Assembly: GCF_900182745.1 (NCBI RefSeq)
Contig: NZ_FXTY01000001.1
Coordinates: forward strand, 496,001 to 560,000
Origin: Shimia sagamensis
GTDB lineage: Bacteria; Pseudomonadota; Alphaproteobacteria; Rhodobacterales; Rhodobacteraceae
Direction of reading: 5' to 3'
DNA: 64,000 bases
Below are positions 1-64,000 of this stretch, in pieces; positions within the stretch are counted from its first letter, which is position 1, and every line of letters starts with the position of its first letter. The position numbers and the translations under genes were made by a program. The notes beneath the pieces are model-generated. The model did no database searches and was not told the DNA's origin. It saw only the letters and a program-made list of their open reading frames with translations.

Positions 1-550
1 ATGCCCCTGCGCACATAACGCCCGGCACAATGCCACCCAGAAAGAGCTGACCAATTGACGTATTCGAAATCACACCATACAGCACCATCGTGATCGATGG
101 CGGCACCAACGGTCCAATCATGGACGAAGCCGCTGTTATGGATCCCGAAAACTCATCGTCGTAGCCAGCTTCGCGCATCGCTTCGATTTCCATTTTTCCG
201 AGGCCACCAGCATCCGCAATCGCAGAGCCGGACATGCCTGAGAAAAACAGAGACGCCAGCACGTTAACATGGCCCAGACCGCCTGTAACATGGCCCACAA
301 GTGCGCGCGCGAAACCAAACAGATGGTGCGTGATTCCAGCGGAATTCAAAATCGCGGCAGCCAAGATGAAAAGCGGAACCGCCAGCATTGGGAAACTGTT
401 GAGGCCATCGACCATACGCTGCGTAGCAAACGTAAGTCCAAGCCCAGAATAGTAGAAATAACCCATCGACACAAAAATCATGCCAATACCGATCGGGATG
501 TTCAAAAGGACCAGCAGGAGCCAGCCCACCACAACGCACAAAAGGACCAT
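1..550 (-). CDS. TRAP transporter large permease (DctM/SiaM type), 3' part beyond left edge
   Basis: This is the N-terminal part (about 183 codons) of the large membrane subunit of a tripartite ATP-independent periplasmic transporter, which moves substrate using a sodium or proton gradient. The translation begins MVLLCVVVGWLLLVLLNIP and continues through hydrophobic helices with the conserved stretches FPMLAVPLFILAAAI and FSGMSGSAIADAGGLG, both typical of DctM. The ATG at 550 lies two bases after the small-permease stop, so the two are co-translated. The gene runs off the window. Substrate is inferred from the SiaP-like binding protein and nanA nearby: probably N-acetylneuraminate. Confidence 0.93.
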   Translation of the reverse strand, partial: MVLLCVVVGWLLLVLLNIPIGIGMIFVSMGYFYYSGLGLTFATQRMVDGLNSFPMLAVPLFILAAAILNSAGITHHLFGFARALVGHVTGGLGHVNVLASLFFSGMSGSAIADAGGLGKMEIEAMREAGYDDEFSGSITAASSMIGPLVPPSITMVLYGVISNTSIGQLFLGGIVPGVMCAGA

Positions 551-552
551 GC

Positions 553-1035
553 TCAGGACTCCGCTTTTTCGAGATCTGTGGATGTGAATGAGGTGAAGTT
601 GGACAGTAATCGCCAGAAAATGCGGTGCACGATAAGCACCAGAGCAACAAAGGCGGATGCATAAAGAACCGCGTCGGTTGTGGGCAAAGTGACCGTTTCG
701 TTGTTCCAGGTTCGAAGGATTGTCTTATAGGCGATCCAAACCAGGTGACTCGCCAGAGCGATGTAGACGCAATCGACTAGGATCGCCCATGTTTTCTGAA
801 CTTTGGGGGGCAGCGCTTCCATAAGAAAGCCCATACGCAAATGCGCTTCATCTCGCTCCACTGTCCCGATACCGATGAGGGCCATCCAAACCCAAAGCCA
901 CCGCGCCAATTCTTCCGTCCAGATCGGACCGACAACCAAATTGGTGCGCCCAACAATCTGTAAAACCATAACAAAAAACAGAACGATGAATAAAACGGAC
1001 GACACTGAAGCCTCAAAACCGTATTTTCTCTTCAT
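553..1035 (-). CDS. TRAP transporter small permease (DctQ/SiaQ type)
   Basis: This is the four-helix small membrane subunit of the TRAP transporter, 160 aa, which partners the DctM subunit. I start it at the ATG giving MKRKYGFEASVSSVLF, because a GAAGG-like ribosome site lies eight to ten bases upstream and upstream codons do not resemble the family. The WTEELARWLWVWMALIG segment (roughly residues 40-57) is the most conserved DctQ signature. It sits between the binding-protein gene and the large permease, with a hairpin separating it from the former. Confidence 0.92.
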   Translation of the reverse strand: MKRKYGFEASVSSVLFIVLFFVMVLQIVGRTNLVVGPIWTEELARWLWVWMALIGIGTVERDEAHLRMGFLMEALPPKVQKTWAILVDCVYIALASHLVWIAYKTILRTWNNETVTLPTTDAVLYASAFVALVLIVHRIFWRLLSNFTSFTSTDLEKAES

Positions 1036-1055
1036 TCTTGATGCCCTTCCGTAAA

Positions 1056-1085
1056 ATTTTGGGGGACCAGTGTGCCCCCCAAAAT
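1056..1085 (-). terminator. Intercistronic hairpin between dctP-like and dctQ-like genes
   Basis: Two perfect 10-base arms (ATTTTGGGGG and CCCCCAAAAT) flank a 10-base loop in the gap between the binding-protein gene and the permeases. On the transcribed strand the second arm runs into TTTTA. Such hairpins often act as partial terminators or 3' stabilisers that keep binding-protein mRNA more abundant than permease mRNA. That role is inferred here. Confidence 0.6.
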
Positions 1086-1093
1086 AGGTGGTG

Positions 1094-2053
1094 TTATTCG
1101 CCGCGAACTTTTGCGATGGCACCGGCGCCGAACTCAGCTTCCAGCTCGCTGTAATACGGCTTCATCGCGTCACGGAACGCGGCTGTGTCAGGCTCTGTGA
1201 TAGACAGGCCTCGCTCTTTGAAGGTGTCGACCAGCTTGGCTTCCGCATCAAAAGTCAGACTGTCAGACACGTCCCCGCCTTTGGCGACTGCAGCTTGCAC
1301 CCAACCTTTTTCTTCATCTGAAAGGCTGCCCCAGGTGGAGGTGCCAATCTGGATCGCGCTGGACGCAATAAAGTGGTTGGTCATCGCGATATGACTCTGC
1401 ACTTCATAGAACTTCATCGCCTCGATGGTCGGCAGCGGGTTCTCTTCAGCATCAACCTGGTTAGTTTGCAGCGCCAGATAAACCTCGGCAAATGCCACTG
1501 GTGCCGGGGTTGCACCGGTGTTTTCTGCATAGGCAATCAAGAACGGCACATTTGGTGTCCGCAGGCGCAAACCAGCCATATCTTCGAGCGAGTTGATCGC
1601 CCGGTTGGATGTTGTCTGGCGGGTGCCATAATACCAAACGTCCAGAAGATGAATGTTCTGTTCATTCATCTTGACGGCCATTTCCTGACCCCACGAACCA
1701 GCCACGATTTGCTGCAAGTGATCAAAGTTGTCTACAACGTACGGCGCGCCAACCAGCTTCAATTCCGGAATGATATAGGACATGTCAGGGTAACCGGTCA
1801 TCACCATATCAAGTTCACCGGCTTGAACCTGCGCCACCATCGCTTTGAAATCCCCAAGAGAGGAAGATGGGAACAGTTTGACGGTCATCTCACCGCCAGA
1901 AGCTTTCTCCAGCTCCTCCTTAAAGGCAAGCGCGCCCTGATAGACATTAGAGACCTCATTGTCCTGCATCCCAAATGTCAGGGTCTTTTCTGCAAGAGCA
2001 GCACCCGACATCATCAGAGAGACAACAGTCCCGGTGATAAATTTGTTCAGCAT
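1094..2053 (-). CDS. TRAP substrate-binding protein, SiaP-like (probable sialic acid)
   Basis: Periplasmic solute receptor of 319 aa that delivers ligand to the QM permeases. A signal peptide ending ALA (about residues 1-21) is visible, and GGAGG lies seven bases before the ATG. From memory, the core strongly resembles Haemophilus SiaP: GTRQTTSNRAI (143-153), LRLRTPN (162-168) and EVYLALQTNQVDAEENP (190-206). The spacing places R145, R165 and N205 where the known SiaP ligand residues R127, R147 and N187 fall (intervals of 20 and 40 residues). With nanA next door, N-acetylneuraminate is the best substrate guess, but other acidic sugars remain possible. Confidence 0.88.
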   Translation of the reverse strand: MLNKFITGTVVSLMMSGAALAEKTLTFGMQDNEVSNVYQGALAFKEELEKASGGEMTVKLFPSSSLGDFKAMVAQVQAGELDMVMTGYPDMSYIIPELKLVGAPYVVDNFDHLQQIVAGSWGQEMAVKMNEQNIHLLDVWYYGTRQTTSNRAINSLEDMAGLRLRTPNVPFLIAYAENTGATPAPVAFAEVYLALQTNQVDAEENPLPTIEAMKFYEVQSHIAMTNHFIASSAIQIGTSTWGSLSDEEKGWVQAAVAKGGDVSDSLTFDAEAKLVDTFKERGLSITEPDTAAFRDAMKPYYSELEAEFGAGAIAKVRGE

Positions 2054-2100
2054 CTCTTTTCCTCCATGCTGTTGATTTGCGGCACTTCGTCCGCTTTTTG

Positions 2101-2874
2101 TCAGGTTTCCCCAACGGGTTTTGTCTCGCCGAGCAGCGATTTGGGCGCCGCCAATCGAGAACGGTAAGATCGCTCCAGGTGATCATCCATTTGCTTGGTT
2201 GCTGAGACCACGTCGCCGCCCAATACGGCCTCGTAGATTGCGCGGTGCTCTTCATAAACTGCTGCGTCTTGCGGGCGTAAACTGGACGCATCCTGCTGGC
2301 GCAAACTCGACGAATTAGGACGGTGAGCCAACATCTTGCTCACAAACATATCATGCAGTTTCAGAATAATTGGGTTACCGACAACAGCCACGATGGATCG
2401 GTGAAACGCGATATCGGTTTCCGGAAAATGTTTCGTTCCAACGGCCAGCAGATTGTCTTCGAGCGCCACCTGCATTTTGGCAACTTGAATGTTTGAAGCA
2501 TTTTCCGCGGCCACACGAACGGCACCAGCCTCGATGAACTGGCGCATCTGCTCTAAATGCGCAGCACTCTCGGAATTGCCGAGAATTTCTCGAATATGGT
2601 CACCCGCTAAGGTAAAAACATCCTCTAGAGAGGGCGTTGTGACACGTGGGCGCTTTCCGGTGCCGGTAGAAACAAAACCACGCAAATGCAGATTTGAGAG
2701 CGCCTCACGAACGGTCGGACGCGATGTCGAAAACTGATTACACAACTCACGCTCCGTCGGGACCGCATCGCCCACAGCCAGGCTCCCGTCTTTGATTTGA
2801 GCAATAATCGTCTCCGCAATGAGATCCGCAACTCGCTTAGGGCTATCGCTCTGAATGTCCTTTTCGGGCAGCAT
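2101..2874 (-). CDS. GntR-family (FadR/FCD) transcriptional regulator, NanR-like by context
   Basis: 257-aa repressor-type regulator. The winged helix-turn-helix is at about residues 20-80 (PTERELCNQFSTSRPTVREAL), followed by an FCD ligand domain with the usual metal-binding pattern: D in ETDIAFH, H in EEHRAIYEAV and H in DDHLER. I chose the ATG at 2874 because AGGAGG sits six bases upstream; the ATG at 2880 abuts it. The gene lies between the TRAP genes and divergent nanA, so it probably controls both and senses sialic acid or a breakdown product. The FCD domain contains an imperfect eight-residue tandem repeat (SSLRQQDA SSLRPQDA). Confidence 0.88.
   Translation of the reverse strand: MLPEKDIQSDSPKRVADLIAETIIAQIKDGSLAVGDAVPTERELCNQFSTSRPTVREALSNLHLRGFVSTGTGKRPRVTTPSLEDVFTLAGDHIREILGNSESAAHLEQMRQFIEAGAVRVAAENASNIQVAKMQVALEDNLLAVGTKHFPETDIAFHRSIVAVVGNPIILKLHDMFVSKMLAHRPNSSSLRQQDASSLRPQDAAVYEEHRAIYEAVLGGDVVSATKQMDDHLERSYRSRLAAPKSLLGETKPVGET
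2264..2311. repeat. 24-bp tandem duplication inside the GntR regulator gene
   Basis: Two adjacent 24-base units (2264-2287 and 2288-2311) match at 19 of 24 positions and encode consecutive octapeptides. The repeat keeps the frame and lies just before the EEHRAI helix of the ligand domain. Confidence 0.75.
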
Positions 2875-2880
2875 TTTCAT

Positions 2881-3090
2881 CCTCCTAAGCTTGGTGACTT
2901 CTGCTTTTACCGCTGCCAAAGGCACCACGGATTATCACCTGAGTTATCAACTTTTCGATTTTGGTAATTCCAAATGGGCATTTTGTCAAACCATACTTTA
3001 CCAAACCTCCAGTTTCGGCTATCAAAATTGTCAAAATGGTATCGAGACTGTGATCGGTACCGCCAGAAACACACCAAGCATGAGGAAATG
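2881..3090. promoter_or_regulatory. Divergent control region between GntR regulator and nanA
   Basis: This 210-bp divergent gap is AT-rich compared with its neighbours. It holds TTGGTAATTCCAA (an interrupted TTGG/CCAA inverted repeat starting near 2961) and two copies of TTGTCAAA (near 2986 and 3028). Such elements are plausible operator parts for the adjacent GntR protein, but I cannot assign a site with certainty. Confidence 0.45.
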
Positions 3091-3987
3091 ATGGATAGTT
3101 CACTTACCGGGATGTACGCCGCACTTTTGACAGGCTTTGCCGATAGCGGCGCATTCGACGCGGACAGGCAAACGGCAATCACCAAATACGTGCTGCGACA
3201 AGGATTGAAGGGGATTTACATTGGCGGCAGCAGCGGAGAATCCGGCCTCATGTCCACAGAAGAACTGCTTGAACAGCAGTCTGTGATTGCAAATCTCACA
3301 CAGGGCCACAAGACGAGTGTGATCGCACATGTGGGCCTACCCAATATTCGCGACTCGATTTCTCTGGCCAAATCGGCCGAGACGTTTCAGTTTGACGCTC
3401 TGTCAGCCCTACCACCGCACTCTTATCCGTACTCGGATGAAGAAATTTACCACTACTATTCTGAGTTGGCCGCCGCCACGTCCCTGCCGCTGATTGTTTA
3501 TGAAGTTCCGATACGGACATCGCGTCCCCTTCCTCTCGAACTGCTTCAAAGGATCCTGGACTTGCCCAACGTTGCGGGTATCAAATTCACGTCCACGGAC
3601 CTCTTCAAGCTGTCCATGTTGCGTAAAAGTCGCCCCAACAAGCTGTACTTCTTTGGCTTTGATGAGATCTTCGCCGCAGCGGCGACTTTGGGCTGCGATG
3701 GCGGGATCGGCACGACATATAACTTGCTGGGACGGCTCTACGTAGAGCTGTACAACAGTGTTCTGGAGTCCAATTTGCAAAAAACGCAGGAGCTTCAGAG
3801 CATCTCTCAAGACTTTGTTGAAGAGCTTTTGCCAACTGGCGTCATTCCGGGAATGAAAGCAGCCTTAAGATCCATTGGTGTCGACGCCGGATATGCGCGC
3901 GGCCCCCTGATTGAACAAGACAAGGCCGCTGAGCAGCGGATTGGTAAGTTTCTTGAAAGCTCTCCAGCTCGAGATTGGCTAGCCTAA
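3091..3987 (+). CDS. nanA: N-acetylneuraminate lyase (NanA)
   Basis: 298-aa class I aldolase of the DapA/NanA family that cleaves N-acetylneuraminate to N-acetylmannosamine and pyruvate. Starting at ATG 3091 (GAGGA four bases upstream), numbering coincides with E. coli NanA: Schiff-base K165, Y137, S47 (S48 for Thr48), T167, G189, D191, E192 and T208 (Ser208 in E. coli). D191/E192 in GFDEIF favour sialic acid over the dihydrodipicolinate synthase reaction. The true dapA is elsewhere in this window at 15273. The gene is divergent from the regulator and TRAP genes. The nanE/nanK steps are not in this window and may lie beyond the left edge. Confidence 0.9.
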   Translation: MDSSLTGMYAALLTGFADSGAFDADRQTAITKYVLRQGLKGIYIGGSSGESGLMSTEELLEQQSVIANLTQGHKTSVIAHVGLPNIRDSISLAKSAETFQFDALSALPPHSYPYSDEEIYHYYSELAAATSLPLIVYEVPIRTSRPLPLELLQRILDLPNVAGIKFTSTDLFKLSMLRKSRPNKLYFFGFDEIFAAAATLGCDGGIGTTYNLLGRLYVELYNSVLESNLQKTQELQSISQDFVEELLPTGVIPGMKAALRSIGVDAGYARGPLIEQDKAAEQRIGKFLESSPARDWLA

Positions 3988-4512
3988 ACACTCTGTCACC
4001 GCGCATCTGACTTTCGTCACAAGGCCGTTCAGGCATCGCGTTCGAGCAAATTTAGTGTTTCGCCAGGCAATCAGAGTTGCATTCGGCGAGACACTCAAAG
4101 CCAACAGTGGACCCGACTTTCACAGCGAGCCCCAATGAGCGGTGGGATGGACTTGCAGCACAATTGGCCCGACCTCTCAACCCCCATTAGAGGGCCTTTA
4201 TGCCCGAACACCATGGGATGAGTGCCACTTCGCAAAACACGCCCCCACGACACCGCAGATAACACGAGTAGTCATCCAACTGATCAGCTGCTCTTCTGGC
4301 GCAAACTCCAGAGATCCTTGGCGATTGCGCTACCAGAGAATACTTGAACCGAGGTGAAGTGTGTTGGTTTCTCAGCTTTTTGGGGATGTGGTGGCTGAAG
4401 AAATCCCCGCATCTCCGACGAAGTTCAACGAGCGCGAGTTGGTCTCCGACATGGCCCACCGCTCTTAGCCGAGGCAAAGATTCTAAGTGATACCAATGTG
4501 TTAGCTGAAAAG
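3988..4512. other. 525-bp gap with no convincing gene
   Basis: No open frame here has a plausible start, ribosome site or family motif. A short open stretch at about 4361-4468 (plus strand, 35 codons) has protein-like composition but an in-frame stop just upstream. It may be a relic, or chance. Confidence 0.5.
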
Positions 4513-4599
4513 TGGTGCCCAGAAGAGGACTCGAACCTCCACGTCCATACGGACACTAGCACCTGAAGCTAGCGCGTCTACCAATTCCGCCATCTGGGC
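4513..4599 (-). tRNA. tRNA-Leu (anticodon CAG)
   Basis: 87-base tRNA with encoded CCA. The acceptor stem pairs GCCCAGA with TCTGGGC, the D-arm has GGAATTGGTAGAC, and the anticodon stem CTAGC/GCTAG encloses loop TTCAGGT, giving anticodon CAG. A long variable arm (class II) is present, and the T-arm contains GGTTCGAGTCC. Length, variable arm and anticodon all fit tRNA-Leu reading CUG, a frequent codon in this GC-rich genome. Confidence 0.97.
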
Positions 4600-4618
4600 A
4601 CGGGTTGGTGAGACAGGC

Positions 4619-4646
4619 GTTTAAGCCTAGCTGCGGGGGGTGTCAA
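4619..4646 (-). promoter_or_regulatory. Promoter of tRNA-Leu
   Basis: On the minus strand TTGACA (4646-4641) is followed after 16 bases by TTAAAC (4624-4619), about 20 bases before the tRNA 5' end. A consensus -35 with a weaker -10 is usual for stable RNA genes in this group. Confidence 0.6.
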
Positions 4647-4820
4647 CGCGATTCTCCGACTTTTTCCCTTTTTGTCTCCTCGGAAAAATCTTTGGCAGAG
4701 GAGGCCCGAAAATTTGGCAAAAGTAGCCGGGGTTTCTTGTCGCGCCCCTGCCATTGTAGCTTGTTCTGAAACGCTGTCGGCGCTATCCCATCATGAAATG
4801 GTCTACCTTGGAGGCAACCC

Positions 4821-5801
4821 ATGTCCAAACTTGTCACCATCTTTGGCGGCTCCGGATTTGTCGGACGTCATATCGCCCGCCGCATGGCAAAAGAAGGCTG
4901 GCTCGTACGGGTCGCGGTACGCCGCCCTAACGAGGCGATGTTTGTGAAGCCCTACGGTTCTGTGGGGCAAGTCGAACCCGTATTTTGCAACATTCGCGAT
5001 GACGCCTCCGTGCGGGCAGTGATGCAAGGCTCTGACGCGGTGGTGAACTGTGTTGGCCTCCTGTCTGATCGCGGCAAAAATACTTTTGGCGCTGTGCAGC
5101 ACGAAGGCGCTGAACGCATCGCCCGCATCGCCGCAGCTGAAAATGTCGACACGATGGTGCACATCTCCGCCATTGGCGCTGACAAGGATAGCAGCAGCGA
5201 CTATGCGCGCTCCAAAGCACTTGGCGAAGAAGGTGTGCTGCAACACATGCCCAACGCCATGATCCTACGACCGTCGGTGATATTTGGTCAGGACGATCAA
5301 TTCTTCAACCGTTTTGCCTCTATGTCACGCCTTGGTCCGGTCCTACCTTTGGTGGGCGGCGACACCAAATTCCAGCCGGTCTACGTCGATGACGTGGCGC
5401 AGGCAGCGGTGAAAGGCATCAAAGGCGAGGCCACCGGCACGTTTGAGCTGGGCGGCCCAGAGGTTGACACCCTGCGGGGCTGGGTCACCGAGATGCTCGA
5501 AGTCATCCATCGCAACAAGCTGATCGCCAACCTGCCGTTCTTTGTTGGCGGCCTGATGGCTTTCGGCTTTGGCCTGCTTCAGACCCTGACCTTTGGTCTG
5601 GTCCACAACTCCATCCTCACCAAGGACCAGCTCAAGCTGCTCAATAAGGACAATGTGGTTGGCGACGACGCGCAAGGCTTTGACGCTCTGGGCATCAAGC
5701 CACTCGCGCCCGAGGCAATCATGGCTGATTATCTGTGGCGCTTCCGCCCATCGGGCCAGTACGACGCCATCAAAGATTCGGCGCGTAACCTGAAAATCTA
5801 A
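4821..5801 (+). CDS. Complex I NDUFA9-like NAD(P)-binding protein
   Basis: 326-aa atypical short-chain dehydrogenase/reductase. The N-terminus has the Rossmann fingerprint FGGSGFVGRHIARRMA (about 8-23), then VNCVGLLSD, SAIGADKDSSSDYARSK and LRPSVIFGQDDQFFNRFA. These are hallmarks of the mitochondrial complex I accessory subunit NDUFA9 and its alphaproteobacterial homologues. The protein binds a dinucleotide and is thought to help complex I assembly or quinone chemistry rather than catalysis; that role is inferred from the family. The gene stands alone, ends at a strong bidirectional terminator, and has GGAGGC just upstream of the ATG. Confidence 0.88.
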   Translation: MSKLVTIFGGSGFVGRHIARRMAKEGWLVRVAVRRPNEAMFVKPYGSVGQVEPVFCNIRDDASVRAVMQGSDAVVNCVGLLSDRGKNTFGAVQHEGAERIARIAAAENVDTMVHISAIGADKDSSSDYARSKALGEEGVLQHMPNAMILRPSVIFGQDDQFFNRFASMSRLGPVLPLVGGDTKFQPVYVDDVAQAAVKGIKGEATGTFELGGPEVDTLRGWVTEMLEVIHRNKLIANLPFFVGGLMAFGFGLLQTLTFGLVHNSILTKDQLKLLNKDNVVGDDAQGFDALGIKPLAPEAIMADYLWRFRPSGQYDAIKDSARNLKI

Positions 5802-5818
5802 GGTTTCAGAACTCCAAC

Positions 5819-5855
5819 AAAAAGCCCCGCCTGACACGCTCAGGCGGGGCTTTTT
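5819..5855. terminator. Bidirectional rho-independent terminator
   Basis: A perfect 16-base inverted repeat (arms 5819-5834 and 5840-5855, GC core GCCCCGCCTGA) with a 5-base loop is flanked by A and T runs. It serves the convergent NDUFA9-like and ion-channel genes. Confidence 0.93.
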
Positions 5856-5880
5856 GCTTTTGATATGAGCCGCATCAACC

Positions 5881-6660
5881 TCAGCGGCTGTCACGCTCTT
5901 TTAGCATCTTCTCAATATCACCCAATCGCGCCAGCACTTCGTCGCGGTAGTTGCCAGTTTCGGCTTCAGCCTCCACATGGTGCGCGTCTTGCATAGAGTT
6001 CACCACAAGACCCACCACAAGGTTGAGCACCACAAAGGTTGTCAGCAGAATGAACGGCACAAAGAACATCCAGGCGTAGGGGTAGACCTCCATCACCGGC
6101 CGCACGATGCCCATGGACCAGCTTTCCAGCGTCATGATCTGAAACAGCGAGTATCCGGACTTGCCCAACGTGCCAAACCAGGCCGGGAAGGCGGCCCCAA
6201 ACAGCTTTGTGGCCATCACCGCGCCAATGTAAAAGATCAGCGCCATCAGCAAGAACACAGAGCCCATCCCCGGCAAAGCATTCAGCAACCCTTCGATCAC
6301 CCGACGCAACGACGGTGCTACCGACACCACGCGCAACAATCGCAAAATGCGCAGCGCCCGAAGCACCGCCAACCCTTGCGCCGCGGGCACCAAGGCCACA
6401 CCCACGATGATGAAATCAAACAGGTTCCACCCATCGCGGAAAAACTTCCCACGCTGCACATAGAGCTTGGCAGCGATTTCCCCCACAAAAATCGCCAAAC
6501 ACAGCGCGTCCAGCGAGACCAGCAACGGCCCTATTGCGTCCATCAGGGGTTTGGAGGTTTCCATGCCCAGAATGACGGCATTGAACAGGATCACGCCAAG
6601 GATCGCGTTGCGAAAGGCAGGGCGGTCAATAAACGCCCCGATTGTGTCGCGTAGGCTCAT
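5881..6660 (-). CDS. Voltage-gated sodium channel, NaChBac/NavAb type
   Basis: 259-aa six-helix channel subunit that would assemble as a homotetramer in the inner membrane. S4 carries regularly spaced arginines (R101, R104, R107, R110 in LRALRILRLLRVV). The pore loop TLESWSM (177-183) matches the sodium-selective filter of NavAb and NaChBac. S5-S6 run through residues 133-222, and a charged C-terminal helix (about 232-257) looks like the known tetramerising coiled coil. In alkaliphilic and marine bacteria such channels support sodium cycling, motility and pH homeostasis. The gene stands alone and faces the NDUFA9-like gene across a shared terminator. Confidence 0.93.
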   Translation of the reverse strand: MSLRDTIGAFIDRPAFRNAILGVILFNAVILGMETSKPLMDAIGPLLVSLDALCLAIFVGEIAAKLYVQRGKFFRDGWNLFDFIIVGVALVPAAQGLAVLRALRILRLLRVVSVAPSLRRVIEGLLNALPGMGSVFLLMALIFYIGAVMATKLFGAAFPAWFGTLGKSGYSLFQIMTLESWSMGIVRPVMEVYPYAWMFFVPFILLTTFVVLNLVVGLVVNSMQDAHHVEAEAETGNYRDEVLARLGDIEKMLKERDSR

Positions 6661-6756
6661 GTATGAAATCTCAAAGTTGCGCGTTTGTGATTGGGTTGAG
6701 GGCTACATAGGTGAGGGGGGCAGGTCTTCGCAACCCGCCCCCCAAAATCATTGGTG

Positions 6757-7599
6757 TTATGGTTTCCAACCCGGCGGGCCAAACAACCGCCCCCACAACT
6801 CTCGCCCGGACTTGGCACGCTTGATATCTCGCCACAAACCCGGCAACTCGGAGAACCACACTTTCACAGGGTTTTGACTGTCAAAATCGGTGGTCAGCCC
6901 ATAGCGCGGCCGCTCCTCTTCCACTTGAAAGCTGCCAAACATCCGGTCCCAGATGATCAGGATACCCCCGTAGTTCTTATCCAGATACTTGTTGTCACAG
7001 CCATGGTGCACGCGGTGGTGGCTTGGCGTGTTCAACACCCACTCCAACGTCCCCAGTTTGCCAATCAACTCGGTGTGCAGCCACGTCTGATAAGCCTGCA
7101 CAAGGATCACCGATCCCAGCACCACATCCGGGCTGAACCCCACCAGGACCATTGGAATATGGGCAATGAAGGACCACAGGCTTTCCAACGGTCCAAAGCG
7201 CACAGCCGTCACAATGTTGTAATCCCGGCTCGAGTGATGCACCGCGTGTTGCGTCCACAGGATCCGCACCCGATGAGCAATCCGATGCTCCCAATAATAC
7301 GTCAGATCTGCAATCACCACGGCCAGAAATATCCACGGCAAAGTGGTTGGCAAATGCCAGCTCACCACGGTTTCGCTAAACACGTACAGCCCGAAATAAA
7401 GCGCCGTCATCATGGTCGCTTCGAGCAACAGATACGGCACTTGTGTGGAGGCACTTGCCAGCATCTCAAGCCAGGTTTTGCCTTTCAACGACCCTTTGAA
7501 CCAAGCCTCAGCAATCTCAATCACAAGGATCGCCACCCCAATCAGGAAGAACACTTCGTCCACTTGCGTGGCCAATTCAATAAACTGCTCAGGTATCAT
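6757..7599 (-). CDS. Sterol desaturase / fatty acid hydroxylase superfamily protein
   Basis: 280-aa integral membrane di-iron enzyme. Several hydrophobic helices are interleaved with the three conserved histidine clusters HRIAH, HAVHH and HRVHH that bind two irons. Family members hydroxylate or desaturate lipids with oxygen; the substrate here is unknown. I start at ATG 7599 because it overlaps the stop of the upstream TetR gene as ATGA, implying translational coupling. The TetR protein is therefore its likely dedicated regulator, perhaps sensing a lipid or membrane stress. Confidence 0.87.
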   Translation of the reverse strand: MIPEQFIELATQVDEVFFLIGVAILVIEIAEAWFKGSLKGKTWLEMLASASTQVPYLLLEATMMTALYFGLYVFSETVVSWHLPTTLPWIFLAVVIADLTYYWEHRIAHRVRILWTQHAVHHSSRDYNIVTAVRFGPLESLWSFIAHIPMVLVGFSPDVVLGSVILVQAYQTWLHTELIGKLGTLEWVLNTPSHHRVHHGCDNKYLDKNYGGILIIWDRMFGSFQVEEERPRYGLTTDFDSQNPVKVWFSELPGLWRDIKRAKSGRELWGRLFGPPGWKP

Positions 7600-8144
7600 T
7601 TTGCACCTCCCATCAAACCCGATTGCAACGTTCGCCAAGCCAGCGCGGCTGCTTCCTCTGGTGTCGCATCTCCGTCCCGCACCACGGTCCAGGCCGCGTA
7701 GGTCAGGGTTTCAATCGCCTGTACAATCCAAGCGGTTGGCACATCCACGTCGAACCCACCTTCCTCTTTGGCAGCCTCAACAGCCTCTGCGGTTTCTTCC
7801 AGTTGTTGGGTGTAGGCTTCCAGCACCTCCGGCACATGATCCAGAGGTTCATTGGCCAGAAACATCTGACGGTCCGCTAGCGGGATGATGACCTCCAAAC
7901 TCAGACGCAAGGCCTCCGTATAACTCGACGCGTCCTTGGTAGCGGCCTCGATGGCGTCATCCAGTTCCTGCATCGCGACCATCGCGAGCGCAGTCATGAG
8001 GTCCTCGCGCCCGGCATAATGGCGGTGCAATGTTGCACGCCCCACACCCGCCTCTTTTGCGACGTCCGCCAAAGTGGCTGTGGGATTTGCGGAAAAGACG
8101 GTGAACCCCGCCTCAATGATTTTGGCTTTTGACTTTTTCAACAT
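7596..8144 (-). CDS. TetR/AcrR-family transcriptional regulator
   Basis: 182-aa repressor. The N-terminal helix-turn-helix is recognisable (ATLADVAKEAGVGRATLHRHYAGREDLM). The helical C-terminal domain is variable and binds an unknown ligand. Two starts are possible: ATG 8162 and ATG 8144. A perfect palindrome covers 8143-8162, spanning both; I choose 8144 so that most of the operator lies just upstream of the coding region, which suits autorepression. The gene is coupled by ATGA to the desaturase-like gene and diverges from the Ada-like repair gene. Confidence 0.87.
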   Translation of the reverse strand: MLKKSKAKIIEAGFTVFSANPTATLADVAKEAGVGRATLHRHYAGREDLMTALAMVAMQELDDAIEAATKDASSYTEALRLSLEVIIPLADRQMFLANEPLDHVPEVLEAYTQQLEETAEAVEAAKEEGGFDVDVPTAWIVQAIETLTYAAWTVVRDGDATPEEAAALAWRTLQSGLMGGAK

Positions 8145-8162
8145 GAGACAAAGGTGTCTCAT
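8143..8162. promoter_or_regulatory. Palindromic operator at the TetR gene start
   Basis: ATGAGACA and TGTCTCAT are perfect 8-base arms around a 4-base spacer, at the 5' end of the tetR-like gene. Size and symmetry fit a TetR-dimer operator, implying autoregulation of the TetR-desaturase pair. Confidence 0.75.
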
Positions 8163-8257
8163 TTTTTCGCGATGTCAAGAGGTGCCCTTTGCGCAATTTT
8201 CGGGTCGCCGCGCCAAATCCAACAAACTAAGTTATTCTCCAGACAGGAGATGACCCC

Positions 8258-9103
8258 ATGAATGACATGACCGAAGGCTATCACTACAACGTCATGCGCC
8301 GCGCGATTGAGCTGATTGATCAGGGCGGCGAAAACATGTCGCTCGAAGACCTGTCCAAAGCCATGGGCATGAGTCCTGCACACTTCCAACGTCTCTTCAC
8401 CCGTTGGGCGGGCGTGTCCCCCAAACGGTTTCAGCAGTACCTGACGTTGGGCCACGCCAAAGTGCTGCTGCACGACCATTTCACCACTTTGGACACGGCC
8501 AATTCAGTTGGCCTGTCCGGTTCTGGCCGGTTGCACGACCTGTTTCTGCGCTGGGAAGCCATGAGTCCTGGCGACTACGCCAAGCGCGGCGACGGCCTGA
8601 CCATTTACTGGGGATGGTTTGACAGCCCCTTTGGTCTCTCTCTGGTCGCTGGCACCGAAAAAGGCATCTGTGGCATTGGCTTTGCCGCCGAAACCGGCGC
8701 GGAGGCCGCCATGGAAGACCTGTTCTCACGTTGGCCAAACGCGAACATGGTTGAAGACCCGCTGTTCCTGCGCCCCTGGGTGCTCGCCGCCTATCAAGCT
8801 GAGCAAGCCGACCACGACAAAGTGCCGGTCTATATGATTGGCTCCGCGCTCCAAATCAAAGTCTGGGAAGCCCTCATGCGCATTCCTTCCGGCGAAGTCA
8901 CAACTTATGCCGAAATTGCCCGCAGTATTGGCAATCCCCGTGCCGTGCGCGCCGTGGGAACTGCTGTGGGCCGCAACCCTGTCAGCTGGCTGATCCCCTG
9001 CCACCGCGCGATGCGCAAATCAGGTGGGCTTGGTGGCTACCATTGGGGCCTGCCTGTCAAACGCGCCCTTCTTGCCTACGAGTCCGCCCGCGCGGAAGCT
9101 TAA
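8258..9103 (+). CDS. AraC-HTH / methylated-DNA-protein-cysteine methyltransferase fusion (Ada-like, lacks AdaA zinc domain)
   Basis: 281-aa protein. Residues 10-105 form an AraC-type DNA-binding region (LEDLSKAMGMSPAHFQRLF), and residues 120-280 are an O6-alkylguanine-DNA alkyltransferase with the active site IPCHR (C248) after the Ogt helix region RAVRAVGTAVGRNP. E. coli Ada begins with a zinc domain that is methylated at a cysteine to switch on transcription; it is absent here. Repair activity is well supported. If the protein still regulates genes, the signal must come from another route. An AGGAG site precedes the ATG. The gene diverges from the TetR gene. Confidence 0.9.
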   Translation: MNDMTEGYHYNVMRRAIELIDQGGENMSLEDLSKAMGMSPAHFQRLFTRWAGVSPKRFQQYLTLGHAKVLLHDHFTTLDTANSVGLSGSGRLHDLFLRWEAMSPGDYAKRGDGLTIYWGWFDSPFGLSLVAGTEKGICGIGFAAETGAEAAMEDLFSRWPNANMVEDPLFLRPWVLAAYQAEQADHDKVPVYMIGSALQIKVWEALMRIPSGEVTTYAEIARSIGNPRAVRAVGTAVGRNPVSWLIPCHRAMRKSGGLGGYHWGLPVKRALLAYESARAEA

Positions 9104-9220
9104 GCTGACCTTCGGCATCAATTTGCCGATACCACGCGGCTCTTTGCTTGGGGCACACAGAAAAACCAAGTATACCAGCTTCAAAAGCCAACAAACGGCT
9201 GCAAATACTTGAGGCACGAG

Positions 9221-9874
9221 ATGAAGACACTCCCAATTTCCCTAAGCGCTGTCGCTGTTCTGGGCCTGACCGCTTGCACTGATCCGGCTTACGTGTCCGG
9301 CTCCGCAGATGACCGCGACCAATATCGCAAAACCAAAAACGGCGCGATAATTGGCGCGCTGGCAGGTGCCGGCATCGCCGCTGTCACCGATGGTGACGCT
9401 CTGATGGGCGCAGCGCTTGGCGCAGGTGCCGGGGCGATCATCGGCAACGTACTGGACAAGCAAGAGGCCGAGCTTCGTGCACAACTTGATGATGAAGTTC
9501 ACATTGAAAACACCGGTGACCGCCTGATCCTGACGCTGCCGCAGGACATCCTGTTTGACGTCGACAGCTACTCCGTCAACGCAGGCTTGCAGGATGACCT
9601 CGCCAAGGTCGCATCCAGCCTGGACAAATATCCAGATTCCACCGTGCAAATCCTCGGCCACACCGACAACACCGGCTCGGCCAGCCACAACCAAGGCCTG
9701 TCTGAGCGCCGCGCCAACGCGGTGGCCGATGTTCTGCTCACCAATGGTGTGCCGGTCAGCCGGATCGACACCATTGGCCGCGGCGAGGATCAGCCTATCG
9801 CCTCCAACCTTGATGACGCAGGCCGCCGCCAAAACCGTCGTGTGGAAATTGTGATCCTGCCCACCGCCACCTAA
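9221..9874 (+). CDS. OmpA-family outer-membrane lipoprotein
   Basis: 217-aa lipoprotein. The signal peptide ends in the lipobox LTAC with the lipidated cysteine near residue 19. A glycine/alanine-rich segment (about 40-75, GALAGAGIAAV and GAALGAGAGAIIG) resembles a glycine-zipper. The C-terminal OmpA domain (about 105-217) carries the peptidoglycan-binding pattern LGHTDNTGS, NQGLSERRANAV and GRRQNRRVEI. It likely anchors the outer membrane to the cell wall. ATG 9221 is preferred to an in-frame TTG at 9209 because GAGG lies six bases before it. It is monocistronic as far as I can see. Confidence 0.9.
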   Translation: MKTLPISLSAVAVLGLTACTDPAYVSGSADDRDQYRKTKNGAIIGALAGAGIAAVTDGDALMGAALGAGAGAIIGNVLDKQEAELRAQLDDEVHIENTGDRLILTLPQDILFDVDSYSVNAGLQDDLAKVASSLDKYPDSTVQILGHTDNTGSASHNQGLSERRANAVADVLLTNGVPVSRIDTIGRGEDQPIASNLDDAGRRQNRRVEIVILPTAT

Positions 9875-9972
9875 GGGCAGCGCGAAATCGCACAACCACT
9901 GTTTGCAAGGCGTCGCTTGATTGCGGCGCCTATTGCCTTACGTAATGAACAAGCGAACAAGGAGATTGGTCT

Positions 9973-10527
9973 ATGCCCCACAAACTGCTCGGAATCTCCG
10001 GCGCTCTGCGCGCGGACTCCACCAACAGCAAGCTTCTACGTGAGGCCGCCCGGCTTTATGGCGCAGACAGCTATGTTGAGGCCAATCTGAACATCCCGCT
10101 CTATGACGGCGATCTCGAATCCAACAGCGGTATCCCCGAGGAAGTTAAACGACTGGTTCAGCAGATTGCCGAAGCCGACGCAGTGCTGATCTCCACCCCT
10201 GAATACAACGGCGCTGTCACTGGCGTGTTGAAAAATGCTCTCGATTGGATCAGCCGTCACTGGGAAAAGCCGATGGTTGGCAAACCCGTCGCCCTAATGA
10301 GCGCCGCCGCCGGTCGCGCTGGTGGTGTGCGGGCGCAGACCATGTTGCGCAGCTGCCTTGTGGCTTTCCGTCCGCGTATCACCCTGGCACCTGAAATTGG
10401 CATCGCCGACAGTGGCAACGCCTTTGATGAAAACGGGCAACTTACAAACGAGCGTTACGCGACTTCGGTTACGACGCTGATGGCCGCGCTCAAAGCTGAC
10501 GTAGATCAGATGTCTAACAACGCCTAA
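9973..10527 (+). CDS. NAD(P)H-dependent FMN reductase family protein
   Basis: 184-aa flavodoxin-fold reductase. The phosphate-binding loop SGALRADSTNSKLL (about 9-22) and the flavin-contact motif TPEYNGAVTGVLKNALDW (about 75-92) are diagnostic of the NADPH-dependent FMN reductase family (quinone, chromate and azo reductases). It probably acts in the cytosol in two-electron quinone reduction or flavin supply; the true substrate cannot be told. AAGGAG precedes the ATG by a few bases. Its stop overlaps the stop of the convergent oxidoreductase gene. Confidence 0.88.
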   Translation: MPHKLLGISGALRADSTNSKLLREAARLYGADSYVEANLNIPLYDGDLESNSGIPEEVKRLVQQIAEADAVLISTPEYNGAVTGVLKNALDWISRHWEKPMVGKPVALMSAAAGRAGGVRAQTMLRSCLVAFRPRITLAPEIGIADSGNAFDENGQLTNERYATSVTTLMAALKADVDQMSNNA

Positions 10528-11558
10528 AGCGAAGCTTCGGGACGGAATGCCTCCGGTATCTCATCCCGACCATCCAATACCAGATCAGCCATCACCTCGC
10601 CCGCCTTTGGCCCCATGCCGAAGCCAATTTTGAAGCCACCGTTGGCAATAAATGAACCATCGCGGGTTGGATGATACCCCAACATCGGCGCGCGGCTTTT
10701 GGCACGGGGGCGCACTCCAGCCCAGCGCTCAATGACCTCTGCATCCTTCAAGACAGGCACCGCCGCATAGGCCCGCGCCAGAACATCATCCAACTGTGCA
10801 TCCGTGCTGTTCGGATCGTCAAACTCACGCTCGCTGGTGGAGCCAATCGCCACGGTGCCATCCGCATGTGGGATGATGTGCACCGCATCCGCAAACAGTT
10901 GCGGTGCGGTAGATTGATCCAGCTGCAACAACGCAGCCTGCCCCTTAACGCCACTGCCCACAGGTTTGCCGATGTCCTCGGACAACTCGAGCAAACCCTG
11001 CCACCCCGTGGCCCAAACAACTGCTCCAGCTGGCTTCCCATCAGAGACAATTTCACCGCCCTTAGCCCGCAACGCCGCCGCCAATGCCGTGCAGGCACGG
11101 CGTGGAAACATACGCCCGCTCAACGTGTCATGGATCAGCCACCCCGTCGGGCTTTCCGGTGCCCACTGGCCAAGCGTATCACGTGCCACAACTTGCCAAT
11201 GCGCCTTGCCTTGCCAAAGCTCTTTGGCGCTTTCTTCCCGCGCCTTGGCTAGCTGCAGCCCACGCTCATCTTTGACAGGTTGAATCCGTCCCGTGCGCCC
11301 ATAGCCAGCACTCACGCCACCGGCCATCTCAACCTCGGCCCACCAGCTTTCCGCCATGATAAGACTCTCAAACTGAAACGCCTTTTTTACGTTCCAGTTC
11401 TCTGGCGTATGCGGCGCCAACGCACCCACCAAACCACCGCTGGAGCCAGCACCAACACCTCCGGGATCAATCACCCGCACTTTCGCCCCCCGCTTGGCAC
11501 AGGCCCACGCCACCGAAAGCCCAAAAGCCCCCGCCCCCATCACGGTCACGTCCACCAT
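10524..11558 (-). CDS. FAD-dependent oxidoreductase (DAO family), possible MnmC oxidoreductase-domain counterpart
   Basis: 344-aa D-amino-acid-oxidase-type flavoprotein. GAGAFGLSVAWACAKRGAKV near the N-terminus binds the FAD ADP moiety. GAVVWATGWQG and the C-terminal NGGFKIGFGMGPKAGEV are also typical of the fold. ATG 11558 has GAGG seven bases upstream; a TTG at 11564 is less likely. The divergent neighbour is a stand-alone MnmD methyltransferase, and in E. coli MnmC these two domain types are fused. I therefore suggest it may process cmnm5U in tRNA, but a glycine oxidase or DadA-like amine oxidase remains possible. Confidence 0.82.
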   Translation of the reverse strand: MVDVTVMGAGAFGLSVAWACAKRGAKVRVIDPGGVGAGSSGGLVGALAPHTPENWNVKKAFQFESLIMAESWWAEVEMAGGVSAGYGRTGRIQPVKDERGLQLAKAREESAKELWQGKAHWQVVARDTLGQWAPESPTGWLIHDTLSGRMFPRRACTALAAALRAKGGEIVSDGKPAGAVVWATGWQGLLELSEDIGKPVGSGVKGQAALLQLDQSTAPQLFADAVHIIPHADGTVAIGSTSEREFDDPNSTDAQLDDVLARAYAAVPVLKDAEVIERWAGVRPRAKSRAPMLGYHPTRDGSFIANGGFKIGFGMGPKAGEVMADLVLDGRDEIPEAFRPEASL

Positions 11559-11614
11559 TGCCAATCCTCTTTTTTGTGCTCAAATGCGCTGTCACATCCA
11601 TAAGGCAAAGCGAC

Positions 11615-12292
11615 ATGAGCGACCAGCACGCGGATCTCGATTGGCGAGACAACGCCATTCCGGTCTCCACCCGGTTTGATGACCCGTATTTCAGCCTCGA
11701 TAACGGGCTGGCCGAAACGCGCCATGTGTTTCTGGACGGCAACCAATTGCCTACACGCTTTGCCCCCGGCTTTCACATTGCCGAACTCGGCTTTGGCACC
11801 GGCCTCAACCTGCTGACAGCCTGGAAGGCCTGGCACGAGAGCGGCCAAACCGCGCCACTGAGCTTCACCACTTTTGAAGCCTTTCCAATGAGCGCGGACG
11901 AAATGCAAAAAGCCCTCGCCGCTTTCCCTGAGTTAAGCGAATACGCCACCCGCTTGGTCACGGCCTATGCCGAAGACCAAACACTCACAACGCTCGACGG
12001 CATTCACGCCCACGTGGTGATAGGCGACGCGCGTCAGACCCTTACAGCGCAGAGCTTTGAAGCAGACGCATGGTTCCTTGACGGCTTCTCCCCGGCCAAA
12101 AACCCCCAACTCTGGGATACAGACCTGATGGCGCAGGTTGGCGCTCACACCAAATCAGGCGGCACCGCCGCAACCTACACCGCCGCGGGCTTTGTGCGCC
12201 GCAATCTGGAAGCCGCAGGCTTCACCGTCACCCGCACCCCGGGGTTTGGCCGTAAACGCCATATGACCCAATGTGAAAAGCCCGCCGCATGA
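11615..12292 (+). CDS. mnmD: tRNA 5-methylaminomethyl-2-thiouridine methyltransferase (MnmD, stand-alone)
   Basis: 225-aa SAM-dependent methyltransferase of the DUF752/MnmC N-domain family, which adds the last methyl of mnm5(s2)U at the tRNA wobble position. The SAM loop AELGFGTGLNLL (about residues 52-63) and the motif DAWFLDGFSPAKNPQLW are hallmarks. In gammaproteobacteria this domain is fused to an FAD oxidoreductase; here it is separate, with a flavoprotein gene divergent upstream. I choose ATG 11615 because the upstream TTG frame would run into the divergent gene start. Its stop overlaps the next start as ATGA. Confidence 0.88.
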   Translation: MSDQHADLDWRDNAIPVSTRFDDPYFSLDNGLAETRHVFLDGNQLPTRFAPGFHIAELGFGTGLNLLTAWKAWHESGQTAPLSFTTFEAFPMSADEMQKALAAFPELSEYATRLVTAYAEDQTLTTLDGIHAHVVIGDARQTLTAQSFEADAWFLDGFSPAKNPQLWDTDLMAQVGAHTKSGGTAATYTAAGFVRRNLEAAGFTVTRTPGFGRKRHMTQCEKPAA

Positions 12293-13155
12293 CTGAGCCC
12301 AACAACCGCCTCGGCATCCTTCTGATGTCGCTCACCACGCTGGTCTTTGCACTGCAAGACGGCATCTCCCGCCACTTGGCGAGCGAGTACAACACCTACC
12401 TCGTGGTGATGATCCGCTACTGGTTCTTTGCTCTCTTTGTCATCGCGCTGTCCTCCCGCCAACCCGGCGGCATCAAAGCCGTCGCCCGCACAAAGTTCCC
12501 GCTTTTGCAAATTGGGCGCGGCGCTCTTCTGGCATTGGAAATCTGCGTGACCGTGGTGGCATTCACCCTGCTGGGCCTCACTGAAACACACGCCATCTTC
12601 ATTTGCTATCCGCTGATGATCGCTGCGCTCTCCGGCCCTGTCTTAGGCGAGCGAGTCGGCTGGCGGCGTTGGTCCGCCATCGGCGTTGGGGCCATTGGCG
12701 TGCTGATCATCCTGCAACCCGGCTCCGGTGTCTTCAGCCCCGCCGCCATTGTGCCCCTTGTTGGCGCACTGATGTTTGCCGTCTACGGCCTGATGACTCG
12801 CTATGTCGCGCGCGGAGACACCTCACAAACCAGCTTCTTTTACACCGGCGTCATTGGCTGCGTTGTCATGACAGCCATTGGTATTTTCTACTGGGAGCCA
12901 ATTTCAGGCAGCAACTGGATTTGGATGAGTATCCTGTGCTGCACCGGCGTCTTTGGTCACTGGCTTTTGATCCGCACTTATGAAGTTGCCGAAGCCAGCG
13001 CCGTGCAGCCTTTTGCCTACCTACAACTGCCTTTCGCCGCCGCGCTTGGCATGGCCGCGTTTGGGGAAACCCTGCGCACAAACGTCGCCATTGGCGCGGC
13101 AATTGTATTGGGGGCTGGCCTGTTCACTTGGTGGCGCGAGCGCCAATCGGCCTGA
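12289..13155 (+). CDS. DMT-superfamily (EamA) transporter
   Basis: 288-aa inner-membrane carrier with about ten hydrophobic helices arranged as two EamA repeats. Motifs such as ETHAIFICYPLMIAALSGPVLGER in the first half and EASAVQPFAYLQLPFAAALG in the second fit the drug/metabolite exporter family. It probably exports amino acids, nucleosides or other metabolites; the substrate cannot be inferred. Its ATG overlaps the mnmD stop by the ATGA arrangement, so the two are co-transcribed. It ends one base from the convergent transglycosylase stop. Confidence 0.88.
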   Translation: MTEPNNRLGILLMSLTTLVFALQDGISRHLASEYNTYLVVMIRYWFFALFVIALSSRQPGGIKAVARTKFPLLQIGRGALLALEICVTVVAFTLLGLTETHAIFICYPLMIAALSGPVLGERVGWRRWSAIGVGAIGVLIILQPGSGVFSPAAIVPLVGALMFAVYGLMTRYVARGDTSQTSFFYTGVIGCVVMTAIGIFYWEPISGSNWIWMSILCCTGVFGHWLLIRTYEVAEASAVQPFAYLQLPFAAALGMAAFGETLRTNVAIGAAIVLGAGLFTWWRERQSA

Positions 13156-13156
13156 C

Positions 13157-15118
13157 TCACCGACGAACTTTAATGGTGCCCCCGGTAATCTCTTGACCAA
13201 ACGACACCGGATGCGGATCTTTGCCCAACCGTGCGCGATAGACTGGCAGGCTCTCGGACACCCGCATCACGTAGTTGCGGGTTTCATTAAACGGGATCAT
13301 CTCAATCCAATCAATCATCGCCTCCACAGAGCCCCCGCGCGGATCTCCATTGCTGGCCATCCACCGCGTAGGACGGTGCGGACCTGCATTGTAGCCCGCC
13401 GAAATCATGATGATGTTGCCATCAAACTTTTCCGCCAACCCAGCCAGATACGCACTGCCCAACCGCGCATTGTAGCCCGGATCAGAGGTCAGGTTGCCCA
13501 GCACATAAATCTCGCCAATCTCCGCCGACACATCCCGCGCCGTGCCCGGCATCAACTGCATCAACCCACGCGCACCGGCATGGCTCACCACCACTGGGTC
13601 AAATTCACTCTCCCGCCGCGCAATTGCCAAAGACAGCTCATCCGCCACCGGCAGTTTCTGATCCACCAGCGGATGCAGCGGGTAATACGGCCCCGGCAGG
13701 GTCACGCCCATGCGCACCATTTGTTTGCCCAGCATCACCGCAATATGCGGTTGCCCCAAGTCCAGCGCCATTTGCCCCATCTGTCCTAATCCAGTGCGAT
13801 CCTGCGTCTCACTCAAATGCACCCAAAACCGCTCCGCCAGGCTCAGCTCACCCGCCGCCAACAAGGCCCGCGCCGCCTTGTGCACACTTGATGTGGTCCA
13901 GCTGGCCTTCTGCCAATCCGGGAACCGCTCTTGGCCGGACAACGCCGGATCATGCGCAATCCCGGCTTTCTCCGCCGCCAACAAACCGTAGAAACTGGTC
14001 TGATGCGCACCGCCCGCCACATAAGCCTGCTGCGCCGTGGCTGTTTCCCCCATCGCCTCATAGGCGCGGCCCATCCAATAGCCCGCACGACCCAATGAAA
14101 TTGGTGTTTCCACCGACTGGGCAAAGTTCAGGAAGTGCGCCGCAGCCTCCTCCGGTCGGTCCAGAAACCGCAACGCCAGATAGCCCGCCAGCCACTCACA
14201 ATCGGAATAGGCATATCCCGCCTCGGGCGTCAGCTTATGGGTCGCAGCCAGAGCATAAGCTGTCTTGTAATTCCCCGCCCGCATCTGGTTGCGGATCAAC
14301 GAGCGCCGCCTTGGGGCCCATTCCTCAGGCTCGCCCAAGGTGCCCGCTTTGCTGCGCGCCAAAATCAGCTCAATTGCGCTGTCGTTCCGGTCTTTACGAT
14401 GCCGCCAAACAAACCGCTCATGTGCCAGCCCCGGATCATCCTGCAAACTGTCCGGCACCGCCGCAATCAACCCGTCCACACCCTTGGCCATGGCCCGCAG
14501 CCCAAGCCGCGCCTTGGCCAACGCCACCCAGCCTTCTGGCACTTGGGCGTACATCGCCTCGGAATTCGACGTCCAATTCTTCCACACCATCGCATCCAAC
14601 CGCGCGGTGTGATGCGGCTTCAGCAAATCGCCGTAACGCGCCAAATAATCAGCTTTGGTGGTGCTGTTCATCGCCATGGTGCGCCAGGCTTCCACAATCG
14701 TGGCCTGCGCCGCGCCGTCCTCGCCCGCCTGCGTCAGAACTTTGGCCTGCGCCAACGCCCCTTCGGCGGTCTGCGCCGGACCATGCACAAAGAACGACAG
14801 CGCCATCTCGTAGCTCACGTCCTCAAACGCCGCCTCCGACTGTTTGCGCAAATACGGCAAACCGGGCCAATCACCGCGACGGTCCAAAAACGCCAAAACT
14901 TGATCCGCTGATCCTTCACCCGCGCGCAGCCGGTGCCACTCCACAATATCACGGGTCACCTGATCGGTCTCGCGCACCGCCTTGGCCGCGCCATCCCAAT
15001 CCTTGGCACGAACAGACGTCATCGCGGACCGGAGCTCATCGCGAAACTGTGCATTTGCGGGAACAGCGACCAGCAAGGCCACAAACAGAGTCAGAAAAAG
15101 ACGCAACATGGCTTGCAT
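13157..15118 (-). CDS. Soluble lytic murein transglycosylase (Slt family)
   Basis: 653-aa periplasmic enzyme that cleaves peptidoglycan with formation of 1,6-anhydro muramic acid. A signal peptide (FLTLFVALLVAVPANAQ) is followed by a long helical superhelix of TPR-like repeats (about 40-470). The C-terminal GH23 domain shows AIARRESEFDP with the catalytic glutamate, AGARGLMQLMPGTA and SAGYNAGPHRPTRW. ATG 15118 (MQAMLRLF) has AGGA just upstream; ATG 15109 is an alternative. The length fits E. coli Slt70. It diverges from dapA. Confidence 0.9.
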   Translation of the reverse strand: MQAMLRLFLTLFVALLVAVPANAQFRDELRSAMTSVRAKDWDGAAKAVRETDQVTRDIVEWHRLRAGEGSADQVLAFLDRRGDWPGLPYLRKQSEAAFEDVSYEMALSFFVHGPAQTAEGALAQAKVLTQAGEDGAAQATIVEAWRTMAMNSTTKADYLARYGDLLKPHHTARLDAMVWKNWTSNSEAMYAQVPEGWVALAKARLGLRAMAKGVDGLIAAVPDSLQDDPGLAHERFVWRHRKDRNDSAIELILARSKAGTLGEPEEWAPRRRSLIRNQMRAGNYKTAYALAATHKLTPEAGYAYSDCEWLAGYLALRFLDRPEEAAAHFLNFAQSVETPISLGRAGYWMGRAYEAMGETATAQQAYVAGGAHQTSFYGLLAAEKAGIAHDPALSGQERFPDWQKASWTTSSVHKAARALLAAGELSLAERFWVHLSETQDRTGLGQMGQMALDLGQPHIAVMLGKQMVRMGVTLPGPYYPLHPLVDQKLPVADELSLAIARRESEFDPVVVSHAGARGLMQLMPGTARDVSAEIGEIYVLGNLTSDPGYNARLGSAYLAGLAEKFDGNIIMISAGYNAGPHRPTRWMASNGDPRGGSVEAMIDWIEMIPFNETRNYVMRVSESLPVYRARLGKDPHPVSFGQEITGGTIKVRR

Positions 15119-15272
15119 TTTCCTATGCCAGACAGGATAGAACCCGCAAGATACGCCGCGCACCCGATGGCCTCAACTCACAATCTTGGCAAGTGGGCAA
15201 CTTCCCGCTAGGGTCCGCGCGGTTCAACGATACGGGCAATTCTGCCCAGCTACGCATAAAAAGGAGCGTGCC

Positions 15273-16145
15273 ATGTTCAAAGGGTCATACCCCGCACTCA
15301 TCACGCCGTTTACGAACGGCGAGCTGGATTTGGAAACGCTCAAAAAGATCGTCGAGTGGCACATTGGTGAAGGCACCAATGGCTTTGTGCCTGTGGGCAC
15401 CACCGGTGAAAGCCCAACGCTGAGCCACGAAGAGCACGAAACTATGGTGAGCGAAGTGGTGAAAGCCGCCGCTGGCCGCGTGCCGGTGATCGCAGGCGCA
15501 GGCTCCAACAACACACTGGAAGCCATCCGTTTTGCCCAGCACGCCGAAAAAGTTGGCGCAGACGGCATACTCGTGGTGACGCCGTACTACAACAAGCCAA
15601 CCCAACGTGGCCTGATTGCACATTTCACCGCTGTGCATGACTGCTGTGAGCTGCCGATCATCATCTACAACATCCCAGGCCGTTCGGTGGTCGACATGAC
15701 ACCAGAGACCATGGGGGAGCTGGCCAAACTGCCACGTATTGTGGGCGTGAAAGACGCGACTGGCGATCTGGCCCGCCCAAGCCAACAGCGCGCCTCCTGC
15801 GGCCCTGATTTCATTCAGATGTCCGGCGAAGACGCCACCGCACTTGGCTTCAACGCACACGGCGGCGTGGGTTGCATCTCTGTGACCGCAAACGTCGCGC
15901 CAAAACTCTGTGCTGAATTCCAGGCGGCCACACTGGCTGGCGACTACGCCAAAGCGCTGGAGTATCAGGACAAATTGATGCCACTGCACGAAGCCATCTT
16001 TGTGGAGCCGGGTCTGGTTGGCGCGAAATACGCCATGTCCCGTCTGGGCATGTGCAACGAAGAAGTGCGCTTGCCACTGACCGGCCTGACCGACGCAACC
16101 AAGGCACAGATCGACGCCGCCATGGCGCACGCGGGTCTGCTCTAA
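15273..16145 (+). CDS. dapA: 4-hydroxy-tetrahydrodipicolinate synthase (DapA)
   Basis: 290-aa cytosolic enzyme condensing pyruvate with aspartate semialdehyde, the first committed step to diaminopimelate and lysine. Active-site residues are in place one position before the E. coli numbers: K160 in GVKDATGD, Y132 in IYNIPGRS, R137 in the same motif, and T43/T44 in GTTGE. R137 distinguishes it from the NanA copy at 3091. AAGGAG lies six bases before the chosen ATG. It is followed by a clear terminator and appears monocistronic. Confidence 0.95.
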
Positions 16146-16180
16146 GACAGCACTACTTCTGAGATCTATGTCTCAAAAAG

Positions 16181-16205
16181 AAAGGCGCCCACTGGGCGCC
16201 TTTTT
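16181..16205 (+). terminator. Rho-independent terminator of dapA
   Basis: AAAGGCGCCC (16181-16190) pairs with GGGCGCCTTT (16194-16203) across a 3-base loop and runs into a T tract, about 35 bases after the dapA stop. Confidence 0.9.
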
Positions 16206-16231
16206 CATGTCCTGCAGGATTAGAAAAGCGC

Positions 16232-17770
16232 TTAGCTCCACATCACAAAACCCACAGCCAAAGTCGCAACGACACCACAAACAGCGCCCAATCCGACGCC
16301 GGTCACCACCCAAGGCCACACAGCCCGTTTGGCCTCCGGCTTATCCTCAGACTGCGCAATCAGCGCTGCCTCCACCATCGCCGGCAATCGCGGCCCAAAG
16401 CGCGACAGCACCCGTGCTGTTTTAGCCAAGTCGCTCAGCATAGCTCGCGGCCCAATGCTCTCCTTGATGTAATCAGACACCACCGGCTTCGCCACGTCCC
16501 AGATGTTCACACGCGGGTCCAACGACCGCGCCACACCCTCAACCACCACCATGGTGCGCTGTAGCAAAATCAACTCGGTGCGAGTCCCCATGCCAAAACG
16601 CTCGGTCACTTCAAACAGGTAGCTCAACAACCGCCCCATCGAAATCCGCGTGGCATCCATGCCAAAGATCGGCTCACCCACTGCCCGTAACGCCCGCGCA
16701 AACTCGTCCACATCCTGATCCGCAGGCACATACCCCGCTTCAAAATGCACCTCAGCCACACGTTTGTAGTCCCGCTGAATGAAGCCGTAGAGAATTTCCG
16801 CATAGACCCGGCGGGTGTACTCATCGATGTAGCCCATGATGCCAAAATCATAGACAATGATATCCCCGTTTGCGGCAACCTTCATGTTGCCTTGGTGCAT
16901 GTCCGCGTGAAAATACCCGTCCCGCAGTGCATGGTTCAGGAACAGCTCCAAAATCCGACTGCCCAAGGCATGACGATCATGTCCCGCCGCATCCAACGCA
17001 TCGTTGTCGCCAATGGGTGCGCCTTCGGCCCAGCCCAACGTCATCACCCGCCGTGCGGAATGTTCCCACTGAATGGCGGGCACCTGATATCCGGGATCAT
17101 CTGCCGAGTTCGCAGCATATTCACTGGCATTTGCACTCTCAAGGCGCAGATCCAGCTCCGACGTCACGCCGCGGTCAAAATGCTCAATCACATCCCGCGG
17201 CCGCAACCGCCGTGACCCAGGTGACAAGAGCTCGATGGTGTTGGCGGCAAAATAGAAGGCATCAATATCTTTGCGAAACGCCTTTTCAATCCCGGGTCGC
17301 AGGATTTTCACCGCAACCTCTTCACCGGTTTCCCGCAACCGCGCCCGGTGCACTTGCGCAATCGACGCCGCCGCAACCGGCTCTGAAAATTCAGAGAAAA
17401 TCTGATCCACAGGCTGACCAAGCTCAGACTCAACCTCTGCCTTAGCGGTGGCCAGATCAAACGGCGGCAGCTTGTCTTGAAGAACCCGCAGCTCTCCAGC
17501 CAAATCGCCGCCCACAACATCCGGACGGGTCGACAACACTTGGCCAAACTTGATGTAAGCAGGCCCCAAGGCCGTCAACGCACGTGGCAAAGGAGGTGCC
17601 TCGGCATCCCCCTTGTAGCCCAACCACTGAAATGGCCAGACCAGCCCGCGCAGTACCACGCGGACCAAAGTTGGCGCTTCAAACGCATCCATCACCACAT
17701 TCATGGCGCCGGTGCGCTCCAAGGTGGCACCGGTCCGGATCAGACGGATGATATTGTGGGGACCTCTCAC
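16232..17770 (-). CDS. ubiB: UbiB, ABC1/ADCK-type kinase-like protein for ubiquinone synthesis
   Basis: 512-aa atypical kinase needed for ubiquinone biosynthesis and for maintenance of its membrane enzyme complex. The KxGQ signature ([13 protein letters not shown], about 73-85), the alanine-rich loop [13 protein letters not shown], catalytic-like HADMHQGN and metal-binding YDFGIMG are all present. Two hydrophobic helices at the C-terminus (about 470-512) anchor it in the membrane. GTG 17770 overlaps the ubiE stop as GTGA and is my preferred start; a TTG nine bases earlier is open. It forms an operon with ubiE. Confidence 0.93.
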
Positions 17771-18516
17771 AGCTTCCAACCCGAATGTAACGCGGCAATA
17801 CCCATGGTCAGGTTGCGGTACTTCGCATTCTCAAACCCGGCAGTTTTCACCATGTCCAGGAACGTGTCCTGATCCGGGAATTTACGGATGCTCTCCACCA
17901 GATATTGATAGCTGTCGCGGTCATTTGCGATCATTTTGCCCATCTGCGGGATGATGTTGAAGGAATAGAGGTCATAGACCTTCTGCATCATGTCATTGGG
18001 AATTTGGCTGAACTCCAGAACCATCAAGCGCCCACCGGGCTTCAGAACCCGAAACGCCTCATTTAACGCTTCCTGCGGTCGGGTCACGTTCCGAATGCCA
18101 AAACTGATGGTGTAAACATCAAAGGTGTTGTCCTCAAACGGCAACGCCATCGCGTCCCCCACAACCCAGTCGAGGCTGTCAGACATATGGTCCGCTTCGG
18201 CTCGCTGCCGCCCTGCCACAAGCATCGGTTCCGTCAGATCACACACCGTCGCATGGCCATGCCCAGCACGCTTCAGAAACTTAAACGACACATCACCAGT
18301 GCCCCCGGCCACATCGAGCAACTTCTGCCCGGGGCGCGGCGCCAACCAATCCATCATCGCGTCTTTCCAGATGCGGTGGATGCCCATCGACATGACGTCG
18401 TTCATGATGTCGTATTTGCTGGCAACCGACCCAAACACGCCTTGAACGCGTCCAGCTTTTTCGCTTTCCGGCACGGTTTCAAAGCCGAAATGGGTGGTGT
18501 TTTTGCTGTCCGCCAT
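17767..18516 (-). CDS. ubiE: Ubiquinone/menaquinone C-methyltransferase (UbiE)
   Basis: 249-aa SAM-dependent methyltransferase that adds the C-methyl of ubiquinone. Motif I is [16 protein letters not shown] (about 67-82). The family motif [24 protein letters not shown] is complete, and the N-terminal segment [13 protein letters not shown] is typical. AGAGGA lies nine bases before ATG 18516; the longer open frame is less likely. It lies upstream of ubiB with overlapping codons and diverges from mutM. Confidence 0.95.
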
Positions 18517-18669
18517 GATGCGAAATCCTCTTGGTTGCCACATTCATATAGCGCTGTCTAAGAGGGTACAATGCGCTGATTTGGCACCCGCTTCGCGGGC
18601 CAAAACTTGACTTGATAATCCCCAACAACCTCGCGCATGGTCTGAGTGTCTTGGAACTCAGAGGTTGGA

Positions 18670-19521
18670 ATGCCTGAACTGCCCGAAGTCGAAACTGTGC
18701 GCCGCGGCCTGCAACCCGCCATGGAAGGGGCCACGATTGCACGCGCTCGAGTCAATCGCCCAGACTTGCGTTGGCCCTTCCCCGATCGCATGGCCGAACG
18801 CCTCACCGGCGCCAAGGTCACGCAACTGCGCCGCCGCTCCAAATACATCCTAGCTGATCTCGACACCAACGAGTCGCTGCTCATCCACCTCGGCATGTCT
18901 GGCCGCATGACCGTCTCCGGCGACCCGCTGGGGCAATTTGCCCATGACCATCCACAGGCGGAGAAACATGACCACGTGGTCTTTGACATGGACAACGGCG
19001 CGCGCATCACTTTCAACGATCCTCGCCGCTTTGGTGCGATGGATATCCTGCCCAGTGACAACACCGAAACACACCCCCTTATTGCCAAACTTGGCCCCGA
19101 GCCACTGGGCAATGATTTCCACGAATCCTACCTCGCCGAACGACTCGCAGGTAAGAACACCCCAATCAAATCCGCCTTACTCGATCAGCGCATCATTGCG
19201 GGCTTAGGCAACATCTATGTCTGTGAAGCCCTGTTTCGCGCAGGGATAGCACCGAAACGCAAAGCCGGTGCGATTTCGCAAGCGCGCACACACAGTCTTG
19301 TGCCCATCATCCGCGGCGTGCTGCGGGAGGCCATTGAGGCAGGGGGAAGTTCGTTACGTGACTTTCGCCAAGCTGACGGCGAACTGGGATATTTTCAACA
19401 CAGTTTTGACGTCTACGGACGGGAGGGGGAACCGTGCAAAACCCCCGATTGCACTAGTAAAATAAGCCGAATCACCCAGTCCGGCCGCTCGTCGTTCTAT
19501 TGCCCGCAATGCCAAAGATAG
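18670..19521 (+). CDS. mutM: Formamidopyrimidine-DNA glycosylase (MutM/Fpg)
   Basis: 283-aa base-excision repair enzyme removing 8-oxoguanine and formamidopyrimidines, with AP-lyase activity. The chosen ATG gives MPELPEVET, whose processed proline and following glutamate are catalytic. The conserved lysine lies in [11 protein letters not shown]. The C-terminus has the four-cysteine zinc finger (CKTPDC ... YCPQCQR). A GAGG motif precedes the ATG. The gene is divergent from ubiE-ubiB, a frequent order in this group. Confidence 0.95.
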
Positions 19522-19584
19522 CTTGATCCAACTCCCTCAAATGATAATCAATCACTTCTGACCGGAACAATGAAAGCAGTACTC

Positions 19585-20361
19585 ATGGCTTTTGAGACGA
19601 TCATCGTCGATATCGAAGACCACGTCGCCCTTATCAAGCTGAACCGCCCAGATGCGTTGAACGCGTTGAGCCAGCAGTTGATTGGCGAACTCCAGGAAGC
19701 TCTGGAAAGCGCAGATGCCAACGACAAGGTGCGCTGCATCGTCATCACGGGCTCCGAGAAAGCCTTCGCCGCAGGCGCCGACATCAAAGAAATGTCTGCA
19801 ATGAGCTTTGCGGACGTAAACCTCTCCAACCTGTTCGCTGAGTTTGGCGACCGCATTCAAGACATTCGCAAGCCCGTGATCGCGGCTGTATCTGGCTACG
19901 CTCTTGGCGGCGGCTGCGAGTTGGCGATGGCTTGTGACTTCATCATCGCCTCTGAGACAGCAAAGTTTGGCCAGCCAGAGATCAATCTCGGCGTGATCGC
20001 CGGCATCGGCGGCAGCCAGCGCCTGACCCGCGCGGTGGGCAAGTCCAAATCCATGGACATGAACCTCACCGGCCGCTTCATGAACGCCGAAGAGGCTGAG
20101 CGGTCTGGCCTTGTGAGCCGTGTTGTGCCTGCCAAAAAGCTGATGGAAGAAACCATGAGCGCCGCACAGAAGATTGCAGAGAAATCCCTGATCGCTGCGC
20201 GCACCGCCAAGGAGGCTGTGAACCGCAGCTTTGAAAGCTCCCTGCGTGAAGGTCTGCTGTTCGAACGCCGTGCCTTCCACTCGCTGTTTGCGACCGAAGA
20301 TCAGAAAGAAGGCATGGCGGCCTTTATGGAAAAACGCGAAGCACAATTCCGCGACCGCTGA
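19585..20361 (+). CDS. Enoyl-CoA hydratase
   Basis: 258-aa crotonase-fold enzyme hydrating trans-2-enoyl-CoA in beta-oxidation. The oxyanion-hole segments are [11 protein letters not shown] and [15 protein letters not shown], and both acidic catalytic positions are present (E in GGCEL and E in GQPEINLGV). I start at ATG 19585 ([15 protein letters not shown]), since homologues begin there; an ATG five codons earlier is open. It has its own terminator. In related genomes I recall rpsT and dnaA following this gene; here the iron cluster follows instead. Confidence 0.92.
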
Positions 20362-20383
20362 TCCATCTGCATAAGTGTTTAAG

Positions 20384-20411
20384 AGCCCCCGCATCGCCGG
20401 GGGCTTTTTTG
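20384..20411 (+). terminator. Rho-independent terminator of enoyl-CoA hydratase gene
   Basis: AGCCCCCG (20384-20391) and CGGGGGCT (20398-20405) form a perfect 8-bp stem with a 6-base loop followed by a T run. Confidence 0.92.
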
Positions 20412-20462
20412 TGGGGTGCGGCAAGAGGGCAGTTGACCCAGCTCCAAAACAAGCGCAGATAA

Positions 20463-20479
20463 CTGACAAAACTAGTCAG
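20463..20479. promoter_or_regulatory. Candidate iron-regulatory site (TGA-N9-TCA) upstream of MauG-like gene
   Basis: CTGACAAAACTAGTCAG is an inverted repeat (CTGAC/GTCAG) matching the TGA-N9-TCA form described as the Iron-Rhodo-box, a RirA-type site in Rhodobacterales. It lies 16 bases before the start codon. A 13-of-15 match recurs at 21704-21718 upstream of the imelysin gene. Confidence 0.65.
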
Positions 20480-20494
20480 AAATGAGACATCCCA

Positions 20495-21622
20495 ATGTAT
20501 CGCTCTCTTGCTATTGCATGTGTGCTCGCCTCCTCGCCAGCTTTGGCAGAAGACGTCCCCACCACTTTGGAAGCCCTCGGGGAACGCCTGTTCTTTGATG
20601 TGAACCTGTCGGCCAACCGCACCCAATCTTGCGCCACCTGCCATGATCCGGAACGCGGCTTTGCCGACCCGCGTGGCATGGCGTCCATTGGGGACGACGG
20701 CGAGTCACATGGAGATCGCAACGCGCCCAGCGCCGCTTATGCGGCTTTCACACCAGAGTTCCACAAAAACGCAGATGGCATTTGGACGGGCGGCCAATTC
20801 TGGGATGGCCGTGCCAACCGCCTGGAAGATCAGGCCGGCGGCCCGCCGCTGAATCCTATCGAAATGGGCATGGCTGATAAAGCCGCTGTGATCGCACGCC
20901 TTCTCGAAGATCCGATCTACACACAGGCTTTCCCGGCCCTGTTTGACGGGGATGTTCTCAGCGATCCGGCAAGCGGCTACACCGCCATGACCGACGCCAT
21001 TGCCGCCTTTGAGCGCACTGATGTTTTTGCGCCGTTTGATAGCAAATATGACCGTTTTCTGCTTGGCGAAGTCGAGCTCACCCGCGAAGAAGATCTGGGT
21101 CGCGTGCTGTTTTTCTCCGAGCAGTTCACCAACTGCAACCTGTGCCACCAGCTGGGCACAAACGCGATGGACCCGCAGGAGACGTTCTCCAACTACGAGC
21201 ACCACAACATTGGCGTTCCAGAAAACCTGGCCCTGCGCGCCCTCAACGGCGTGAAACGCGGCACCGTGGACGTCGGTCTTGCGGCCCACCCGGAGATGCA
21301 CGGCAATCCCACCCTGCGCGGTAAATTCAAAACCCCCACCCTGCGCAACGTGGCCGTCACCGGACCCTATATGCACAACGGTGTGTTTGAAGACCTGCGC
21401 ACCGTTGTGTTGTTCTACAACCAATTCAACACCACCGATCCCGCGCGCCGCACCAACCCGGAAACCGGCAAAACCTTCCGCATGCCTGCCGTACCAGCAA
21501 CCTTGGCATTTGAAGAGCTAACGCACGGCCCGGCACTCGATGATCAGCGTGTCGATGCCATTGTCGCCTTCCTCAAGACCCTAACCGATGCGCGCTACGA
21601 ACACCTGCTCGACGCGCAATAA
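20495..21622 (+). CDS. Di-heme cytochrome c peroxidase / MauG family protein
   Basis: 375-aa periplasmic protein with signal peptide (cleaved after PALA, about residue 18) and two CxxCH heme sites, CATCH (46-50) and CNLCH (214-218). The Ca-site-like region and TPTLRNVAVTGPYMHNGVFEDL near the C-terminus are typical of bacterial di-heme peroxidases. It could reduce hydrogen peroxide or, in MauG fashion, oxidise a protein or metal. Its position ahead of the imelysin cluster and behind a candidate iron box links it to iron handling, perhaps by changing the redox state of iron. That link is inferred. Confidence 0.88.
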   Translation: MYRSLAIACVLASSPALAEDVPTTLEALGERLFFDVNLSANRTQSCATCHDPERGFADPRGMASIGDDGESHGDRNAPSAAYAAFTPEFHKNADGIWTGGQFWDGRANRLEDQAGGPPLNPIEMGMADKAAVIARLLEDPIYTQAFPALFDGDVLSDPASGYTAMTDAIAAFERTDVFAPFDSKYDRFLLGEVELTREEDLGRVLFFSEQFTNCNLCHQLGTNAMDPQETFSNYEHHNIGVPENLALRALNGVKRGTVDVGLAAHPEMHGNPTLRGKFKTPTLRNVAVTGPYMHNGVFEDLRTVVLFYNQFNTTDPARRTNPETGKTFRMPAVPATLAFEELTHGPALDDQRVDAIVAFLKTLTDARYEHLLDAQ

Positions 21623-21703
21623 GGTCTATTTTCGGCACCTCTTTGAGTGCGAGGCATTCCGTCGCACTCAAAAACATACAAAATTAATAAGGATTGACGA
21701 AGT

Positions 21704-21718
21704 CGACAAAAGTAGTCA
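21704..21718. promoter_or_regulatory. Candidate iron-regulatory site upstream of imelysin
   Basis: CGACAAAAGTAGTCA differs at two of 15 positions from TGACAAAACTAGTCA at 20464-20478 and lies in a gap, 36 bases before the imelysin ATG. The shared site suggests one iron-responsive regulator for both transcripts. Confidence 0.6.
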
Positions 21719-21753
21719 GTTATGCCCGCAATTCTCAACAGGGACCGGATTCC

Positions 21754-23013
21754 ATGACTCGTACATTTTTGACCACTTCTGCGGCTGTGCTCGCACTGAC
21801 CGCCCCGGCTTTCGCCGCCAACAAAGCGGACGTCGTTGCCAACTACGCTGACATCGCCGCCGCCAAATACGAAGACAGCCTGATCACCGCCAAAACACTG
21901 CAAGCTGCCGTGAACGCGCTGATCGAAAACCCATCCGCCGAAGCGCTGCACAACGCCCAAGGCGCTTGGCTGGCCTCCCGCGTGCCGTATCAGCAGACCG
22001 AAGTGTACCGCTTTGGCAACGCTGCCGTGGATGACTGGGAAGGCAAAGTGAACGCCTGGCCACTGGACGAAGGCCTGATCGACTATGTGGACGCTGCTTA
22101 CGGTGGCCCTTCTGACGAAAACCCGCTGGCCGCGCTGAACGTGATCGCCAATGCCTCTTTCGACATCTCCGGCGCAACCATTGACGCCGCAGAAATCACC
22201 CCAGCCCTGCTGGAAAGCCTGCACGAAGCTGACGGCGTTGAAGCCAACGTCGCCACCGGCTACCACGCCATTGAATTCCTGCTCTGGGGTCAGGACATGA
22301 ACGGCCACAACCACGGCGCCGGTGACCGCCCTTGGACAGATTTCGCAGCGGGCGACGCCTGCACCGGTGACAACTGTGACCGCCGTGGCGCCTACCTGAA
22401 AGCCGCCACTGACCTGCTGGTCTCCGATCTGGAGTTCATGGCTGCTCAGTGGTCCACAGACGGCGAAGCCCGGGCAACAGTAACCGGCAACGCGGACGCT
22501 GGCATCGTGGCCATCCTAACTGGCATGGGCTCCCTGTCCTACGGTGAGCAAGCTGGTGAGCGCATGCGCCTTGGCCTGCTGCTGAACGACCCGGAAGAAG
22601 AGCACGACTGCTTCTCCGACAACACCCACAACAGCCACTTCTACGACGGCCTGGGCATCCAGAACGTCTACCTTGGTGAATACGTGCGTGTCGACGGCTC
22701 CTTGGTGTCTGGCCCATCCGTGTCTGACCTTGTGTCCGAAGTGAACGCGGATCTGGACGCAGAGCTGCAAGCCAAGCTCTCCACCACCATGATGTCGCTG
22801 GGCCGCATCAAAACCGCCGCCGAGGCAGGTTTCTCCTACGACCAAATGCTGGAACGCGGCAACGCAGCTGGCGAAGCACTGGTCATGGGTGGCGTGGACG
22901 GTCTGGTAGATCAAACCAAATCCATCGAAGCCGCGGTGACCGCACTTGGTCTGGACAACCTGGCGTTTGAAGGCTCCGACAGCCTCGACAACCCAGACGC
23001 TGTGTTCCACTAA
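21754..23013 (+). CDS. Imelysin (M75) family iron-regulated protein, COG3487 type
   Basis: 419-aa periplasmic protein with a signal peptide ending AFA|ANK. Two related helical halves are expected for imelysins. The GxHxxE motif is intact as GYHAIEFLLWGQD (169-181). Members of this group (IrpA/ICMP) are iron-regulated and thought to bind iron at the cell surface or in the periplasm; despite the M75 name, peptidase activity is doubtful. I chose ATG 21754 since it starts the signal peptide. Codon use is strongly biased, suggesting high expression. A terminator-like hairpin follows. Confidence 0.9.
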   Translation: MTRTFLTTSAAVLALTAPAFAANKADVVANYADIAAAKYEDSLITAKTLQAAVNALIENPSAEALHNAQGAWLASRVPYQQTEVYRFGNAAVDDWEGKVNAWPLDEGLIDYVDAAYGGPSDENPLAALNVIANASFDISGATIDAAEITPALLESLHEADGVEANVATGYHAIEFLLWGQDMNGHNHGAGDRPWTDFAAGDACTGDNCDRRGAYLKAATDLLVSDLEFMAAQWSTDGEARATVTGNADAGIVAILTGMGSLSYGEQAGERMRLGLLLNDPEEEHDCFSDNTHNSHFYDGLGIQNVYLGEYVRVDGSLVSGPSVSDLVSEVNADLDAELQAKLSTTMMSLGRIKTAAEAGFSYDQMLERGNAAGEALVMGGVDGLVDQTKSIEAAVTALGLDNLAFEGSDSLDNPDAVFH

Positions 23014-23042
23014 TACCAACGTCACCGACGTAAGACATGTGA

Positions 23043-23070
23043 GGGGCGGCCATCCCGCCGCCCCTTTTTT
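23043..23070 (+). terminator. Terminator-like hairpin between imelysin and DUF1111 genes
   Basis: GGGGCGGC (23043-23050) and GCCGCCCC (23057-23064) form a perfect 8-bp stem with a 6-base loop, followed by six T. Only 20 bases separate it from the next start, so it probably reduces rather than abolishes read-through. Confidence 0.8.
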
Positions 23071-23089
23071 ACTTTCCAAGGCCCCGCCA

Positions 23090-24601
23090 ATGCGACTTTC
23101 CTCCGCCACGGTCTTCTGCGCACTCTTTTCTGGCACATCCGTCCACGCACTGGATGACCGCCACCTCAACGTCGTGCCCCGCACCGACGCCGAAGCTCAG
23201 CGCATCCAAAGCGTCACCGCCGCCCCCACCGATTTTTCCAAACCGCATAGGTTTGAATCCCGCCCTGCTGGCGCCGCCACGGTCCCGGCTCGCACCGATG
23301 CCTTTGCCTTCAAACAGCCCTCCGCCAATCTCAGCAAAGAAGACGGCCTCACCTTCCGCATGGGTGAGGCGATGTTTGACAAACTCTGGGTCTCATCCCC
23401 CAGCTCCACCCTGGCCTCCGACGGCCTCGGCCCGCTGTACAACGCGCGCAACTGCCTTGGCTGCCACCAACGTGCCGGACGCGGCCACGCACCGGACAGC
23501 CCTGAAGATGACGCGCTATCGCTGGCGATCAAGCTGGCCATCCCCGGCCAACAAGGGGACCAAATTCACCAAATCGAAGATTTCCTCGCAACACGTCCTG
23601 AGCCGACCTACGGCAGCCAAATCCAGGATTTCAGCCTGCCCGGCCACCCCGCCGAAGCTCGCATTGAAGTCACCTTCGAAGACTTCGACGTCGTGTTGTC
23701 CGGCGGCGAGACCGCGACACTGCGACGCCCATCTTATGCCCTGCAAGACCTCGGCTATGGAACGCTGCACACAGACGTGATGCTCAGCCCACGCGTTGCG
23801 CCGCAAATGATCGGCCTCGGCCTGCTGGACGCCATCCCGGCCGACGACATCCTCGCAAATGCCGATCCGGATGACTCAAATGGTGACGGCATCTCTGGCC
23901 GTCCCAACATCACATGGTCGGTAGAATACCAACGCCCCATGCTGGGCCGTTTTGGCCTCAAGGCCGGCGCACCCACCCTGCGCCAACAATCCGCCGCCGC
24001 CTTTGCCGCCGACATCGGCATCTCCACACCTCTGTTTGAAGCAGGCCACGGCGACTGCACCACTGCGCAAGTCGACTGCATCAACAGCCCCCATGGCGAC
24101 GGCGACGTGCGGGTGTTTGAGGTCGATGAAACCGGTCTCGACCTTGTGACGTTCTACAGCGCCAACCTAGCCGTACCCGCGCGCCGAGATGTGGATGACC
24201 CCGAGGTGCTGCGCGGCAAAGAAGTCTTCCACACCACCGGCTGCGCCTCCTGCCACACCCCGTCCTATGTGACCCACCGGCTCAAAGATCAGCCCGCCCA
24301 AAGCTTCCAGCTGATCTGGCCTTACACCGACATGCTGCTGCACGACATGGGGCCAGAGTTGGCCGACAACCGCCCCGAAGGCCGCGCCACGGGCCAGGAG
24401 TGGCGCACACCGCCGCTCTGGGGCATTGGCCTTACCAATCAAGTCTCCGGCCACACGCAATTCCTGCACGACGGCCGCGCCCGCAATATCCTCGAAGCTA
24501 TCCTCTGGCACGGCGGCGAAGCGCAGCCTATGAGAGACACCGTGATCACCATGCCACCCGAAGACCGAGCCGCCCTCATCCGCTTCTTAGAAAGTCTCTG
24601 A
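23090..24601 (+). CDS. Di-heme oxidoreductase, DUF1111 (COG3488 'thiol oxidoreductase')
   Basis: 503-aa secreted c-type cytochrome. The signal peptide ends near GTSVHA. Heme sites are CLGCH (122-126) and CASCH (385-389). An acidic loop (NADPDDSNGDGISG, about 257-270) looks like a calcium site. WRTPPLWGIGLT and FLHDGRARN are shared with MauG-like proteins. The name thiol oxidoreductase is historical; activity is unknown. It lies between two imelysin genes, the conserved COG3487-3488-3489-3490 order, and is presumed to handle electrons for iron uptake. Confidence 0.88.
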   Translation: MRLSSATVFCALFSGTSVHALDDRHLNVVPRTDAEAQRIQSVTAAPTDFSKPHRFESRPAGAATVPARTDAFAFKQPSANLSKEDGLTFRMGEAMFDKLWVSSPSSTLASDGLGPLYNARNCLGCHQRAGRGHAPDSPEDDALSLAIKLAIPGQQGDQIHQIEDFLATRPEPTYGSQIQDFSLPGHPAEARIEVTFEDFDVVLSGGETATLRRPSYALQDLGYGTLHTDVMLSPRVAPQMIGLGLLDAIPADDILANADPDDSNGDGISGRPNITWSVEYQRPMLGRFGLKAGAPTLRQQSAAAFAADIGISTPLFEAGHGDCTTAQVDCINSPHGDGDVRVFEVDETGLDLVTFYSANLAVPARRDVDDPEVLRGKEVFHTTGCASCHTPSYVTHRLKDQPAQSFQLIWPYTDMLLHDMGPELADNRPEGRATGQEWRTPPLWGIGLTNQVSGHTQFLHDGRARNILEAILWHGGEAQPMRDTVITMPPEDRAALIRFLESL

Positions 24602-24604
24602 CCC

Positions 24605-25621
24605 ATGCGCTTGCTTGCTTTGACCACCTCACTCCTGCTTGCGCAACCTGCCTGGGCGCTGGATCCCGCCGCGCTGGTGGACACGGCAATTGACGAACAC
24701 ATCTTGCCCGGCTTCACCGCCTTGTCAGAGGCCACCGGCGCGCTCAAAAACACCGCAGCAGAAGACTGCGCCAGCAACTCCTCCGCCCTGCGCGAAGCCT
24801 TTCACGAGGGCTTTGACGCTTGGATGGCCGTCAGCCACCTGCGCTTTGGCCCCACCGAAGAGGAAGAGCGCGCCTTCTCCCTCGCCTTCTGGCCTGACAC
24901 CAAGGGCTTTACACCCAAATCGCTCTCCAAACTGATCACCTCCGAAGACCCCGCCGCATTGGACGCAGAGGCCTTCGCTGAGGTCTCTATCGCCGCGCAT
25001 GGCTTTTTTGCGCTGGAGTTCCTGCTCTATGATGAGCGCATCCAAACCCTCGGAAGTGACGCCTATCGCTGCACACTGATCCAAGCCGTCACCAACGACA
25101 TTGACCGCAACGCCAATGCCATTCTGGCGGATTGGCAAAACGGCTATGCTGAACTCATGCGCACCCCGTCAAAAGACGGCCGATACACCACCGATCTCGC
25201 CGCCGTGGCTGAACTTTTTAAAACACTCGACACCGGCCTGCAATTTAACGAAGAGGCCCGCCTCGGGCGCCCCTTAGGCACCTTTGACAAACCCCGCCCC
25301 CTGCGCGCCGAAACCCGCCGATCGGAGCGCAGCTTGCAAAACATCACCGTGTCGCTGACGTCTTTGGAGCAACTTGCCGCCATCCTCTCCGCACAAACGC
25401 CAACCCCGGCCAAATCTCTCAACGGAGCATTTTCGCTGGCCTTGGGACACGCCACAGAGTTGGAAGATGACCCTACCTTTGCTGGCGTCGCCAACATTCA
25501 GGGCCGCCTGCGCGTCGAAATCCTACAGCAATACATCGGCAACATCCGCAGCTTTGTCCTGTTAGAACTTGGCCCAGCCCTCGATGTCACCGCTGGCTTC
25601 AACGCACTGGACGGCGACTGA
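24605..25621 (+). CDS. Second imelysin-family periplasmic protein (COG3489 type)
   Basis: 338-aa protein with signal peptide (LLLAQPAWA). The imelysin motif region reads AAHGFFALEFLLYDE (about 131-145) with H132 and E138, so the His-Glu spacing differs from the first copy's GxHxxE. The rest is helical and acidic. It starts three bases after the DUF1111 stop and its TGA shares one base with the next ATG, so translation is coupled. It probably acts as an accessory metal-binding protein in the same iron pathway. Confidence 0.85.
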   Translation: MRLLALTTSLLLAQPAWALDPAALVDTAIDEHILPGFTALSEATGALKNTAAEDCASNSSALREAFHEGFDAWMAVSHLRFGPTEEEERAFSLAFWPDTKGFTPKSLSKLITSEDPAALDAEAFAEVSIAAHGFFALEFLLYDERIQTLGSDAYRCTLIQAVTNDIDRNANAILADWQNGYAELMRTPSKDGRYTTDLAAVAELFKTLDTGLQFNEEARLGRPLGTFDKPRPLRAETRRSERSLQNITVSLTSLEQLAAILSAQTPTPAKSLNGAFSLALGHATELEDDPTFAGVANIQGRLRVEILQQYIGNIRSFVLLELGPALDVTAGFNALDGD

Positions 25622-26697
25622 TGGTCACCCGCCGCCGCATGCTCGCAGGCCTTGCCGCCGCAAGCCTTCTGCCCAGCGCGGGCTGGAGCAGCGTCGGCAC
25701 ACCAGACTATCTCTCCGCCGCCCGCGCGCCCAACGGCAGCTACCTGCTCGCAGGCCTCACAGCCACTGGGGAGATCACCTTCACCATCCCGTTGCCCGCC
25801 CGCGGTCACGCTGCTGCTGCACACCCAGTACGGGCTGAGGCGGTTGCTTTCGCCCGCCGTCCCGGCACCTTTGCTTTGGTCATGGACTGCCGCGACGGTA
25901 CGGTCCTGAAAACGCTCACCGCCCCCGAAGGGCGCCACTTCTACGGCCACGGCGCGTTTTCCGCTGACGGCAGCACGCTTTTCACGTCCGAGAATGACTA
26001 TGAAGCGGGGGAAGGCATCATCGGCCTCTGGGACGTCACGCAAAACTACACCCGCATCGGTGAGTTTTCCTCCGGTGGCATTGGTCCCCATGACATCAAA
26101 CTCCTGCCAGACGGCCAATCACTTGTGGTCGCCAACGGCGGCATCGAAACTCACCCCGACATGGGCCGCAGCAAGCTCAACATCCCGGTGATGCAACCCA
26201 ATCTCAGCTATATCAGTTTGGCCGGAGGAGTCCTGGAACAGGTCGAGTTAACTGCAAGTCTGCACAAAAACTCCATTCGTCACCTCGCCGTGCGTCAGGA
26301 CGGCACGGTCGCCTTTGCGATGCAATGGCAAGGGTCCAAATCCGAAGCACCGCCGCTTTTGGGGCTGCACCAACGCGGTGAAACTCCGCACCTTCTGTCC
26401 GCGCCTGAGGCCGCCCATCGCGCCATGCAGGGCTACGCCGGCAGCGTTGCTTTTGGTGGTGAAGGAATGCTTGTGGCCATCACCTCGCCGCGCGGCAACC
26501 AGACACAAGTCTTCTGGATCGACAGACGAGAGTTGCTTGTTTCCCAAACACTAGAAGACGTCTGCGGCATCAGTACTGCGCCAACAGGCTTCTTCCTAAC
26601 CACAGGCACCGGCCTCGTTGGCCGTTTCAGAGCTAATAAACGCCAGCACCCCTTGCAATGGGACAACCATCTCATCGCAATCACGTCCCAAGCCTGA
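25621..26697 (+). CDS. DUF1513 protein (COG3490), probable Tat-exported beta-propeller
   Basis: 358-aa protein. The N-terminus MVTRRRMLAGLAAASLLPSA carries twin arginines before a hydrophobic stretch, so Tat export is likely. The body has repeated WD/NHL-like segments (GHGAFSADGSTLFTSEND, IGPHDIKLLPDGQSLVVANGG) consistent with a beta-propeller; no catalytic residues are evident. Its ATG shares a base with the previous stop. It closes the COG3487-3490 cluster. Function is unknown, but Tat export hints at folding or cofactor loading in the cytoplasm. Confidence 0.82.
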   Translation: MVTRRRMLAGLAAASLLPSAGWSSVGTPDYLSAARAPNGSYLLAGLTATGEITFTIPLPARGHAAAAHPVRAEAVAFARRPGTFALVMDCRDGTVLKTLTAPEGRHFYGHGAFSADGSTLFTSENDYEAGEGIIGLWDVTQNYTRIGEFSSGGIGPHDIKLLPDGQSLVVANGGIETHPDMGRSKLNIPVMQPNLSYISLAGGVLEQVELTASLHKNSIRHLAVRQDGTVAFAMQWQGSKSEAPPLLGLHQRGETPHLLSAPEAAHRAMQGYAGSVAFGGEGMLVAITSPRGNQTQVFWIDRRELLVSQTLEDVCGISTAPTGFFLTTGTGLVGRFRANKRQHPLQWDNHLIAITSQA

Positions 26698-26720
26698 ACG
26701 CATTTTCGGCCGCGTATTTT

Positions 26721-27464
26721 TCAATCTGACAAAAACAAATCCAACACCACCGGAATGGCTTTGAACTCTCTGGACCGGCCCTTTGGTCGCCGCTGCAACG
26801 GCTTGGTCGCCCAATCCGCCCACCGAAACCACCGACACCAGCGCTGCGCCAAAGGCCAAATCGCCTGATCTGCAACCGCGCGATAGGCCGCCATCGCGTC
26901 TGGCAACACCCCCCGCATTTCCGGGGAATGCGCGGCTACGTTAAACGCAAACACCACCAGATCCCGGGCCTGTCCAACCGGCGTGTTATTCTGATGTTTG
27001 TAGCGCTCAAAATCCAAGAGCAGCATCTGCCCATCCACCTGGCACATGTCTTTGGGACTGGGCCGCCCATGGGCAAAGCCCAACTTATGGAAGTTGGCCA
27101 ACATCACACTGGCATCCAGCAACATCTGATCGCGCTTGGTCGTGTCTTCTTGACGCTCCAGCAACTTGCGCAAATCCAGCCCACAATCCGGCAGCACCAG
27201 AAAGTCGTGTCCTTCCGCAACCAATTTTGGCACCGGTGCCATCGCCGCATTCATCTCATGATAGGCCAGCCGCTCCCGCTCAAAAGCTTTGCGCGGATCA
27301 CCTTTCTGCAACCGGTACCGCAGATCCAGCTGCTCCACCCGCTTGATCCAGAACACGTGATTGTCCACATCAATCCGCTCCACCCGTGGCCCGTCTTGCC
27401 GCGCACGGCTTTCAAGCAACTCTCGGAGGTCTTCGCTGACACTTTGGGGGGCTTTGTAGTCCAT
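26721..27464 (-). CDS. Kinase-fold protein, possible lipopolysaccharide (Kdo/heptose) kinase-like
   Basis: 247-aa protein resembling small sugar or LPS-core kinases. Recognisable pieces are KAFERERLAYHEMNAAMAPVP (a regulatory-helix region), FAHGRPSPKDMCQVDG (in place of HGDLHxxN) and LLLDFERYKH (DFE in place of DFG). The catalytic Asp of HxD is not clear, so activity may be altered. Start ATG 27464 is chosen over an upstream GTG. It is convergent with the DUF1513 gene and divergent from the RNase D gene. Proximity to the LPS block fits a role in lipid A or core phosphorylation, but this is weak. Confidence 0.6.
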   Translation of the reverse strand: MDYKAPQSVSEDLRELLESRARQDGPRVERIDVDNHVFWIKRVEQLDLRYRLQKGDPRKAFERERLAYHEMNAAMAPVPKLVAEGHDFLVLPDCGLDLRKLLERQEDTTKRDQMLLDASVMLANFHKLGFAHGRPSPKDMCQVDGQMLLLDFERYKHQNNTPVGQARDLVVFAFNVAAHSPEMRGVLPDAMAAYRAVADQAIWPLAQRWCRWFRWADWATKPLQRRPKGRSREFKAIPVVLDLFLSD

Positions 27465-27623
27465 GGCCGACACTTAGATTGTCACAGCCCCCTCGTAAAG
27501 CCACGTACCTCGGTAACCCCCGCCTAAGCAGCCTCGTGCCAGAATACCAACAATCCCCCGCGAAACATTGAAACACGCCGCACAAAGCCGTAAGTGCTTG
27601 TCATCAGAGACATAGAGGCACAC

Positions 27624-28235
27624 ATGGCAAATTTTCTGTATCAAAACGACCTGCCGGACGACCTGGACCTTGGCCCGATGGTGGCGATTGACTGCGAAAC
27701 CATGGGGCTGAACCCGCATCGGGATCGGCTCTGTGTGATCCAGATGTCGAGCGGCGACGGCAATGCGCATCTGGTGCAAGTCGCCAAAGGTCAGACCGAG
27801 GCGCCCAACCTCTGCAAAATGCTCGAAGACCCAAACGTGCTGAAACTCTTCCACTTTGGGCGCTTTGACATTGCCGCGATGTATCACGCCTTTGGCGCCC
27901 TCACTGCCCCGGTTTATTGCACCAAAATTGCCTCCAAACTGGTGCGCACTTACACTGACCGCCACGGCCTGAAAAACCTGCTTCAAGAACTTCTGAGCGT
28001 CGATGTCTCCAAGCAGCAGCAGATGAGCGACTGGGGGGCAGAAAAACTGACCGATGCGCAGCTGGACTATGCCGCCTCTGATGTGCTCTATCTGCACGGC
28101 TTGCGTGAAAAATTGAACAAACGCCTTGCGCGCGAAGGCCGCACCGAAGTGGCGCAAGCCTGCTTTGATTTCCTGCCAACCCGCGCCAAACTTGATCTGG
28201 CCGGCTGGCCGGAACAGGATATCTTTTCGCACTAA
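27624..28235 (+). CDS. Ribonuclease D-type 3'-5' exonuclease
   Basis: 203-aa DEDDy exonuclease. Exo I is VAIDCETMGL, Exo II is FHFGRFDIAAM and Exo III is LDYAASDVLYLHGL, with the expected tyrosine. Only the catalytic domain is present; E. coli RNase D continues with HRDC domains. This short form is usual in alphaproteobacteria. It probably trims the 3' ends of tRNA and other structured RNA. GAGG lies five bases before ATG 27624. Thirteen bases separate it from the kdsD-like gene, so co-transcription is likely. Confidence 0.9.
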   Translation: MANFLYQNDLPDDLDLGPMVAIDCETMGLNPHRDRLCVIQMSSGDGNAHLVQVAKGQTEAPNLCKMLEDPNVLKLFHFGRFDIAAMYHAFGALTAPVYCTKIASKLVRTYTDRHGLKNLLQELLSVDVSKQQQMSDWGAEKLTDAQLDYAASDVLYLHGLREKLNKRLAREGRTEVAQACFDFLPTRAKLDLAGWPEQDIFSH

Positions 28236-28247
28236 CGGAGCCGCCCC

Positions 28248-29222
28248 ATGACGGACGCCGACAAGCAGACCTTTCTGGACACCGCCCGCCGTGTGATCTC
28301 GATCGAAACCGCCGCCCTAACCGCCCTAGGTGATGGTCTCGGCGCGGAATTTGGCGAGGCGGTTGCGCTGCTTCTGTCCGCCAAAGGCCGGGTGATCATC
28401 TCCGGCATGGGCAAATCGGGGCACATCGCCCGCAAAATCGCAGCGACATTTGCCTCCACCGGCACACCGGCGCATTTTGTCCACCCTGCAGAGGCCAGCC
28501 ACGGCGATCTTGGCATGATGGCCCAAGGTGACGTGGCGCTGGTCTTATCCAACTCCGGCGAAACCCCTGAGCTGGCCGATCTTGTGGCCTACACCCGCCG
28601 CTTCAACATACCGCTGATTGGCGTCGCCAGCCGTGCGGACAGCACCTTGATCAAACAAAGTGATGTGGGCCTCATCCTGCCCAAAGCCGAAGAAGCCTGC
28701 GGCACCGGCGTTGTGCCCACCACCACCACCACCATGACCCTCGCACTGGGCGATGCCTTGGCCGTGGCGCTTATGGAGCACCGCAAGTTTACGCCGGAAA
28801 ACTTCCGGGAGTTCCATCCGGGTGGCAAACTGGGCGCTCAACTGTCACGCGTGCGCGATCTGATGCACGTCGGCGAGGCCCTGCCCTTGATCGGCGCAAC
28901 AACCCCGATGAGCGACGCCTTGTTAGAGATCAGCCAAAAGGGTTTTGGCGTTGTCGGCGTGACCGATGACTCCGGTGCCCTGCTCGGCATTGTCACTGAC
29001 GGGGATTTGCGCCGTCACATGGACGGCCTACTGGATCGCACCGCTGTCGAGGTCATGACCGCCGCGCCACAAACCATTGCGCCAGGCGCTCTGGCCGAAG
29101 AGGCCGTGGCCATTATGAACCAACGCAAGATCACTTGCCTGTTTGTGGCTGATCCGGAGGGCAGCGGAGCGCCCGAAGGCTTGCTGCACATCCACGACTG
29201 CCTGCGCGCCGGGCTTGGCTGA
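28248..29222 (+). CDS. kdsD: Arabinose-5-phosphate isomerase (KpsF/GutQ/KdsD family)
   Basis: 324-aa cytosolic enzyme that converts ribulose-5-phosphate to arabinose-5-phosphate, the first step to Kdo. The N-terminal SIS domain (about 35-185) has IISGMGKSGHIARKIAATFASTGTPA and SNSGETPEL. ACGTGVVPTTTTTMTLALGDALA is typical of the family. Two CBS domains follow (about 200-324), with the second containing IVTDGDLRRHMDG. GGAG lies seven bases before the ATG. It heads an operon with lptC-lptA-lptB, linking Kdo supply to LPS export. Confidence 0.94.
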   Translation: MTDADKQTFLDTARRVISIETAALTALGDGLGAEFGEAVALLLSAKGRVIISGMGKSGHIARKIAATFASTGTPAHFVHPAEASHGDLGMMAQGDVALVLSNSGETPELADLVAYTRRFNIPLIGVASRADSTLIKQSDVGLILPKAEEACGTGVVPTTTTTMTLALGDALAVALMEHRKFTPENFREFHPGGKLGAQLSRVRDLMHVGEALPLIGATTPMSDALLEISQKGFGVVGVTDDSGALLGIVTDGDLRRHMDGLLDRTAVEVMTAAPQTIAPGALAEEAVAIMNQRKITCLFVADPEGSGAPEGLLHIHDCLRAGLG

Positions 29223-29226
29223 TCCG

Positions 29227-29829
29227 GTGGCCCGTCGCCTCACATATTCCAACCTTGTTGCAGCGCTAAAGGTGCTTTTGCCTCTCACCGCGCTTGGCAT
29301 CTTGTCCACATTGTTTTTGATTTCCAAAAAGGTGGACCTCGAAAGCGCCATTCCTTTCGCCGATGTTGAGCTTGAAAAACGCCTGCGCGATCGTCAAATC
29401 ACCGCCCCCTATATTTCGGGGCAAACCAGGGACGGGCATGATATCACTCTGACCTCGGCCACCGCCCATCCAGACATCGACGACCCGTCTCGCATCATTG
29501 CAGAGCAGGTGGGCGCCCTGATCAGCACCACCGATGGCACAGAAATCACCGTGCGCGCCAAAGCCGGCGAAATGAGCAGCACCTTTAATGAGGTTGAACT
29601 GGACGGCAACGTCGAGATTGTGACCTCTGCAGGCTACACGATCACCACCGATACCATGCTGTTTGGTCTGGAAGACGCCCGTGCGGAAACCGCCGGCCAT
29701 GTGGTTGCGGAAAGCGCTATAGGTACATTGGAAGCGGGTCGCATGGCCCTGCGCCCCTCCGGGGAAAACAATGAAATATATTTGTTTTTCACAAAAGGTG
29801 TGCGACTGGTATACACGCCCCAAAATTGA
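29227..29829 (+). CDS. lptC: LPS export protein LptC
   Basis: 200-aa bitopic membrane protein. The GTG start gives VARRLTYSNLVAALKVLLPL with one transmembrane helix (about 10-30), followed by a periplasmic beta-jellyroll with the pattern ITLTSATAHPDI and AKAGEMSSTFNEVELDGNVEIV. LptC relays LPS from LptBFG to LptA. The start lies four bases after the kdsD stop, and the upstream open frame overlapping kdsD is rejected. Sequence conservation is low in this family, so the call rests mainly on fold pattern and position. Confidence 0.88.
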   Translation: MARRLTYSNLVAALKVLLPLTALGILSTLFLISKKVDLESAIPFADVELEKRLRDRQITAPYISGQTRDGHDITLTSATAHPDIDDPSRIIAEQVGALISTTDGTEITVRAKAGEMSSTFNEVELDGNVEIVTSAGYTITTDTMLFGLEDARAETAGHVVAESAIGTLEAGRMALRPSGENNEIYLFFTKGVRLVYTPQN

Positions 29830-29843
29830 GATGAGGTGACCCT

Positions 29844-30326
29844 GTGATTTTAATCCGTGCTTTGGCAATTTCCCTTTTGGCGATGGCGCCCATTGCGGGA
29901 ATGGCACAGGGGTTCCAAGTTGGCTTTGGTCAAATGCAGCAAGACACCGGCCTGCCGGTTGAGGTCACTGCGGAAGCCCTGTCCGTCAATCAATCCGATG
30001 GCAGCGCCGTGTTTGAGGGCAAAGTGGACGTGTCCCAGGGCGACATGCGCATGACCGCGGACAAGGTCAACGTACACTACAATCAGGAAACCCAGGCCAT
30101 TGCGCGCCTTGTGGCCGAAGGCAATGTGCTGCTGGTGCAAGGCCCCGATGCAGCAGAAGCCAATCAAGCGATCTACAGCATCGACGACGGCACCGTCGAA
30201 ATGACCGGTAACGTCACTGTTGTGCAGTCCAAAACCACCATCACCGCAGACAAGATGCGCCTCAATCTAACCGACAACACCGCGCAGATGACCGGAAACG
30301 TAAAAACAGTATTGAAGTCGCAATAG
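29844..30326 (+). CDS. lptA: LPS transport periplasmic protein LptA
   Basis: 160-aa periplasmic bridge protein. A signal peptide ends near GMAQG. The OstA-type repeats are visible: [54 protein letters not shown] and [11 protein letters not shown]. LptA carries LPS from the inner to the outer membrane. The GTG start has GAGG about seven bases upstream. The operon continues into lptB after two bases. Confidence 0.92.
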
Positions 30327-30328
30327 TT

Positions 30329-31087
30329 ATGGCCAAGCCCGATCTTTCCGTCACTCAAGGCAGCTCCGGGCTGCAAGTTCAAAGCCTGCGCAAGGCCTAC
30401 CGCAAACGTGTGGTGATCCGCGATTTCTCGATGGAGCTGAACCGGGGCGAGGTTGTGGCGTTGCTTGGTCCCAACGGCTCCGGCAAAACCACCACATTCT
30501 ACGCAGTTGCAGGCCTTTTGGTGCCGGAGGGCGGGCGCGTGTCGATTGACGGACGTGACGTCACGCAATTGCCGATGTACCGCCGCGCCAAACTGGGCAT
30601 TGGCTACCTTCCGCAGGAAATGTCGATCTTCCGGGGCCTGTCGGTGGAGGACAACATCACCGCGATCCTCGACATCACCCACAAGGACCGCCACAAGCGC
30701 CGCGAACGGCTCGAGGAGCTGCTCAGTGAGTTCTCCATCGAACACCTGCGCCGCGCCCCCGCCTTGGCTCTGTCAGGCGGAGAACGCCGCCGTGTCGAAA
30801 TTGCCCGCTGTCTGGCGGCCGACCCCAAGTACCTTCTGCTCGATGAACCCTTTGCAGGTGTGGACCCGATCTCCGTGGGGGACATTCGTCATCTGGTGGC
30901 TGATCTTAAAAAACGCGGCATCGGTGTGTTGATCACCGACCACAACGTCCGCGAGACACTGGAAATTGTCGACCGCGCCTACATTCTGCACGACGGCAAA
31001 GTGCTGATGTCTGGCACACCCGAAGAAGTGGTCGAAAACGAAAATGTGCGCCGCGTTTACTTGGGTGAAAACTTCCGTATCTCCTGA
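30329..31087 (+). CDS. lptB: LPS export ABC transporter ATP-binding protein LptB
   Basis: 252-aa ATPase powering LPS extraction with LptFG. Walker A is GPNGSGKTT (about 49-57), the Q-loop region [18 protein letters not shown] is typical of LptB, the signature is [13 protein letters not shown], Walker B is [13 protein letters not shown], and the switch histidine lies in [11 protein letters not shown]. All are intact. It is translationally close to lptA (two-base gap). The lptF and lptG membrane partners are not in this window. Confidence 0.96.
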
Positions 31088-31317
31088 CCTACGCGCGGAA
31101 ATACGCACAAACTTGCGCTCGATCATTGACTCTTTCCCGTTGGCCCACTCAAATGGATTCATGACATTTGATCGACTCCCCGCTGTGACCATGGCGGCCT
31201 TCTCAAAAAGGCCCGGTCTTGCGCAAGGGTCGACAATGTCGATTTCCAGCATTCGGACCTAACTGATAACGGGCAGCTCAAGCCCGTGGTCCGACATGTC
31301 ATCGAAAAGGAGACAGG
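31088..31317. other. lptB-hpf gap, with small hairpin and no rpoN
   Basis: This 230-bp stretch separates lptB from hpf. It carries a 6-bp hairpin (GGCCTT 31196-31201, AAGGCC 31208-31213) but no gene. In many proteobacteria rpoN occupies this position; no trace of it is seen. Confidence 0.6.
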
Positions 31318-31884
31318 ATGCGCTATCAGATTACCGGAAAACACATCGACGTTGGTGATGCTCTGCAAACTCACGTGAAAACGGAGTTGGGCAACGTGCT
31401 CGAGAAATACGCGGGCCGCCCCACCGATGCGACCATCACGTTCTCCAAACACGCGCACGAATATGTCTGCGAGGCCACCGTCCATTTGTCCACCGGACTG
31501 ACCGCCCAGGCCAAAGCACATGAAACTGAAATCTACGCCGCCTTCGACAGCTGTGCGGAAAAAATGGACAAACAGCTGCGCCGCTACAAACGCCGCTTGA
31601 AAGATCACCATAAGGAACGACAGGACCCGGTTGAACTTTTCGGCGCTTCCTCGTATATCCTCGCGCCTGAAGCTGAAGAACATGAAGCCGAGCCTGAGCT
31701 GCAGCCAGTCATCGTCGCAGAGATGGAAACCAAAATTCCATCCTTGAGCGTTGGCGAGGCCGTAATGCAGATGGAACTTGCGGGATCGCCGGTGCTGGTC
31801 TTCAAGAACGAAGGTAAAAACGGATTGAACGTGGTCTATCGCCGTGAAGACGGCAATATTGGCTGGATTGATCCGCAAGCATAA
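31318..31884 (+). CDS. hpf: Long-form ribosome hibernation promoting factor (HPF/RaiA)
   Basis: 188-aa protein that binds the 30S subunit and promotes inactive 100S dimers in slow growth. The N-terminal RaiA fold (about 1-100) starts MRYQITGKHIDVGDALQTHV and includes the basic helix DKQLRRYKRRLKDHH. An acidic linker (EAEEHEAEPELQP) leads to the C-terminal dimerising domain (about 130-188; MELAGSPVLVFKNE and DGNIGWIDPQA), making it the long form. AGGAG lies before the ATG. It is co-oriented with ptsN, as is usual. Confidence 0.93.
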   Translation: MRYQITGKHIDVGDALQTHVKTELGNVLEKYAGRPTDATITFSKHAHEYVCEATVHLSTGLTAQAKAHETEIYAAFDSCAEKMDKQLRRYKRRLKDHHKERQDPVELFGASSYILAPEAEEHEAEPELQPVIVAEMETKIPSLSVGEAVMQMELAGSPVLVFKNEGKNGLNVVYRREDGNIGWIDPQA

Positions 31885-31926
31885 GTGAGTAGGTGCAGAA
31901 AGCACCGCTCCGGAGATACAGGCCCT

Positions 31927-32391
31927 ATGGACCTTTCTACGATCCTTAAGCCTGAGGCGGTACGTGTTGTCACAGCCGCCTCAAGCAAAAAACGTTTGTT
32001 GCAGGAATTTGGCGATCTTGCGGAGTCAGCCTACGGGCTGAAAGCGCAGGCCGTTGTCGAGGCTCTGATTGAACGTGAATCCTTAGGGCCCACTGGTGTG
32101 GGCCATGGGGTGGCATTGCCGCACGCGCGATTCCAAGATCTGCAAAGCGTTGTTGGCGCCTTTATTCTTCTTGAAAAGCCGGTTGATTTCAACGCGGTGG
32201 ACCGACAACCCATCGACATCGCCTTTGCGCTATTTGCACCAGAAGAGGCCGGAGTCGAACATCTGAAAGCGCTGGCCAAAGTGTCTCGCCACCTGCGCGA
32301 AGCGTCGATCTGCGCCAAGCTGCGTGCCAACCCGGACGCCGCCACTCTGTTCACGATCCTGACCGAAGACGACAAAGTTCAGGCCGCCTGA
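31927..32391 (+). CDS. ptsN: PTS IIA-like nitrogen regulatory protein (PtsN)
   Basis: 154-aa EIIA-Ntr protein, phosphorylated by NPr in the regulatory PTS and linked to nitrogen, potassium and envelope control. The phospho-accepting histidine is H66 in GVALPHARF. The flanking GPTGVGHG and the LKALAKVSRHLR helix are characteristic. ATG 31927 is chosen over an upstream in-frame ATG since it starts the conserved domain. It follows hpf by about 40 bases and is followed by a hairpin. Confidence 0.93.
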   Translation: MDLSTILKPEAVRVVTAASSKKRLLQEFGDLAESAYGLKAQAVVEALIERESLGPTGVGHGVALPHARFQDLQSVVGAFILLEKPVDFNAVDRQPIDIAFALFAPEEAGVEHLKALAKVSRHLREASICAKLRANPDAATLFTILTEDDKVQAA

Positions 32392-32414
32392 CAGCGCTGG
32401 CATCAAAAGTTTCT

Positions 32415-32447
32415 AACGCGCTGCAGCCCTGCTGACGGCGCGTTTTT
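32415..32447 (+). terminator. Likely rho-independent terminator after ptsN
   Basis: AACGCGC (32415-32421) pairs with GCGCGTT (32438-32444) and is followed by T residues; an inner GCAG/CTGC pair extends the structure. It separates ptsN from the convergent sulfotransferase gene. Confidence 0.65.
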
Positions 32448-33870
32448 ACTTCCAGGTTTCAAATCCAAACGCGATGTAGTCCCGCTTGTAAATGTCCTGA
32501 CAGAGCTTCTCGATCTCGTCATCATAGATCGCCTCAAGCGCCACAGGATGACCTAGGTCTACCGCTACAGGGTCCGGCGCATCCATGCGCCCCACCTGCA
32601 TTGCCAGCGCCGGCAGATAGCTCATCATCTCGTCTTCACGCACAATCATATCCGGCAGCGCCACGTCCGCGAATCCCTGCAACGCAGTGGTCTGACTGGC
32701 CCAATGTGCATCTTGCCGAATCCCGGTTTGCCCGGCCAGATTCGCCTTCACAAATCCCAAAAACGCCAAAAATCCGGCTTTGTGGTCCTCCGCCGTATAA
32801 TCCGCTCCCGGCGGATCTTTGGGCAAAGGCATCTTGTAAACCCGCCGCAGCGTGTTGCGGATTTTCTTATAAACGCCCTGTTCCGCCGCCAGAATGCAGT
32901 CACAGAACGCCGCATGCACCCGCACCACCGGGTGACGGATCACCGTAAAACTGCGATGTCCCTTGAGCCCTTTTTTCCATTGCCGCAGGCTCTTCTGGCT
33001 GAAGCCGCGGATCAGGCCATCCGGCTCAATCCGGTCAATCTGGGCCATCCATTGCATCACCGTGGCCTGCGGCCCGGACCGCAGCGGCAAAAACAACAAA
33101 GGCGCCACTGCACAGGCCACATAACTTGGCACGGCCGCCCCATGGCGTGGCTCAAAGTTTGGCGTGCGGTTGAGGTTGAACCGATCCAACTCAGCCAACG
33201 CCAATGTCACGTCGCCAAAATTCGACACCTTCTCCGACAATGGGCTGGGGTTTTGTCGCTTAAGCTTTTGGTTCAGCTCGTCAAGCTCACCTGGATGGCC
33301 AATGAATTTTGCCAAACCATTCATCACCTGAATGTCGTGCAAATCCTCGTAGGCAATGTAGAACGCGGTCTGGCCGCTCACCTGCAGGGACCGCATCAAC
33401 GAGACCTGAAAATCTTGCAATTTTTCCACGTGCCGCCGGAACTCAACCCCGTCAAATTTCACTTTGCTATCGCGCCGCCGCCGCACATCAGTCAGCTTCC
33501 ACTGCCCGGTGGCCTGCGCGATTTTCCAGCTGACATAGCTGTCCAATGGATTGCGGGTCAGGATGATTTTTGCACAACGGGGATCATCCAGAATTGTGTT
33601 CAGTACCCGCGGCTCGTGGTCATGGAAATACCGGAACCCGGAGAGTTCGTCATTGGCCTTCACCGCATCAATCAATATCTGCGGATCATCAGTGCGCTGC
33701 TCAAGCGTCACACCCAAACAATCGTCTTTGTTGGGATAGCCCGTGAAATGCGGGTTAAACGCCTCGCCCAGGCAACTCAGCCCTTCAAACCCGTTGATAT
33801 TGGCTTCCAAAAAATTGGATCCGGTCCGCATTTCGGCAAAGACAACAAAATAATCAAAGGGTTTGGTCAT
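32446..33870 (-). CDS. Two-domain sulfotransferase-like protein
   Basis: 474-aa cytosolic protein with two sulfotransferase-like halves. The N-half (about 1-235) begins VVFAEMRTGSNFLEANI, whose RTGSNF is a PAPS 5'-phosphosulfate loop of the Stf0/NodH kind, with a 3'-phosphate motif ILTRNPLDSYVSW (about 103-115). The C-half (about 250-474) has a second motif SFTVIRHPVVRVHAAFCD (307-324), like the sulfotransferase-2/HNK-1 group. Its first loop looks degenerate (LPLRSGPQATVMQW). It lies six bases downstream of a GT14 gene, and a cysQ gene is in the same locus. It probably sulfates a surface glycan; the acceptor is unknown. Confidence 0.75.
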   Translation of the reverse strand: MTKPFDYFVVFAEMRTGSNFLEANINGFEGLSCLGEAFNPHFTGYPNKDDCLGVTLEQRTDDPQILIDAVKANDELSGFRYFHDHEPRVLNTILDDPRCAKIILTRNPLDSYVSWKIAQATGQWKLTDVRRRRDSKVKFDGVEFRRHVEKLQDFQVSLMRSLQVSGQTAFYIAYEDLHDIQVMNGLAKFIGHPGELDELNQKLKRQNPSPLSEKVSNFGDVTLALAELDRFNLNRTPNFEPRHGAAVPSYVACAVAPLLFLPLRSGPQATVMQWMAQIDRIEPDGLIRGFSQKSLRQWKKGLKGHRSFTVIRHPVVRVHAAFCDCILAAEQGVYKKIRNTLRRVYKMPLPKDPPGADYTAEDHKAGFLAFLGFVKANLAGQTGIRQDAHWASQTTALQGFADVALPDMIVREDEMMSYLPALAMQVGRMDAPDPVAVDLGHPVALEAIYDDEIEKLCQDIYKRDYIAFGFETWK

Positions 33871-33876
33871 AAGTTA

Positions 33877-35574
33877 TCACTGCACCAAATAGGGTTTGCG
33901 CGGCGGCTTCTTCTGATCCACCTCTCCCGGAGATACCGGGAAATCACCCATCAGGTAAGGGTGCATGCCTTGGTTTTTCAGATTCTGTAGGAACTGACCA
34001 AAGCCGGTCAAATCGGTCATCTTGGGCACTTCGGACAAACGCCGGGCTTTCTCCGGACCAATTTCATCAATGATGGTCTGCAAAGGCTCCATTGGCGCCT
34101 CGATGAACTCAGCCAGCGTCCAAATCCGGACCCGCGCTTTGGCATAAGGACTACGGAGCGCAAACAGTTGGTCATTTTCCAGTTTCTGAAGCCGCGCCGC
34201 CTCTTTACGGATGTCAGCAAAGTTCAGGTTTGACTTGAACAGTGGGATCGCCCAGGCGCCACTGATCACCGACACCTGCGCATTGGGGTCTTTGGCAAAA
34301 AACCAGACCGGTGCGCCTTCATCCCGTGGGCCAACCTGAAAACATTGGCGCTCACCGCGTGTATTCCAAATCAGGTTGGTCAGAAAGGCAATTGAATTGT
34401 AATCTCGGTTTCTTGGCGCATCACTCAGCGCGCCATTGATGACTTTCTGCCGCCCTTCAAACTCGGCCCGTTCCGGTGCAAACAGATGCCCATGCACCCG
34501 GGCACCAGTCGCACGCGCCAACCACGGCTCAAAGTCCTCAAACAGCTGCGCAAATCCTTGGAAAATCGAATACCGGCCAAACGTCATCCCATTTTCCCAA
34601 CCTTCGTTGGGATAGCGGCTCTGCATATAAAGCCCGGTGCGCCCTTTGGTCCGCCGCTCCACGGCCTTGGCAAATATCCGGTCAATCTTCGCCGGATTTG
34701 GCTCACTCATCTTGATCGCGCCCTCAGGGCTGCGGAGGAACCCATTGTACAGCTTATGGGCACGCGGCCAAATCTTACGGGCGACAAAACAATCCGACCG
34801 CCGCAGCAATTGCAGGTGATCGTCATAAAAAATATGCGGCTTTCCTTGGAAGTCGAATTTGGAAAGCGTCAGCGATCGGCTCTCGATATTGCTCGAATAC
34901 AGCCGCGACAACGTCTGGAAATAGCTCTCATCCGGGATCCACACCCGCTTGAAATAGCGGTCAAACGTGTCCCGATCTGGATCTTGCAGAATGGCGGACA
35001 GTGTCTGCCGTGTCAGGCACCACCACTGACTGCCCATGTGCGGTACAATCCCATTGGGAACTTTACGCTTCACCCGCAGGAACCGCTGAATATCGACCCA
35101 TTTATCAAACAGAAAACGGTGCTTCTTCCATGAGAACGGGAAGTGCAACGTAAAGCGCTCCGCATCCAGACCGCCAACGGTCCACGGCACATCAGCCGTG
35201 GTTGCACTCTCGATAAAGTCGGTACGCGGCCGCGCTTCCAGATAGTCTTTTAACTCCTGCACCGGCCGCAATGGCAGACACGAGCCAGACGACAGGTAGA
35301 TGTGGCGCACCTCTGGAAACTCGGCAAGCATGGTCTCGCCCGCCGACTGACTGGCGGCCACCAGCCCCCAATCGCCCCACTCACATTTGTGCCGCTTGCT
35401 GAACCGCACATCCGGCACATCGTCCAACGCTTTGAGAAACTTTTTGTAGACCTTGGGCTTCACCGACGCATCGACGTGGATCACCACTGGGCAGCCGTAC
35501 TTGGTCCAATGCCGTGCCACCTGCTCGGCGCGGTCAAACGCCGTGTGCACCAACATGAGAATGCCAACACTCAT
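33877..35574 (-). CDS. GT14-family glycosyltransferase (core-2/xylosyltransferase-like) with long C-terminal extension
   Basis: 565-aa enzyme. Residues 1-300 fit family GT14 (beta-1,6-N-acetylglucosaminyl or beta-xylosyl transferases): VIHVDAS (31-37), WGDWG (66-70), LSSGSCLPL (94-102), GSQWWCLTR and WIPDESYFQTL. Residues from about 310 to 565 form an extension without motifs known to me; I associate it with Rhodobacterales. There is no signal peptide, so it is a cytosolic or peripheral enzyme. Its ATG overlaps the upstream transferase stop by four bases, and the sulfotransferase follows at once. The donor sugar is not predictable. Confidence 0.82.
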   Translation of the reverse strand: MSVGILMLVHTAFDRAEQVARHWTKYGCPVVIHVDASVKPKVYKKFLKALDDVPDVRFSKRHKCEWGDWGLVAASQSAGETMLAEFPEVRHIYLSSGSCLPLRPVQELKDYLEARPRTDFIESATTADVPWTVGGLDAERFTLHFPFSWKKHRFLFDKWVDIQRFLRVKRKVPNGIVPHMGSQWWCLTRQTLSAILQDPDRDTFDRYFKRVWIPDESYFQTLSRLYSSNIESRSLTLSKFDFQGKPHIFYDDHLQLLRRSDCFVARKIWPRAHKLYNGFLRSPEGAIKMSEPNPAKIDRIFAKAVERRTKGRTGLYMQSRYPNEGWENGMTFGRYSIFQGFAQLFEDFEPWLARATGARVHGHLFAPERAEFEGRQKVINGALSDAPRNRDYNSIAFLTNLIWNTRGERQCFQVGPRDEGAPVWFFAKDPNAQVSVISGAWAIPLFKSNLNFADIRKEAARLQKLENDQLFALRSPYAKARVRIWTLAEFIEAPMEPLQTIIDEIGPEKARRLSEVPKMTDLTGFGQFLQNLKNQGMHPYLMGDFPVSPGEVDQKKPPRKPYLVQ

Positions 35575-36581
35575 GCCCAGTTCCCCTTGGACATAAGCCC
35601 CAGAATCTCAAGCTGACGCCAATTGATGTATTTTTCGCTCCATTTGCACCACAGCTCAGGACTGTCACGCAACCGCTCGGCATAGGCTTTGTATTCCACG
35701 CTGGCCGAATAATGCTGGTTGCGCTCCAACTCCTCGTCCGCCTTGGCTGTGAACGTATCGAGGAATTTGGCATGCAGCAGCAGGCCGGAAGCTTTCTCGC
35801 CCCCCCATTCATCAAACACCTGGTTCAAGCCGCGCGGCAGCAGCATATGGGTCGAGCTGGCATAGCAATACCGCCGGTTCCACTTCACCAACGGAATTTT
35901 ATTCAAGGCTGGGGCCAGTTCCGGCTCATTGGGGAAAAACACCCGTGACCGTGGGCCACCTTGAATCCACAAATTGCCGTATTGCGGATTTTTGGTCATC
36001 GTATAGTTGCCCGCGTCAAACCAACAGGCAATGTCCATCGGATCCTGACCAGCCTGGTACGGCTGTTCTGTGATTGGCCCCCGGGGATACATATCCAACA
36101 ACATCGCACTAAACGATTTGATCGAACTGGCATCCAGCCAATCCGTCAACGCCCGGATCGGCCGCGTGTCACAAAACGGGTAGATAAAGAACTCATCCGG
36201 ATCGACCACCAAACACCAATGATTGTGGCCATAGCGAAACTGCAGCCAGTTGAGCCAGTCCACGCCAAATTTGGATTTCTTATAGCTCTTGCGCGTGTGC
36301 CACACCGACACATCCGGCTGCTCCATCAGATATTCAAGCGAGCCATCGTCGCTGTCATTATCCACGATCAGAAAATGATTGATGCCCTTGTTGCGGTAGT
36401 AGTCGAGGAAATAGGGCAGTCGAATATGCTCGTTGCGCAATGTCGAGAACGCCAACAGATCAGACGGTTTGATCTGCGCAGTGCGGTCCGCCATGCTGCG
36501 CAACTCGCGTCGCTTTCGGATCGCGCGCACAAGCCGGTGCCGACGTCTGACCCGAAGCCGATATGTTTGAAGCGCGCTCAC
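35571..36581 (-). CDS. Glycosyltransferase family 2-like protein
   Basis: 336-aa transferase of the Glyco_tranf_2_4 type. The nucleotide-sugar fold is visible as AFSTLRNEHIRLPYFLDYYRN, FLIVDNDSDDGS and the metal-binding LVVDPDEFFIYPF. It starts at GTG 36581 and overlaps the GT14 gene downstream by ATGA, so these two and the sulfotransferase are one operon. The basic N-terminus (about 1-30) may bind membrane or a partner. The acceptor is unknown. Confidence 0.82.
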   Translation of the reverse strand: MSALQTYRLRVRRRHRLVRAIRKRRELRSMADRTAQIKPSDLLAFSTLRNEHIRLPYFLDYYRNKGINHFLIVDNDSDDGSLEYLMEQPDVSVWHTRKSYKKSKFGVDWLNWLQFRYGHNHWCLVVDPDEFFIYPFCDTRPIRALTDWLDASSIKSFSAMLLDMYPRGPITEQPYQAGQDPMDIACWFDAGNYTMTKNPQYGNLWIQGGPRSRVFFPNEPELAPALNKIPLVKWNRRYCYASSTHMLLPRGLNQVFDEWGGEKASGLLLHAKFLDTFTAKADEELERNQHYSASVEYKAYAERLRDSPELWCKWSEKYINWRQLEILGLMSKGNWA

Positions 36582-36631
36582 CCCTGTCCCTCAACCTTTC
36601 TTTTTGCGTGAAGGTCCGGTCACAGGGTGTA

Positions 36632-37828
36632 TCACGTGACCCTTAAGACCGTATTGAAATGCGCTTCCCAAGTTTGTGGGGAAAAACGCGGTTTTGATCC
36701 TGCTCCGTTCTTCTGGGCAGTTGCCAGAGACCCGATGATTGTTTCCCATTGATAAACATCTGAAACGCTTGCGTAAATGGGATAATCCCCAAGAATTTCC
36801 CGCAACACAGGCAATGTGTTAGCCACCACAGGCACCCCCATGGCCGCGGCCTCCACCGGAGGCAAACCAAAGCCTTCTGCATGGCTCGGAAACAAAAGCC
36901 CCGCAGCCCCCGCCATGAGGGTTAACAATTCTGCATCATCTAAATCATTAAATTCCAACAGAAAATCACCCCTGAGTGGCGATGATTCGAGGCGTTCAAA
37001 CACTTCAGCGCTTTCCCAGCCACGCCGCCCCGCGACCGCCAACCTGGGAAGCTCCTCTTGCGAAAGTCGCCCGGCCATGTCTTCCCAAAGGTCGATCAGA
37101 AACGGAATGTTTTTGCGTGGCTCAATGGTGCCCAAACACAAAAAATACGGCGCAGGGATTTTTGTCGCACCCCCATTGTTCTCAACTTCGAAAAAATCAA
37201 CCTCCACACCAAGATGCGCAACCTCAACGTGCGGAATCTGTCCCAACGGCGCCATGTGCCGGGCAATATCACAAGCGGACACATGAGAATTGGTCAGGAT
37301 CAAATCGGCATGGGTGGCACAACGCTTTAAAATGGCGTCCAGTTTTTGCACCGACTGCGGGGTTTGGTATTGCGGGTGATCCAACGGGATGGTGTCGTGC
37401 AGAAACACCGTCACTTTGCCGCCGTTCACCGATTTCACCGCCTGCGCCACCCGCTTGGAAAACGTGGTTTGATCCACGTTGAGATAAACAGTGCCGTTTG
37501 GCACATGACGCCGCAGCATCCGCCCCAATCCACGCGGGCGCGTGCGGGCTACAGCCACCTGCCGCGCCATTGTATCCGGCACCCGCCGCGGGCTGTTCAC
37601 GCGATGACGTATCCGAGAAATGAAATCCGGCATGGGCCAACTGCGCCGCCCTTCAAGCGCATCAAGGCATGTTTGCATGCCAGCCTGATCCAGAAGCACA
37701 TACCCCAAGCCTGTGCGCACCAACCCAAAACACGGCACTTTGTCTTTCAGAACCGCCCGCAAATAAGCCACACACACCCGATCCACGCCGGAGGGGCGCC
37801 GCCCCGCAAGGGCCAGCACGCGCGTCAT
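36632..37828 (-). CDS. Glycosyltransferase family 1/4 (GT-B fold)
   Basis: 398-aa transferase. The donor-binding half includes FLCLGTIEPRKNIPFL (about 255-270) and the EX7E-type region HAEGFGLPPVEAAAMGVPVVA, both hallmarks of GT4 enzymes. The start ATG 37828 gives MTRVLALAGRRPSGVDRVC; an upstream frame overlapping galE is rejected. It lies 22 bases after galE. Probably it adds a sugar to a lipid-linked surface glycan intermediate. Confidence 0.85.
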   Translation of the reverse strand: MTRVLALAGRRPSGVDRVCVAYLRAVLKDKVPCFGLVRTGLGYVLLDQAGMQTCLDALEGRRSWPMPDFISRIRHRVNSPRRVPDTMARQVAVARTRPRGLGRMLRRHVPNGTVYLNVDQTTFSKRVAQAVKSVNGGKVTVFLHDTIPLDHPQYQTPQSVQKLDAILKRCATHADLILTNSHVSACDIARHMAPLGQIPHVEVAHLGVEVDFFEVENNGGATKIPAPYFLCLGTIEPRKNIPFLIDLWEDMAGRLSQEELPRLAVAGRRGWESAEVFERLESSPLRGDFLLEFNDLDDAELLTLMAGAAGLLFPSHAEGFGLPPVEAAAMGVPVVANTLPVLREILGDYPIYASVSDVYQWETIIGSLATAQKNGAGSKPRFSPQTWEAHFNTVLRVT

Positions 37829-37850
37829 TTCCAAAAGTCGAGCGGGAGGA

Positions 37851-38834
37851 TTACGTGTTGTAATGCCCGGTCTGATGCCATCTCCATGCATCGGCAATCA
37901 TCAGGTCCATCTTGGAGCGTTTGGGTTCCCACCCTAGCTCTTTCTCCGCCCGTGTCGAGCCAGAGACCAATTTGGTGCAATCCCCCGGACGCCGGTCACC
38001 CTCATTGTAGGGCACCTCTCGATTGGTCACTGCGCGGGAATGGTCAATCACGTCGCGCACGGAAAAGCCTGTCCCGGTGCCCAGGTTAAACACCCGGCTA
38101 CCGTGCCCCTCCAGTAGACGCTGTAACCCCAACACATGCGCATCAACCAAGTCGCAGACATGCACATAGTCGCGAATACATGTGCCATCCGGCGTGTCGT
38201 AATCCGTGCCAAAAATTGTCAGCGCATCACGCTTGCCGTCAATTGCATCCAACATCAGTGGGATCAAATGTGTTTCCGGTTGGTGAAACTCGCCCACCTC
38301 AGCTTCTGGATCAGCCCCGGCCACGTTAAAATAGCGAAAGATCACCGATTGAAGCCCGGATGCACCCTCGAAATCCCGCAACATATCTTCAATGGCACGT
38401 TTGGAAGCACCGTAGGCGTTGATTGGCAACTGCTCAACGCCTTCGTCCAACGTCACGTTGTCATGATCCCCGTAGGTCGCGCATGTTGACGAGAATACAA
38501 AATTCCGCACCCCGGCATCTACTGTCGCCTCAATGAGATTGAGGGACCCCTGCACATTGTTGAACCAGTACTTACCCGGCTCCTTCATGCTTTCGCCTAC
38601 CTGAGACAGCGCCGCAAAGTGCATCACCGCGATCGGATTGTACTGCGCAAAAACCGCATCCAGCCGCGCACGATCCAGCAGATCCCCCTGCTCAAACGGG
38701 CCAAATTTCACGGCGTCCTGCCAACCGGTGCTGAGATTGTCAAAGGTCACTGGCACATAGCCCGCCTTTGCCAAAGCTTTACATGCGTGTGAGCCGATAT
38801 AGCCCGCGCCACCCGTAACGATTACGTGGTTCAC
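37851..38834 (-). CDS. galE: UDP-glucose 4-epimerase (GalE)
   Basis: 327-aa NAD-dependent SDR that interconverts UDP-glucose and UDP-galactose (some also act on the N-acetyl forms). The dinucleotide loop is GGAGYIGSHACKAL, the active-site tyrosine and lysine are in YGASKRAIED, and the serine/threonine region is FSSTCATYGD. TPDGTCIRDYVHVCDL is a GalE signature. GTG 38834 has AAGGA eight bases upstream. It is in series with galU (24 bases away), supplying UDP-Gal to the transferases next to it. Confidence 0.93.
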   Translation of the reverse strand: MNHVIVTGGAGYIGSHACKALAKAGYVPVTFDNLSTGWQDAVKFGPFEQGDLLDRARLDAVFAQYNPIAVMHFAALSQVGESMKEPGKYWFNNVQGSLNLIEATVDAGVRNFVFSSTCATYGDHDNVTLDEGVEQLPINAYGASKRAIEDMLRDFEGASGLQSVIFRYFNVAGADPEAEVGEFHQPETHLIPLMLDAIDGKRDALTIFGTDYDTPDGTCIRDYVHVCDLVDAHVLGLQRLLEGHGSRVFNLGTGTGFSVRDVIDHSRAVTNREVPYNEGDRRPGDCTKLVSGSTRAEKELGWEPKRSKMDLMIADAWRWHQTGHYNT

Positions 38835-38857
38835 AATCGTAGTCCTTTCAGGAGGCC

Positions 38858-39751
38858 TTATTCCGCAGCGCGGCGTGCAACCACCAGCTCTTCCAGATAC
38901 TGGGACAGCTCATCACGCAGATCGTCCCTTTCAAGGGCAAACGCCACCGTGGCCTGCAAGAATCCCGCCTTGGAGCCACAATCATAGCGACGCCCCTGAA
39001 AACGGTAACCAAATACGTTTTGACCTTTGGCAATTTCGGTCGCAATGGCATCGGTCAGCTGGATTTCACCACCCGCGCCTTCACCCTGCCCTTTTAGGTT
39101 GGTGAAGATGTCTGGCGTCAGAATGTAGCGCCCAATCACAGCCAAGTTGGATGGCTCTGTACCTGGCGCAGGTTTCTCAACCATACCTTTGACCGACACC
39201 ATGGCACCCATGTCTTCTTTCACATCCAGCACCCCGTAAGACGACGCTTTCGAGGGTGGCACTTCCATTGCCGCAACCATGCAACCGCCAGTTTCCTGAT
39301 AGGCATCAACCATCTGTTTCAGACAGGACGTTTCTCCCGCAATCACATCATCCGGTAAGATCACCGCAAACGGCTCATCCGCTACCAATCGGCTGGCGCA
39401 AGCCACCGCGTGACCAAGCCCCATGGCTTTGTGTTGGCGAATATAGGCGATGGCACCGCTTTCCATGTTGGTCGCTTCCACAGCTTCCAACAGCTCGGTT
39501 TTTCCCTTTTCACGCAGCGTCTGTTCCAATTGGGGCGCGCAATCAAAGTAGTCCTCAAGCGCACCTTTGCCGCGCGAGGTCACAAAAATGAACTCCTTGA
39601 TGCCTGCTTCACGCGCCTCATCAATCGCATATTGAATGAGCGGACGATCCACCAGCGTCATGATTTCTTTCGGGACTGATTTTGTCGCCGGCAAAAACCG
39701 GGTCCCCAAACCTGCGACAGGAAAAATAGCCTTGGTTACTTTACGCTGCAT
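38858..39751 (-). CDS. galU: UTP-glucose-1-phosphate uridylyltransferase (GalU)
   Basis: 297-aa enzyme making UDP-glucose. The N-terminal AIFPVAGLGTRFLPATKSVPKEI binds UTP, and later motifs are VILPDDVI, VEKPAPGTEPSNLAVIGRYIL and FQGRRYDCGSKAGFLQA. Starting at ATG 39751 matches family length. UDP-glucose feeds galE and, by dehydrogenation, the UDP-glucuronate that the epimerase at 43335 would use. The dehydrogenase is not in this window. Confidence 0.94.
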   Translation of the reverse strand: MQRKVTKAIFPVAGLGTRFLPATKSVPKEIMTLVDRPLIQYAIDEAREAGIKEFIFVTSRGKGALEDYFDCAPQLEQTLREKGKTELLEAVEATNMESGAIAYIRQHKAMGLGHAVACASRLVADEPFAVILPDDVIAGETSCLKQMVDAYQETGGCMVAAMEVPPSKASSYGVLDVKEDMGAMVSVKGMVEKPAPGTEPSNLAVIGRYILTPDIFTNLKGQGEGAGGEIQLTDAIATEIAKGQNVFGYRFQGRRYDCGSKAGFLQATVAFALERDDLRDELSQYLEELVVARRAAE

Positions 39752-39948
39752 AAGTTGCTCTCTCTGGTCACTGCGTCTCGGCGTCACGAACAAGGACACC
39801 TGTCAACAAAATATCATTTGGTTTAAGAATTTTGTACTTCAAATTAGTTTCTGCGATATCACGATTTTCCGCCGTTTTCTATACAATCGGCAGCGTCAGT
39901 CTGAATCGCAATCATAACGTCTTGTAACGCGCAGATTTTCTGATTGCA

Positions 39949-41052
39949 TCAGTTAAAAACATTGGCAATCGCAAACATTGACCCAATCAAAGCAATCACG
40001 GCTTGCGCTGGCTTCACTGCCGATTCACTCGCCACCACAATGTCCGCAGGCTGTACCTGGAAGTTTTTGGCGCCAAACAACTCGTCCGCTTTTGTCAGAT
40101 CAAACTGAAAAATTACATGGTTCGAGGTTGGTCCGGTGCCATCTTGGCGTACCGCCGATTCGGGGTATTGCCGCAGAATAAACAACGCCTGCGGGTTGGC
40201 CCGTGCATCGTTCAAACCACCCAACAGAGAAACCGCCTCCATCGCCGTGATATGTTCCTGGTGGAAATACACCAGTTGCTCTTTTGTGGTCGAGCCGACC
40301 GCAATAAAGTAGCGCTCCTCCTCTTCAACAATGAGCTGATCGCCACCTCGCATGATCACGTTTTTGGCGGGATCTTTCAGCAAGCTGTCCAAAGGAATTT
40401 CATAAGACTTGCCCTGACGCTGCAAGCGCACGAGTGGGTTATTGATGCTTTCGCTCACCCCTCCGGTTTGCGCGATAACCGACAAAATTGAGACGTTGCG
40501 ATCAGACAAGGGCAACCGGTTCGGCGACGCCACGCCAGTCACAACATCGACCGAATTGGACGGGCCCGGCGTGACATCAATCTGCACCTGCGCAGAGGGG
40601 GCAATCGGCGTCATCTGGCTCTGGATTTTCTCTCGTGCCTGATAGGGAGTCAGCCCCGACACCATGATGTCATTCACGTAGGGCACAAAAATCGTGCCCG
40701 CTTCTGTAACCTCTACCGGCCGCAACGGCACAGACCGATCAGCCGGCCCCAACAACAGCGAATTTTCCTGATTGTCCCAAACCGTCAGCGTGACCATATC
40801 GCCGGTCTGGATGATCCGGCTTTTGGCGCCTGGGGTCCGCGCAAACCAATGGTAATGACCATGCCAGCCGGTCTCCGGCCATTTTGCGATTTGCGTGACA
40901 TTCTGACGCGTTACCTCGGTGACCTGGATGTCATCTGGAATTGCGGATTCACCCACAATCTCCGACGCAATCGGTCCCCCGCGAGGCAAAGAGCACGCTG
41001 CTACGGTGAGCATGGCAAAAGCCACAACTGCCTTCAAACCCACTCGCCGCAT
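39949..41052 (-). CDS. Polysaccharide export outer-membrane lipoprotein (Wza/KpsD-like)
   Basis: 367-aa lipoprotein. A lipobox (LTVAAC, cysteine about 20) follows a basic N-terminus. The poly-export domain (RIIQTGDMVTLTVWDNQENSLLL ... EAGTIFVPYVNDIMVSGLTPYQAREKI) and SLBB-like parts (VDVVTGVASPNRLPL ... ILSVIAQTGGV) are clear. A C-terminal hydrophobic helix (about 345-365) would form the outer-membrane ring of a Wza octamer. I chose ATG 41052 because AGGCGA sits six bases before it. It diverges from the FlaA1-like gene across a 380-bp gap. No Wzc-like kinase is nearby. Confidence 0.87.
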   Translation of the reverse strand: MRRVGLKAVVAFAMLTVAACSLPRGGPIASEIVGESAIPDDIQVTEVTRQNVTQIAKWPETGWHGHYHWFARTPGAKSRIIQTGDMVTLTVWDNQENSLLLGPADRSVPLRPVEVTEAGTIFVPYVNDIMVSGLTPYQAREKIQSQMTPIAPSAQVQIDVTPGPSNSVDVVTGVASPNRLPLSDRNVSILSVIAQTGGVSESINNPLVRLQRQGKSYEIPLDSLLKDPAKNVIMRGGDQLIVEEEERYFIAVGSTTKEQLVYFHQEHITAMEAVSLLGGLNDARANPQALFILRQYPESAVRQDGTGPTSNHVIFQFDLTKADELFGAKNFQVQPADIVVASESAVKPAQAVIALIGSMFAIANVFN

Positions 41053-41432
41053 AATTCGCCTCATAAATTTTTCACTCTTTTAGAGCCTGTGCCCGTGCAA
41101 AAACAAGCACCCAGAGTTAACTTTTACCGCCGGTGTGTCTCCAAGGACTCCTACGAAGCCCTCATTGGTGCGTTCTTCTACCCCTGAAGCCCATCCTGAC
41201 CGCCACTTATTTAGGCGCCGGAGATCTAAACGCTGGCAGATGTCGACAGATATGGCAGAAACCAATTCAAATTCTTATCAAACTACATTATAACCAAACA
41301 GCGCCTCAGCGTGACGGCGCGCAAAGACACTTAAGACAAATACTCTTTCGGGAAGAACTCCCACATTTTCGAGCAAAGTCTCAAGACGTATTTTTTGACG
41401 ATCCTATTTGACCCGATTTGTGAGCAAAAATT
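41053..41432. other. Divergent intergenic region of the polysaccharide locus
   Basis: A 380-bp AT-richer region between the Wza-like and FlaA1-like genes. No ORF is convincing. It must hold both promoters, but I cannot place a confident -35/-10 pair. Confidence 0.5.
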
Positions 41433-43328
41433 ATGCTTTTCAAAGTTCTATCTAATCTGACCCATTTTCAGAAAGCCTGTGTGCTGCTGAGTGTTGATCT
41501 GACTGCAATCACGCTCGCGCTCTGTGTGGCATTCTCTAACACAGCCGAATCGACGCAGTGGATGACCGTGGCGTGGTACCTGCCTGCGGTACTTGTCGCT
41601 GGCACATTCGCCCTACACAGTTTTGGCCTGAATCGCGTAAAACTCAACACTTTCGGCATAGACGAAGTTGCCAAAGTGTTCATCGTCGCAGCCGCCCTGT
41701 CGGTAACCGGTTACGTCGTCTCTGAAGCCATTGGACCATCCCATCTTCGCCTTAGCACCATGGTAGAATTTGGCGCATTCTTTGCCTTCCTCTCGGTAGG
41801 TAGCCGATTTCTGATGCTTCGAATTGTTGAGCGCATTTACGCCACGCAGATGCCGCGCAAACAGGTGTTGATATACGGCGCAGGACAAACCGGACAACAG
41901 ATGGCCGCCGCCCTCCAAACCGATCACGAGTTTAAGGCCTTCGGCTTTGTTGACGACGACCCGAACTTGCAAAAACTGACAATCTTGGGCCTCAAAGTTC
42001 ATTCCCCCAAACGCATCGCCTCTATTGTGCGCCGTAACCGCATCGACCGTGTTGTGTTGGCCATGCCCTCCGCCAATCAATCCGTGCGGCTGCGCATCGG
42101 CAAACGCCTGTCTGGCCTGGAATGTGAAGTGCTGGCCATGCCGTCGTTTGCCGACATTGTGCTGCGTGGCGAAGAAGTCACTGCGGCAGCGCCAATCAAA
42201 CTCGACAGCCTACTGGGCCGCGACGCAGTTGAAAGCGAACTACCGCAAACCGAAGGTACCTACCGCGACCACCGCATTCTTGTGACCGGTGCAGGCGGCT
42301 CCATTGGTGGCGAGTTGTGCCGTCAAATCGCGCGCTGTCGACCGCAAAATCTGGTGCTGGTCGATCACAGCGAATACGCGCTCTACCGAATTACAAACGA
42401 GTTGCGGCAGGAATATCCTGGCCTGCGTATGACCGCGGTTTTGGGCAGCATCGAGCATCCTGAGTTGATGCGCGAAACTCTAATGAATCACCAAATCGAG
42501 GTGGTTTTTCACGCAGCGGCTTACAAACACGTCAATATGGTCGAAACCAACGCGTTTGAAGGCGTACGCAACAATGTTATTGGAACCCGCGTGCTGGCCG
42601 AAGAAGCCCGTCTTGCCCGCGTCGACAGGTTCATCTTAGTCTCCACCGACAAGGCCGTACGCCCGCAATCCACGATGGGCAGCACCAAACGCATGGCCGA
42701 ACTGGTGATTCAGGATCTCGCAAAACGCTCTGAGCACACCAAATTTTCCATGGTGCGTTTTGGCAATGTTCTGGGATCTTCCGGCTCGGTAATCCCTCTT
42801 TTTCAGAAGCAAATCCGAGACCTTGGCCCAGTCACCGTGACACACCCCGAGGTCACCCGATACTTCATGACCATCGACGAAGCCGTGCGTCTGGTCCTCC
42901 TGACCGGTACGTTCTCACGCGGTGGTGATGTTTTTGTGCTGGATATGGGTGCACCGGTTTCCATCTACGAAATGGCCCGCAAAATGATCGAGGCTGCAGG
43001 CTACTCAGTCCGGGACGAAGCCAACCCTAGCGGTGACATTCCAATTGCATTCACGGGCTTGCAGGACGGTGAAAAGATGCACGAAGAACTGCTTATCGGC
43101 AGCGACATGCTCACCACGCCACATCCAAAAATCATGCGAGCTCAGGAGAAAATGCTGTCTGAGTTGCAAATTGCCAGCGCCCTTCAGGATCTCCGCCGCG
43201 CCATTGAGACACGCGACGAAGGCTTGCTCACATCAACTTTGCGCTGCTATGTGGAAACCGAAGAAACCGAGGTTGTGGCCGCACCACTGCCCAAGATCCC
43301 GGCGCTCTCTGTAGTGGGCGAATTCTAA
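41433..43328 (+). CDS. Membrane-bound UDP-sugar C6-dehydratase (FlaA1/CapD/WbpM/PglF type)
   Basis: 631-aa enzyme. Four N-terminal transmembrane helices (about 10-130) precede a CoA-binding-like domain (VLIYGAGQTGQQ, about 145-156) and a C-terminal SDR domain with VTGAGGSIGGEL (284-295). The catalytic region is STDKAVRPQSTMGSTKR, with M415 and K419. Long dehydratases of the WbpM/PglF class use Met in place of the usual YxxxK tyrosine. It probably converts UDP-GlcNAc to the 4-keto-6-deoxy form, the first step to bacillosamine or other dideoxy sugars. It ends six bases from the convergent epimerase gene. Confidence 0.9.
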   Translation: MLFKVLSNLTHFQKACVLLSVDLTAITLALCVAFSNTAESTQWMTVAWYLPAVLVAGTFALHSFGLNRVKLNTFGIDEVAKVFIVAAALSVTGYVVSEAIGPSHLRLSTMVEFGAFFAFLSVGSRFLMLRIVERIYATQMPRKQVLIYGAGQTGQQMAAALQTDHEFKAFGFVDDDPNLQKLTILGLKVHSPKRIASIVRRNRIDRVVLAMPSANQSVRLRIGKRLSGLECEVLAMPSFADIVLRGEEVTAAAPIKLDSLLGRDAVESELPQTEGTYRDHRILVTGAGGSIGGELCRQIARCRPQNLVLVDHSEYALYRITNELRQEYPGLRMTAVLGSIEHPELMRETLMNHQIEVVFHAAAYKHVNMVETNAFEGVRNNVIGTRVLAEEARLARVDRFILVSTDKAVRPQSTMGSTKRMAELVIQDLAKRSEHTKFSMVRFGNVLGSSGSVIPLFQKQIRDLGPVTVTHPEVTRYFMTIDEAVRLVLLTGTFSRGGDVFVLDMGAPVSIYEMARKMIEAAGYSVRDEANPSGDIPIAFTGLQDGEKMHEELLIGSDMLTTPHPKIMRAQEKMLSELQIASALQDLRRAIETRDEGLLTSTLRCYVETEETEVVAAPLPKIPALSVVGEF

Positions 43329-43334
43329 CGAACG

Positions 43335-44363
43335 TCACTCCGCGTAATACTCGCGATACCACGCCACAAATTTTGCCACGCCCTCTTCCACGGGTGTTTG
43401 TGGGATGGTGCCAGTCAACTGTTCCAGCAGCCGCGCATCCGCCCAGGTCGCCGGCACATCACCGGGCTGCATATCCATGAAGTTCTTCTTGGCCTCTTGG
43501 CCCAGCGCGGCTTCAATGGCCTTGATATACGTCATCAACTGTACCGGTTGGCCATTGCCGATATTCACCACGCGCCACGGCGCTACGGCACTCAAACTAT
43601 CACCGGCCTGCGCCACGTCACGCGCCCCCACCGCTTCTGGTACGGCCTCAATCAGGTTCACAATCCCGGTGACCAGGTCGTCAATGTAGGTGAAATCCCG
43701 GCTCATATCTCCGTGATTGTAAATGTCGATTGCGCTGCCTTCCAAGATCGCCTTGGTGAATTTGAACAGTGCCATATCCGGCCGCCCCCACGGCCCATAG
43801 ACGGTGAAGAACCGGAACATCGTGGTTGGTAGGTGATAAAGATGCGCGTAGGAGTGCGCCATCACCTCATTGGCCTTTTTGGTGGCCGCATAGAACGACA
43901 TCTGACTGTCAGCCTTATGAGTCTCCGCATAAGGCATCTCGGTGTTAGCGCCATAGGCTGAGCTGGTCGAGGCCAGTAGCATATGCTGTGGCGGATGGGC
44001 CCGCGCGGCTTCGAGCAACTCAAACGTGCCAACAAGGTTGGCTTCCACATAGGAGCGCGGCGCATCAATTGAGTAACGCACACCAGCTTGTGCCGCGAGA
44101 TGGATCACAACGTCTGGCTGATGCTCAGCAAACAGCCCCATCAAAACGCCCTCACCTTCAAGCCGATCTACCACGGCGGTGAACTGCCCACTCTGCTTCA
44201 GGATCGCATGCCGCCGCTCTTTGAGCGTCACGTCATAGTAGTCCGTCATCGCGTCCAGCCCGATGACTTTCCAGCCTTCCTGCAACAGGCGCTCTGCGGT
44301 GTGAAAGCCAATAAACCCGGCGGTGCCTGTCACCAAAGCGGTGCGGTGTTGGTCCTGCGTCAT
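43335..44363 (-). CDS. UDP-glucuronate 4-epimerase-like NAD-dependent epimerase
   Basis: 342-aa SDR. GTAGFIGFHTAERLLQEGWKV binds NAD, and GLDAMTDYYDVTLKERR is the stretch typical of UDP-GlcA 4-epimerases. LASTSSAYGAN and YAATKKANEVMAH hold the Ser, Tyr and Lys, and RFFTVYGPWGRPDMALFKFTKAI is a further signature. It would supply UDP-galacturonate. ATG 44363 overlaps the stop of the upstream glycosyltransferase as ATGA and has GGAG six bases upstream. It is part of the cysQ-kdsB-GT2-epimerase operon. Confidence 0.9.
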   Translation of the reverse strand: MTQDQHRTALVTGTAGFIGFHTAERLLQEGWKVIGLDAMTDYYDVTLKERRHAILKQSGQFTAVVDRLEGEGVLMGLFAEHQPDVVIHLAAQAGVRYSIDAPRSYVEANLVGTFELLEAARAHPPQHMLLASTSSAYGANTEMPYAETHKADSQMSFYAATKKANEVMAHSYAHLYHLPTTMFRFFTVYGPWGRPDMALFKFTKAILEGSAIDIYNHGDMSRDFTYIDDLVTGIVNLIEAVPEAVGARDVAQAGDSLSAVAPWRVVNIGNGQPVQLMTYIKAIEAALGQEAKKNFMDMQPGDVPATWADARLLEQLTGTIPQTPVEEGVAKFVAWYREYYAE

Positions 44364-45661
44364 GTCCTGCTCCGTTTCTGAGCCTGTTGTTTTGTCTGCA
44401 ATCGTTTGGGTAACAGTGTCTCCGACAAAAGCCGCTGCGCTGCAACCCGTTGAAATTCCTGCCGCAACCGCGCGCCAAAACCGCCAATACGGAACAGGGT
44501 TTGCCGACGTTCGGACCGGCCAAACAGCCCCCCGCGTTGCACCCAAAAACCCGCCGGATCAAACCGTACCGAATGAAACAATCCCGTGCGCGAGAAGATA
44601 AACACCGATGGAGACTTCCCGTCCTGCACCGCGTCTTTGGCCTCGCGCAAAAGGGTCTTCTTTCGCCAAAAGCGTCCAAAAATCACAACCTGCGGCCCAA
44701 TCTTCACTTCCAACGGTGCAAAGCCTTCTGCTGCTCGTGTCAGCTCCGGCATCTGACCCAACGCGCGACTTAATCCTTCGGCATAACCCTGCTGCAAACC
44801 GCGCATCAGCCGCCTCACATCCCCCGGCATAATGTGTCCCGCCACCATATGGGCGAGTAGCCGTCGCCGTTGCGCCCGACAAAAAGCAGTCCATACTGTG
44901 TCGCGCTGCCCGTCCGAACAATGCTTACGCAAAAACACCGCCTTACTTGCGCCAATCTCGCTCAAATCGCGTGGCACCCGCGCCGCTGTGCGCTGCCGGT
45001 TCTCGGCATAGCCATGATGCACCTCGGCACGCGGCACGATCGCCGTTTTGTGCCCCGCCGCTGCCAACCGCAGGTTCAGGTCCGTCTCATCCAGATAGTA
45101 GTGAAACGCCGGATCAAACCCACCCAGCTCTGCCAACACCTCGCGCCGGAATGCCATATTGGTGCCTTCGGTCTTGATCGCCCGCTGCCCATCCGGCGTC
45201 AGCACCACCGGGTCGTCGCCGGTAAACGCCAGAGGCAGACCTGCCCCCGTGCCGTCCACACTCTGCGCCCGCCACTGAAAGCTGATCCCGTTACGACCGC
45301 GCACATACCCGCCCGCTGCCGCAACCTCGGGCTTGGCAAAGGGCGCTGCTAAATGATGCAGCCAGCCGGTTTCCGGCACCGCATCATCATCCATAAACGC
45401 CACAACTTCGCCCGCCGCATGGGCAATGCCACGATTGCGCGCTGCCGAGATATTGGGCGTTTCGTATTCCACGGTTTTGAGCTGATCGCCAAACGGCAGA
45501 TCTTTTGCCGCCGCCAGACCCGCAGTGTCAGCCACCACCACAACTTCAAACGCCGGATAGCGCAGTTGTGAAATGCCCACCAAGGCGCGTTTTAGTGCCT
45601 CCGGGCGCCGCCGGCTCACCACCACCACGCTGATGGTTGGCTGTCCGGCGGACGGGGTCAT
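44360..45661 (-). CDS. Glycosyltransferase family 2 protein
   Basis: 433-aa GT-A enzyme. ISVVVVSRRRPEALKRAL at the N-terminus, the metal-binding VVAFMDDDAVPETGWL and the acceptor/catalytic region GGFDPAFHYYLDETDLNLRL are typical of GT2. The C-terminal third (about 300-433) is basic with no recognised motif. It overlaps kdsB upstream and the epimerase downstream by four-base ATGA junctions. Position beside kdsB suggests it builds a Kdo- or uronate-containing polymer. Confidence 0.87.
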   Translation of the reverse strand: MTPSAGQPTISVVVVSRRRPEALKRALVGISQLRYPAFEVVVVADTAGLAAAKDLPFGDQLKTVEYETPNISAARNRGIAHAAGEVVAFMDDDAVPETGWLHHLAAPFAKPEVAAAGGYVRGRNGISFQWRAQSVDGTGAGLPLAFTGDDPVVLTPDGQRAIKTEGTNMAFRREVLAELGGFDPAFHYYLDETDLNLRLAAAGHKTAIVPRAEVHHGYAENRQRTAARVPRDLSEIGASKAVFLRKHCSDGQRDTVWTAFCRAQRRRLLAHMVAGHIMPGDVRRLMRGLQQGYAEGLSRALGQMPELTRAAEGFAPLEVKIGPQVVIFGRFWRKKTLLREAKDAVQDGKSPSVFIFSRTGLFHSVRFDPAGFWVQRGGLFGRSERRQTLFRIGGFGARLRQEFQRVAAQRLLSETLLPKRLQTKQQAQKRSRT

Positions 45662-46458
45662 GCGGTGCCCATCTGCGCCATCATTGCCTCAATGCGGGGC
45701 ACATCTTCGGGATTATTTAGCTCCCAGAACTGCCGCCCGCGCGCCTCCACTTCGACACACAGAACCTGCCGCCCATGCTCCATGAAACGCAGCTGCTCCA
45801 GCCCTTCCAGCTGCTCCAGCGGACCAGACGCCCAACGCGGATAGGCGCCCAGCGCAGACGGCCGATAGGCATAGACGCCCACATGGTGAAACACCGGCGT
45901 TTCGTCTTCATCCGCAAAACTGGCATCGGTAAACGGCACCACTTCTTTGGAGAAATACAGCGCATGATGGTCTTTGGTAAACACTGCCGTGGTGCCGCCA
46001 ACACGCCCCGCCTTGCGATCTTCCAAAAAGCCGTTAAGCGCGCGCCCGTCGCACCGCAACACAGGTGTTGCCACCTCCGCCATCGGATCGCCTTTGAGGC
46101 CTGCAACCAGGTCTTCCACAAACCAAGCCGGAGTCAGCGGTGCATCGCCTTGCAGGTTCACCACAATCTCATAGCCACCGCCCAGCACATCAAACGCCTC
46201 GGCACAGCGTTCCGTACCATTGGCGCAATCTGGTGAGGTCATCACCACCTCTGCGCCAAAGGCTTCGCTTGCAGCCTTGATGCGATCGTCATCCGTCGCC
46301 ACAACCACACGGTCCACACCTTTGACCGCGCTGGCCGCTTCCCAACTGCGCCGGATCAAGCTTTTGACCTCCCCGGTTGCGCCTTTGAGTTCAGCCAGCG
46401 GCTTGCCGGGATAGCGTGTGGACGCGTAACGCGCCGGAATGACGATCAATACAGACAT
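45658..46458 (-). CDS. kdsB: 3-deoxy-manno-octulosonate cytidylyltransferase (KdsB/KpsU)
   Basis: 266-aa enzyme activating Kdo as CMP-Kdo. VIPARYASTRYPGKPLA at the N-terminus, ATDDDRI, TSPDCANGTERCAEA, NLQGDAPL and FHHVGVYAYRPSAL are the family signatures; classical KdsB reads SGTDR where this protein has NGTER. The gene is inside a polysaccharide operon rather than beside lpxK or kdsA, so it may be the capsule-type KpsU. Its ATG shares a base with the cysQ stop. Confidence 0.92.
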   Translation of the reverse strand: MSVLIVIPARYASTRYPGKPLAELKGATGEVKSLIRRSWEAASAVKGVDRVVVATDDDRIKAASEAFGAEVVMTSPDCANGTERCAEAFDVLGGGYEIVVNLQGDAPLTPAWFVEDLVAGLKGDPMAEVATPVLRCDGRALNGFLEDRKAGRVGGTTAVFTKDHHALYFSKEVVPFTDASFADEDETPVFHHVGVYAYRPSALGAYPRWASGPLEQLEGLEQLRFMEHGRQVLCVEVEARGRQFWELNNPEDVPRIEAMMAQMGTA

Positions 46459-47255
46459 CAGGCTTCTTTCAGCTCTACTTTAGGCGCGTAGGCAATGAAG
46501 AACGGGTTGGCAAAATCCTCTTTGCCGTACTTCAGGGGCGTGTGGTCATCAAACCGAACAACGTCGCCACCTGCACCCAACAACACCGCATGACCCGCCG
46601 CCGTGTCCCACTCCATCGTGCGACCCACACGCGGATACACATCCGCTTCACCTGTGGCCACAAGGCAGAACTTCAGCGAGGACCCCGCGCTCTTCATGTC
46701 TTTGACGTTGTATTTGTTGATGTAATCATCGGTCGCCTGATCCCGGTGCGATTTGGACGCCACCACGTAAAGTGCGGCGTTGTCACTGTCCGCCACGTTG
46801 ATGGCTTTTAGATCACCCACGGTGTCTGGATCAAAGGCACCGGTCTCTTCCACCGCTTGACCATCGGCTTGGGTGAAGAACATTCGGTTCTTCGCCGGTG
46901 CGTAGACCACACCACGCTGTGGCACACCTTTTTCCACATAAGCGATGTTCACAGTGAAATCGCCACGGCGGTGAATAAACTCTTTGGTGCCGTCCAGCGG
47001 ATCAACGATCAGAAATGTATCGCCTTTCGCTGTGTGGCTCTCCGATTGCTCTTCAGTAACCAGCATAACATCCGGGAAGGCCGCGCGCAGACCTGCGGAA
47101 ATCAGCGCATCTGCCGCCTCATCTGCTGCCGTCACCGGGCTGTCGTCACTTTTGACCTTCACGTCGAAGTCATCCGCTTGATAAATATTCATAATTTCCG
47201 CGCCAGCTTCGATCGAAAGCTTACGAATAACTGGAATCAAAGTATCGTAATTCAA
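46458..47255 (-). CDS. cysQ: 3'(2'),5'-bisphosphate nucleotidase (CysQ)
   Basis: 265-aa inositol-phosphatase-fold enzyme that hydrolyses PAP, the by-product of PAPS-dependent sulfotransfer. The metal and phosphate sites are EEQSE (about 69-73), VDPLDGTKEFIHRRGDFTVNIA and the C-terminal MEWDTAAGHAVLLGAGG. I choose a TTG start at 47255, because AGGAG sits seven bases upstream, whereas the ATG at 47276 precedes that ribosome site and has none of its own. Its presence in this locus fits a sulfotransferase acting here. Confidence 0.9.
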   Translation of the reverse strand: MNYDTLIPVIRKLSIEAGAEIMNIYQADDFDVKVKSDDSPVTAADEAADALISAGLRAAFPDVMLVTEEQSESHTAKGDTFLIVDPLDGTKEFIHRRGDFTVNIAYVEKGVPQRGVVYAPAKNRMFFTQADGQAVEETGAFDPDTVGDLKAINVADSDNAALYVVASKSHRDQATDDYINKYNVKDMKSAGSSLKFCLVATGEADVYPRVGRTMEWDTAAGHAVLLGAGGDVVRFDDHTPLKYGKEDFANPFFIAYAPKVELKEA

Positions 47256-47373
47256 TGAATTTCTCCTAAAAGGCATTTGTTGTTTATTTCTACCGTGCCC
47301 CTTATGCTTGCTGCGTAACAGAACGGCAAGATTTCCCTGTCATCCTAGGGACGCTCCGCAACCGGCACAGGCA

Positions 47374-48195
47374 ATGTTTCAGCAATCCGCACCCAAAACG
47401 ACCTTCGCTTCGGCGCTCAACATCGCCGAGCTGATCTACCACGCCATTGTCCGCAGCGTGCGCAAAAGCCATGGCAACGCGCTGATGTCGATAGCGATGA
47501 ACATGTTGCAAACTGTGATTTTCGTGATGGCCTTCTACGTCATGTTCTCGGTGCTGGGCCTGCGCGGCGCGGCCCTGCGCGGCGACTTTCTGATCTATAT
47601 TATGTCCGGCGTTTTCCTGTTTATGACCCACACCAAAACCATGGGATCTGTGGTTGGCTCTGAAGGCCCCTCTTCGCCGATGATGAAACACGCGCCGATG
47701 AACACCATCATCGCAATTTTATCTGCAGCACTCGGCACCTTGTATATTCAGGTGCTGTCCTTGGCCGCGATCCTGTTTGTCTATCACGTGGCCTTCATGC
47801 CGTTTGAGATCGACCAGCCCATTCCAACCTTCGGCATGTTGTTGGTGGCGTGGTTCACTGGCTTGGCCATTGGCACGGTGTTTCTGGCGCTGAAACCTTG
47901 GTTCCCGACCTTTGTCGGCATCGCCAACACTGTCTACGCCCGTGCCAATATGATTGCCTCTGGCAAAATGTTTGTCGCCAACACACTGCCGCCTTTTATG
48001 CTGGCTATGTTTGATTGGAACCCGCTGTTTCACTGTATTGACCAAGCCCGCGGTTTTGCCTTCATCAACTATTTCCCGCGCAATTCCTCTATCGAGTATC
48101 CGATCATCGTGGGCGTTGTGTTGTTGATGGTGGGCCTCATGGGCGAATTCTACACCCGCAAACACGCGTCTCTTTCCTGGAGCGCGCGCCGGTGA
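47374..48195 (+). CDS. ABC-2 type polysaccharide export permease (KpsM-like)
   Basis: 273-aa inner-membrane protein with about six hydrophobic helices, resembling the permeases of capsule or O-antigen ABC exporters. SIAMNMLQTVIFVMAFYVMFSVL and FANTLPPF-like PPFMLAMFDWNPLFHCIDQARG near the end (PLFH, typical of the C-terminal cytosolic turn) support this. ATG 47374 is the first start that leaves the divergent cysQ promoter free. No ATP-binding KpsT partner or KpsE is adjacent, so it must work with one coded elsewhere. Confidence 0.82.
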   Translation: MFQQSAPKTTFASALNIAELIYHAIVRSVRKSHGNALMSIAMNMLQTVIFVMAFYVMFSVLGLRGAALRGDFLIYIMSGVFLFMTHTKTMGSVVGSEGPSSPMMKHAPMNTIIAILSAALGTLYIQVLSLAAILFVYHVAFMPFEIDQPIPTFGMLLVAWFTGLAIGTVFLALKPWFPTFVGIANTVYARANMIASGKMFVANTLPPFMLAMFDWNPLFHCIDQARGFAFINYFPRNSSIEYPIIVGVVLLMVGLMGEFYTRKHASLSWSARR

Positions 48196-48809
48196 TCCGC
48201 TGGTTGGCCCTCCTCCTCTTGTGGCCCGTCACGCTTTTGGCTGATCCATTCCCTGCGCTCTATGACGTCACCGGCGTTGCCAATGATGACGTACTCAACA
48301 TCCGTGAAGAGCCCAGCGTAAACACACCAGTTATTGCAGAACTGGCCTTCAACGCCCGCAACATTGAGGTCGTAGGCCTGTCTGAGGACGCCCGTTGGGG
48401 GTTGGTGAATGCGATGGAAACCAGCGGTTGGGTGGCACTGCGCTATCTGATGCCTGTCCCTGGTGATCATTGGGCGCACCCTGGCGCAAAACTCAGATGT
48501 GGTGGAACCGAGCCATTTTGGAATTTTTCTGTCAACGACAACACCTCGGGCCAAGCTGTTTTTGAGGCTTTGGCCCTAGACGAGACACTCACCTATTCCA
48601 TCAAATGGCAATCCGGCCAAACTGCCCGTCCCGATCTGGCTATTGGCCTTGGCGGTTCTGGCCCGGAGGGGAATTTCTCTGCGGTGATACGGCGCGAGGC
48701 CTGCCATGACGGCATGTCAGACCGCAACTTTGGACTGGATATCGATCTGTTTTTTCACAATGGCGGCGAAGCGTCAGGCTACGAAGGGTGCTGCTCGGTA
48801 GTACCTTAA
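48192..48809 (+). CDS. SH3-domain protein with COG3650-like C-terminal domain
   Basis: 205-aa exported protein. A short signal peptide (ALLLLWPVTLLA) is followed by a bacterial SH3b domain (about 25-85; GVANDDVLNIREEPSVNTPVIAEL and WGLVNAMETSGWVALRYL). The C-terminal region starts CGGTEPFWNFSV, the motif of a small envelope family, and has several cysteines (CHDG ... EGCC). GTG 48192 overlaps the permease stop as GTGA. It probably binds cell wall in the periplasm; its function is not known. Confidence 0.8.
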   Translation: MIRWLALLLLWPVTLLADPFPALYDVTGVANDDVLNIREEPSVNTPVIAELAFNARNIEVVGLSEDARWGLVNAMETSGWVALRYLMPVPGDHWAHPGAKLRCGGTEPFWNFSVNDNTSGQAVFEALALDETLTYSIKWQSGQTARPDLAIGLGGSGPEGNFSAVIRREACHDGMSDRNFGLDIDLFFHNGGEASGYEGCCSVVP

Positions 48810-49414
48810 GCCTGCACCACCCGCAGTGTGATGTTGATCCGTCCGCCATCCGGCAAAAGTGACGAACTGCCAAACCGGATGCGATCCACGCCGTGATAGG
48901 CCAGTCGCGCGTCACCGCCCATCACCACCACATCTCCCGAGCTGAGCCAGACCGACTGCGTTTTGCCTCCTCGCTCAACACCTCCCATGCGAAACAACCC
49001 ATCATCCCCAAGACTCACCGACACAACGGGATAGGTAAAATCGCCCTCGTCATTGTCCTGATGCAGCCCCATGCGGGCCTCTTCGCCGTAGAAATTGATC
49101 AGGCAGCAATCCGGCTTGCGCTCCAAACCGGTAAGATCCTGCCAAAGATCCAGCATCCGCGCCGGAATCGCGGGCCATGCCATGCCATCCGGATGAAAGG
49201 GCTCATACCGATACCCACGTCTGTCGCTGATCCAACCAACCCGCCCCGCACTGGTCATCTGCACACTCATCTGTTTGCCACTGCGCGTGACCGGGCGCCG
49301 CATCGGGGCAGCCTGCGCCACAGCCCGCAAATCCGCGACCATCGCTGCCTGCTCAGCTGCATTCAATTGTTCTTTGAAAATCTTAAAACCGGCAATTTTT
49401 AAGGGTTCGGTCAC
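48806..49414 (-). CDS. alkB: DNA oxidative demethylase AlkB
   Basis: 202-aa Fe(II)/2-oxoglutarate dioxygenase that repairs 1-methyladenine and 3-methylcytosine. The iron ligands are H118 and D120 in GLHQDND and H174 in AYHGVDR. R192 and R198 in GRINITLR bind 2-oxoglutarate. The VQMTSAGRVGW segment matches AlkB nucleotide-recognition loops. It starts at GTG 49414. Its stop overlaps the convergent SH3 gene stop. It shares its upstream gap with dnaK. Confidence 0.93.
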   Translation of the reverse strand: MTEPLKIAGFKIFKEQLNAAEQAAMVADLRAVAQAAPMRRPVTRSGKQMSVQMTSAGRVGWISDRRGYRYEPFHPDGMAWPAIPARMLDLWQDLTGLERKPDCCLINFYGEEARMGLHQDNDEGDFTYPVVSVSLGDDGLFRMGGVERGGKTQSVWLSSGDVVVMGGDARLAYHGVDRIRFGSSSLLPDGGRINITLRVVQA

Positions 49415-49484
49415 TTTTCACCGCCTCATATCTAAAATGCAGCATAATTTGTAGCGAATCCGACACAATCCCCCAATTGAGACG

Positions 49485-49513
49485 CTTGCAGCATAAATTC
49501 ATGCTCCCTATAT
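49485..49513 (+). promoter_or_regulatory. Heat-shock (RpoH-type) promoter of dnaK
   Basis: CTTGCAG (49485-49491) and CCCTATAT (49506-49513) are separated by 14 bases. This fits the sigma-32 pattern in alphaproteobacteria (CTTG-type -35, CCCTATAT-type -10). It lies about 105 bases before the dnaK ATG. Confidence 0.7.
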
Positions 49514-49620
49514 ACGCTCCGAAGCGCATGCCGGCACACCGTCGGAATGCAACTGGATCGAGGCTTGGATGCCACAACGGGTCCGACCTTGAAAATCGCC
49601 TTACGTGAAAGGGATCAAAT

Positions 49621-51537
49621 ATGAGCAAAGTTATTGGTATCGATCTCGGTACAACAAACTCCTGCGTGGCCATCATGGATGGTTCCCAGCCAAAAGTGAT
49701 CGAAAACGCCGAAGGTGCGCGCACCACGCCGTCCATCGTCGCGTTCACTGACGACGAGCGCCTTGTTGGCCAGCCGGCCAAACGCCAGGCTGTTACCAAC
49801 CCGGAAAACACCGTGTTTGGTGTGAAACGCCTGATCGGCCGTCGCCGTGATGACGCCGCGCTTGCCAAAGACCTGAAGAACATGCCGTTCTCCGTGATCA
49901 ACGGCGGCAACGGCGACGCATGGGTCGAAGCCAAGGGTGAGAAATACTCCCCATCGCAACTCTCCGCTTTCATTCTTGGTAAGATGAAAGAAACCGCTGA
50001 GTCCTACCTCGGCGAAGACGTGACCCAAGCGGTCATCACCGTACCAGCCTACTTCAACGACGCTCAGCGCCAGGCCACCAAAGACGCCGGCAAAATCGCT
50101 GGCCTCGAAGTGCTGCGCATCATCAACGAGCCAACCGCAGCCGCTCTGGCCTACGGTCTGGACAAAGAAGAAACCCAAACCATCGCGGTCTATGACCTCG
50201 GCGGCGGTACCTTCGACGTGACCATTCTGGAAATCGACGACGGCCTGTTTGAAGTGAAGTCCACCAACGGTGACACCTTCCTCGGTGGTGAAGACTTCGA
50301 CATGCGCATCGTGAACTACCTCGCAGAGCAGTTCAAAAAAGAGCACAACGTTGATCTGACCAAAGACAAAATGGCCCTGCAGCGTCTGAAAGAAGCTGCT
50401 GAAAAAGCCAAGATCGAGCTGTCCTCCGCCAGCCAGACCGAGATCAACCAGCCGTTTATCTCCATGGATCCGGCCACCGGCACACCGCTGCACATGGTCA
50501 TCAAACTGACCCGTGCGAAGCTGGAAAGCCTGGTCAACGACTTGATCAAAGCGTCGCTGAAGCCCTGTGCTGCCGCTCTGAAAGACGCTGGTCTCTCCGC
50601 AAACGAGATCGACGAAGTTGTGCTCGTGGGTGGTATGACCCGCATGCCAAAAGTCATCGCGGAAGTGACCAAGTTCTTCGGCAAGGAGCCACACAAAGGT
50701 GTGAACCCTGACGAAGTGGTTGCCATGGGCGCCGCCATTCAGGCCGGCGTTCTGCAGGGTGACGTAAAAGACGTGGTTCTGCTGGACGTGACCCCACTGT
50801 CTCTGGGTATCGAAACCCTCGGCGGCGTGTTCACCCGTCTGATCGACCGCAACACCACGATCCCGACCAAAAAGTCTCAGGTGTTCTCCACCGCCGAAGA
50901 CAACCAGAACGCCGTAACCATCCGCGTGTTCCAGGGTGAGCGCGAAATGGCAGCGGACAACAAGATCCTCGGCCAGTTCAACCTCGAAGACATCCCGCCT
51001 GCCCCACGTGGCATGCCTCAGATCGAAGTGACCTTTGACATCGACGCCAACGGCATCGTGTCTGTGGGCGCGGCTGACAAAGGCACCGGCAAAGAGCAGA
51101 AGATCACCATCCAGGCATCTGGTGGCCTGTCTGACGCGGACATCGAAAAGATGGTTCAGGACGCCGAAGACAACGCCGAAGCGGACAAAGAGCGTCGCGA
51201 GATGATCGAAGCCCGCAACCAGGCCGAAAGCCTCGTGCACGACACCGAGAAGCAGGTGGCTGAGCATGGCGACAAAGTGGATCCCTCCACTGTTGAAGCC
51301 ATCGAGCTGGCTGTGGCCGCGCTGCGAGACGAGCTGGAAAATGAAGAGGTCACAGCTGAGAAGCTGAAAGCCGGCATCCAGAACGTCATGGAAGTGGCCA
51401 TGCGTCTGGGCGAAGCGATCTACAAGAACGCTCAGGAAGACGCCGGCGAAGAGGCCCCTGACATGGATGCAGGTCCGGCCGCCGACGACGATATCGTTGA
51501 CGCCGACTTCGAAGACCTGGATGACAAACAGCGCTAA
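49621..51537 (+). CDS. dnaK: Chaperone DnaK (Hsp70)
   Basis: 638-aa cytosolic chaperone. The N-terminal ATPase begins [17 protein letters not shown] and includes [14 protein letters not shown] and [13 protein letters not shown]. The linker [15 protein letters not shown] leads into the substrate domain, and the C-terminus ends in acidic [12 protein letters not shown]. All parts are intact and of normal length. Codon use is strongly biased, as expected for a highly expressed gene. It is followed by dnaJ after 80 bases and is preceded by a heat-shock-type promoter. Transcripts of the two probably overlap. Confidence 0.98.
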
Positions 51538-51617
51538 TCACAGCGTAACGGACCTGAAAATCGGGCCGGTCCGACTTCCGGATCGGCCCTTTTCAATCCG
51601 GCCAAAGGAGTACCCCC

Positions 51618-52772
51618 ATGGCAAAACGTGACTTCTACGAGGTGCTTGGCGTCAGCAAAGGGGCCTCGGCAGACGAAATCAAGAAAGGCTATCGCAAGAA
51701 AGCCAAAGAACTACATCCGGACCGCAACGCGGACAATCCGGACGCCGAAGCACAGTTCAAAGAGGCCAACGAGGCCCACGAAATTCTCAAAGATGCCGAG
51801 AAAAAAGCGGCCTATGACCGCTTCGGCCACGCCGCCTTTGACGGCAGCATGGGCGGCGGCGGCGGACAACGCGGCGGCCATCCCGGCGGCGACTTCTCTT
51901 CCGCTTTCTCAGACGTGTTTGACGACCTGTTTGGCGACTTTATGGGTGGCGGCGGTGGTCAACGCGGCGGCGGGCGCCAACGCGCCTCCCGTGGTGCTGA
52001 CCTGCGCTACAATCTGCGTGTGTCGCTCGAAGAGGCTTTTAGTGGCCTGCAAAAGACCATCAACGTGCCAACCTCCGTCGGCTGTGACAGCTGCTCGGGC
52101 TCCGGCGCCGAAGGTGGGGCTGAGCCCGCCACCTGCCCGACATGCTCCGGCATGGGCAAGGTCCGCGCGCAACAAGGCTTCTTCACGGTCGAACGCACCT
52201 GCCCAACTTGTTCGGGCTTGGGCCAGATCATCAAGAACCCATGTAAAAGCTGTCATGGTCAAGGCCGCGTCGAAAAAGACCGTGCCCTGTCGGTGAATAT
52301 CCCTGCAGGTGTGGAAACCGGCACCCGCATTCGTCTCGCTGGCGAAGGCGAAGCTGGCATGCGCGGCGGCCCGTCCGGCGATCTCTATATCTTCATCGAG
52401 GTCAGCCCACATAAGATCTTTGAACGCGACGGAGTGAACCTCTACTGCCGCGTGCCGGTCTCCATGTCCAGTGCCGCGCTGGGAGGAGACATCGAAGTGC
52501 CCACCATCGACGGTGGCCGCTCTCGTGTGAAGATCCCGTCTGGCTCCCAATCCGGTCGCCAGATGCGTCTGCGCGCCAAAGGCATGCCTGCCCTGCGTGG
52601 CGGCGGCTCAGGTGACATGATGATCGAATTGGCGGTGGAAACCCCGGTGAACCTCACCAGCCGTCAGAAAGAACTTCTGCGTGAGTTCGAAGAACTCTCC
52701 TCGGACAACAACCCGGAAAGCAGCAGCTTCTTTAGCTCTGTCAAAGGTTTTTGGGACAGCATGAAAGGCTGA
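51618..52772 (+). CDS. dnaJ: Chaperone DnaJ (Hsp40)
   Basis: 384-aa co-chaperone. The J domain (about 4-70) contains HPD at 33-35. A glycine-rich linker follows ([14 protein letters not shown] ... [12 protein letters not shown]). Four zinc repeats are present: [24 protein letters not shown] and CKSCHGQG. The C-terminal substrate-binding domains follow. Starting at ATG 51618, AGGAG lies just upstream. It stimulates DnaK ATPase. A strong terminator follows. Confidence 0.98.
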
Positions 52773-52795
52773 CTTTCGGCCAACCGCACAAAAGA

Positions 52796-52822
52796 AAAGA
52801 GCGCCACAACGGCGCTCTTTTT
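52796..52822 (+). terminator. Rho-independent terminator of dnaKJ
   Basis: AAAGAGCGCC (52796-52805) and GGCGCTCTTT (52811-52820) form a perfect 10-bp stem with a 5-base loop and T tail. It also faces the convergent solute-binding protein gene. Confidence 0.93.
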
Positions 52823-52842
52823 AGTTTTTAGAGACCCAAAGC

Positions 52843-53682
52843 TTACTCGACAATCGGCGCCATGGTGAAAATCGCGATGTGAATATCCCCAGGCTGCACA
52901 CCCGGTAGTGTCTGTTGGAAAATCCCCTGCATCGCACCAACCGCATACATGGCCGACAGCAATCGGTCGATCAACAAGCGGAAGTCGGTATCGCCGCGCG
53001 CCATCGCCAGCCCGTGTTTCTCCACCGTCAGAAGGTTGTTGCTCACCTTGATAGCGTCGCGCTTCGGACTGTTGAGCCACAAGGTCGCCAGAATCGACTG
53101 ATCGCCAAAATACGCATCGATCTCCCCGTTTTCCATCGCGGTCATCGCCGCCGAATGGTCGTTAAATCGCACCACCTCAGCAAAGGTTGCTGTCGACGCC
53201 AACGTGGTGTTCAGCGCCTTCTCCGTAGTGCTCTCGCGGCGCACGCCAAGTTTTTTTCCAGCCAGATCGGCGAAGCTTTCTGACCCACCAACTGGCAACA
53301 TCACAGTGGTGCCATCCGCAAACGTCGGGATCGAGAAATCCACAATCTCACGGCGGCCCAGCGTGATGGATGATGCGCCACACAGCAGGTCAATTTCCCC
53401 GGCGGCCACTTTCTCAAACTGGTCTTGCATGCCCACCGGCACAAACTCAACATCAAGGTTGGGAATTTGAATGGCAGTCAGAATGCCCTGCGCCAGCTCC
53501 GCACAGACCATCGGCGAATAGCCTGCGGGACTGCCGTCCTCAGTCTGAAACGAAAGCGGCGCTGCGTCCAGTCGGTAGCCAAATTTCAATACGCCAGTCT
53601 CTTTGATCCGGTCAATTGTCTGCGCTTGAGACGCACCAGCCAAAAGAACCCCAGCCAGAAGGGGCATCAAAAAACGTTTCAT
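52843..53682 (-). CDS. Orphan extracellular solute-binding protein, family 3
   Basis: 279-aa periplasmic protein. A signal peptide ends near ASQAQ. IDRIKETGVLKFGYRLDAAPLSF (beginning of the family-3 fold), AGEIDLLCGASSIT and DIDAYFGDQ-like GEIDAYFGDQSILATLWL follow the pattern of polar amino acid receptors. No permease or ATPase gene adjoins it, so it either shares a transporter or has another role. ATG 53682 has AGGA six bases before it; the ATG one codon earlier is too close. Confidence 0.83.
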   Translation of the reverse strand: MKRFLMPLLAGVLLAGASQAQTIDRIKETGVLKFGYRLDAAPLSFQTEDGSPAGYSPMVCAELAQGILTAIQIPNLDVEFVPVGMQDQFEKVAAGEIDLLCGASSITLGRREIVDFSIPTFADGTTVMLPVGGSESFADLAGKKLGVRRESTTEKALNTTLASTATFAEVVRFNDHSAAMTAMENGEIDAYFGDQSILATLWLNSPKRDAIKVSNNLLTVEKHGLAMARGDTDFRLLIDRLLSAMYAVGAMQGIFQQTLPGVQPGDIHIAIFTMAPIVE

Positions 53683-53802
53683 CATCTATCCTGCCAAACA
53701 CTCATTATTGTTACTGTCACACTCTCAGGTTCACAAAGACACCACAACCGCGTTTGTGGCTGCAAAAGTTAACGAAATTCGCACCACCGCAAAACAGTCG
53801 TA

Positions 53803-53822
53803 ATACCGACGCTATACCGACG
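53803..53822. repeat. 9-bp direct repeat upstream of radC
   Basis: ATACCGACG occurs at 53803-53811 and 53814-53822, an 11-base period about one helical turn apart, in the divergent gap between the solute-binding protein and radC. It could be a binding site for a regulator on one DNA face. Confidence 0.4.
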
Positions 53823-53887
53823 TCCGAACAAGCCAAATCTGGTGGTCAATTAACCTTTGATTCACCATGTTTGGGCATTGTTAAGAC

Positions 53888-54649
53888 ATGTCCAAGGCAC
53901 GTGACTTTGACGAAAGGCCGCTGCCGCTTTTTGAAGCGGACGAAGCCCCTATCGCCCCTCTCTCAACTGGAAAACTCCCCTCTTATGTGGCCGATCACCG
54001 CAAGCGCCTCCGCAGCCGTTTTCTATCAAGCGGGGCGCAGGCATTGCCAGACTATGAACTTCTGGAGCTGCTTTTGTTCCGCGCTATCCCCCGTCAAGAC
54101 GTGAAGCCACTGGCCCACAAACTTCTTGAAATATTTGGAGATTTTAATGGTGTGGTCAGTGCGCCCACAGCGCGATTGGCGGAAATCAAAGGGGTGGGCG
54201 ATGCCATAATCTGTGAATTGAAAGTGGTCGAGGCTGCCGCCCATCGCCTCGCCCGCGCGCGCGTCCTGAACCGCCGTGTGCTTTCAGATTGGCAAGCTCT
54301 ACTGGACTATTGTCACACCACCATGGCGCATCGCGACACCGAGCAGTTTAGGGTGTTGTTTTTAGACACAAAAAACACATTGATCGCCGATGAAGCCCAG
54401 GCTCAAGGCACCGTAAACCACGTCCCTGTCTACCCCCGAGAAGTTGCCAAACGCGCGCTGGAACTCAACGCCAGCGCGTTGATTCTGGTGCACAATCACC
54501 CGTCCGGTGATCCCACGCCTTCCGAGGCCGACATCACCATGACACACCAGATCAACCTGGCCTGCCAAGCTCTCTGCCTGACCTTGCATGATCATATTAT
54601 CATTGGAAAATCTCAGGAACTCAGCTTCCGCAGCGAAGGTCTTTTGTAG
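53888..54649 (+). CDS. radC: RadC family (UPF0758) JAB/MPN-domain protein
   Basis: 253-aa protein. A helix-hairpin-helix-like part (about 55-125, LPDYELLELLLFRAIPRQDVKPLA and LAEIKGVGDAIICEL) precedes the JAMM metal site HNHPSGDPTPSEAD with H202, H204 and D215. Homologues were named for DNA repair, but that assignment is disputed; the metal-dependent activity is unproven. Length and motifs are normal. It ends next to the convergent OmpA fusion gene. Confidence 0.9.
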   Translation: MSKARDFDERPLPLFEADEAPIAPLSTGKLPSYVADHRKRLRSRFLSSGAQALPDYELLELLLFRAIPRQDVKPLAHKLLEIFGDFNGVVSAPTARLAEIKGVGDAIICELKVVEAAAHRLARARVLNRRVLSDWQALLDYCHTTMAHRDTEQFRVLFLDTKNTLIADEAQAQGTVNHVPVYPREVAKRALELNASALILVHNHPSGDPTPSEADITMTHQINLACQALCLTLHDHIIIGKSQELSFRSEGLL

Positions 54650-54650
54650 A

Positions 54651-56210
54651 TCACTTGACCCACACCTCCACCCTCCGGTTCACTTGCCGACCCCACGCGC
54701 TGTCATCACAGGCCATCGGCATCGCCTCCCCAAAAGCATGCACCTGCAAATCAATCCGCTCCGGGTTTGCCGTCTCCGCCGCCGAAAGCACCGCTTCTTT
54801 CACAACGTTCGCCCGCTTTTCAGCGATTTGAAGATTGCCCGTGGCGGGCCCCTCACCATCAGAAAATCCAACAAAATAAAGACTTCTGGCGTCATACGCC
54901 CCCGCCTCCAGCGCCCGTGCCAGCTGCTGCACATTGGACCGAGATTGCGCGTCCAACTTGCTGGAGCCAGTCTGGAACCGAAACGAGGTCGACAGACGCT
55001 TCATACCGGACAACGTCTCCACAAGCCCCTGTACGCTCTCCAGAGACACTTCCTCGCCAGCCGATGCAATGGCATTGGCAAAGCGATCTCCTTGAAGGTT
55101 AATGGGGATCTCTTCCGCCGTTTGATCAACAAAGCCCGCCCGCCGAATCACAATCTGCGCAGAAGGGCTGCGTGTGTAGCTCAAGAAATTTCGTGCCAAT
55201 TTTGGAAGTCGACGCGCCGGAAAGTACAAGAACATCGGGGCGTTAAGCGGATAATCTTCCGTTTTGATCGTCCGCCGAGACGCGGCCAATGAGTATCCGC
55301 ATTGCCCCATTAGAGTAAGGTGTTTGGCATTGCCAGTTTCCGCAAAAGACGCGATTCCAATGGCAAACGGGTCGCGCTCAACCGCATTCACCATCGCCAA
55401 GTTCCGTTCGTGGCGCACAATTGTCTCATCCAACGACATTTTGGAGGGCTTCATCAACTGATCTTCGACTGCCTGCGCAAATCCGGATTGCGGCGCCATC
55501 AAATGCAACGTGATCGGTGCATCAGGCCCTCCCAGTTCGCTCCAGTTGGTAATTTTCCCCGCAAAAACATAGGCTAATTGATTCAGAGAAACCGAGGTTA
55601 TCGGGTTCCCAACAGACACCACTGGAACCATACCGTCCAATGCCAACACGCGGCTGCGGTTCACATCTCCCATGTCTCCCAAACCAGCCTCATACCCCAA
55701 TTGAGCCTCTCTTGGTCGAATCTCGCGCAAAGACATCGCGATATCAGCTTCATCCGCCAAAAGATCCGCAAATCCTTCATCCGCATTACTGGCATGAAAA
55801 TCAAAGGTCGCCAGCCGCTGCTTCGTTTCGGGATCATTCAGGTGATACGTGAAGCGGCGCACGGACTCGCTCTCCCGCGTCACGAGATAGCCTTCAGTCA
55901 AAGCAAAAGCCTCCAACAGCGCCGGCATCAACACTTCTGCCATGGTTGAAGATCCAGAGATCGCAACTTCGGCTACATAATTGATAAGGTTGGGACATCC
56001 TGGACCCTCACACCACACACCGGACCCATCTACGGTCAACTCACCGTAAACGGTCTCTACACGGTAGAATTCTCCGTCAAACCCCAGAAGCGTTCCTGAA
56101 ATTTCAACTTCACCGTCATGCGATTTCAAAAGTACGTCCTGCGCCAAGGCGGACGACACTCCAACCAAAACAAAAAGTGCGGCGCAAACCGCCGCACGAA
56201 ATAGCATCAT
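54651..56210 (-). CDS. PstS-like phosphate-binding / OmpA fusion protein
   Basis: 519-aa exported protein. After a signal peptide (VGVSSALAQ), a short N-terminal region (to about 85) leads to a PstS-like solute-binding fold (about 85-390): AISGSSTMAEVLMPALLEAF, YVFAGKITNWSELGG and PITLHLMAPQSGFAQAV. The OmpA domain (about 400-519) has FRFQTGSSKLDAQSRSNVQQLA, VGFSDGEG and the anchoring QVNRRVEVWVK. It may tether a phosphate-binding fold to peptidoglycan. The upstream gene (56232) is 22 bases away and may share its transcript. Confidence 0.82.
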   Translation of the reverse strand: MMLFRAAVCAALFVLVGVSSALAQDVLLKSHDGEVEISGTLLGFDGEFYRVETVYGELTVDGSGVWCEGPGCPNLINYVAEVAISGSSTMAEVLMPALLEAFALTEGYLVTRESESVRRFTYHLNDPETKQRLATFDFHASNADEGFADLLADEADIAMSLREIRPREAQLGYEAGLGDMGDVNRSRVLALDGMVPVVSVGNPITSVSLNQLAYVFAGKITNWSELGGPDAPITLHLMAPQSGFAQAVEDQLMKPSKMSLDETIVRHERNLAMVNAVERDPFAIGIASFAETGNAKHLTLMGQCGYSLAASRRTIKTEDYPLNAPMFLYFPARRLPKLARNFLSYTRSPSAQIVIRRAGFVDQTAEEIPINLQGDRFANAIASAGEEVSLESVQGLVETLSGMKRLSTSFRFQTGSSKLDAQSRSNVQQLARALEAGAYDARSLYFVGFSDGEGPATGNLQIAEKRANVVKEAVLSAAETANPERIDLQVHAFGEAMPMACDDSAWGRQVNRRVEVWVK

Positions 56211-56231
56211 GATGATGTCCTGACCGTCAGC

Positions 56232-57236
56232 TTATTTTCGCGCGATTGTCAGGTCTTCGACGAGGTTTTTCAACACCAGAAATTCACCAATTGCCGAGCA
56301 ATCTGGCATTTGCAGGACCAATTCGTGTTGATCGGTAACACGCCCCTGCCGAAGTGCACCGCTCTTGATTTTCAAGGGCTTGCCGCAGTTCACCTCTGTG
56401 ACCTCAGCTTCCACGCTGACTTCTACGTCACCCACTTGGTTCGAAATTCCGGAAGGGAAGGTATAAACCTCAGCTTGTCCCGCAATCGATAGGTCTGAGG
56501 TTCCCAATTGAATCAAGAAGCCTCCCTCACCACCGGAAAGAGCTCCCACGTCCCGTGGCTGCCCGCGCCAAACATGCCCAGACGCGCCATACTTCGCACC
56601 AAATTCGCGCGCGTGCAGTTCTGCGCCGCCCCGCCCAAACCAAGAGATCACAACCCGATCGTAAAATGCGAGGCTGTCGACAACCGTTGTTGCAATCACC
56701 GTATCTCCAATGGCGAATGAGGCACTAACTTCCGCCGTTTCAGAAAGCGCAGGAAGTTGCACTTTCAGAGGCCCCTCAGCCGGCATTCGCATGTGAAAAG
56801 TCAGGTCGCCATGTGTAAACATCACTGTCTCGTTCGCATAACACGGCGCTGTAAGGCTCACGTCGATGAGCGCACCTGCCGCTGCTTCCGCTGACATTGT
56901 GGGTACACATCCCAATCTTGGCGCGGTTTCTTCAACTGGCAATATCCCGACTGGAATATCATCGGCGACAGCAACCAAAACTGGCTCCTGGAGTAGAGCG
57001 ATGCCATGCCCATGATCATTTGGCAGACTTGGCAACCTCTCAGTCGTAGAGAACTGTGGAAGGGCGAATGCTTTTGGAAATGGGATCAAGCGGGTTGAAT
57101 TTGGGGTCTCTGCCGACTCTTCATTGACCAAGATTGCAGCCTCAGAGGATTGCATTGCAAAACCGATACACACCGCCAACGACACCGTGACAAACGACAA
57201 CACATTCCGTCTACAGAGGTTCTTTAGGTTGGGCAT
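56232..57236 (-). CDS. Conserved exported protein of unknown function beside secA
   Basis: 334-aa protein with an N-terminal signal or anchor segment (VLSFVTVSLAVCIGFAMQSSEA, about 13-33). The body is beta-rich, with a central proline region (IPVGILPVEETAPRLGC) and cysteines at CVPTM, PCYAN, VNCGKP and DCSAI, which could form disulfides in the periplasm. I recognise no domain. AAAGGAGCATTC lies before the ATG. It sits between secA and the PstS-OmpA fusion gene, in the same direction; its position gives no firm clue to function. Confidence 0.65.
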   Translation of the reverse strand: MPNLKNLCRRNVLSFVTVSLAVCIGFAMQSSEAAILVNEESAETPNSTRLIPFPKAFALPQFSTTERLPSLPNDHGHGIALLQEPVLVAVADDIPVGILPVEETAPRLGCVPTMSAEAAAGALIDVSLTAPCYANETVMFTHGDLTFHMRMPAEGPLKVQLPALSETAEVSASFAIGDTVIATTVVDSLAFYDRVVISWFGRGGAELHAREFGAKYGASGHVWRGQPRDVGALSGGEGGFLIQLGTSDLSIAGQAEVYTFPSGISNQVGDVEVSVEAEVTEVNCGKPLKIKSGALRQGRVTDQHELVLQMPDCSAIGEFLVLKNLVEDLTIARK

Positions 57237-57282
57237 GAATGCTCCTTTGGCTGGGTGCTGATCCTTCGGGCAATTTCACAAC

Positions 57283-57312
57283 GAAAAAGGGCACCCATAA
57301 GGCACCCCTTTG
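57283..57312 (-). terminator. Possible terminator of secA
   Basis: On the minus strand, AAAGGG and CCCTTT form a short stem around a 14-base loop, followed by a T run, about 30 bases after the secA stop. Pairing in the loop is poor, so this is tentative. Confidence 0.4.
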
Positions 57313-57341
57313 ATCTTTGTCTGTCAGGTTTGGTTCACATT

Positions 57342-60053
57342 TCAGGCCAAACGGCCGTGGCAGTGTTTGAACTTTTTGCCGGATCCACATGGACAAGTGT
57401 CGTTCCGGCTAGGGTTGCCCCAAGTTGTCGGATCGCCCTCGTCAAACTCGGCTACAGCTTTTCCGGTAGGCTCCACGTTTTCTTGCTGAGGCGCACCCCC
57501 AGCTTGAGCCTGCGCCATCAACGCTTGCTGACGCATCACCATTTCCTGCTGCATCTGTTGCTGTTCTTCTTCAGAGATAGGGCGCACACGCGACAGTGTG
57601 GTGGTTACATCCGAACGCAGACTGTCCAGCATGCTCTCAAACAGCTGGAATGCTTCGTTCTTGTATTCGTTGAGAGGGTCACGCTGTGCATAGCCACGAA
57701 ACCCAACAACAGAACGCAAATGCTCAAGAGTCAAAAGATGCTCACGCCACTTCGTGTCGATGGTTTGAAGCAGAATTTGCTTCTCAATCATACGCATAGC
57801 GTCAGGACCGAAGTTGGTCGCCTTCGCCGCCATCATCTCATCAGCTGCGTCCTCAAGACGTTCGCGGATGTTGTCGTCATCCACACCTTCTTCGGCGGCC
57901 CATTCAATCACTGGCACGTCCACGCCCAAATGCTCGATTGAGGACGCATAAAGGCCTTCGGTATCCCATTGGTCTGCATAAGTTTTGGGAGGCAAATGCT
58001 GCTCTACTAGATCGCCGATTACTTCGTGACGCATATCTTGGACAATTTCAGACAGGTCCGCCGCTTCCATAATCTCACGACGTTGGGAAAAGACCACTTT
58101 ACGTTGGTCGTTCATCACATCGTCGAATTTCAGAAGCTGCTTGCGGATGTCAAAGTTGCGGCCTTCCACTTTGGCTTGCGCACGTTCCAGGGATTTGTTC
58201 ACCCACGGGTGCACAATCGCCTCCCCCTCTTTCATCCCAAGCGACGACAGAACTTTGTCCAATCGATCAGAGCCAAAGATCCGCATCAGGTCATCTTCAA
58301 GACTCAAGAAGAATGAAGACCGCCCAGGATCGCCCTGGCGGCCAGAGCGGCCACGCAGTTGATTGTCAATACGACGGCTCTCATGCCGCTCTGTTGCCAA
58401 CACAAACAACCCACCAGCCTCTTTCACTGCCAGCTCATCACCCTTGTGTGCTTCTTCGATATCCGCCCGAATTTGCTCGTGATCACCCTCTGGGGATGCC
58501 GCAATCGCTTCCAACACTTTAAATTCAACATTGCCGCCAAGTTTAATGTCGGTGCCGCGACCAGCCATGTTCGTCGCAATTGTGACGGCATTAAGCTTGC
58601 CGGCATCTGCAACAATTTGCGCTTCTTGTTCGTGCTGACGCGCGTTGAGAACGTTGTGCGTCACACCCGCTTTTTCCAGCAACCCGGACAGGAACTCTGA
58701 TTTCTCGATGGAGGTGGTGCCAACAAGGATCGGCTGCCCTTTTTCGTGAGCTTCCTTGATGGTGTCGACAACCGCGTCAAACTTTTCACGCGCTGTGCGA
58801 TAAACTGCGTCGTCATCATCCTTACGAGCAACACCGCGGTTTGTGGGCACTTCCACAACACCCAAGCCGTAAATCTCTTGGAATTCTTCCGCCTCGGTAG
58901 CAGCTGTACCGGTCATACCGCCCAATTTGTCGTAAAGACGGAAATAGTTTTGGAATGTCACCTGAGCCAACGTCACATTTTCAGGCTGAATATCGCAGCC
59001 CTCTTTGGCCTCGATCGCCTGGTGCAAGCCATCAGACAAGCGGCGACCAGCCATCATGCGGCCTGTGAATTCGTCGATCAAAACCACTTGTGCATCCCGC
59101 ACAATGTAGTCTTTGTCTTTTGTAAACAATTTGTGTGCCCGCAGACCTTGGTTCACGTGGTGCACAATCGTGGTGCTTTCGGGGTCATACAGGTTTTGAC
59201 CCTCTGGCAGCAGACCTCGTGCCTGAAGGTGCGCTTCTAAGAATTCGTTGCCTTCGTCAGTAAAGGTAACGTTTTTGGATTTCTCATCCAAAGAATAGTG
59301 ATCATCTTGCAGATCCGGAATCAGTTTGTCGATCGCGACATACATCTCAGTACGGTCTTGAGAAGGACCGGAGATGATCAACGGCGTCCGAGCTTCGTCG
59401 ACAAGAATACTGTCCACTTCATCCACAATCGCGTAGTGATGCTCGCGCTGTGACATGTCGGCTAACTCACCCTTCATGTTGTCGCGCAGGTAATCAAAGC
59501 CCAGCTCATTGTTGGTCGCGTAAGTTACGTCACAGGCGTAAGCCGCCCGCTTTTCGTCTTCAGGTTGCTGTGGGTAGACAACCCCGGTTGTCATGCCTAG
59601 CGCGCCAAAGACGTTGCTCATCCATTCAGCGTCCCGCTTGGCGAGATAATCGTTCACGGTGACCACGTGCACACCTTTGCCGGTCAGCGCGTTCAAGTAC
59701 GCAGGAAATGTCGCAACGAGGGTTTTACCTTCGCCGGTTTTCATCTCAGAAATGTTGCCCTGATGCAGGAAGACCCCGCCCATCAACTGAACATCAAAAG
59801 CCCGCAATCCCAACGCGCGCTTCGCAGCTTCACGGCAGTTGGCAAAAGCTTCCGGCAGAAGCGTATCCAGTGACTCTCCGCTTTTCGCACGATCAGACAG
59901 CTCTTTGGTTTTGTCCTTGATGCCCTCGTCGGTCAGCTTTTCAAACTCAGCTTCCAACGCGTTGACTTTTTCAACGATCGGACGCGCCGCCTTGACCAAT
60001 CGATCGTTGGGCGTGCCAAAGACTTTTTTGGCGAGTTTTCCGAAACCGAGCAT
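57342..60053 (-). CDS. secA: Preprotein translocase ATPase SecA
   Basis: 903-aa motor that drives proteins through SecYEG. The N-terminus is [18 protein letters not shown]. Walker A lies in [18 protein letters not shown], with later motifs [51 protein letters not shown] and [24 protein letters not shown]. The C-terminal zinc tail [14 protein letters not shown] binds SecB and phospholipid. AAGGA lies eight bases before the ATG. It diverges from the parvulin gene. All parts are full length. Confidence 0.98.
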
Positions 60054-60224
60054 ATAACTTGTCCTTCGTTGACGCTTTCTTGCGTGGCTAATTCTTGCTG
60101 TCCTGGCCCTGTGCTTCTAGAAACGGGGAAACAGCCTGTTTGCCTAGACCTCAAAGCGATGTAAGGGGCGTCAGGAACAGTGTCAACGCCGCCAACCCAC
60201 GCGGCACAAGCCAAGGACCAAACG

Positions 60225-61097
60225 ATGTCAAAACACCTCAATTTCTTGCGTGCAAGCGTGATTGCAATCTGCGGCGCTCTGCCTGCAATCGCAGAGGAGT
60301 CTCAGTCACTTGACACCGTAGTTGCAACCGTAAACGGCGAAGTCATTACGCTTGGCGAAATGATCTCTGTACGGGCCGGTTTACCGGAACAATATCAATC
60401 AATTCCAAGCGATGTTCTATTTGGCAGCATTCTAGAACAGTTGGTGCAACAAACCGCTCTGGCACAAGGCCTAGGCGAGGCGATTCCGCAACGGGTCGAA
60501 ATTGCTTTGAACAACGAGCGTCGGACTTTACTGGCGGCAGAAGCACTTGAAGCCTTCGTTTTGCAAAACAATTTGAGCGAAGATGAGCTTCGTGCGGCTT
60601 ATGACGACAAGTATCAAGGGTTTGTCGGCGAGGAAGAGTTCAGCGCAAGCCACATTCTTGTCCCATCCGAGGAAGAAGCCAAGACAATCCGTAAGGATCT
60701 TAAAGACGGGGCCGATTTTGCCGAAACTGCAAAAGCTAAGTCGACAGGTCCCTCCGGTGCATCCGGTGGAAGCCTAGGTTGGTTCGGTATGGGGCAAATG
60801 GTTAAGCCTTTCGAAGAAGCTGTTGTCGGACTTGCAGTGGGGGAAATTTCCCAGCCAGTTCAGACTCAGTTTGGATGGCATCTGATCCTGCTGAACGACG
60901 CCCGCAAGTCACTCGCCCCATCGTTTGAAGACGCGAAAGCGGAACTTGAATCCGAAGCACAACGGCGCGCTGTGGAGGCTTTTATCGCCACCACAACTGC
61001 TGACGCACAAGTTGACCAGACAGGCGCCGAAGGCATCGACCCGAGTGTTTTGACACAAATCCAGTTGTTAAACCCAAATACCGCGCAGGATCACTAA
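60225..61097 (+). CDS. Periplasmic parvulin-type peptidyl-prolyl isomerase
   Basis: 290-aa exported foldase. The signal peptide is residues 1-19 ([16 protein letters not shown]). The PPIase domain (about 135-230) contains [56 protein letters not shown] and [12 protein letters not shown], the classic parvulin signature. A helical N-terminal chaperone part (about 30-130) resembles SurA/PrsA. ATG 60225 has AAGGA seven bases upstream. It overlaps none but abuts argJ (next base). It may help outer-membrane proteins fold after SecA export, which its divergent neighbour performs. Confidence 0.9.
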
Positions 61098-62327
61098 ATG
61101 GCCAAAATTGAACATGTCTCGCCGCTAGCGCCTGCGTCTTTCCCCGAACTACCCATCGTCAAAGGCGTGTCTTTTGCAGCTGTAGAAGCGGGCGTGAAGT
61201 ATGCAGGCCGAAAAGACGTGATGCTTGCGGTTATGGCGCCAGGTAGCTCAGTCGCCGGGGTGTTCACCAAATCGGCTACGCGATCCGCTGCTGTTCTGGA
61301 TTGCCAATCAAAAGTTGGCAACGACGCCCCATCCGGCGCTGCTTTCATTGTAAATTCTGGCAATGCCAATGCCTTTACTGGTGGCAATGGGGAGCGTTCA
61401 GTTCAAGCCGTAACCCAAGCAGTTGCGGATTGCGTAGGAGTACCAACTTCACGAGTATTCTCCTCCTCAACCGGCGTTATTGGCGAACCGTTACCGCACG
61501 AGCGGATCACAGTGAAGCTTCGAGAATTGCGCGAAGGATTGTCGGCTGATGGAATTGAGCAGGCCGCTCAAGCAATCCGGACAACGGACACGTTTGCCAA
61601 AGGCGCTTCAAAAACTATCGATATTGATGGTCAAACCGTACAAATTGCGGGGATCGCCAAAGGGTCCGGCATGATTGCTCCGGACATGGCCACGATGCTG
61701 GTCTACATTTTCACAGACGCCAAGATTGACCGTGTTGACTTGCAGGCTTTTGTTTCCGAGCTCAATGAGGTCACCTTCAACGCCATTACGGTCGACAGCG
61801 ACACTTCGACGTCAGATACACTGTTGGTCGCCGCAACCGGCCTTGCGGGTGTGAAGGTCACGCCAGAGAGCAAAGCGTTTAAATCTGCGCTACATGACGT
61901 GATGCTCGACCTTGCACATCAGGTTGTCCGCGATGGTGAAGGCGCGACAAAGTTTGTCGAAGTCCGTGTGTCAGGTGCTAAGTCTCCGGCCGATGCACGC
62001 ATCCATGCCAGCGCCATTGCAAATTCGCCACTCGTAAAAACGGCCATTGCTGGCGAAGACCCCAATTGGGGGCGTATTGTCATGGCCATCGGAAAATCTG
62101 GTGCCGCGGCGGATCGGGACAAATTAAGTATTCGATTTGGCGAAATTTTGGTTGCAGAGAACGGGTGGGTTGCCCCCTCTTACAATGAAGATGACGGCGC
62201 GACGTACATGAAAAATCAGGGCATTGTTCTGCATGTCGATCTAGGGCTTGGAGACTCGTCTGACACCATGTGGACCTGTGATCTCACCCATGGTTACATC
62301 ACCATCAATGCGGATTATCGCTCGTGA
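61098..62327 (+). CDS. argJ: Bifunctional glutamate N-acetyltransferase / amino-acid acetyltransferase (ArgJ)
   Basis: 409-aa enzyme of arginine synthesis. It transfers the acetyl group from N-acetylornithine to glutamate. It self-cleaves before the nucleophilic threonine, T199 in AKGSGMIAPDMATML. The oxyanion residues lie in SSSTGVIGE (about 122-130). C-terminal DDGATYMKNQGIVLHVDLG is normal. The ATG directly follows the parvulin stop, and mutT follows with a GTGA overlap, so all three are co-transcribed. Confidence 0.96.
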   Translation: MAKIEHVSPLAPASFPELPIVKGVSFAAVEAGVKYAGRKDVMLAVMAPGSSVAGVFTKSATRSAAVLDCQSKVGNDAPSGAAFIVNSGNANAFTGGNGERSVQAVTQAVADCVGVPTSRVFSSSTGVIGEPLPHERITVKLRELREGLSADGIEQAAQAIRTTDTFAKGASKTIDIDGQTVQIAGIAKGSGMIAPDMATMLVYIFTDAKIDRVDLQAFVSELNEVTFNAITVDSDTSTSDTLLVAATGLAGVKVTPESKAFKSALHDVMLDLAHQVVRDGEGATKFVEVRVSGAKSPADARIHASAIANSPLVKTAIAGEDPNWGRIVMAIGKSGAAADRDKLSIRFGEILVAENGWVAPSYNEDDGATYMKNQGIVLHVDLGLGDSSDTMWTCDLTHGYITINADYRS

Positions 62328-62722
62328 GAACGATACTGGTCTCCGCTGTAGCTCTCATAGACGTTGATGGTCGAATTTTGCTCGCGCAACGACCTGCGGG
62401 AAAATCCATGGCTGGCCTTTGGGAGTTTCCTGGCGGTAAAGTTGAAGCTGGAGAAACTCCGGAAGTGGCCCTTGTCCGCGAACTCAAAGAAGAACTAGGC
62501 ATCGACACCTGGGAAAGCTGCCTTGCGCCGCTCACATTTGCCTCACATGGCTACGATGATTTCCATTTGCTCATGCCACTTTTTGCATGCCGAAAATGGA
62601 AAGGTATCCCGACTGCTCAAGAAGGCCAAAATTTGACGTGGGTTAAATCCAAAGACCTTCGAAAATTCGAAATGCCACCGGCAGACATTCCTTTGATCCC
62701 TATTTTGCGGGATTGGCTTTGA
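62324..62722 (+). CDS. mutT: Nudix hydrolase, 8-oxo-dGTP diphosphatase (MutT)
   Basis: 132-aa nucleotide-pool sanitising enzyme that hydrolyses 8-oxo-dGTP. The Nudix box GGKVEAGETPEVALVRELKEEL... matches Gx5Ex7REUxEEL. The preceding AQRPAGKSMAGLWEFPG is a MutT signature. The GTG start overlaps the argJ stop. Together with mutM elsewhere in this window, it guards against oxidised guanine. Confidence 0.93.
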   Translation: MRTILVSAVALIDVDGRILLAQRPAGKSMAGLWEFPGGKVEAGETPEVALVRELKEELGIDTWESCLAPLTFASHGYDDFHLLMPLFACRKWKGIPTAQEGQNLTWVKSKDLRKFEMPPADIPLIPILRDWL

Positions 62723-62813
62723 CGGCATAAATTGTGCAAACATCTGCCGACTTGGCAACATTTTGTAGCAGTTAAAGAAACGAACAGCTTCCCTCGTTGG
62801 CTTTTGTATCCTA

Positions 62814-62844
62814 ACATGAAATTCATGTGACGGTGTAATACACC
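62814..62844. promoter_or_regulatory. Two adjacent perfect palindromes upstream of a small ORF
   Basis: ACATGAAATTCATGT (62814-62828) and GGTGTAATACACC (62832-62844) are both perfect odd palindromes with a single central base, four bases apart. A TTAACC element (near 62850), resembling a CtrA half-site, follows. They lie in the gap upstream of the small ORF and are likely regulator sites; the factor is unknown. Confidence 0.55.
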
Positions 62845-62898
62845 AAATGTTAACCAATTTACTGTTTCATGAATGTCAATCAAATGGGGATTTTTGAC

Positions 62899-63024
62899 AT
62901 GCTTAAGACGATCACAGTTGGTAGTTGTGTTTCAATTCAAGGCCAGGTGGTGAAAAGTTTGCCAGACGGTCGTGTTTCGATCCGTGTTGGGGATACAGTG
63001 TATTCGGGTAAGCCCATTTCCTAA
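62899..63024 (+). CDS. Small protein of unknown function (41 aa)
   Basis: The frame from ATG 62899 gives MLKTITVGSCVSIQGQVV followed by KSLPDGRVSIRVGDTVYSGK and PIS. GGGGA lies eight bases before this ATG. In-frame ATGs at 62884 and 62869 would extend it to 46 or 51 residues. The peptide looks like alternating beta strands, much like a small beta-barrel or OB/SH3-type module. A strong terminator follows at once, and palindromes lie upstream, so it appears to be an independent transcription unit. I do not recognise the family. Confidence 0.65.
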   Translation: MLKTITVGSCVSIQGQVVKSLPDGRVSIRVGDTVYSGKPIS

Positions 63025-63046
63025 TAGCACAACAGACAATCCAAAG

Positions 63047-63079
63047 AAAAAGGCCGCCTCTAACTGAGGCGGCCTTTTT
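63047..63079. terminator. Bidirectional rho-independent terminator
   Basis: AAAAAGGCCGCCTC (63047-63060) pairs perfectly with GAGGCGGCCTTTTT (63066-63079) across a 5-base loop. It serves the small ORF and, on the other strand, infB. Confidence 0.95.
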
Positions 63080-63104
63080 CTTTGTCCGGGATTAAGACGC
63101 TGGT

Positions 63105-64000
63105 TTAATCCAGCGTCCTTGTCACTTCTTCACGTTCGAAGATTTCGATCACATCGCCTGCGCGAACGTCATCGTAGTTTTCAAATGCCATGCCACATTC
63201 CTGGCCGGATTGAACTTCCGCAACTTCATCCTTGAAGCGCTTCAGCGTCTTCAGAGTGCCTTCGTGGATCACGACGTTGTCACGCAGCAGACGTACACCG
63301 GCAGAACGGCGCGCCACACCTTCGGTAACGATACAACCGGCCACCTTGCCAACTCCAGTGACCTTGAAGACTTCTTTGATCGCCGCATAGCCGATGAAGT
63401 TTTCGCGAATCTCGGCTGATAGCAAGCCAGAGGCAGCCGCCTTCACGTCATCCACCAAATCGTAGATCACCGAATAGTAGCGGATCTCCACACCTTTTTG
63501 GTTGGCAGTATTACGCGCAGAAGTATTGGCACGAACATTGAAACCCATAATCGGTGCGCCAGAAGCTTCGGCCAAACCAACGTCAGTTTCGGTAATCGCA
63601 CCTACACCAGAGTGCAGAACACGTACACGAACTTCATCGTTCCCGATTTTTTCCATCGCCTGAACAATTGCTTCAGCGGAGCCTTGTACGTCCGCCTTAA
63701 CCAGAATCGGCAGCTCGGCGACGTTTTCGTCTTCCTTCGCCTTCTGCATCAACTGTTCCAACGTGGTTGCTGCACCAGCAGCAGCCCGTTTGTCTTTGGC
63801 GGCCTGCTCACGGTATTCTGCAATCTCACGAGCTTGCGCTTCCGTTGCGGTGACGTTCAGAACGTCGCCCGCTTCCGGAGTACCATTCAGACCCAACACC
63901 TCAACCGGAACCGATGGACCAGCTTCTTTTACGCGCTCACCTTTGTCATTAATCAGCGCACGGACCTTACCGTACTGCTCACCCACAACAAAGATATCGC
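63105..64000 (-). CDS. infB: Translation initiation factor IF-2, C-terminal part (runs off right edge)
   Basis: The last 298 codons of IF-2. Visible are domain II/III sequences ([39 protein letters not shown]) and the C-terminal fMet-tRNA binding domain ([20 protein letters not shown] and ALEGTLK-like [36 protein letters not shown]). It ends [10 protein letters not shown]. The GTPase domain lies beyond the edge. It is followed by a shared terminator. Confidence 0.97.

Follow-up and report, generated by a model that had tools for sequence, protein, structure and literature searches.

What does a MauG-like di-heme enzyme do in front of a set of imelysin genes? Imelysins are widespread and iron-regulated, and to our knowledge they have no agreed function yet; most di-heme enzymes of the MauG family that are not part of a mau operon are orphans. 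Both are encoded in a 64,000-nucleotide stretch of the Shimia sagamensis genome (hereafter, the window), and we analysed them together with their homologues in other genomes.

Gene content of the locus

The five open reading frames that the first-pass annotation had placed at positions 20495-26697 were recovered, and their identities were assigned by Pfam profiles with scores far over the cut-offs (in gene order, PF03150 167, PF09375 285, PF06537 290, PF09375 156 and PF07433 402 bits; the imelysin family PF09375 (M75) has a cut-off of 23.5 bits, which both imelysins exceed). The set comprises a MauG-like di-heme protein, an ICMP/IrpA-type imelysin, a DHOR (DUF1111) di-heme protein, a second imelysin and a Tat-type DUF1513 propeller, and the locus has these features:

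20384..20410, + strand: terminator-like hairpin and T-run (AGCCCCC-loop-GGGGGCT-TTTTT, read directly; missed by the automatic scan)
20462..20480, unstranded: Iron-Rhodo-box-like 19-bp palindrome ACTGACAAAACTAGTCAGA, 14 bp 5' of the mauG-like ATG, 18.2 bits
20495..21622, + strand: MauG-like Tyr-ligated di-heme protein, 375 aa, Sec-type signal (PF03150)
21674..21692, unstranded: weaker iron-box-like site 5' of imelysin A, 13.9 bits
21702..21720, unstranded: iron-box-like site GTCGACAAAAGTAGTCAGT 5' of imelysin A, 11.7 bits, a near-copy of the mauG-like box
21754..23013, + strand: imelysin A, ICMP/IrpA type, 419 aa (PF09375, 285 bits)
23041..23066, + strand: terminator/attenuator-like hairpin in the gap between imelysin A and DHOR, 10-pair stem and T tail
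23090..24601, + strand: DHOR/DUF1111 di-heme protein, 503 aa (PF06537, 290 bits)
24605..25621, + strand: imelysin B, IPPA type, 338 aa (PF09375, 156 bits)
25621..26697, + strand: DUF1513 seven-bladed propeller, Tat-type signal (PF07433, 402 bits)

The earlier description of four heme sites in two proteins, export of all five products and no transporter gene agrees with what we found. CxxCH occurs twice in the MauG-like protein (residues 46 and 214) and twice in DHOR (122 and 385), and a motif scan found it in none of the other three proteins. Export signals, as predicted by eye, are present at all five N-termini, Sec-like in the first four and a TRRRMLAG twin-arginine stretch in the fifth; the ATGs at 21754 (imelysin A) and 23090 (DHOR) are favoured over the longer mechanical starts because signal peptides begin there. 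The stretch 20495-26697 holds no transporter gene. A fresh start of mauG-like transcription is expected from the hairpin at 20384..20410. The hairpin scan gave 9 sites versus 8.2 in shuffles, weak by count, and the hairpin at 23041..23066 had the longest stem listed. The gene upstream of the first hairpin is enoyl-CoA-hydratase-like (named from reading).

The order and direction of imelysin, DHOR, imelysin and DUF1513 match the PA4370-4373-type operon, and we take PA4373 and RSP_1543 to be DUF1513 proteins. Such imelysin operons are iron-controlled, by Fur or IscR, in P. aeruginosa (PA4370-PA4373) and R. sphaeroides (hemP-irpA-bfd-bfr-RSP_1545-1543; RSP_1543-1548), according to the available parts of PMC3143127 and PMC4618611. 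The quartet and its iron control are already known, and the MauG-like gene is the new part; the mechanism had been called undescribed, which holds for the mechanism itself but not for the quartet and its control as given in those excerpts. Among the matches listed in a literature search, imelysin occurred with MauG or CCP only in Leptospira papers (among them PMC8638851) and at separate loci (excerpts of PMC7567364 and PMC13066512). Searches for imelysin with related terms and for MauG with iron terms gave no paper joining both among the matches listed, and the Iron-Rhodo-box tables of Rodionov 2006 may include some of these genes.

Imelysin A has the GxHxxE motif as GYHAIE at residue 169 (motif in 86/86 homologues) and matches PDB 7xrx with 403 bits. 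Imelysin B has GxxxxE as GFFALE at residue 133 and matches PDB 3pf0 with 44.7 bits; the stricter G....EF pattern occurs in only 12/57 of its homologues. Two imelysin-like proteins tried with heme ligands and ferric ion had no specific binding in the accessible text of PMC3143127. The DHOR model (pLDDT 88) is predicted to have the CCP/MauG fold, with VIA Z values of 15.2 to HZS gamma, 11-15 to CCPs, MauG, MbnH and BthA, and 4.3 for the next match; by itself, Foldseek returned a single hit at E <= 0.001, again HZS gamma. A predicted His474 takes the position of MauG Tyr294, and H[DN]G-x11-H is found in 57/58 DHOR homologues. The DUF1513 model (pLDDT 93) has VIA Z values of 26-29 to propellers, seven-bladed ones best, and its five histidines (H63, H110, H157, H221, H350) are invariant in 48/48 rows.

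Judged by alignment, the protein encoded by the front gene is closely related to true MauG but no longer has the Trp199 relay. It matches Paracoccus MauG chains in the PDB with 393-399 bits and is 53-55% identical to MauG from Paracoccus plasmids; BthA gave 178.6 bits only. A PHROGs search gave no match. MauG residues Tyr294, Gln103, Pro107 and Glu113 are aligned in the window protein and in 100/100 non-mau homologues, which puts a tyrosine at the sixth-ligand position of the second heme and not Met or His as in classical bacterial CCP. Trp199, the MauG relay to preMADH, is missing in the window protein and found in 0/100 non-mau homologues versus 4/4 mau-cluster proteins, and a segment FFS[QE]QFTN precedes the second heme motif. 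NCBIfam TIGR03791 proved unusable as a test, since its cut-off of 443.85 bits is missed by true Paracoccus MauG (96.8 bits) as well as by the window protein (92.9 bits). TIGR04039 (MbnH family) gave 169.9 bits against a cut-off of 362.85, a value that stands beside no true MbnH control and a related cut-off that rejects true MauG.

Distribution and promoters of the MauG-like gene

The quartet is complete in 39/40 imelysin regions from genomes of the family that lack the enzyme (no match at E <= 1e-60; 40 of 56 such imelysin-bearing genomes taken), and the same five-gene order occurs on plasmids of A. brasilense, Azospirillum sp. TSH58 and A. argentinense, so the set is not a chance arrangement. 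Quartet genes lie at most 9 kb from a MauG-like homologue in 13/80 loci, in several gene orders, against a naive chance estimate of 0.44 (62 of the 80 loci have full flanks, and the window's own two loci are outside the 13/80). The remaining 67/80 are unlinked within the stretch examined. Rows that duplicated the window or other loci (L001, L002, L103, L106, L108, L128) were dropped before the counts. Linkage spans two orders of Alphaproteobacteria and one gammaproteobacterium, and the tree of homologues needs 8 changes of linkage state, 4 of them forced by well-supported branches. The added gene at the front, as first noticed, is real and recurrent.

Co-occurrence was profiled in 149 family genomes, one per genus, with the enzyme called at E <= 1e-60. 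An imelysin-family match was present in 17/19 genomes with the enzyme versus 56/130 without (Fisher p = 1.3e-4, relatedness of genera ignored). Imelysin was also found in 48/48 searched genomes behind MauG-like loci (49 of the 80 locus genomes were selected and 48 of these searched, L065 being left out) and DUF1513 in 6/6 further genomes from a class search; one genome, G051, has the enzyme and lacks imelysin and DUF1513. The enzyme is accessory, because most imelysin-bearing genomes (56/73 in the family) carry the quartet without it.

For the promoters, a 19-bp profile was trained on imelysin promoters of 40 genomes without the MauG-like enzyme. The box at 20462 scored highest of all positions in the 64-kb window; 8 sites there reach at least 10 bits, so weak box-like sites alone prove little. 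The motif of the mauG-like promoter also occurs in the close relatives L003-L006. At 10 bits or more, the profile matched 56/81 promoters of unlinked MauG-like homologues versus 20/556 control promoters from the same loci, and 0/4 promoters of mau-cluster MauG on Paracoccus plasmids. An FNR-type box (TTGA-N6-TCAA) was present in 38/81 unlinked promoters versus 24/556 controls, and both box types together in 28/81; the window's own mauG-like promoter has no FNR-type box. The Azospirillum genes have Fur-like boxes instead.

The profile was seeded with half-sites picked after viewing both promoter sets, and it is not independent of this seed because a palindrome count run without any seed on the training promoters ranked ATGA-type pairs top, with TGAC-N7-GTCA among them at 10 versus 0.87 expected. 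With a simple TGAC-N7-GTCA scan, hints of iron control were confined to close relatives of the window and a handful of other loci. An unbiased palindrome count on the promoters surfaced the FNR-type box, and the wider iron motif was seen only with the 19-bp profile.

Elsewhere in the same genome, an fbpA homologue (383 bits to PDB 1q35) lies 43 bp downstream of a 20.1-bit box. Apart from the window's, just two of the ranked sites of this genome stand before genes that can be recognised as iron-uptake genes; a 16.7-bit site (L205) lies 317 bp 5' of an elongation factor P-like gene (by reading). In this genome the motif would correspond to an IscR site. The FTR1-type permease PF03239 had 0 matches in the genome (controls match in 4/14), and the FeoB C-terminal domain had no match there.

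The proposal that this is an iron system is very probably right: the best iron-box-like match of the window lies just 5' of the first gene, and its counterpart in R. sphaeroides is described as an IscR/iron operon in the available text of PMC4618611. The comparison of many genomes suggests that the MauG-like enzyme is part of the iron-starvation response, and we are fairly confident that it belongs functionally to the imelysin iron module.

Proposed role of the enzyme and its alternatives

In our preferred reading, with a probability of about 0.42, the locus is the known imelysin operon of iron starvation, to which a MauG-family oxidase has been added as an accessory; this oxidase would most likely supply Fe(III) to uptake of the FbpA type. 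Under iron shortage, an IscR-type repressor would release its predicted site and the five exported proteins would be made; low oxygen would probably be a second inducing condition in many relatives. The enzyme, with H2O2 or with O2 and electrons, may form a high-valent di-heme state as in MauG and BthA, and would serve as the oxidising arm of a periplasmic imelysin/DHOR module. Its most likely substrate would be ferrous iron, free or held by imelysin, and the resulting Fe(III) might be passed to the FbpA-type Fe(III) ABC importer, whose gene lies behind a similar box; this importer is proposed as the taker because the genome has no FTR1/EfeU or FeoB matches. We suggest Fe(II) oxidation as the main reaction only tentatively: neither a surface that would bind iron nor a ferroxidase site was identified, and the scarcity of H2O2 at low oxygen counts against this reading. 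So do the many genomes with the quartet but not the enzyme, the 67/80 unlinked loci, the case of G051, the post hoc half-sites and the small number of ranked sites before iron-uptake genes. The reading would offer a possible route to ferrous iron use for an alphaproteobacterium in which neither FTR1 nor FeoB is matched. An orphan MauG subfamily that apparently shares the iron-starvation control of imelysins, often with an FNR-type box and recurrent adjacency, also gives both families a testable partner. In a rather unlikely variant, the iron-starvation-induced enzyme would oxidise, at a distance, the metal-binding protein of a periplasmic module for iron capture or the iron on that protein, and so activate the module. 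It would be the iron counterpart of MopE/SACCP and MbnP/MbnH, and FFS[QE]QFTN would take over from the Trp199 relay as the site of docking and electron exit.

The FNR-type box in 38/81 unlinked promoters fits an iron oxidase and a microaerobic peroxidase equally well, FNR-type control being known for bacterial CCPs. The enzyme might then scavenge periplasmic H2O2 against Fenton chemistry during iron uptake at low oxygen, with linkage and control reflecting timing and not a common substrate. The 28/81 promoters with both boxes are in line with this. Tyr-ligated MauG is nevertheless a poor peroxidase, and the specific co-occurrence and repeated imelysin linkage would need a further reason. Tyr-ligated BthA does have peroxidase activity with an artificial donor (excerpt of PMC6405878), and in L. 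interrogans H2O2 induces both the imelysin operon and a non-Tyr CCP encoded elsewhere, according to the accessible part of PMC7567364; on the other hand, Tyr294 in 100/100 homologues is not the Met or His of CCPs (same source), and L. interrogans mauG1 goes down while imelysin genes go up in the part available of PMC13066512. We consider a peroxide guard rather unlikely. Oxidation of Trp or Tyr in imelysin, DHOR or the propeller, building or tuning a metal site as an iron counterpart of MopE/SACCP, CorA/CorB (Trp to kynurenine) or MbnP/MbnH, is unlikely. The nearest solved relative, MauG, is a Trp modifier, imelysin A has five Trp (residues 72, 95, 102, 178 and 233 from ATG 21754) invariant in 86/86, and CorA and MopE bind copper next to a Trp-derived kynurenine and are co-transcribed with MauG-like di-heme proteins (excerpt of PMC3912023). 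The same Trp are, however, equally invariant in the 40 enzyme-lacking genomes, where a required modification would be missing unless made by DHOR, and Trp199 is gone in 100/100. Moreover, no W/Y/H/M/C column of imelysin A, imelysin B, DHOR or DUF1513 was enriched in enzyme-linked sets (at least 70% in one group and a difference of more than 40 points; the unlinked MauG-positive group was compared for imelysin A only), which counts against obligatory maturation; the five columns that were flagged, two of them from imelysin A and three from DHOR and each a Tyr or Met column, were enriched in sets without the enzyme and depleted in linked ones.

Given its 53-55% identity to Paracoccus plasmid MauG, the enzyme might mature methylamine dehydrogenase or a similar quinoprotein and stand beside the imelysin operon by accident. 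This is largely refuted and extremely improbable: the methylamine dehydrogenase subunit PF02975 has no match in this genome (no control matched in that search; the same profile matches 4/149 family genomes), Trp199 is lost, no mau genes surround the window gene whereas 4/4 opened Paracoccus plasmid MauG sit in mau clusters, and the iron box is found in 0/4 of their promoters. Mau-linked MauG was sampled from these plasmids because, of 4 amine dehydrogenase loci (PF02975), none had a MauG homologue in stretches of 11-20 kb, except one about 12 kb off. The gene might also be a passenger: chance would have fixed its linkage in a small number of lineages, and the palindrome would be a generic promoter feature. 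This reading would agree with the 67/80 unlinked homologues, with the post hoc choice of half-sites and with the other pairs ranked top by the unseeded count. It is quite improbable given the low control rate (20/556, same loci), the 0/4 mau-cluster promoters and the recurrence of linkage in several gene orders across two alphaproteobacterial orders and one gammaproteobacterium.

Comparison with known systems

Several known systems resemble the set in part. Paracoccus mau-cluster MauG is 53-55% identical to the window protein, with Tyr294, Gln103, Pro107, Glu113, Thr275, Pro277 and both CxxCH motifs kept; the window protein differs in lacking Trp199, in having FFS[QE]QFTN and an iron-type box, and in a genome with no methylamine dehydrogenase match. 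An EfeOB-like logic, as first suggested, is fair in the sense of "works like": EfeUOB likewise places an exported imelysin-domain protein beside an exported heme peroxidase in an iron context. Membership in EfeUOB fails because the genome has no FTR1 match and the five proteins have neither DyP nor a cupredoxin domain (Pfam scan, E <= 0.001), with c-type di-heme enzymes instead. Among copper systems, MbnP/MbnH are a further pair with a MauG-like di-heme enzyme, beside CorA/CorB and MopE/SACCP. In the latter two, such an enzyme is paired with a surface or periplasmic metal-binding protein under metal-dependent control (excerpt of PMC3912023); in all three the metal is copper and the partner is something other than an imelysin, and nothing points to a modified residue in the present set. 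BthA of Burkholderia shares the Tyr-His-ligated heme, the CCP/MauG family, a place outside mau operons and conserved Glu, Gln and Pro (excerpt of PMC6405878), differs by its low score to the window protein, and is not linked to imelysin in that excerpt. The PA4370-4373/RSP operon has genes of the same kinds, for an ICMP-type imelysin, DHOR, a GxxxxE imelysin and DUF1513; iron-responsive control is published there, as far as the available text goes, and predicted from the box here. The R. sphaeroides operon has a bfd-bfr pair inside that the window set lacks, and the window set adds a front mauG-like gene with its own iron-box-like promoter.

The MauG-like gene and the known imelysin quartet

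The window comes from a 4.5 Mb genome and has Shimia and other Rhodobacteraceae as its nearest named relatives. Five protein genes lie on the plus strand at 20495-26697, with Pfam matches in the order CCP_MauG, imelysin, DHOR, imelysin and DUF1513, every one far above the cut-off. The first-pass annotation had described five exported proteins led by a MauG-like protein, with four heme sites in two of them, and this description holds: all five N-termini look exported (signal peptides read by eye), the CCP_MauG match places a MauG-like protein at the front, and CxxCH occurs twice each in the first (MauG-like) and third (DHOR) proteins. The features are as follows.

20384-20410, terminator-like hairpin between the upstream gene and the five-gene set, read from the sequence
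20495-21622, plus strand, MauG-like di-heme protein ("the enzyme")
21754, plus strand, likely start of imelysin A, placed by its signal peptide (by eye)
23041-23066, terminator-like hairpin (stem of 10 pairs) separating imelysin A from DHOR
23090, plus strand, likely start of DHOR, placed in the same way
25621-26697, plus strand, DUF1513 propeller

The hairpin at 23041-23066 could keep imelysin A at a higher level than the downstream genes. Imelysin A has a GxHxxE motif and imelysin B a GxxxxE motif, the two imelysin types described in part of PMC3143127.

The quartet of two imelysins, DHOR and DUF1513 is already known, and the front MauG-like gene is the added part. PA4370-PA4373 is a Fur-regulated imelysin operon (PMC3143127, in part), and RSP_1543-1548 are among the IscR-affected genes under a 19-bp Iron-Rhodo-box; they include an iron-regulated protein and a thiol oxidoreductase with two heme sites, whose own change of 0.59 was below that study's cut (PMC4618611, in part). 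An imelysin-family match was found in 73/149 family genomes (one per genus). Imelysin regions were taken from 40 of the 56 imelysin-bearing family genomes without the enzyme, and 39 of these 40 regions contained the complete quartet. No imelysin joined to MauG or cytochrome c peroxidase in one locus was found among the full-text matches listed, which cover few subscription papers and do not include the 2006 Iron-Rhodo-box paper.

The enzyme matched Paracoccus MauG chains at 393-399 bits and Paracoccus plasmid MauG at 53-55% identity. NCBIfam TIGR03791 does not decide MauG membership, since true MauG also fails it. We aligned 104 proteins (4 from mau clusters, 19 near imelysin genes and 81 elsewhere). 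His35, His205, Gln103, Pro107, Glu113, Thr275, Pro277 and Tyr294 (MauG numbering) are conserved in all 100 non-mau proteins, and Asn66, which we take to be a Ca ligand of MauG, in 80. Trp199, which in MauG serves electron transfer to preMADH, is present in 0/100 non-mau proteins of this alignment, and a longer segment stands in its place. The motif FF[ST]xQF[TS]NCxxCH occurs in 92/100 non-mau and 0/4 mau proteins. The inter-heme Trp93 is conserved in only 47 of the 100; BthA likewise lacks it, yet forms bis-Fe(IV) (PMC6405878, in part). Tyr294 is a heme ligand of MauG (PMC7567364, in part).

A PF02975 profile search of the own genome gave no match; the search works, since the same profile detected an amine dehydrogenase small subunit in 4/149 family genomes (L113-L116, L124-L127). 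No MauG homologue lies beside those four genes, the nearest being about 12 kb off, in one of them, and the proteins are perhaps aromatic amine dehydrogenases matured differently.

Linkage and co-occurrence with imelysin

Quartet genes adjoin a MauG-like homologue in 13 of 80 loci (62 of the 80 with full 9-kb flanks), the naive chance expectation being 0.44. Seven of the 13 have the window's gene order; the others are convergent (L008, L063), mixed (L059, L061) or divergent (L065), or have the MauG-like gene in last position (L082, a gammaproteobacterial symbiont). One family genome (G166, 84% complete) has the window's order with a stop within imelysin A, and in another (G100) an imelysin, DHOR and the MauG-like gene are present at the locus, with no second imelysin or DUF1513 recognised. 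On the tree, linkage state needs 8 changes, at least 4 of them forced by starred branches, and linkage was thus gained or lost repeatedly. Among 5 of 10 Azospirillum records, the five-gene order is identical in A. brasilense, Azospirillum sp. TSH58 and A. argentinense, and the MauG-like gene is unlinked within the stretch examined in A. lipoferum and A. oryzae. In contrast to Azospirillum, Paracoccus MauG lies in mau clusters in all four examined records (of 13).

Imelysin was detected in 17/19 family genomes with the enzyme versus 56/130 without it (p = 1.3e-4, relatedness ignored), the two exceptions being G144 (77% complete) and G051 (complete). It was also found in all 48 genomes searched behind the MauG-like loci (48 of 80), and DUF1513 in 6/6 further enzyme-bearing genomes from the class search. 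At three loci (L036, L045, L058) an unlinked homologue adjoins a protein that reads like a fasciclin (FAS1) domain protein, a candidate alternative partner for some unlinked homologues.

Promoter motifs and the predicted reaction

The iron box profile is a 19-bp palindrome (consensus CCTGACTAAATTAGTCAGG) trained on imelysin promoters of the 40 enzyme-less genomes, with sites from 24 of them and seed half-sites CTGA and TCAG picked after viewing both promoter sets. At ≥10 bits it occurs in 56/81 promoters of unlinked homologues, 10/19 of linked ones (several near-identical relatives) and 0/4 of mau clusters; random stretches reach this score in 2.0% of cases, shuffled ones in 2.9%, and promoters of other ORFs at the same loci in 20/556. 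The top site of all 64 kb, at 20462 (18.2 bits), lies 14 bp upstream of the mauG-like ATG; two weaker sites (13.9 and 11.7 bits) precede imelysin A, and five more at ≥10 bits lie elsewhere in the window. The box is absent from several homologues outside Rhodobacterales and from G051, a single case of a complete genome with the enzyme and no imelysin (best 0.5 bits). The MauG-like genes of Azospirillum, linked or unlinked, have Fur-like sites upstream that match at 14-16 of 19 letters (background 0.7-3.3% per locus).

A pattern search for the box in the own genome returned 33 rows versus 7 with the reversed pattern. A 20.1-bit site lies 43 bp upstream of an FbpA-type Fe(III)-binding protein gene and a 15.7-bit site precedes a Peripla_BP_2 binding-protein gene, and both of these neighbours favour taking the motif for an iron box. 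The best of the ranked sites (21.8 bits, L189:2953-2971, contig 1, about 243453) lies ahead of an ORF of which a 168-aa part matched no Pfam family; the remaining ones precede unnameable genes, nothing obvious or an elongation factor P-like gene (317 bp off). A second motif, TTGA-N6-TCAA, which we take to be the FNR-type consensus, was found in 38/81 unlinked, 3/19 linked and 24/556 control promoters. Both motifs occur in 28 and neither in 15 of the 81 unlinked promoters, and the window's mauG-like promoter has the iron box only.

Our tentative main reading, at a probability of about 0.35, is that the enzyme oxidises Fe(II) and so supplies Fe(III) to an uptake system of the FbpA type. With H2O2, the enzyme would reach a high-valent di-heme state, and Fe(II) would be the predicted substrate, yielding Fe(III) for the FbpA-type system. 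Searches of the own genome for FTR1 and FeoB gave no matches, with positive controls; given FbpA behind a similar box, Fe(II) oxidation uses all the pieces. The FNR-type box would also fit peroxide defence by the enzyme, as would the finding that H2O2 induces imelysins in Leptospira (PMC7567364, in part), and we regard this role as rather unlikely. Less probable still is that the enzyme matures a partner protein, as copper analogues would suggest (PMC3912023, in part), but no specific residue was found, and the quartet existing without the enzyme would need explaining.

Predicted folds of DHOR and DUF1513

A sequence search of the PDB with DHOR gave no relative at E 0.001. Foldseek returned a single match to its model (pLDDT 88) at E ≤ 0.001, the gamma chain of hydrazine synthase. 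Realignment showed a CCP/MauG fold: Z was 15.2 against that chain and 11-15 against bacterial CCPs, MauG, MbnH and BthA, and fell to 4.3 for the next. The motif H[DN]G-x11-H (57/58) has the same spacing as HNG-x11-Tyr294 of MauG (102/104), and His474 is therefore the likely sixth heme ligand, judged by this spacing.

DUF1513 was modelled as a propeller (pLDDT 93); it matches other propellers at Z 26-29, and the top matches have seven blades. H63, H110, H157, H221, H350 and Met191 are invariant in 48/48 rows, and the histidines, spaced roughly one per blade, are candidates for a central metal or heme site. Hydrazine synthase (PDB 5c2v) was near the top for both proteins, through its gamma chain for DHOR and its beta chain for DUF1513, the latter match being tied with generic propellers. 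DHOR and DUF1513 may form a di-heme and propeller pair of the kind present in hydrazine synthase.
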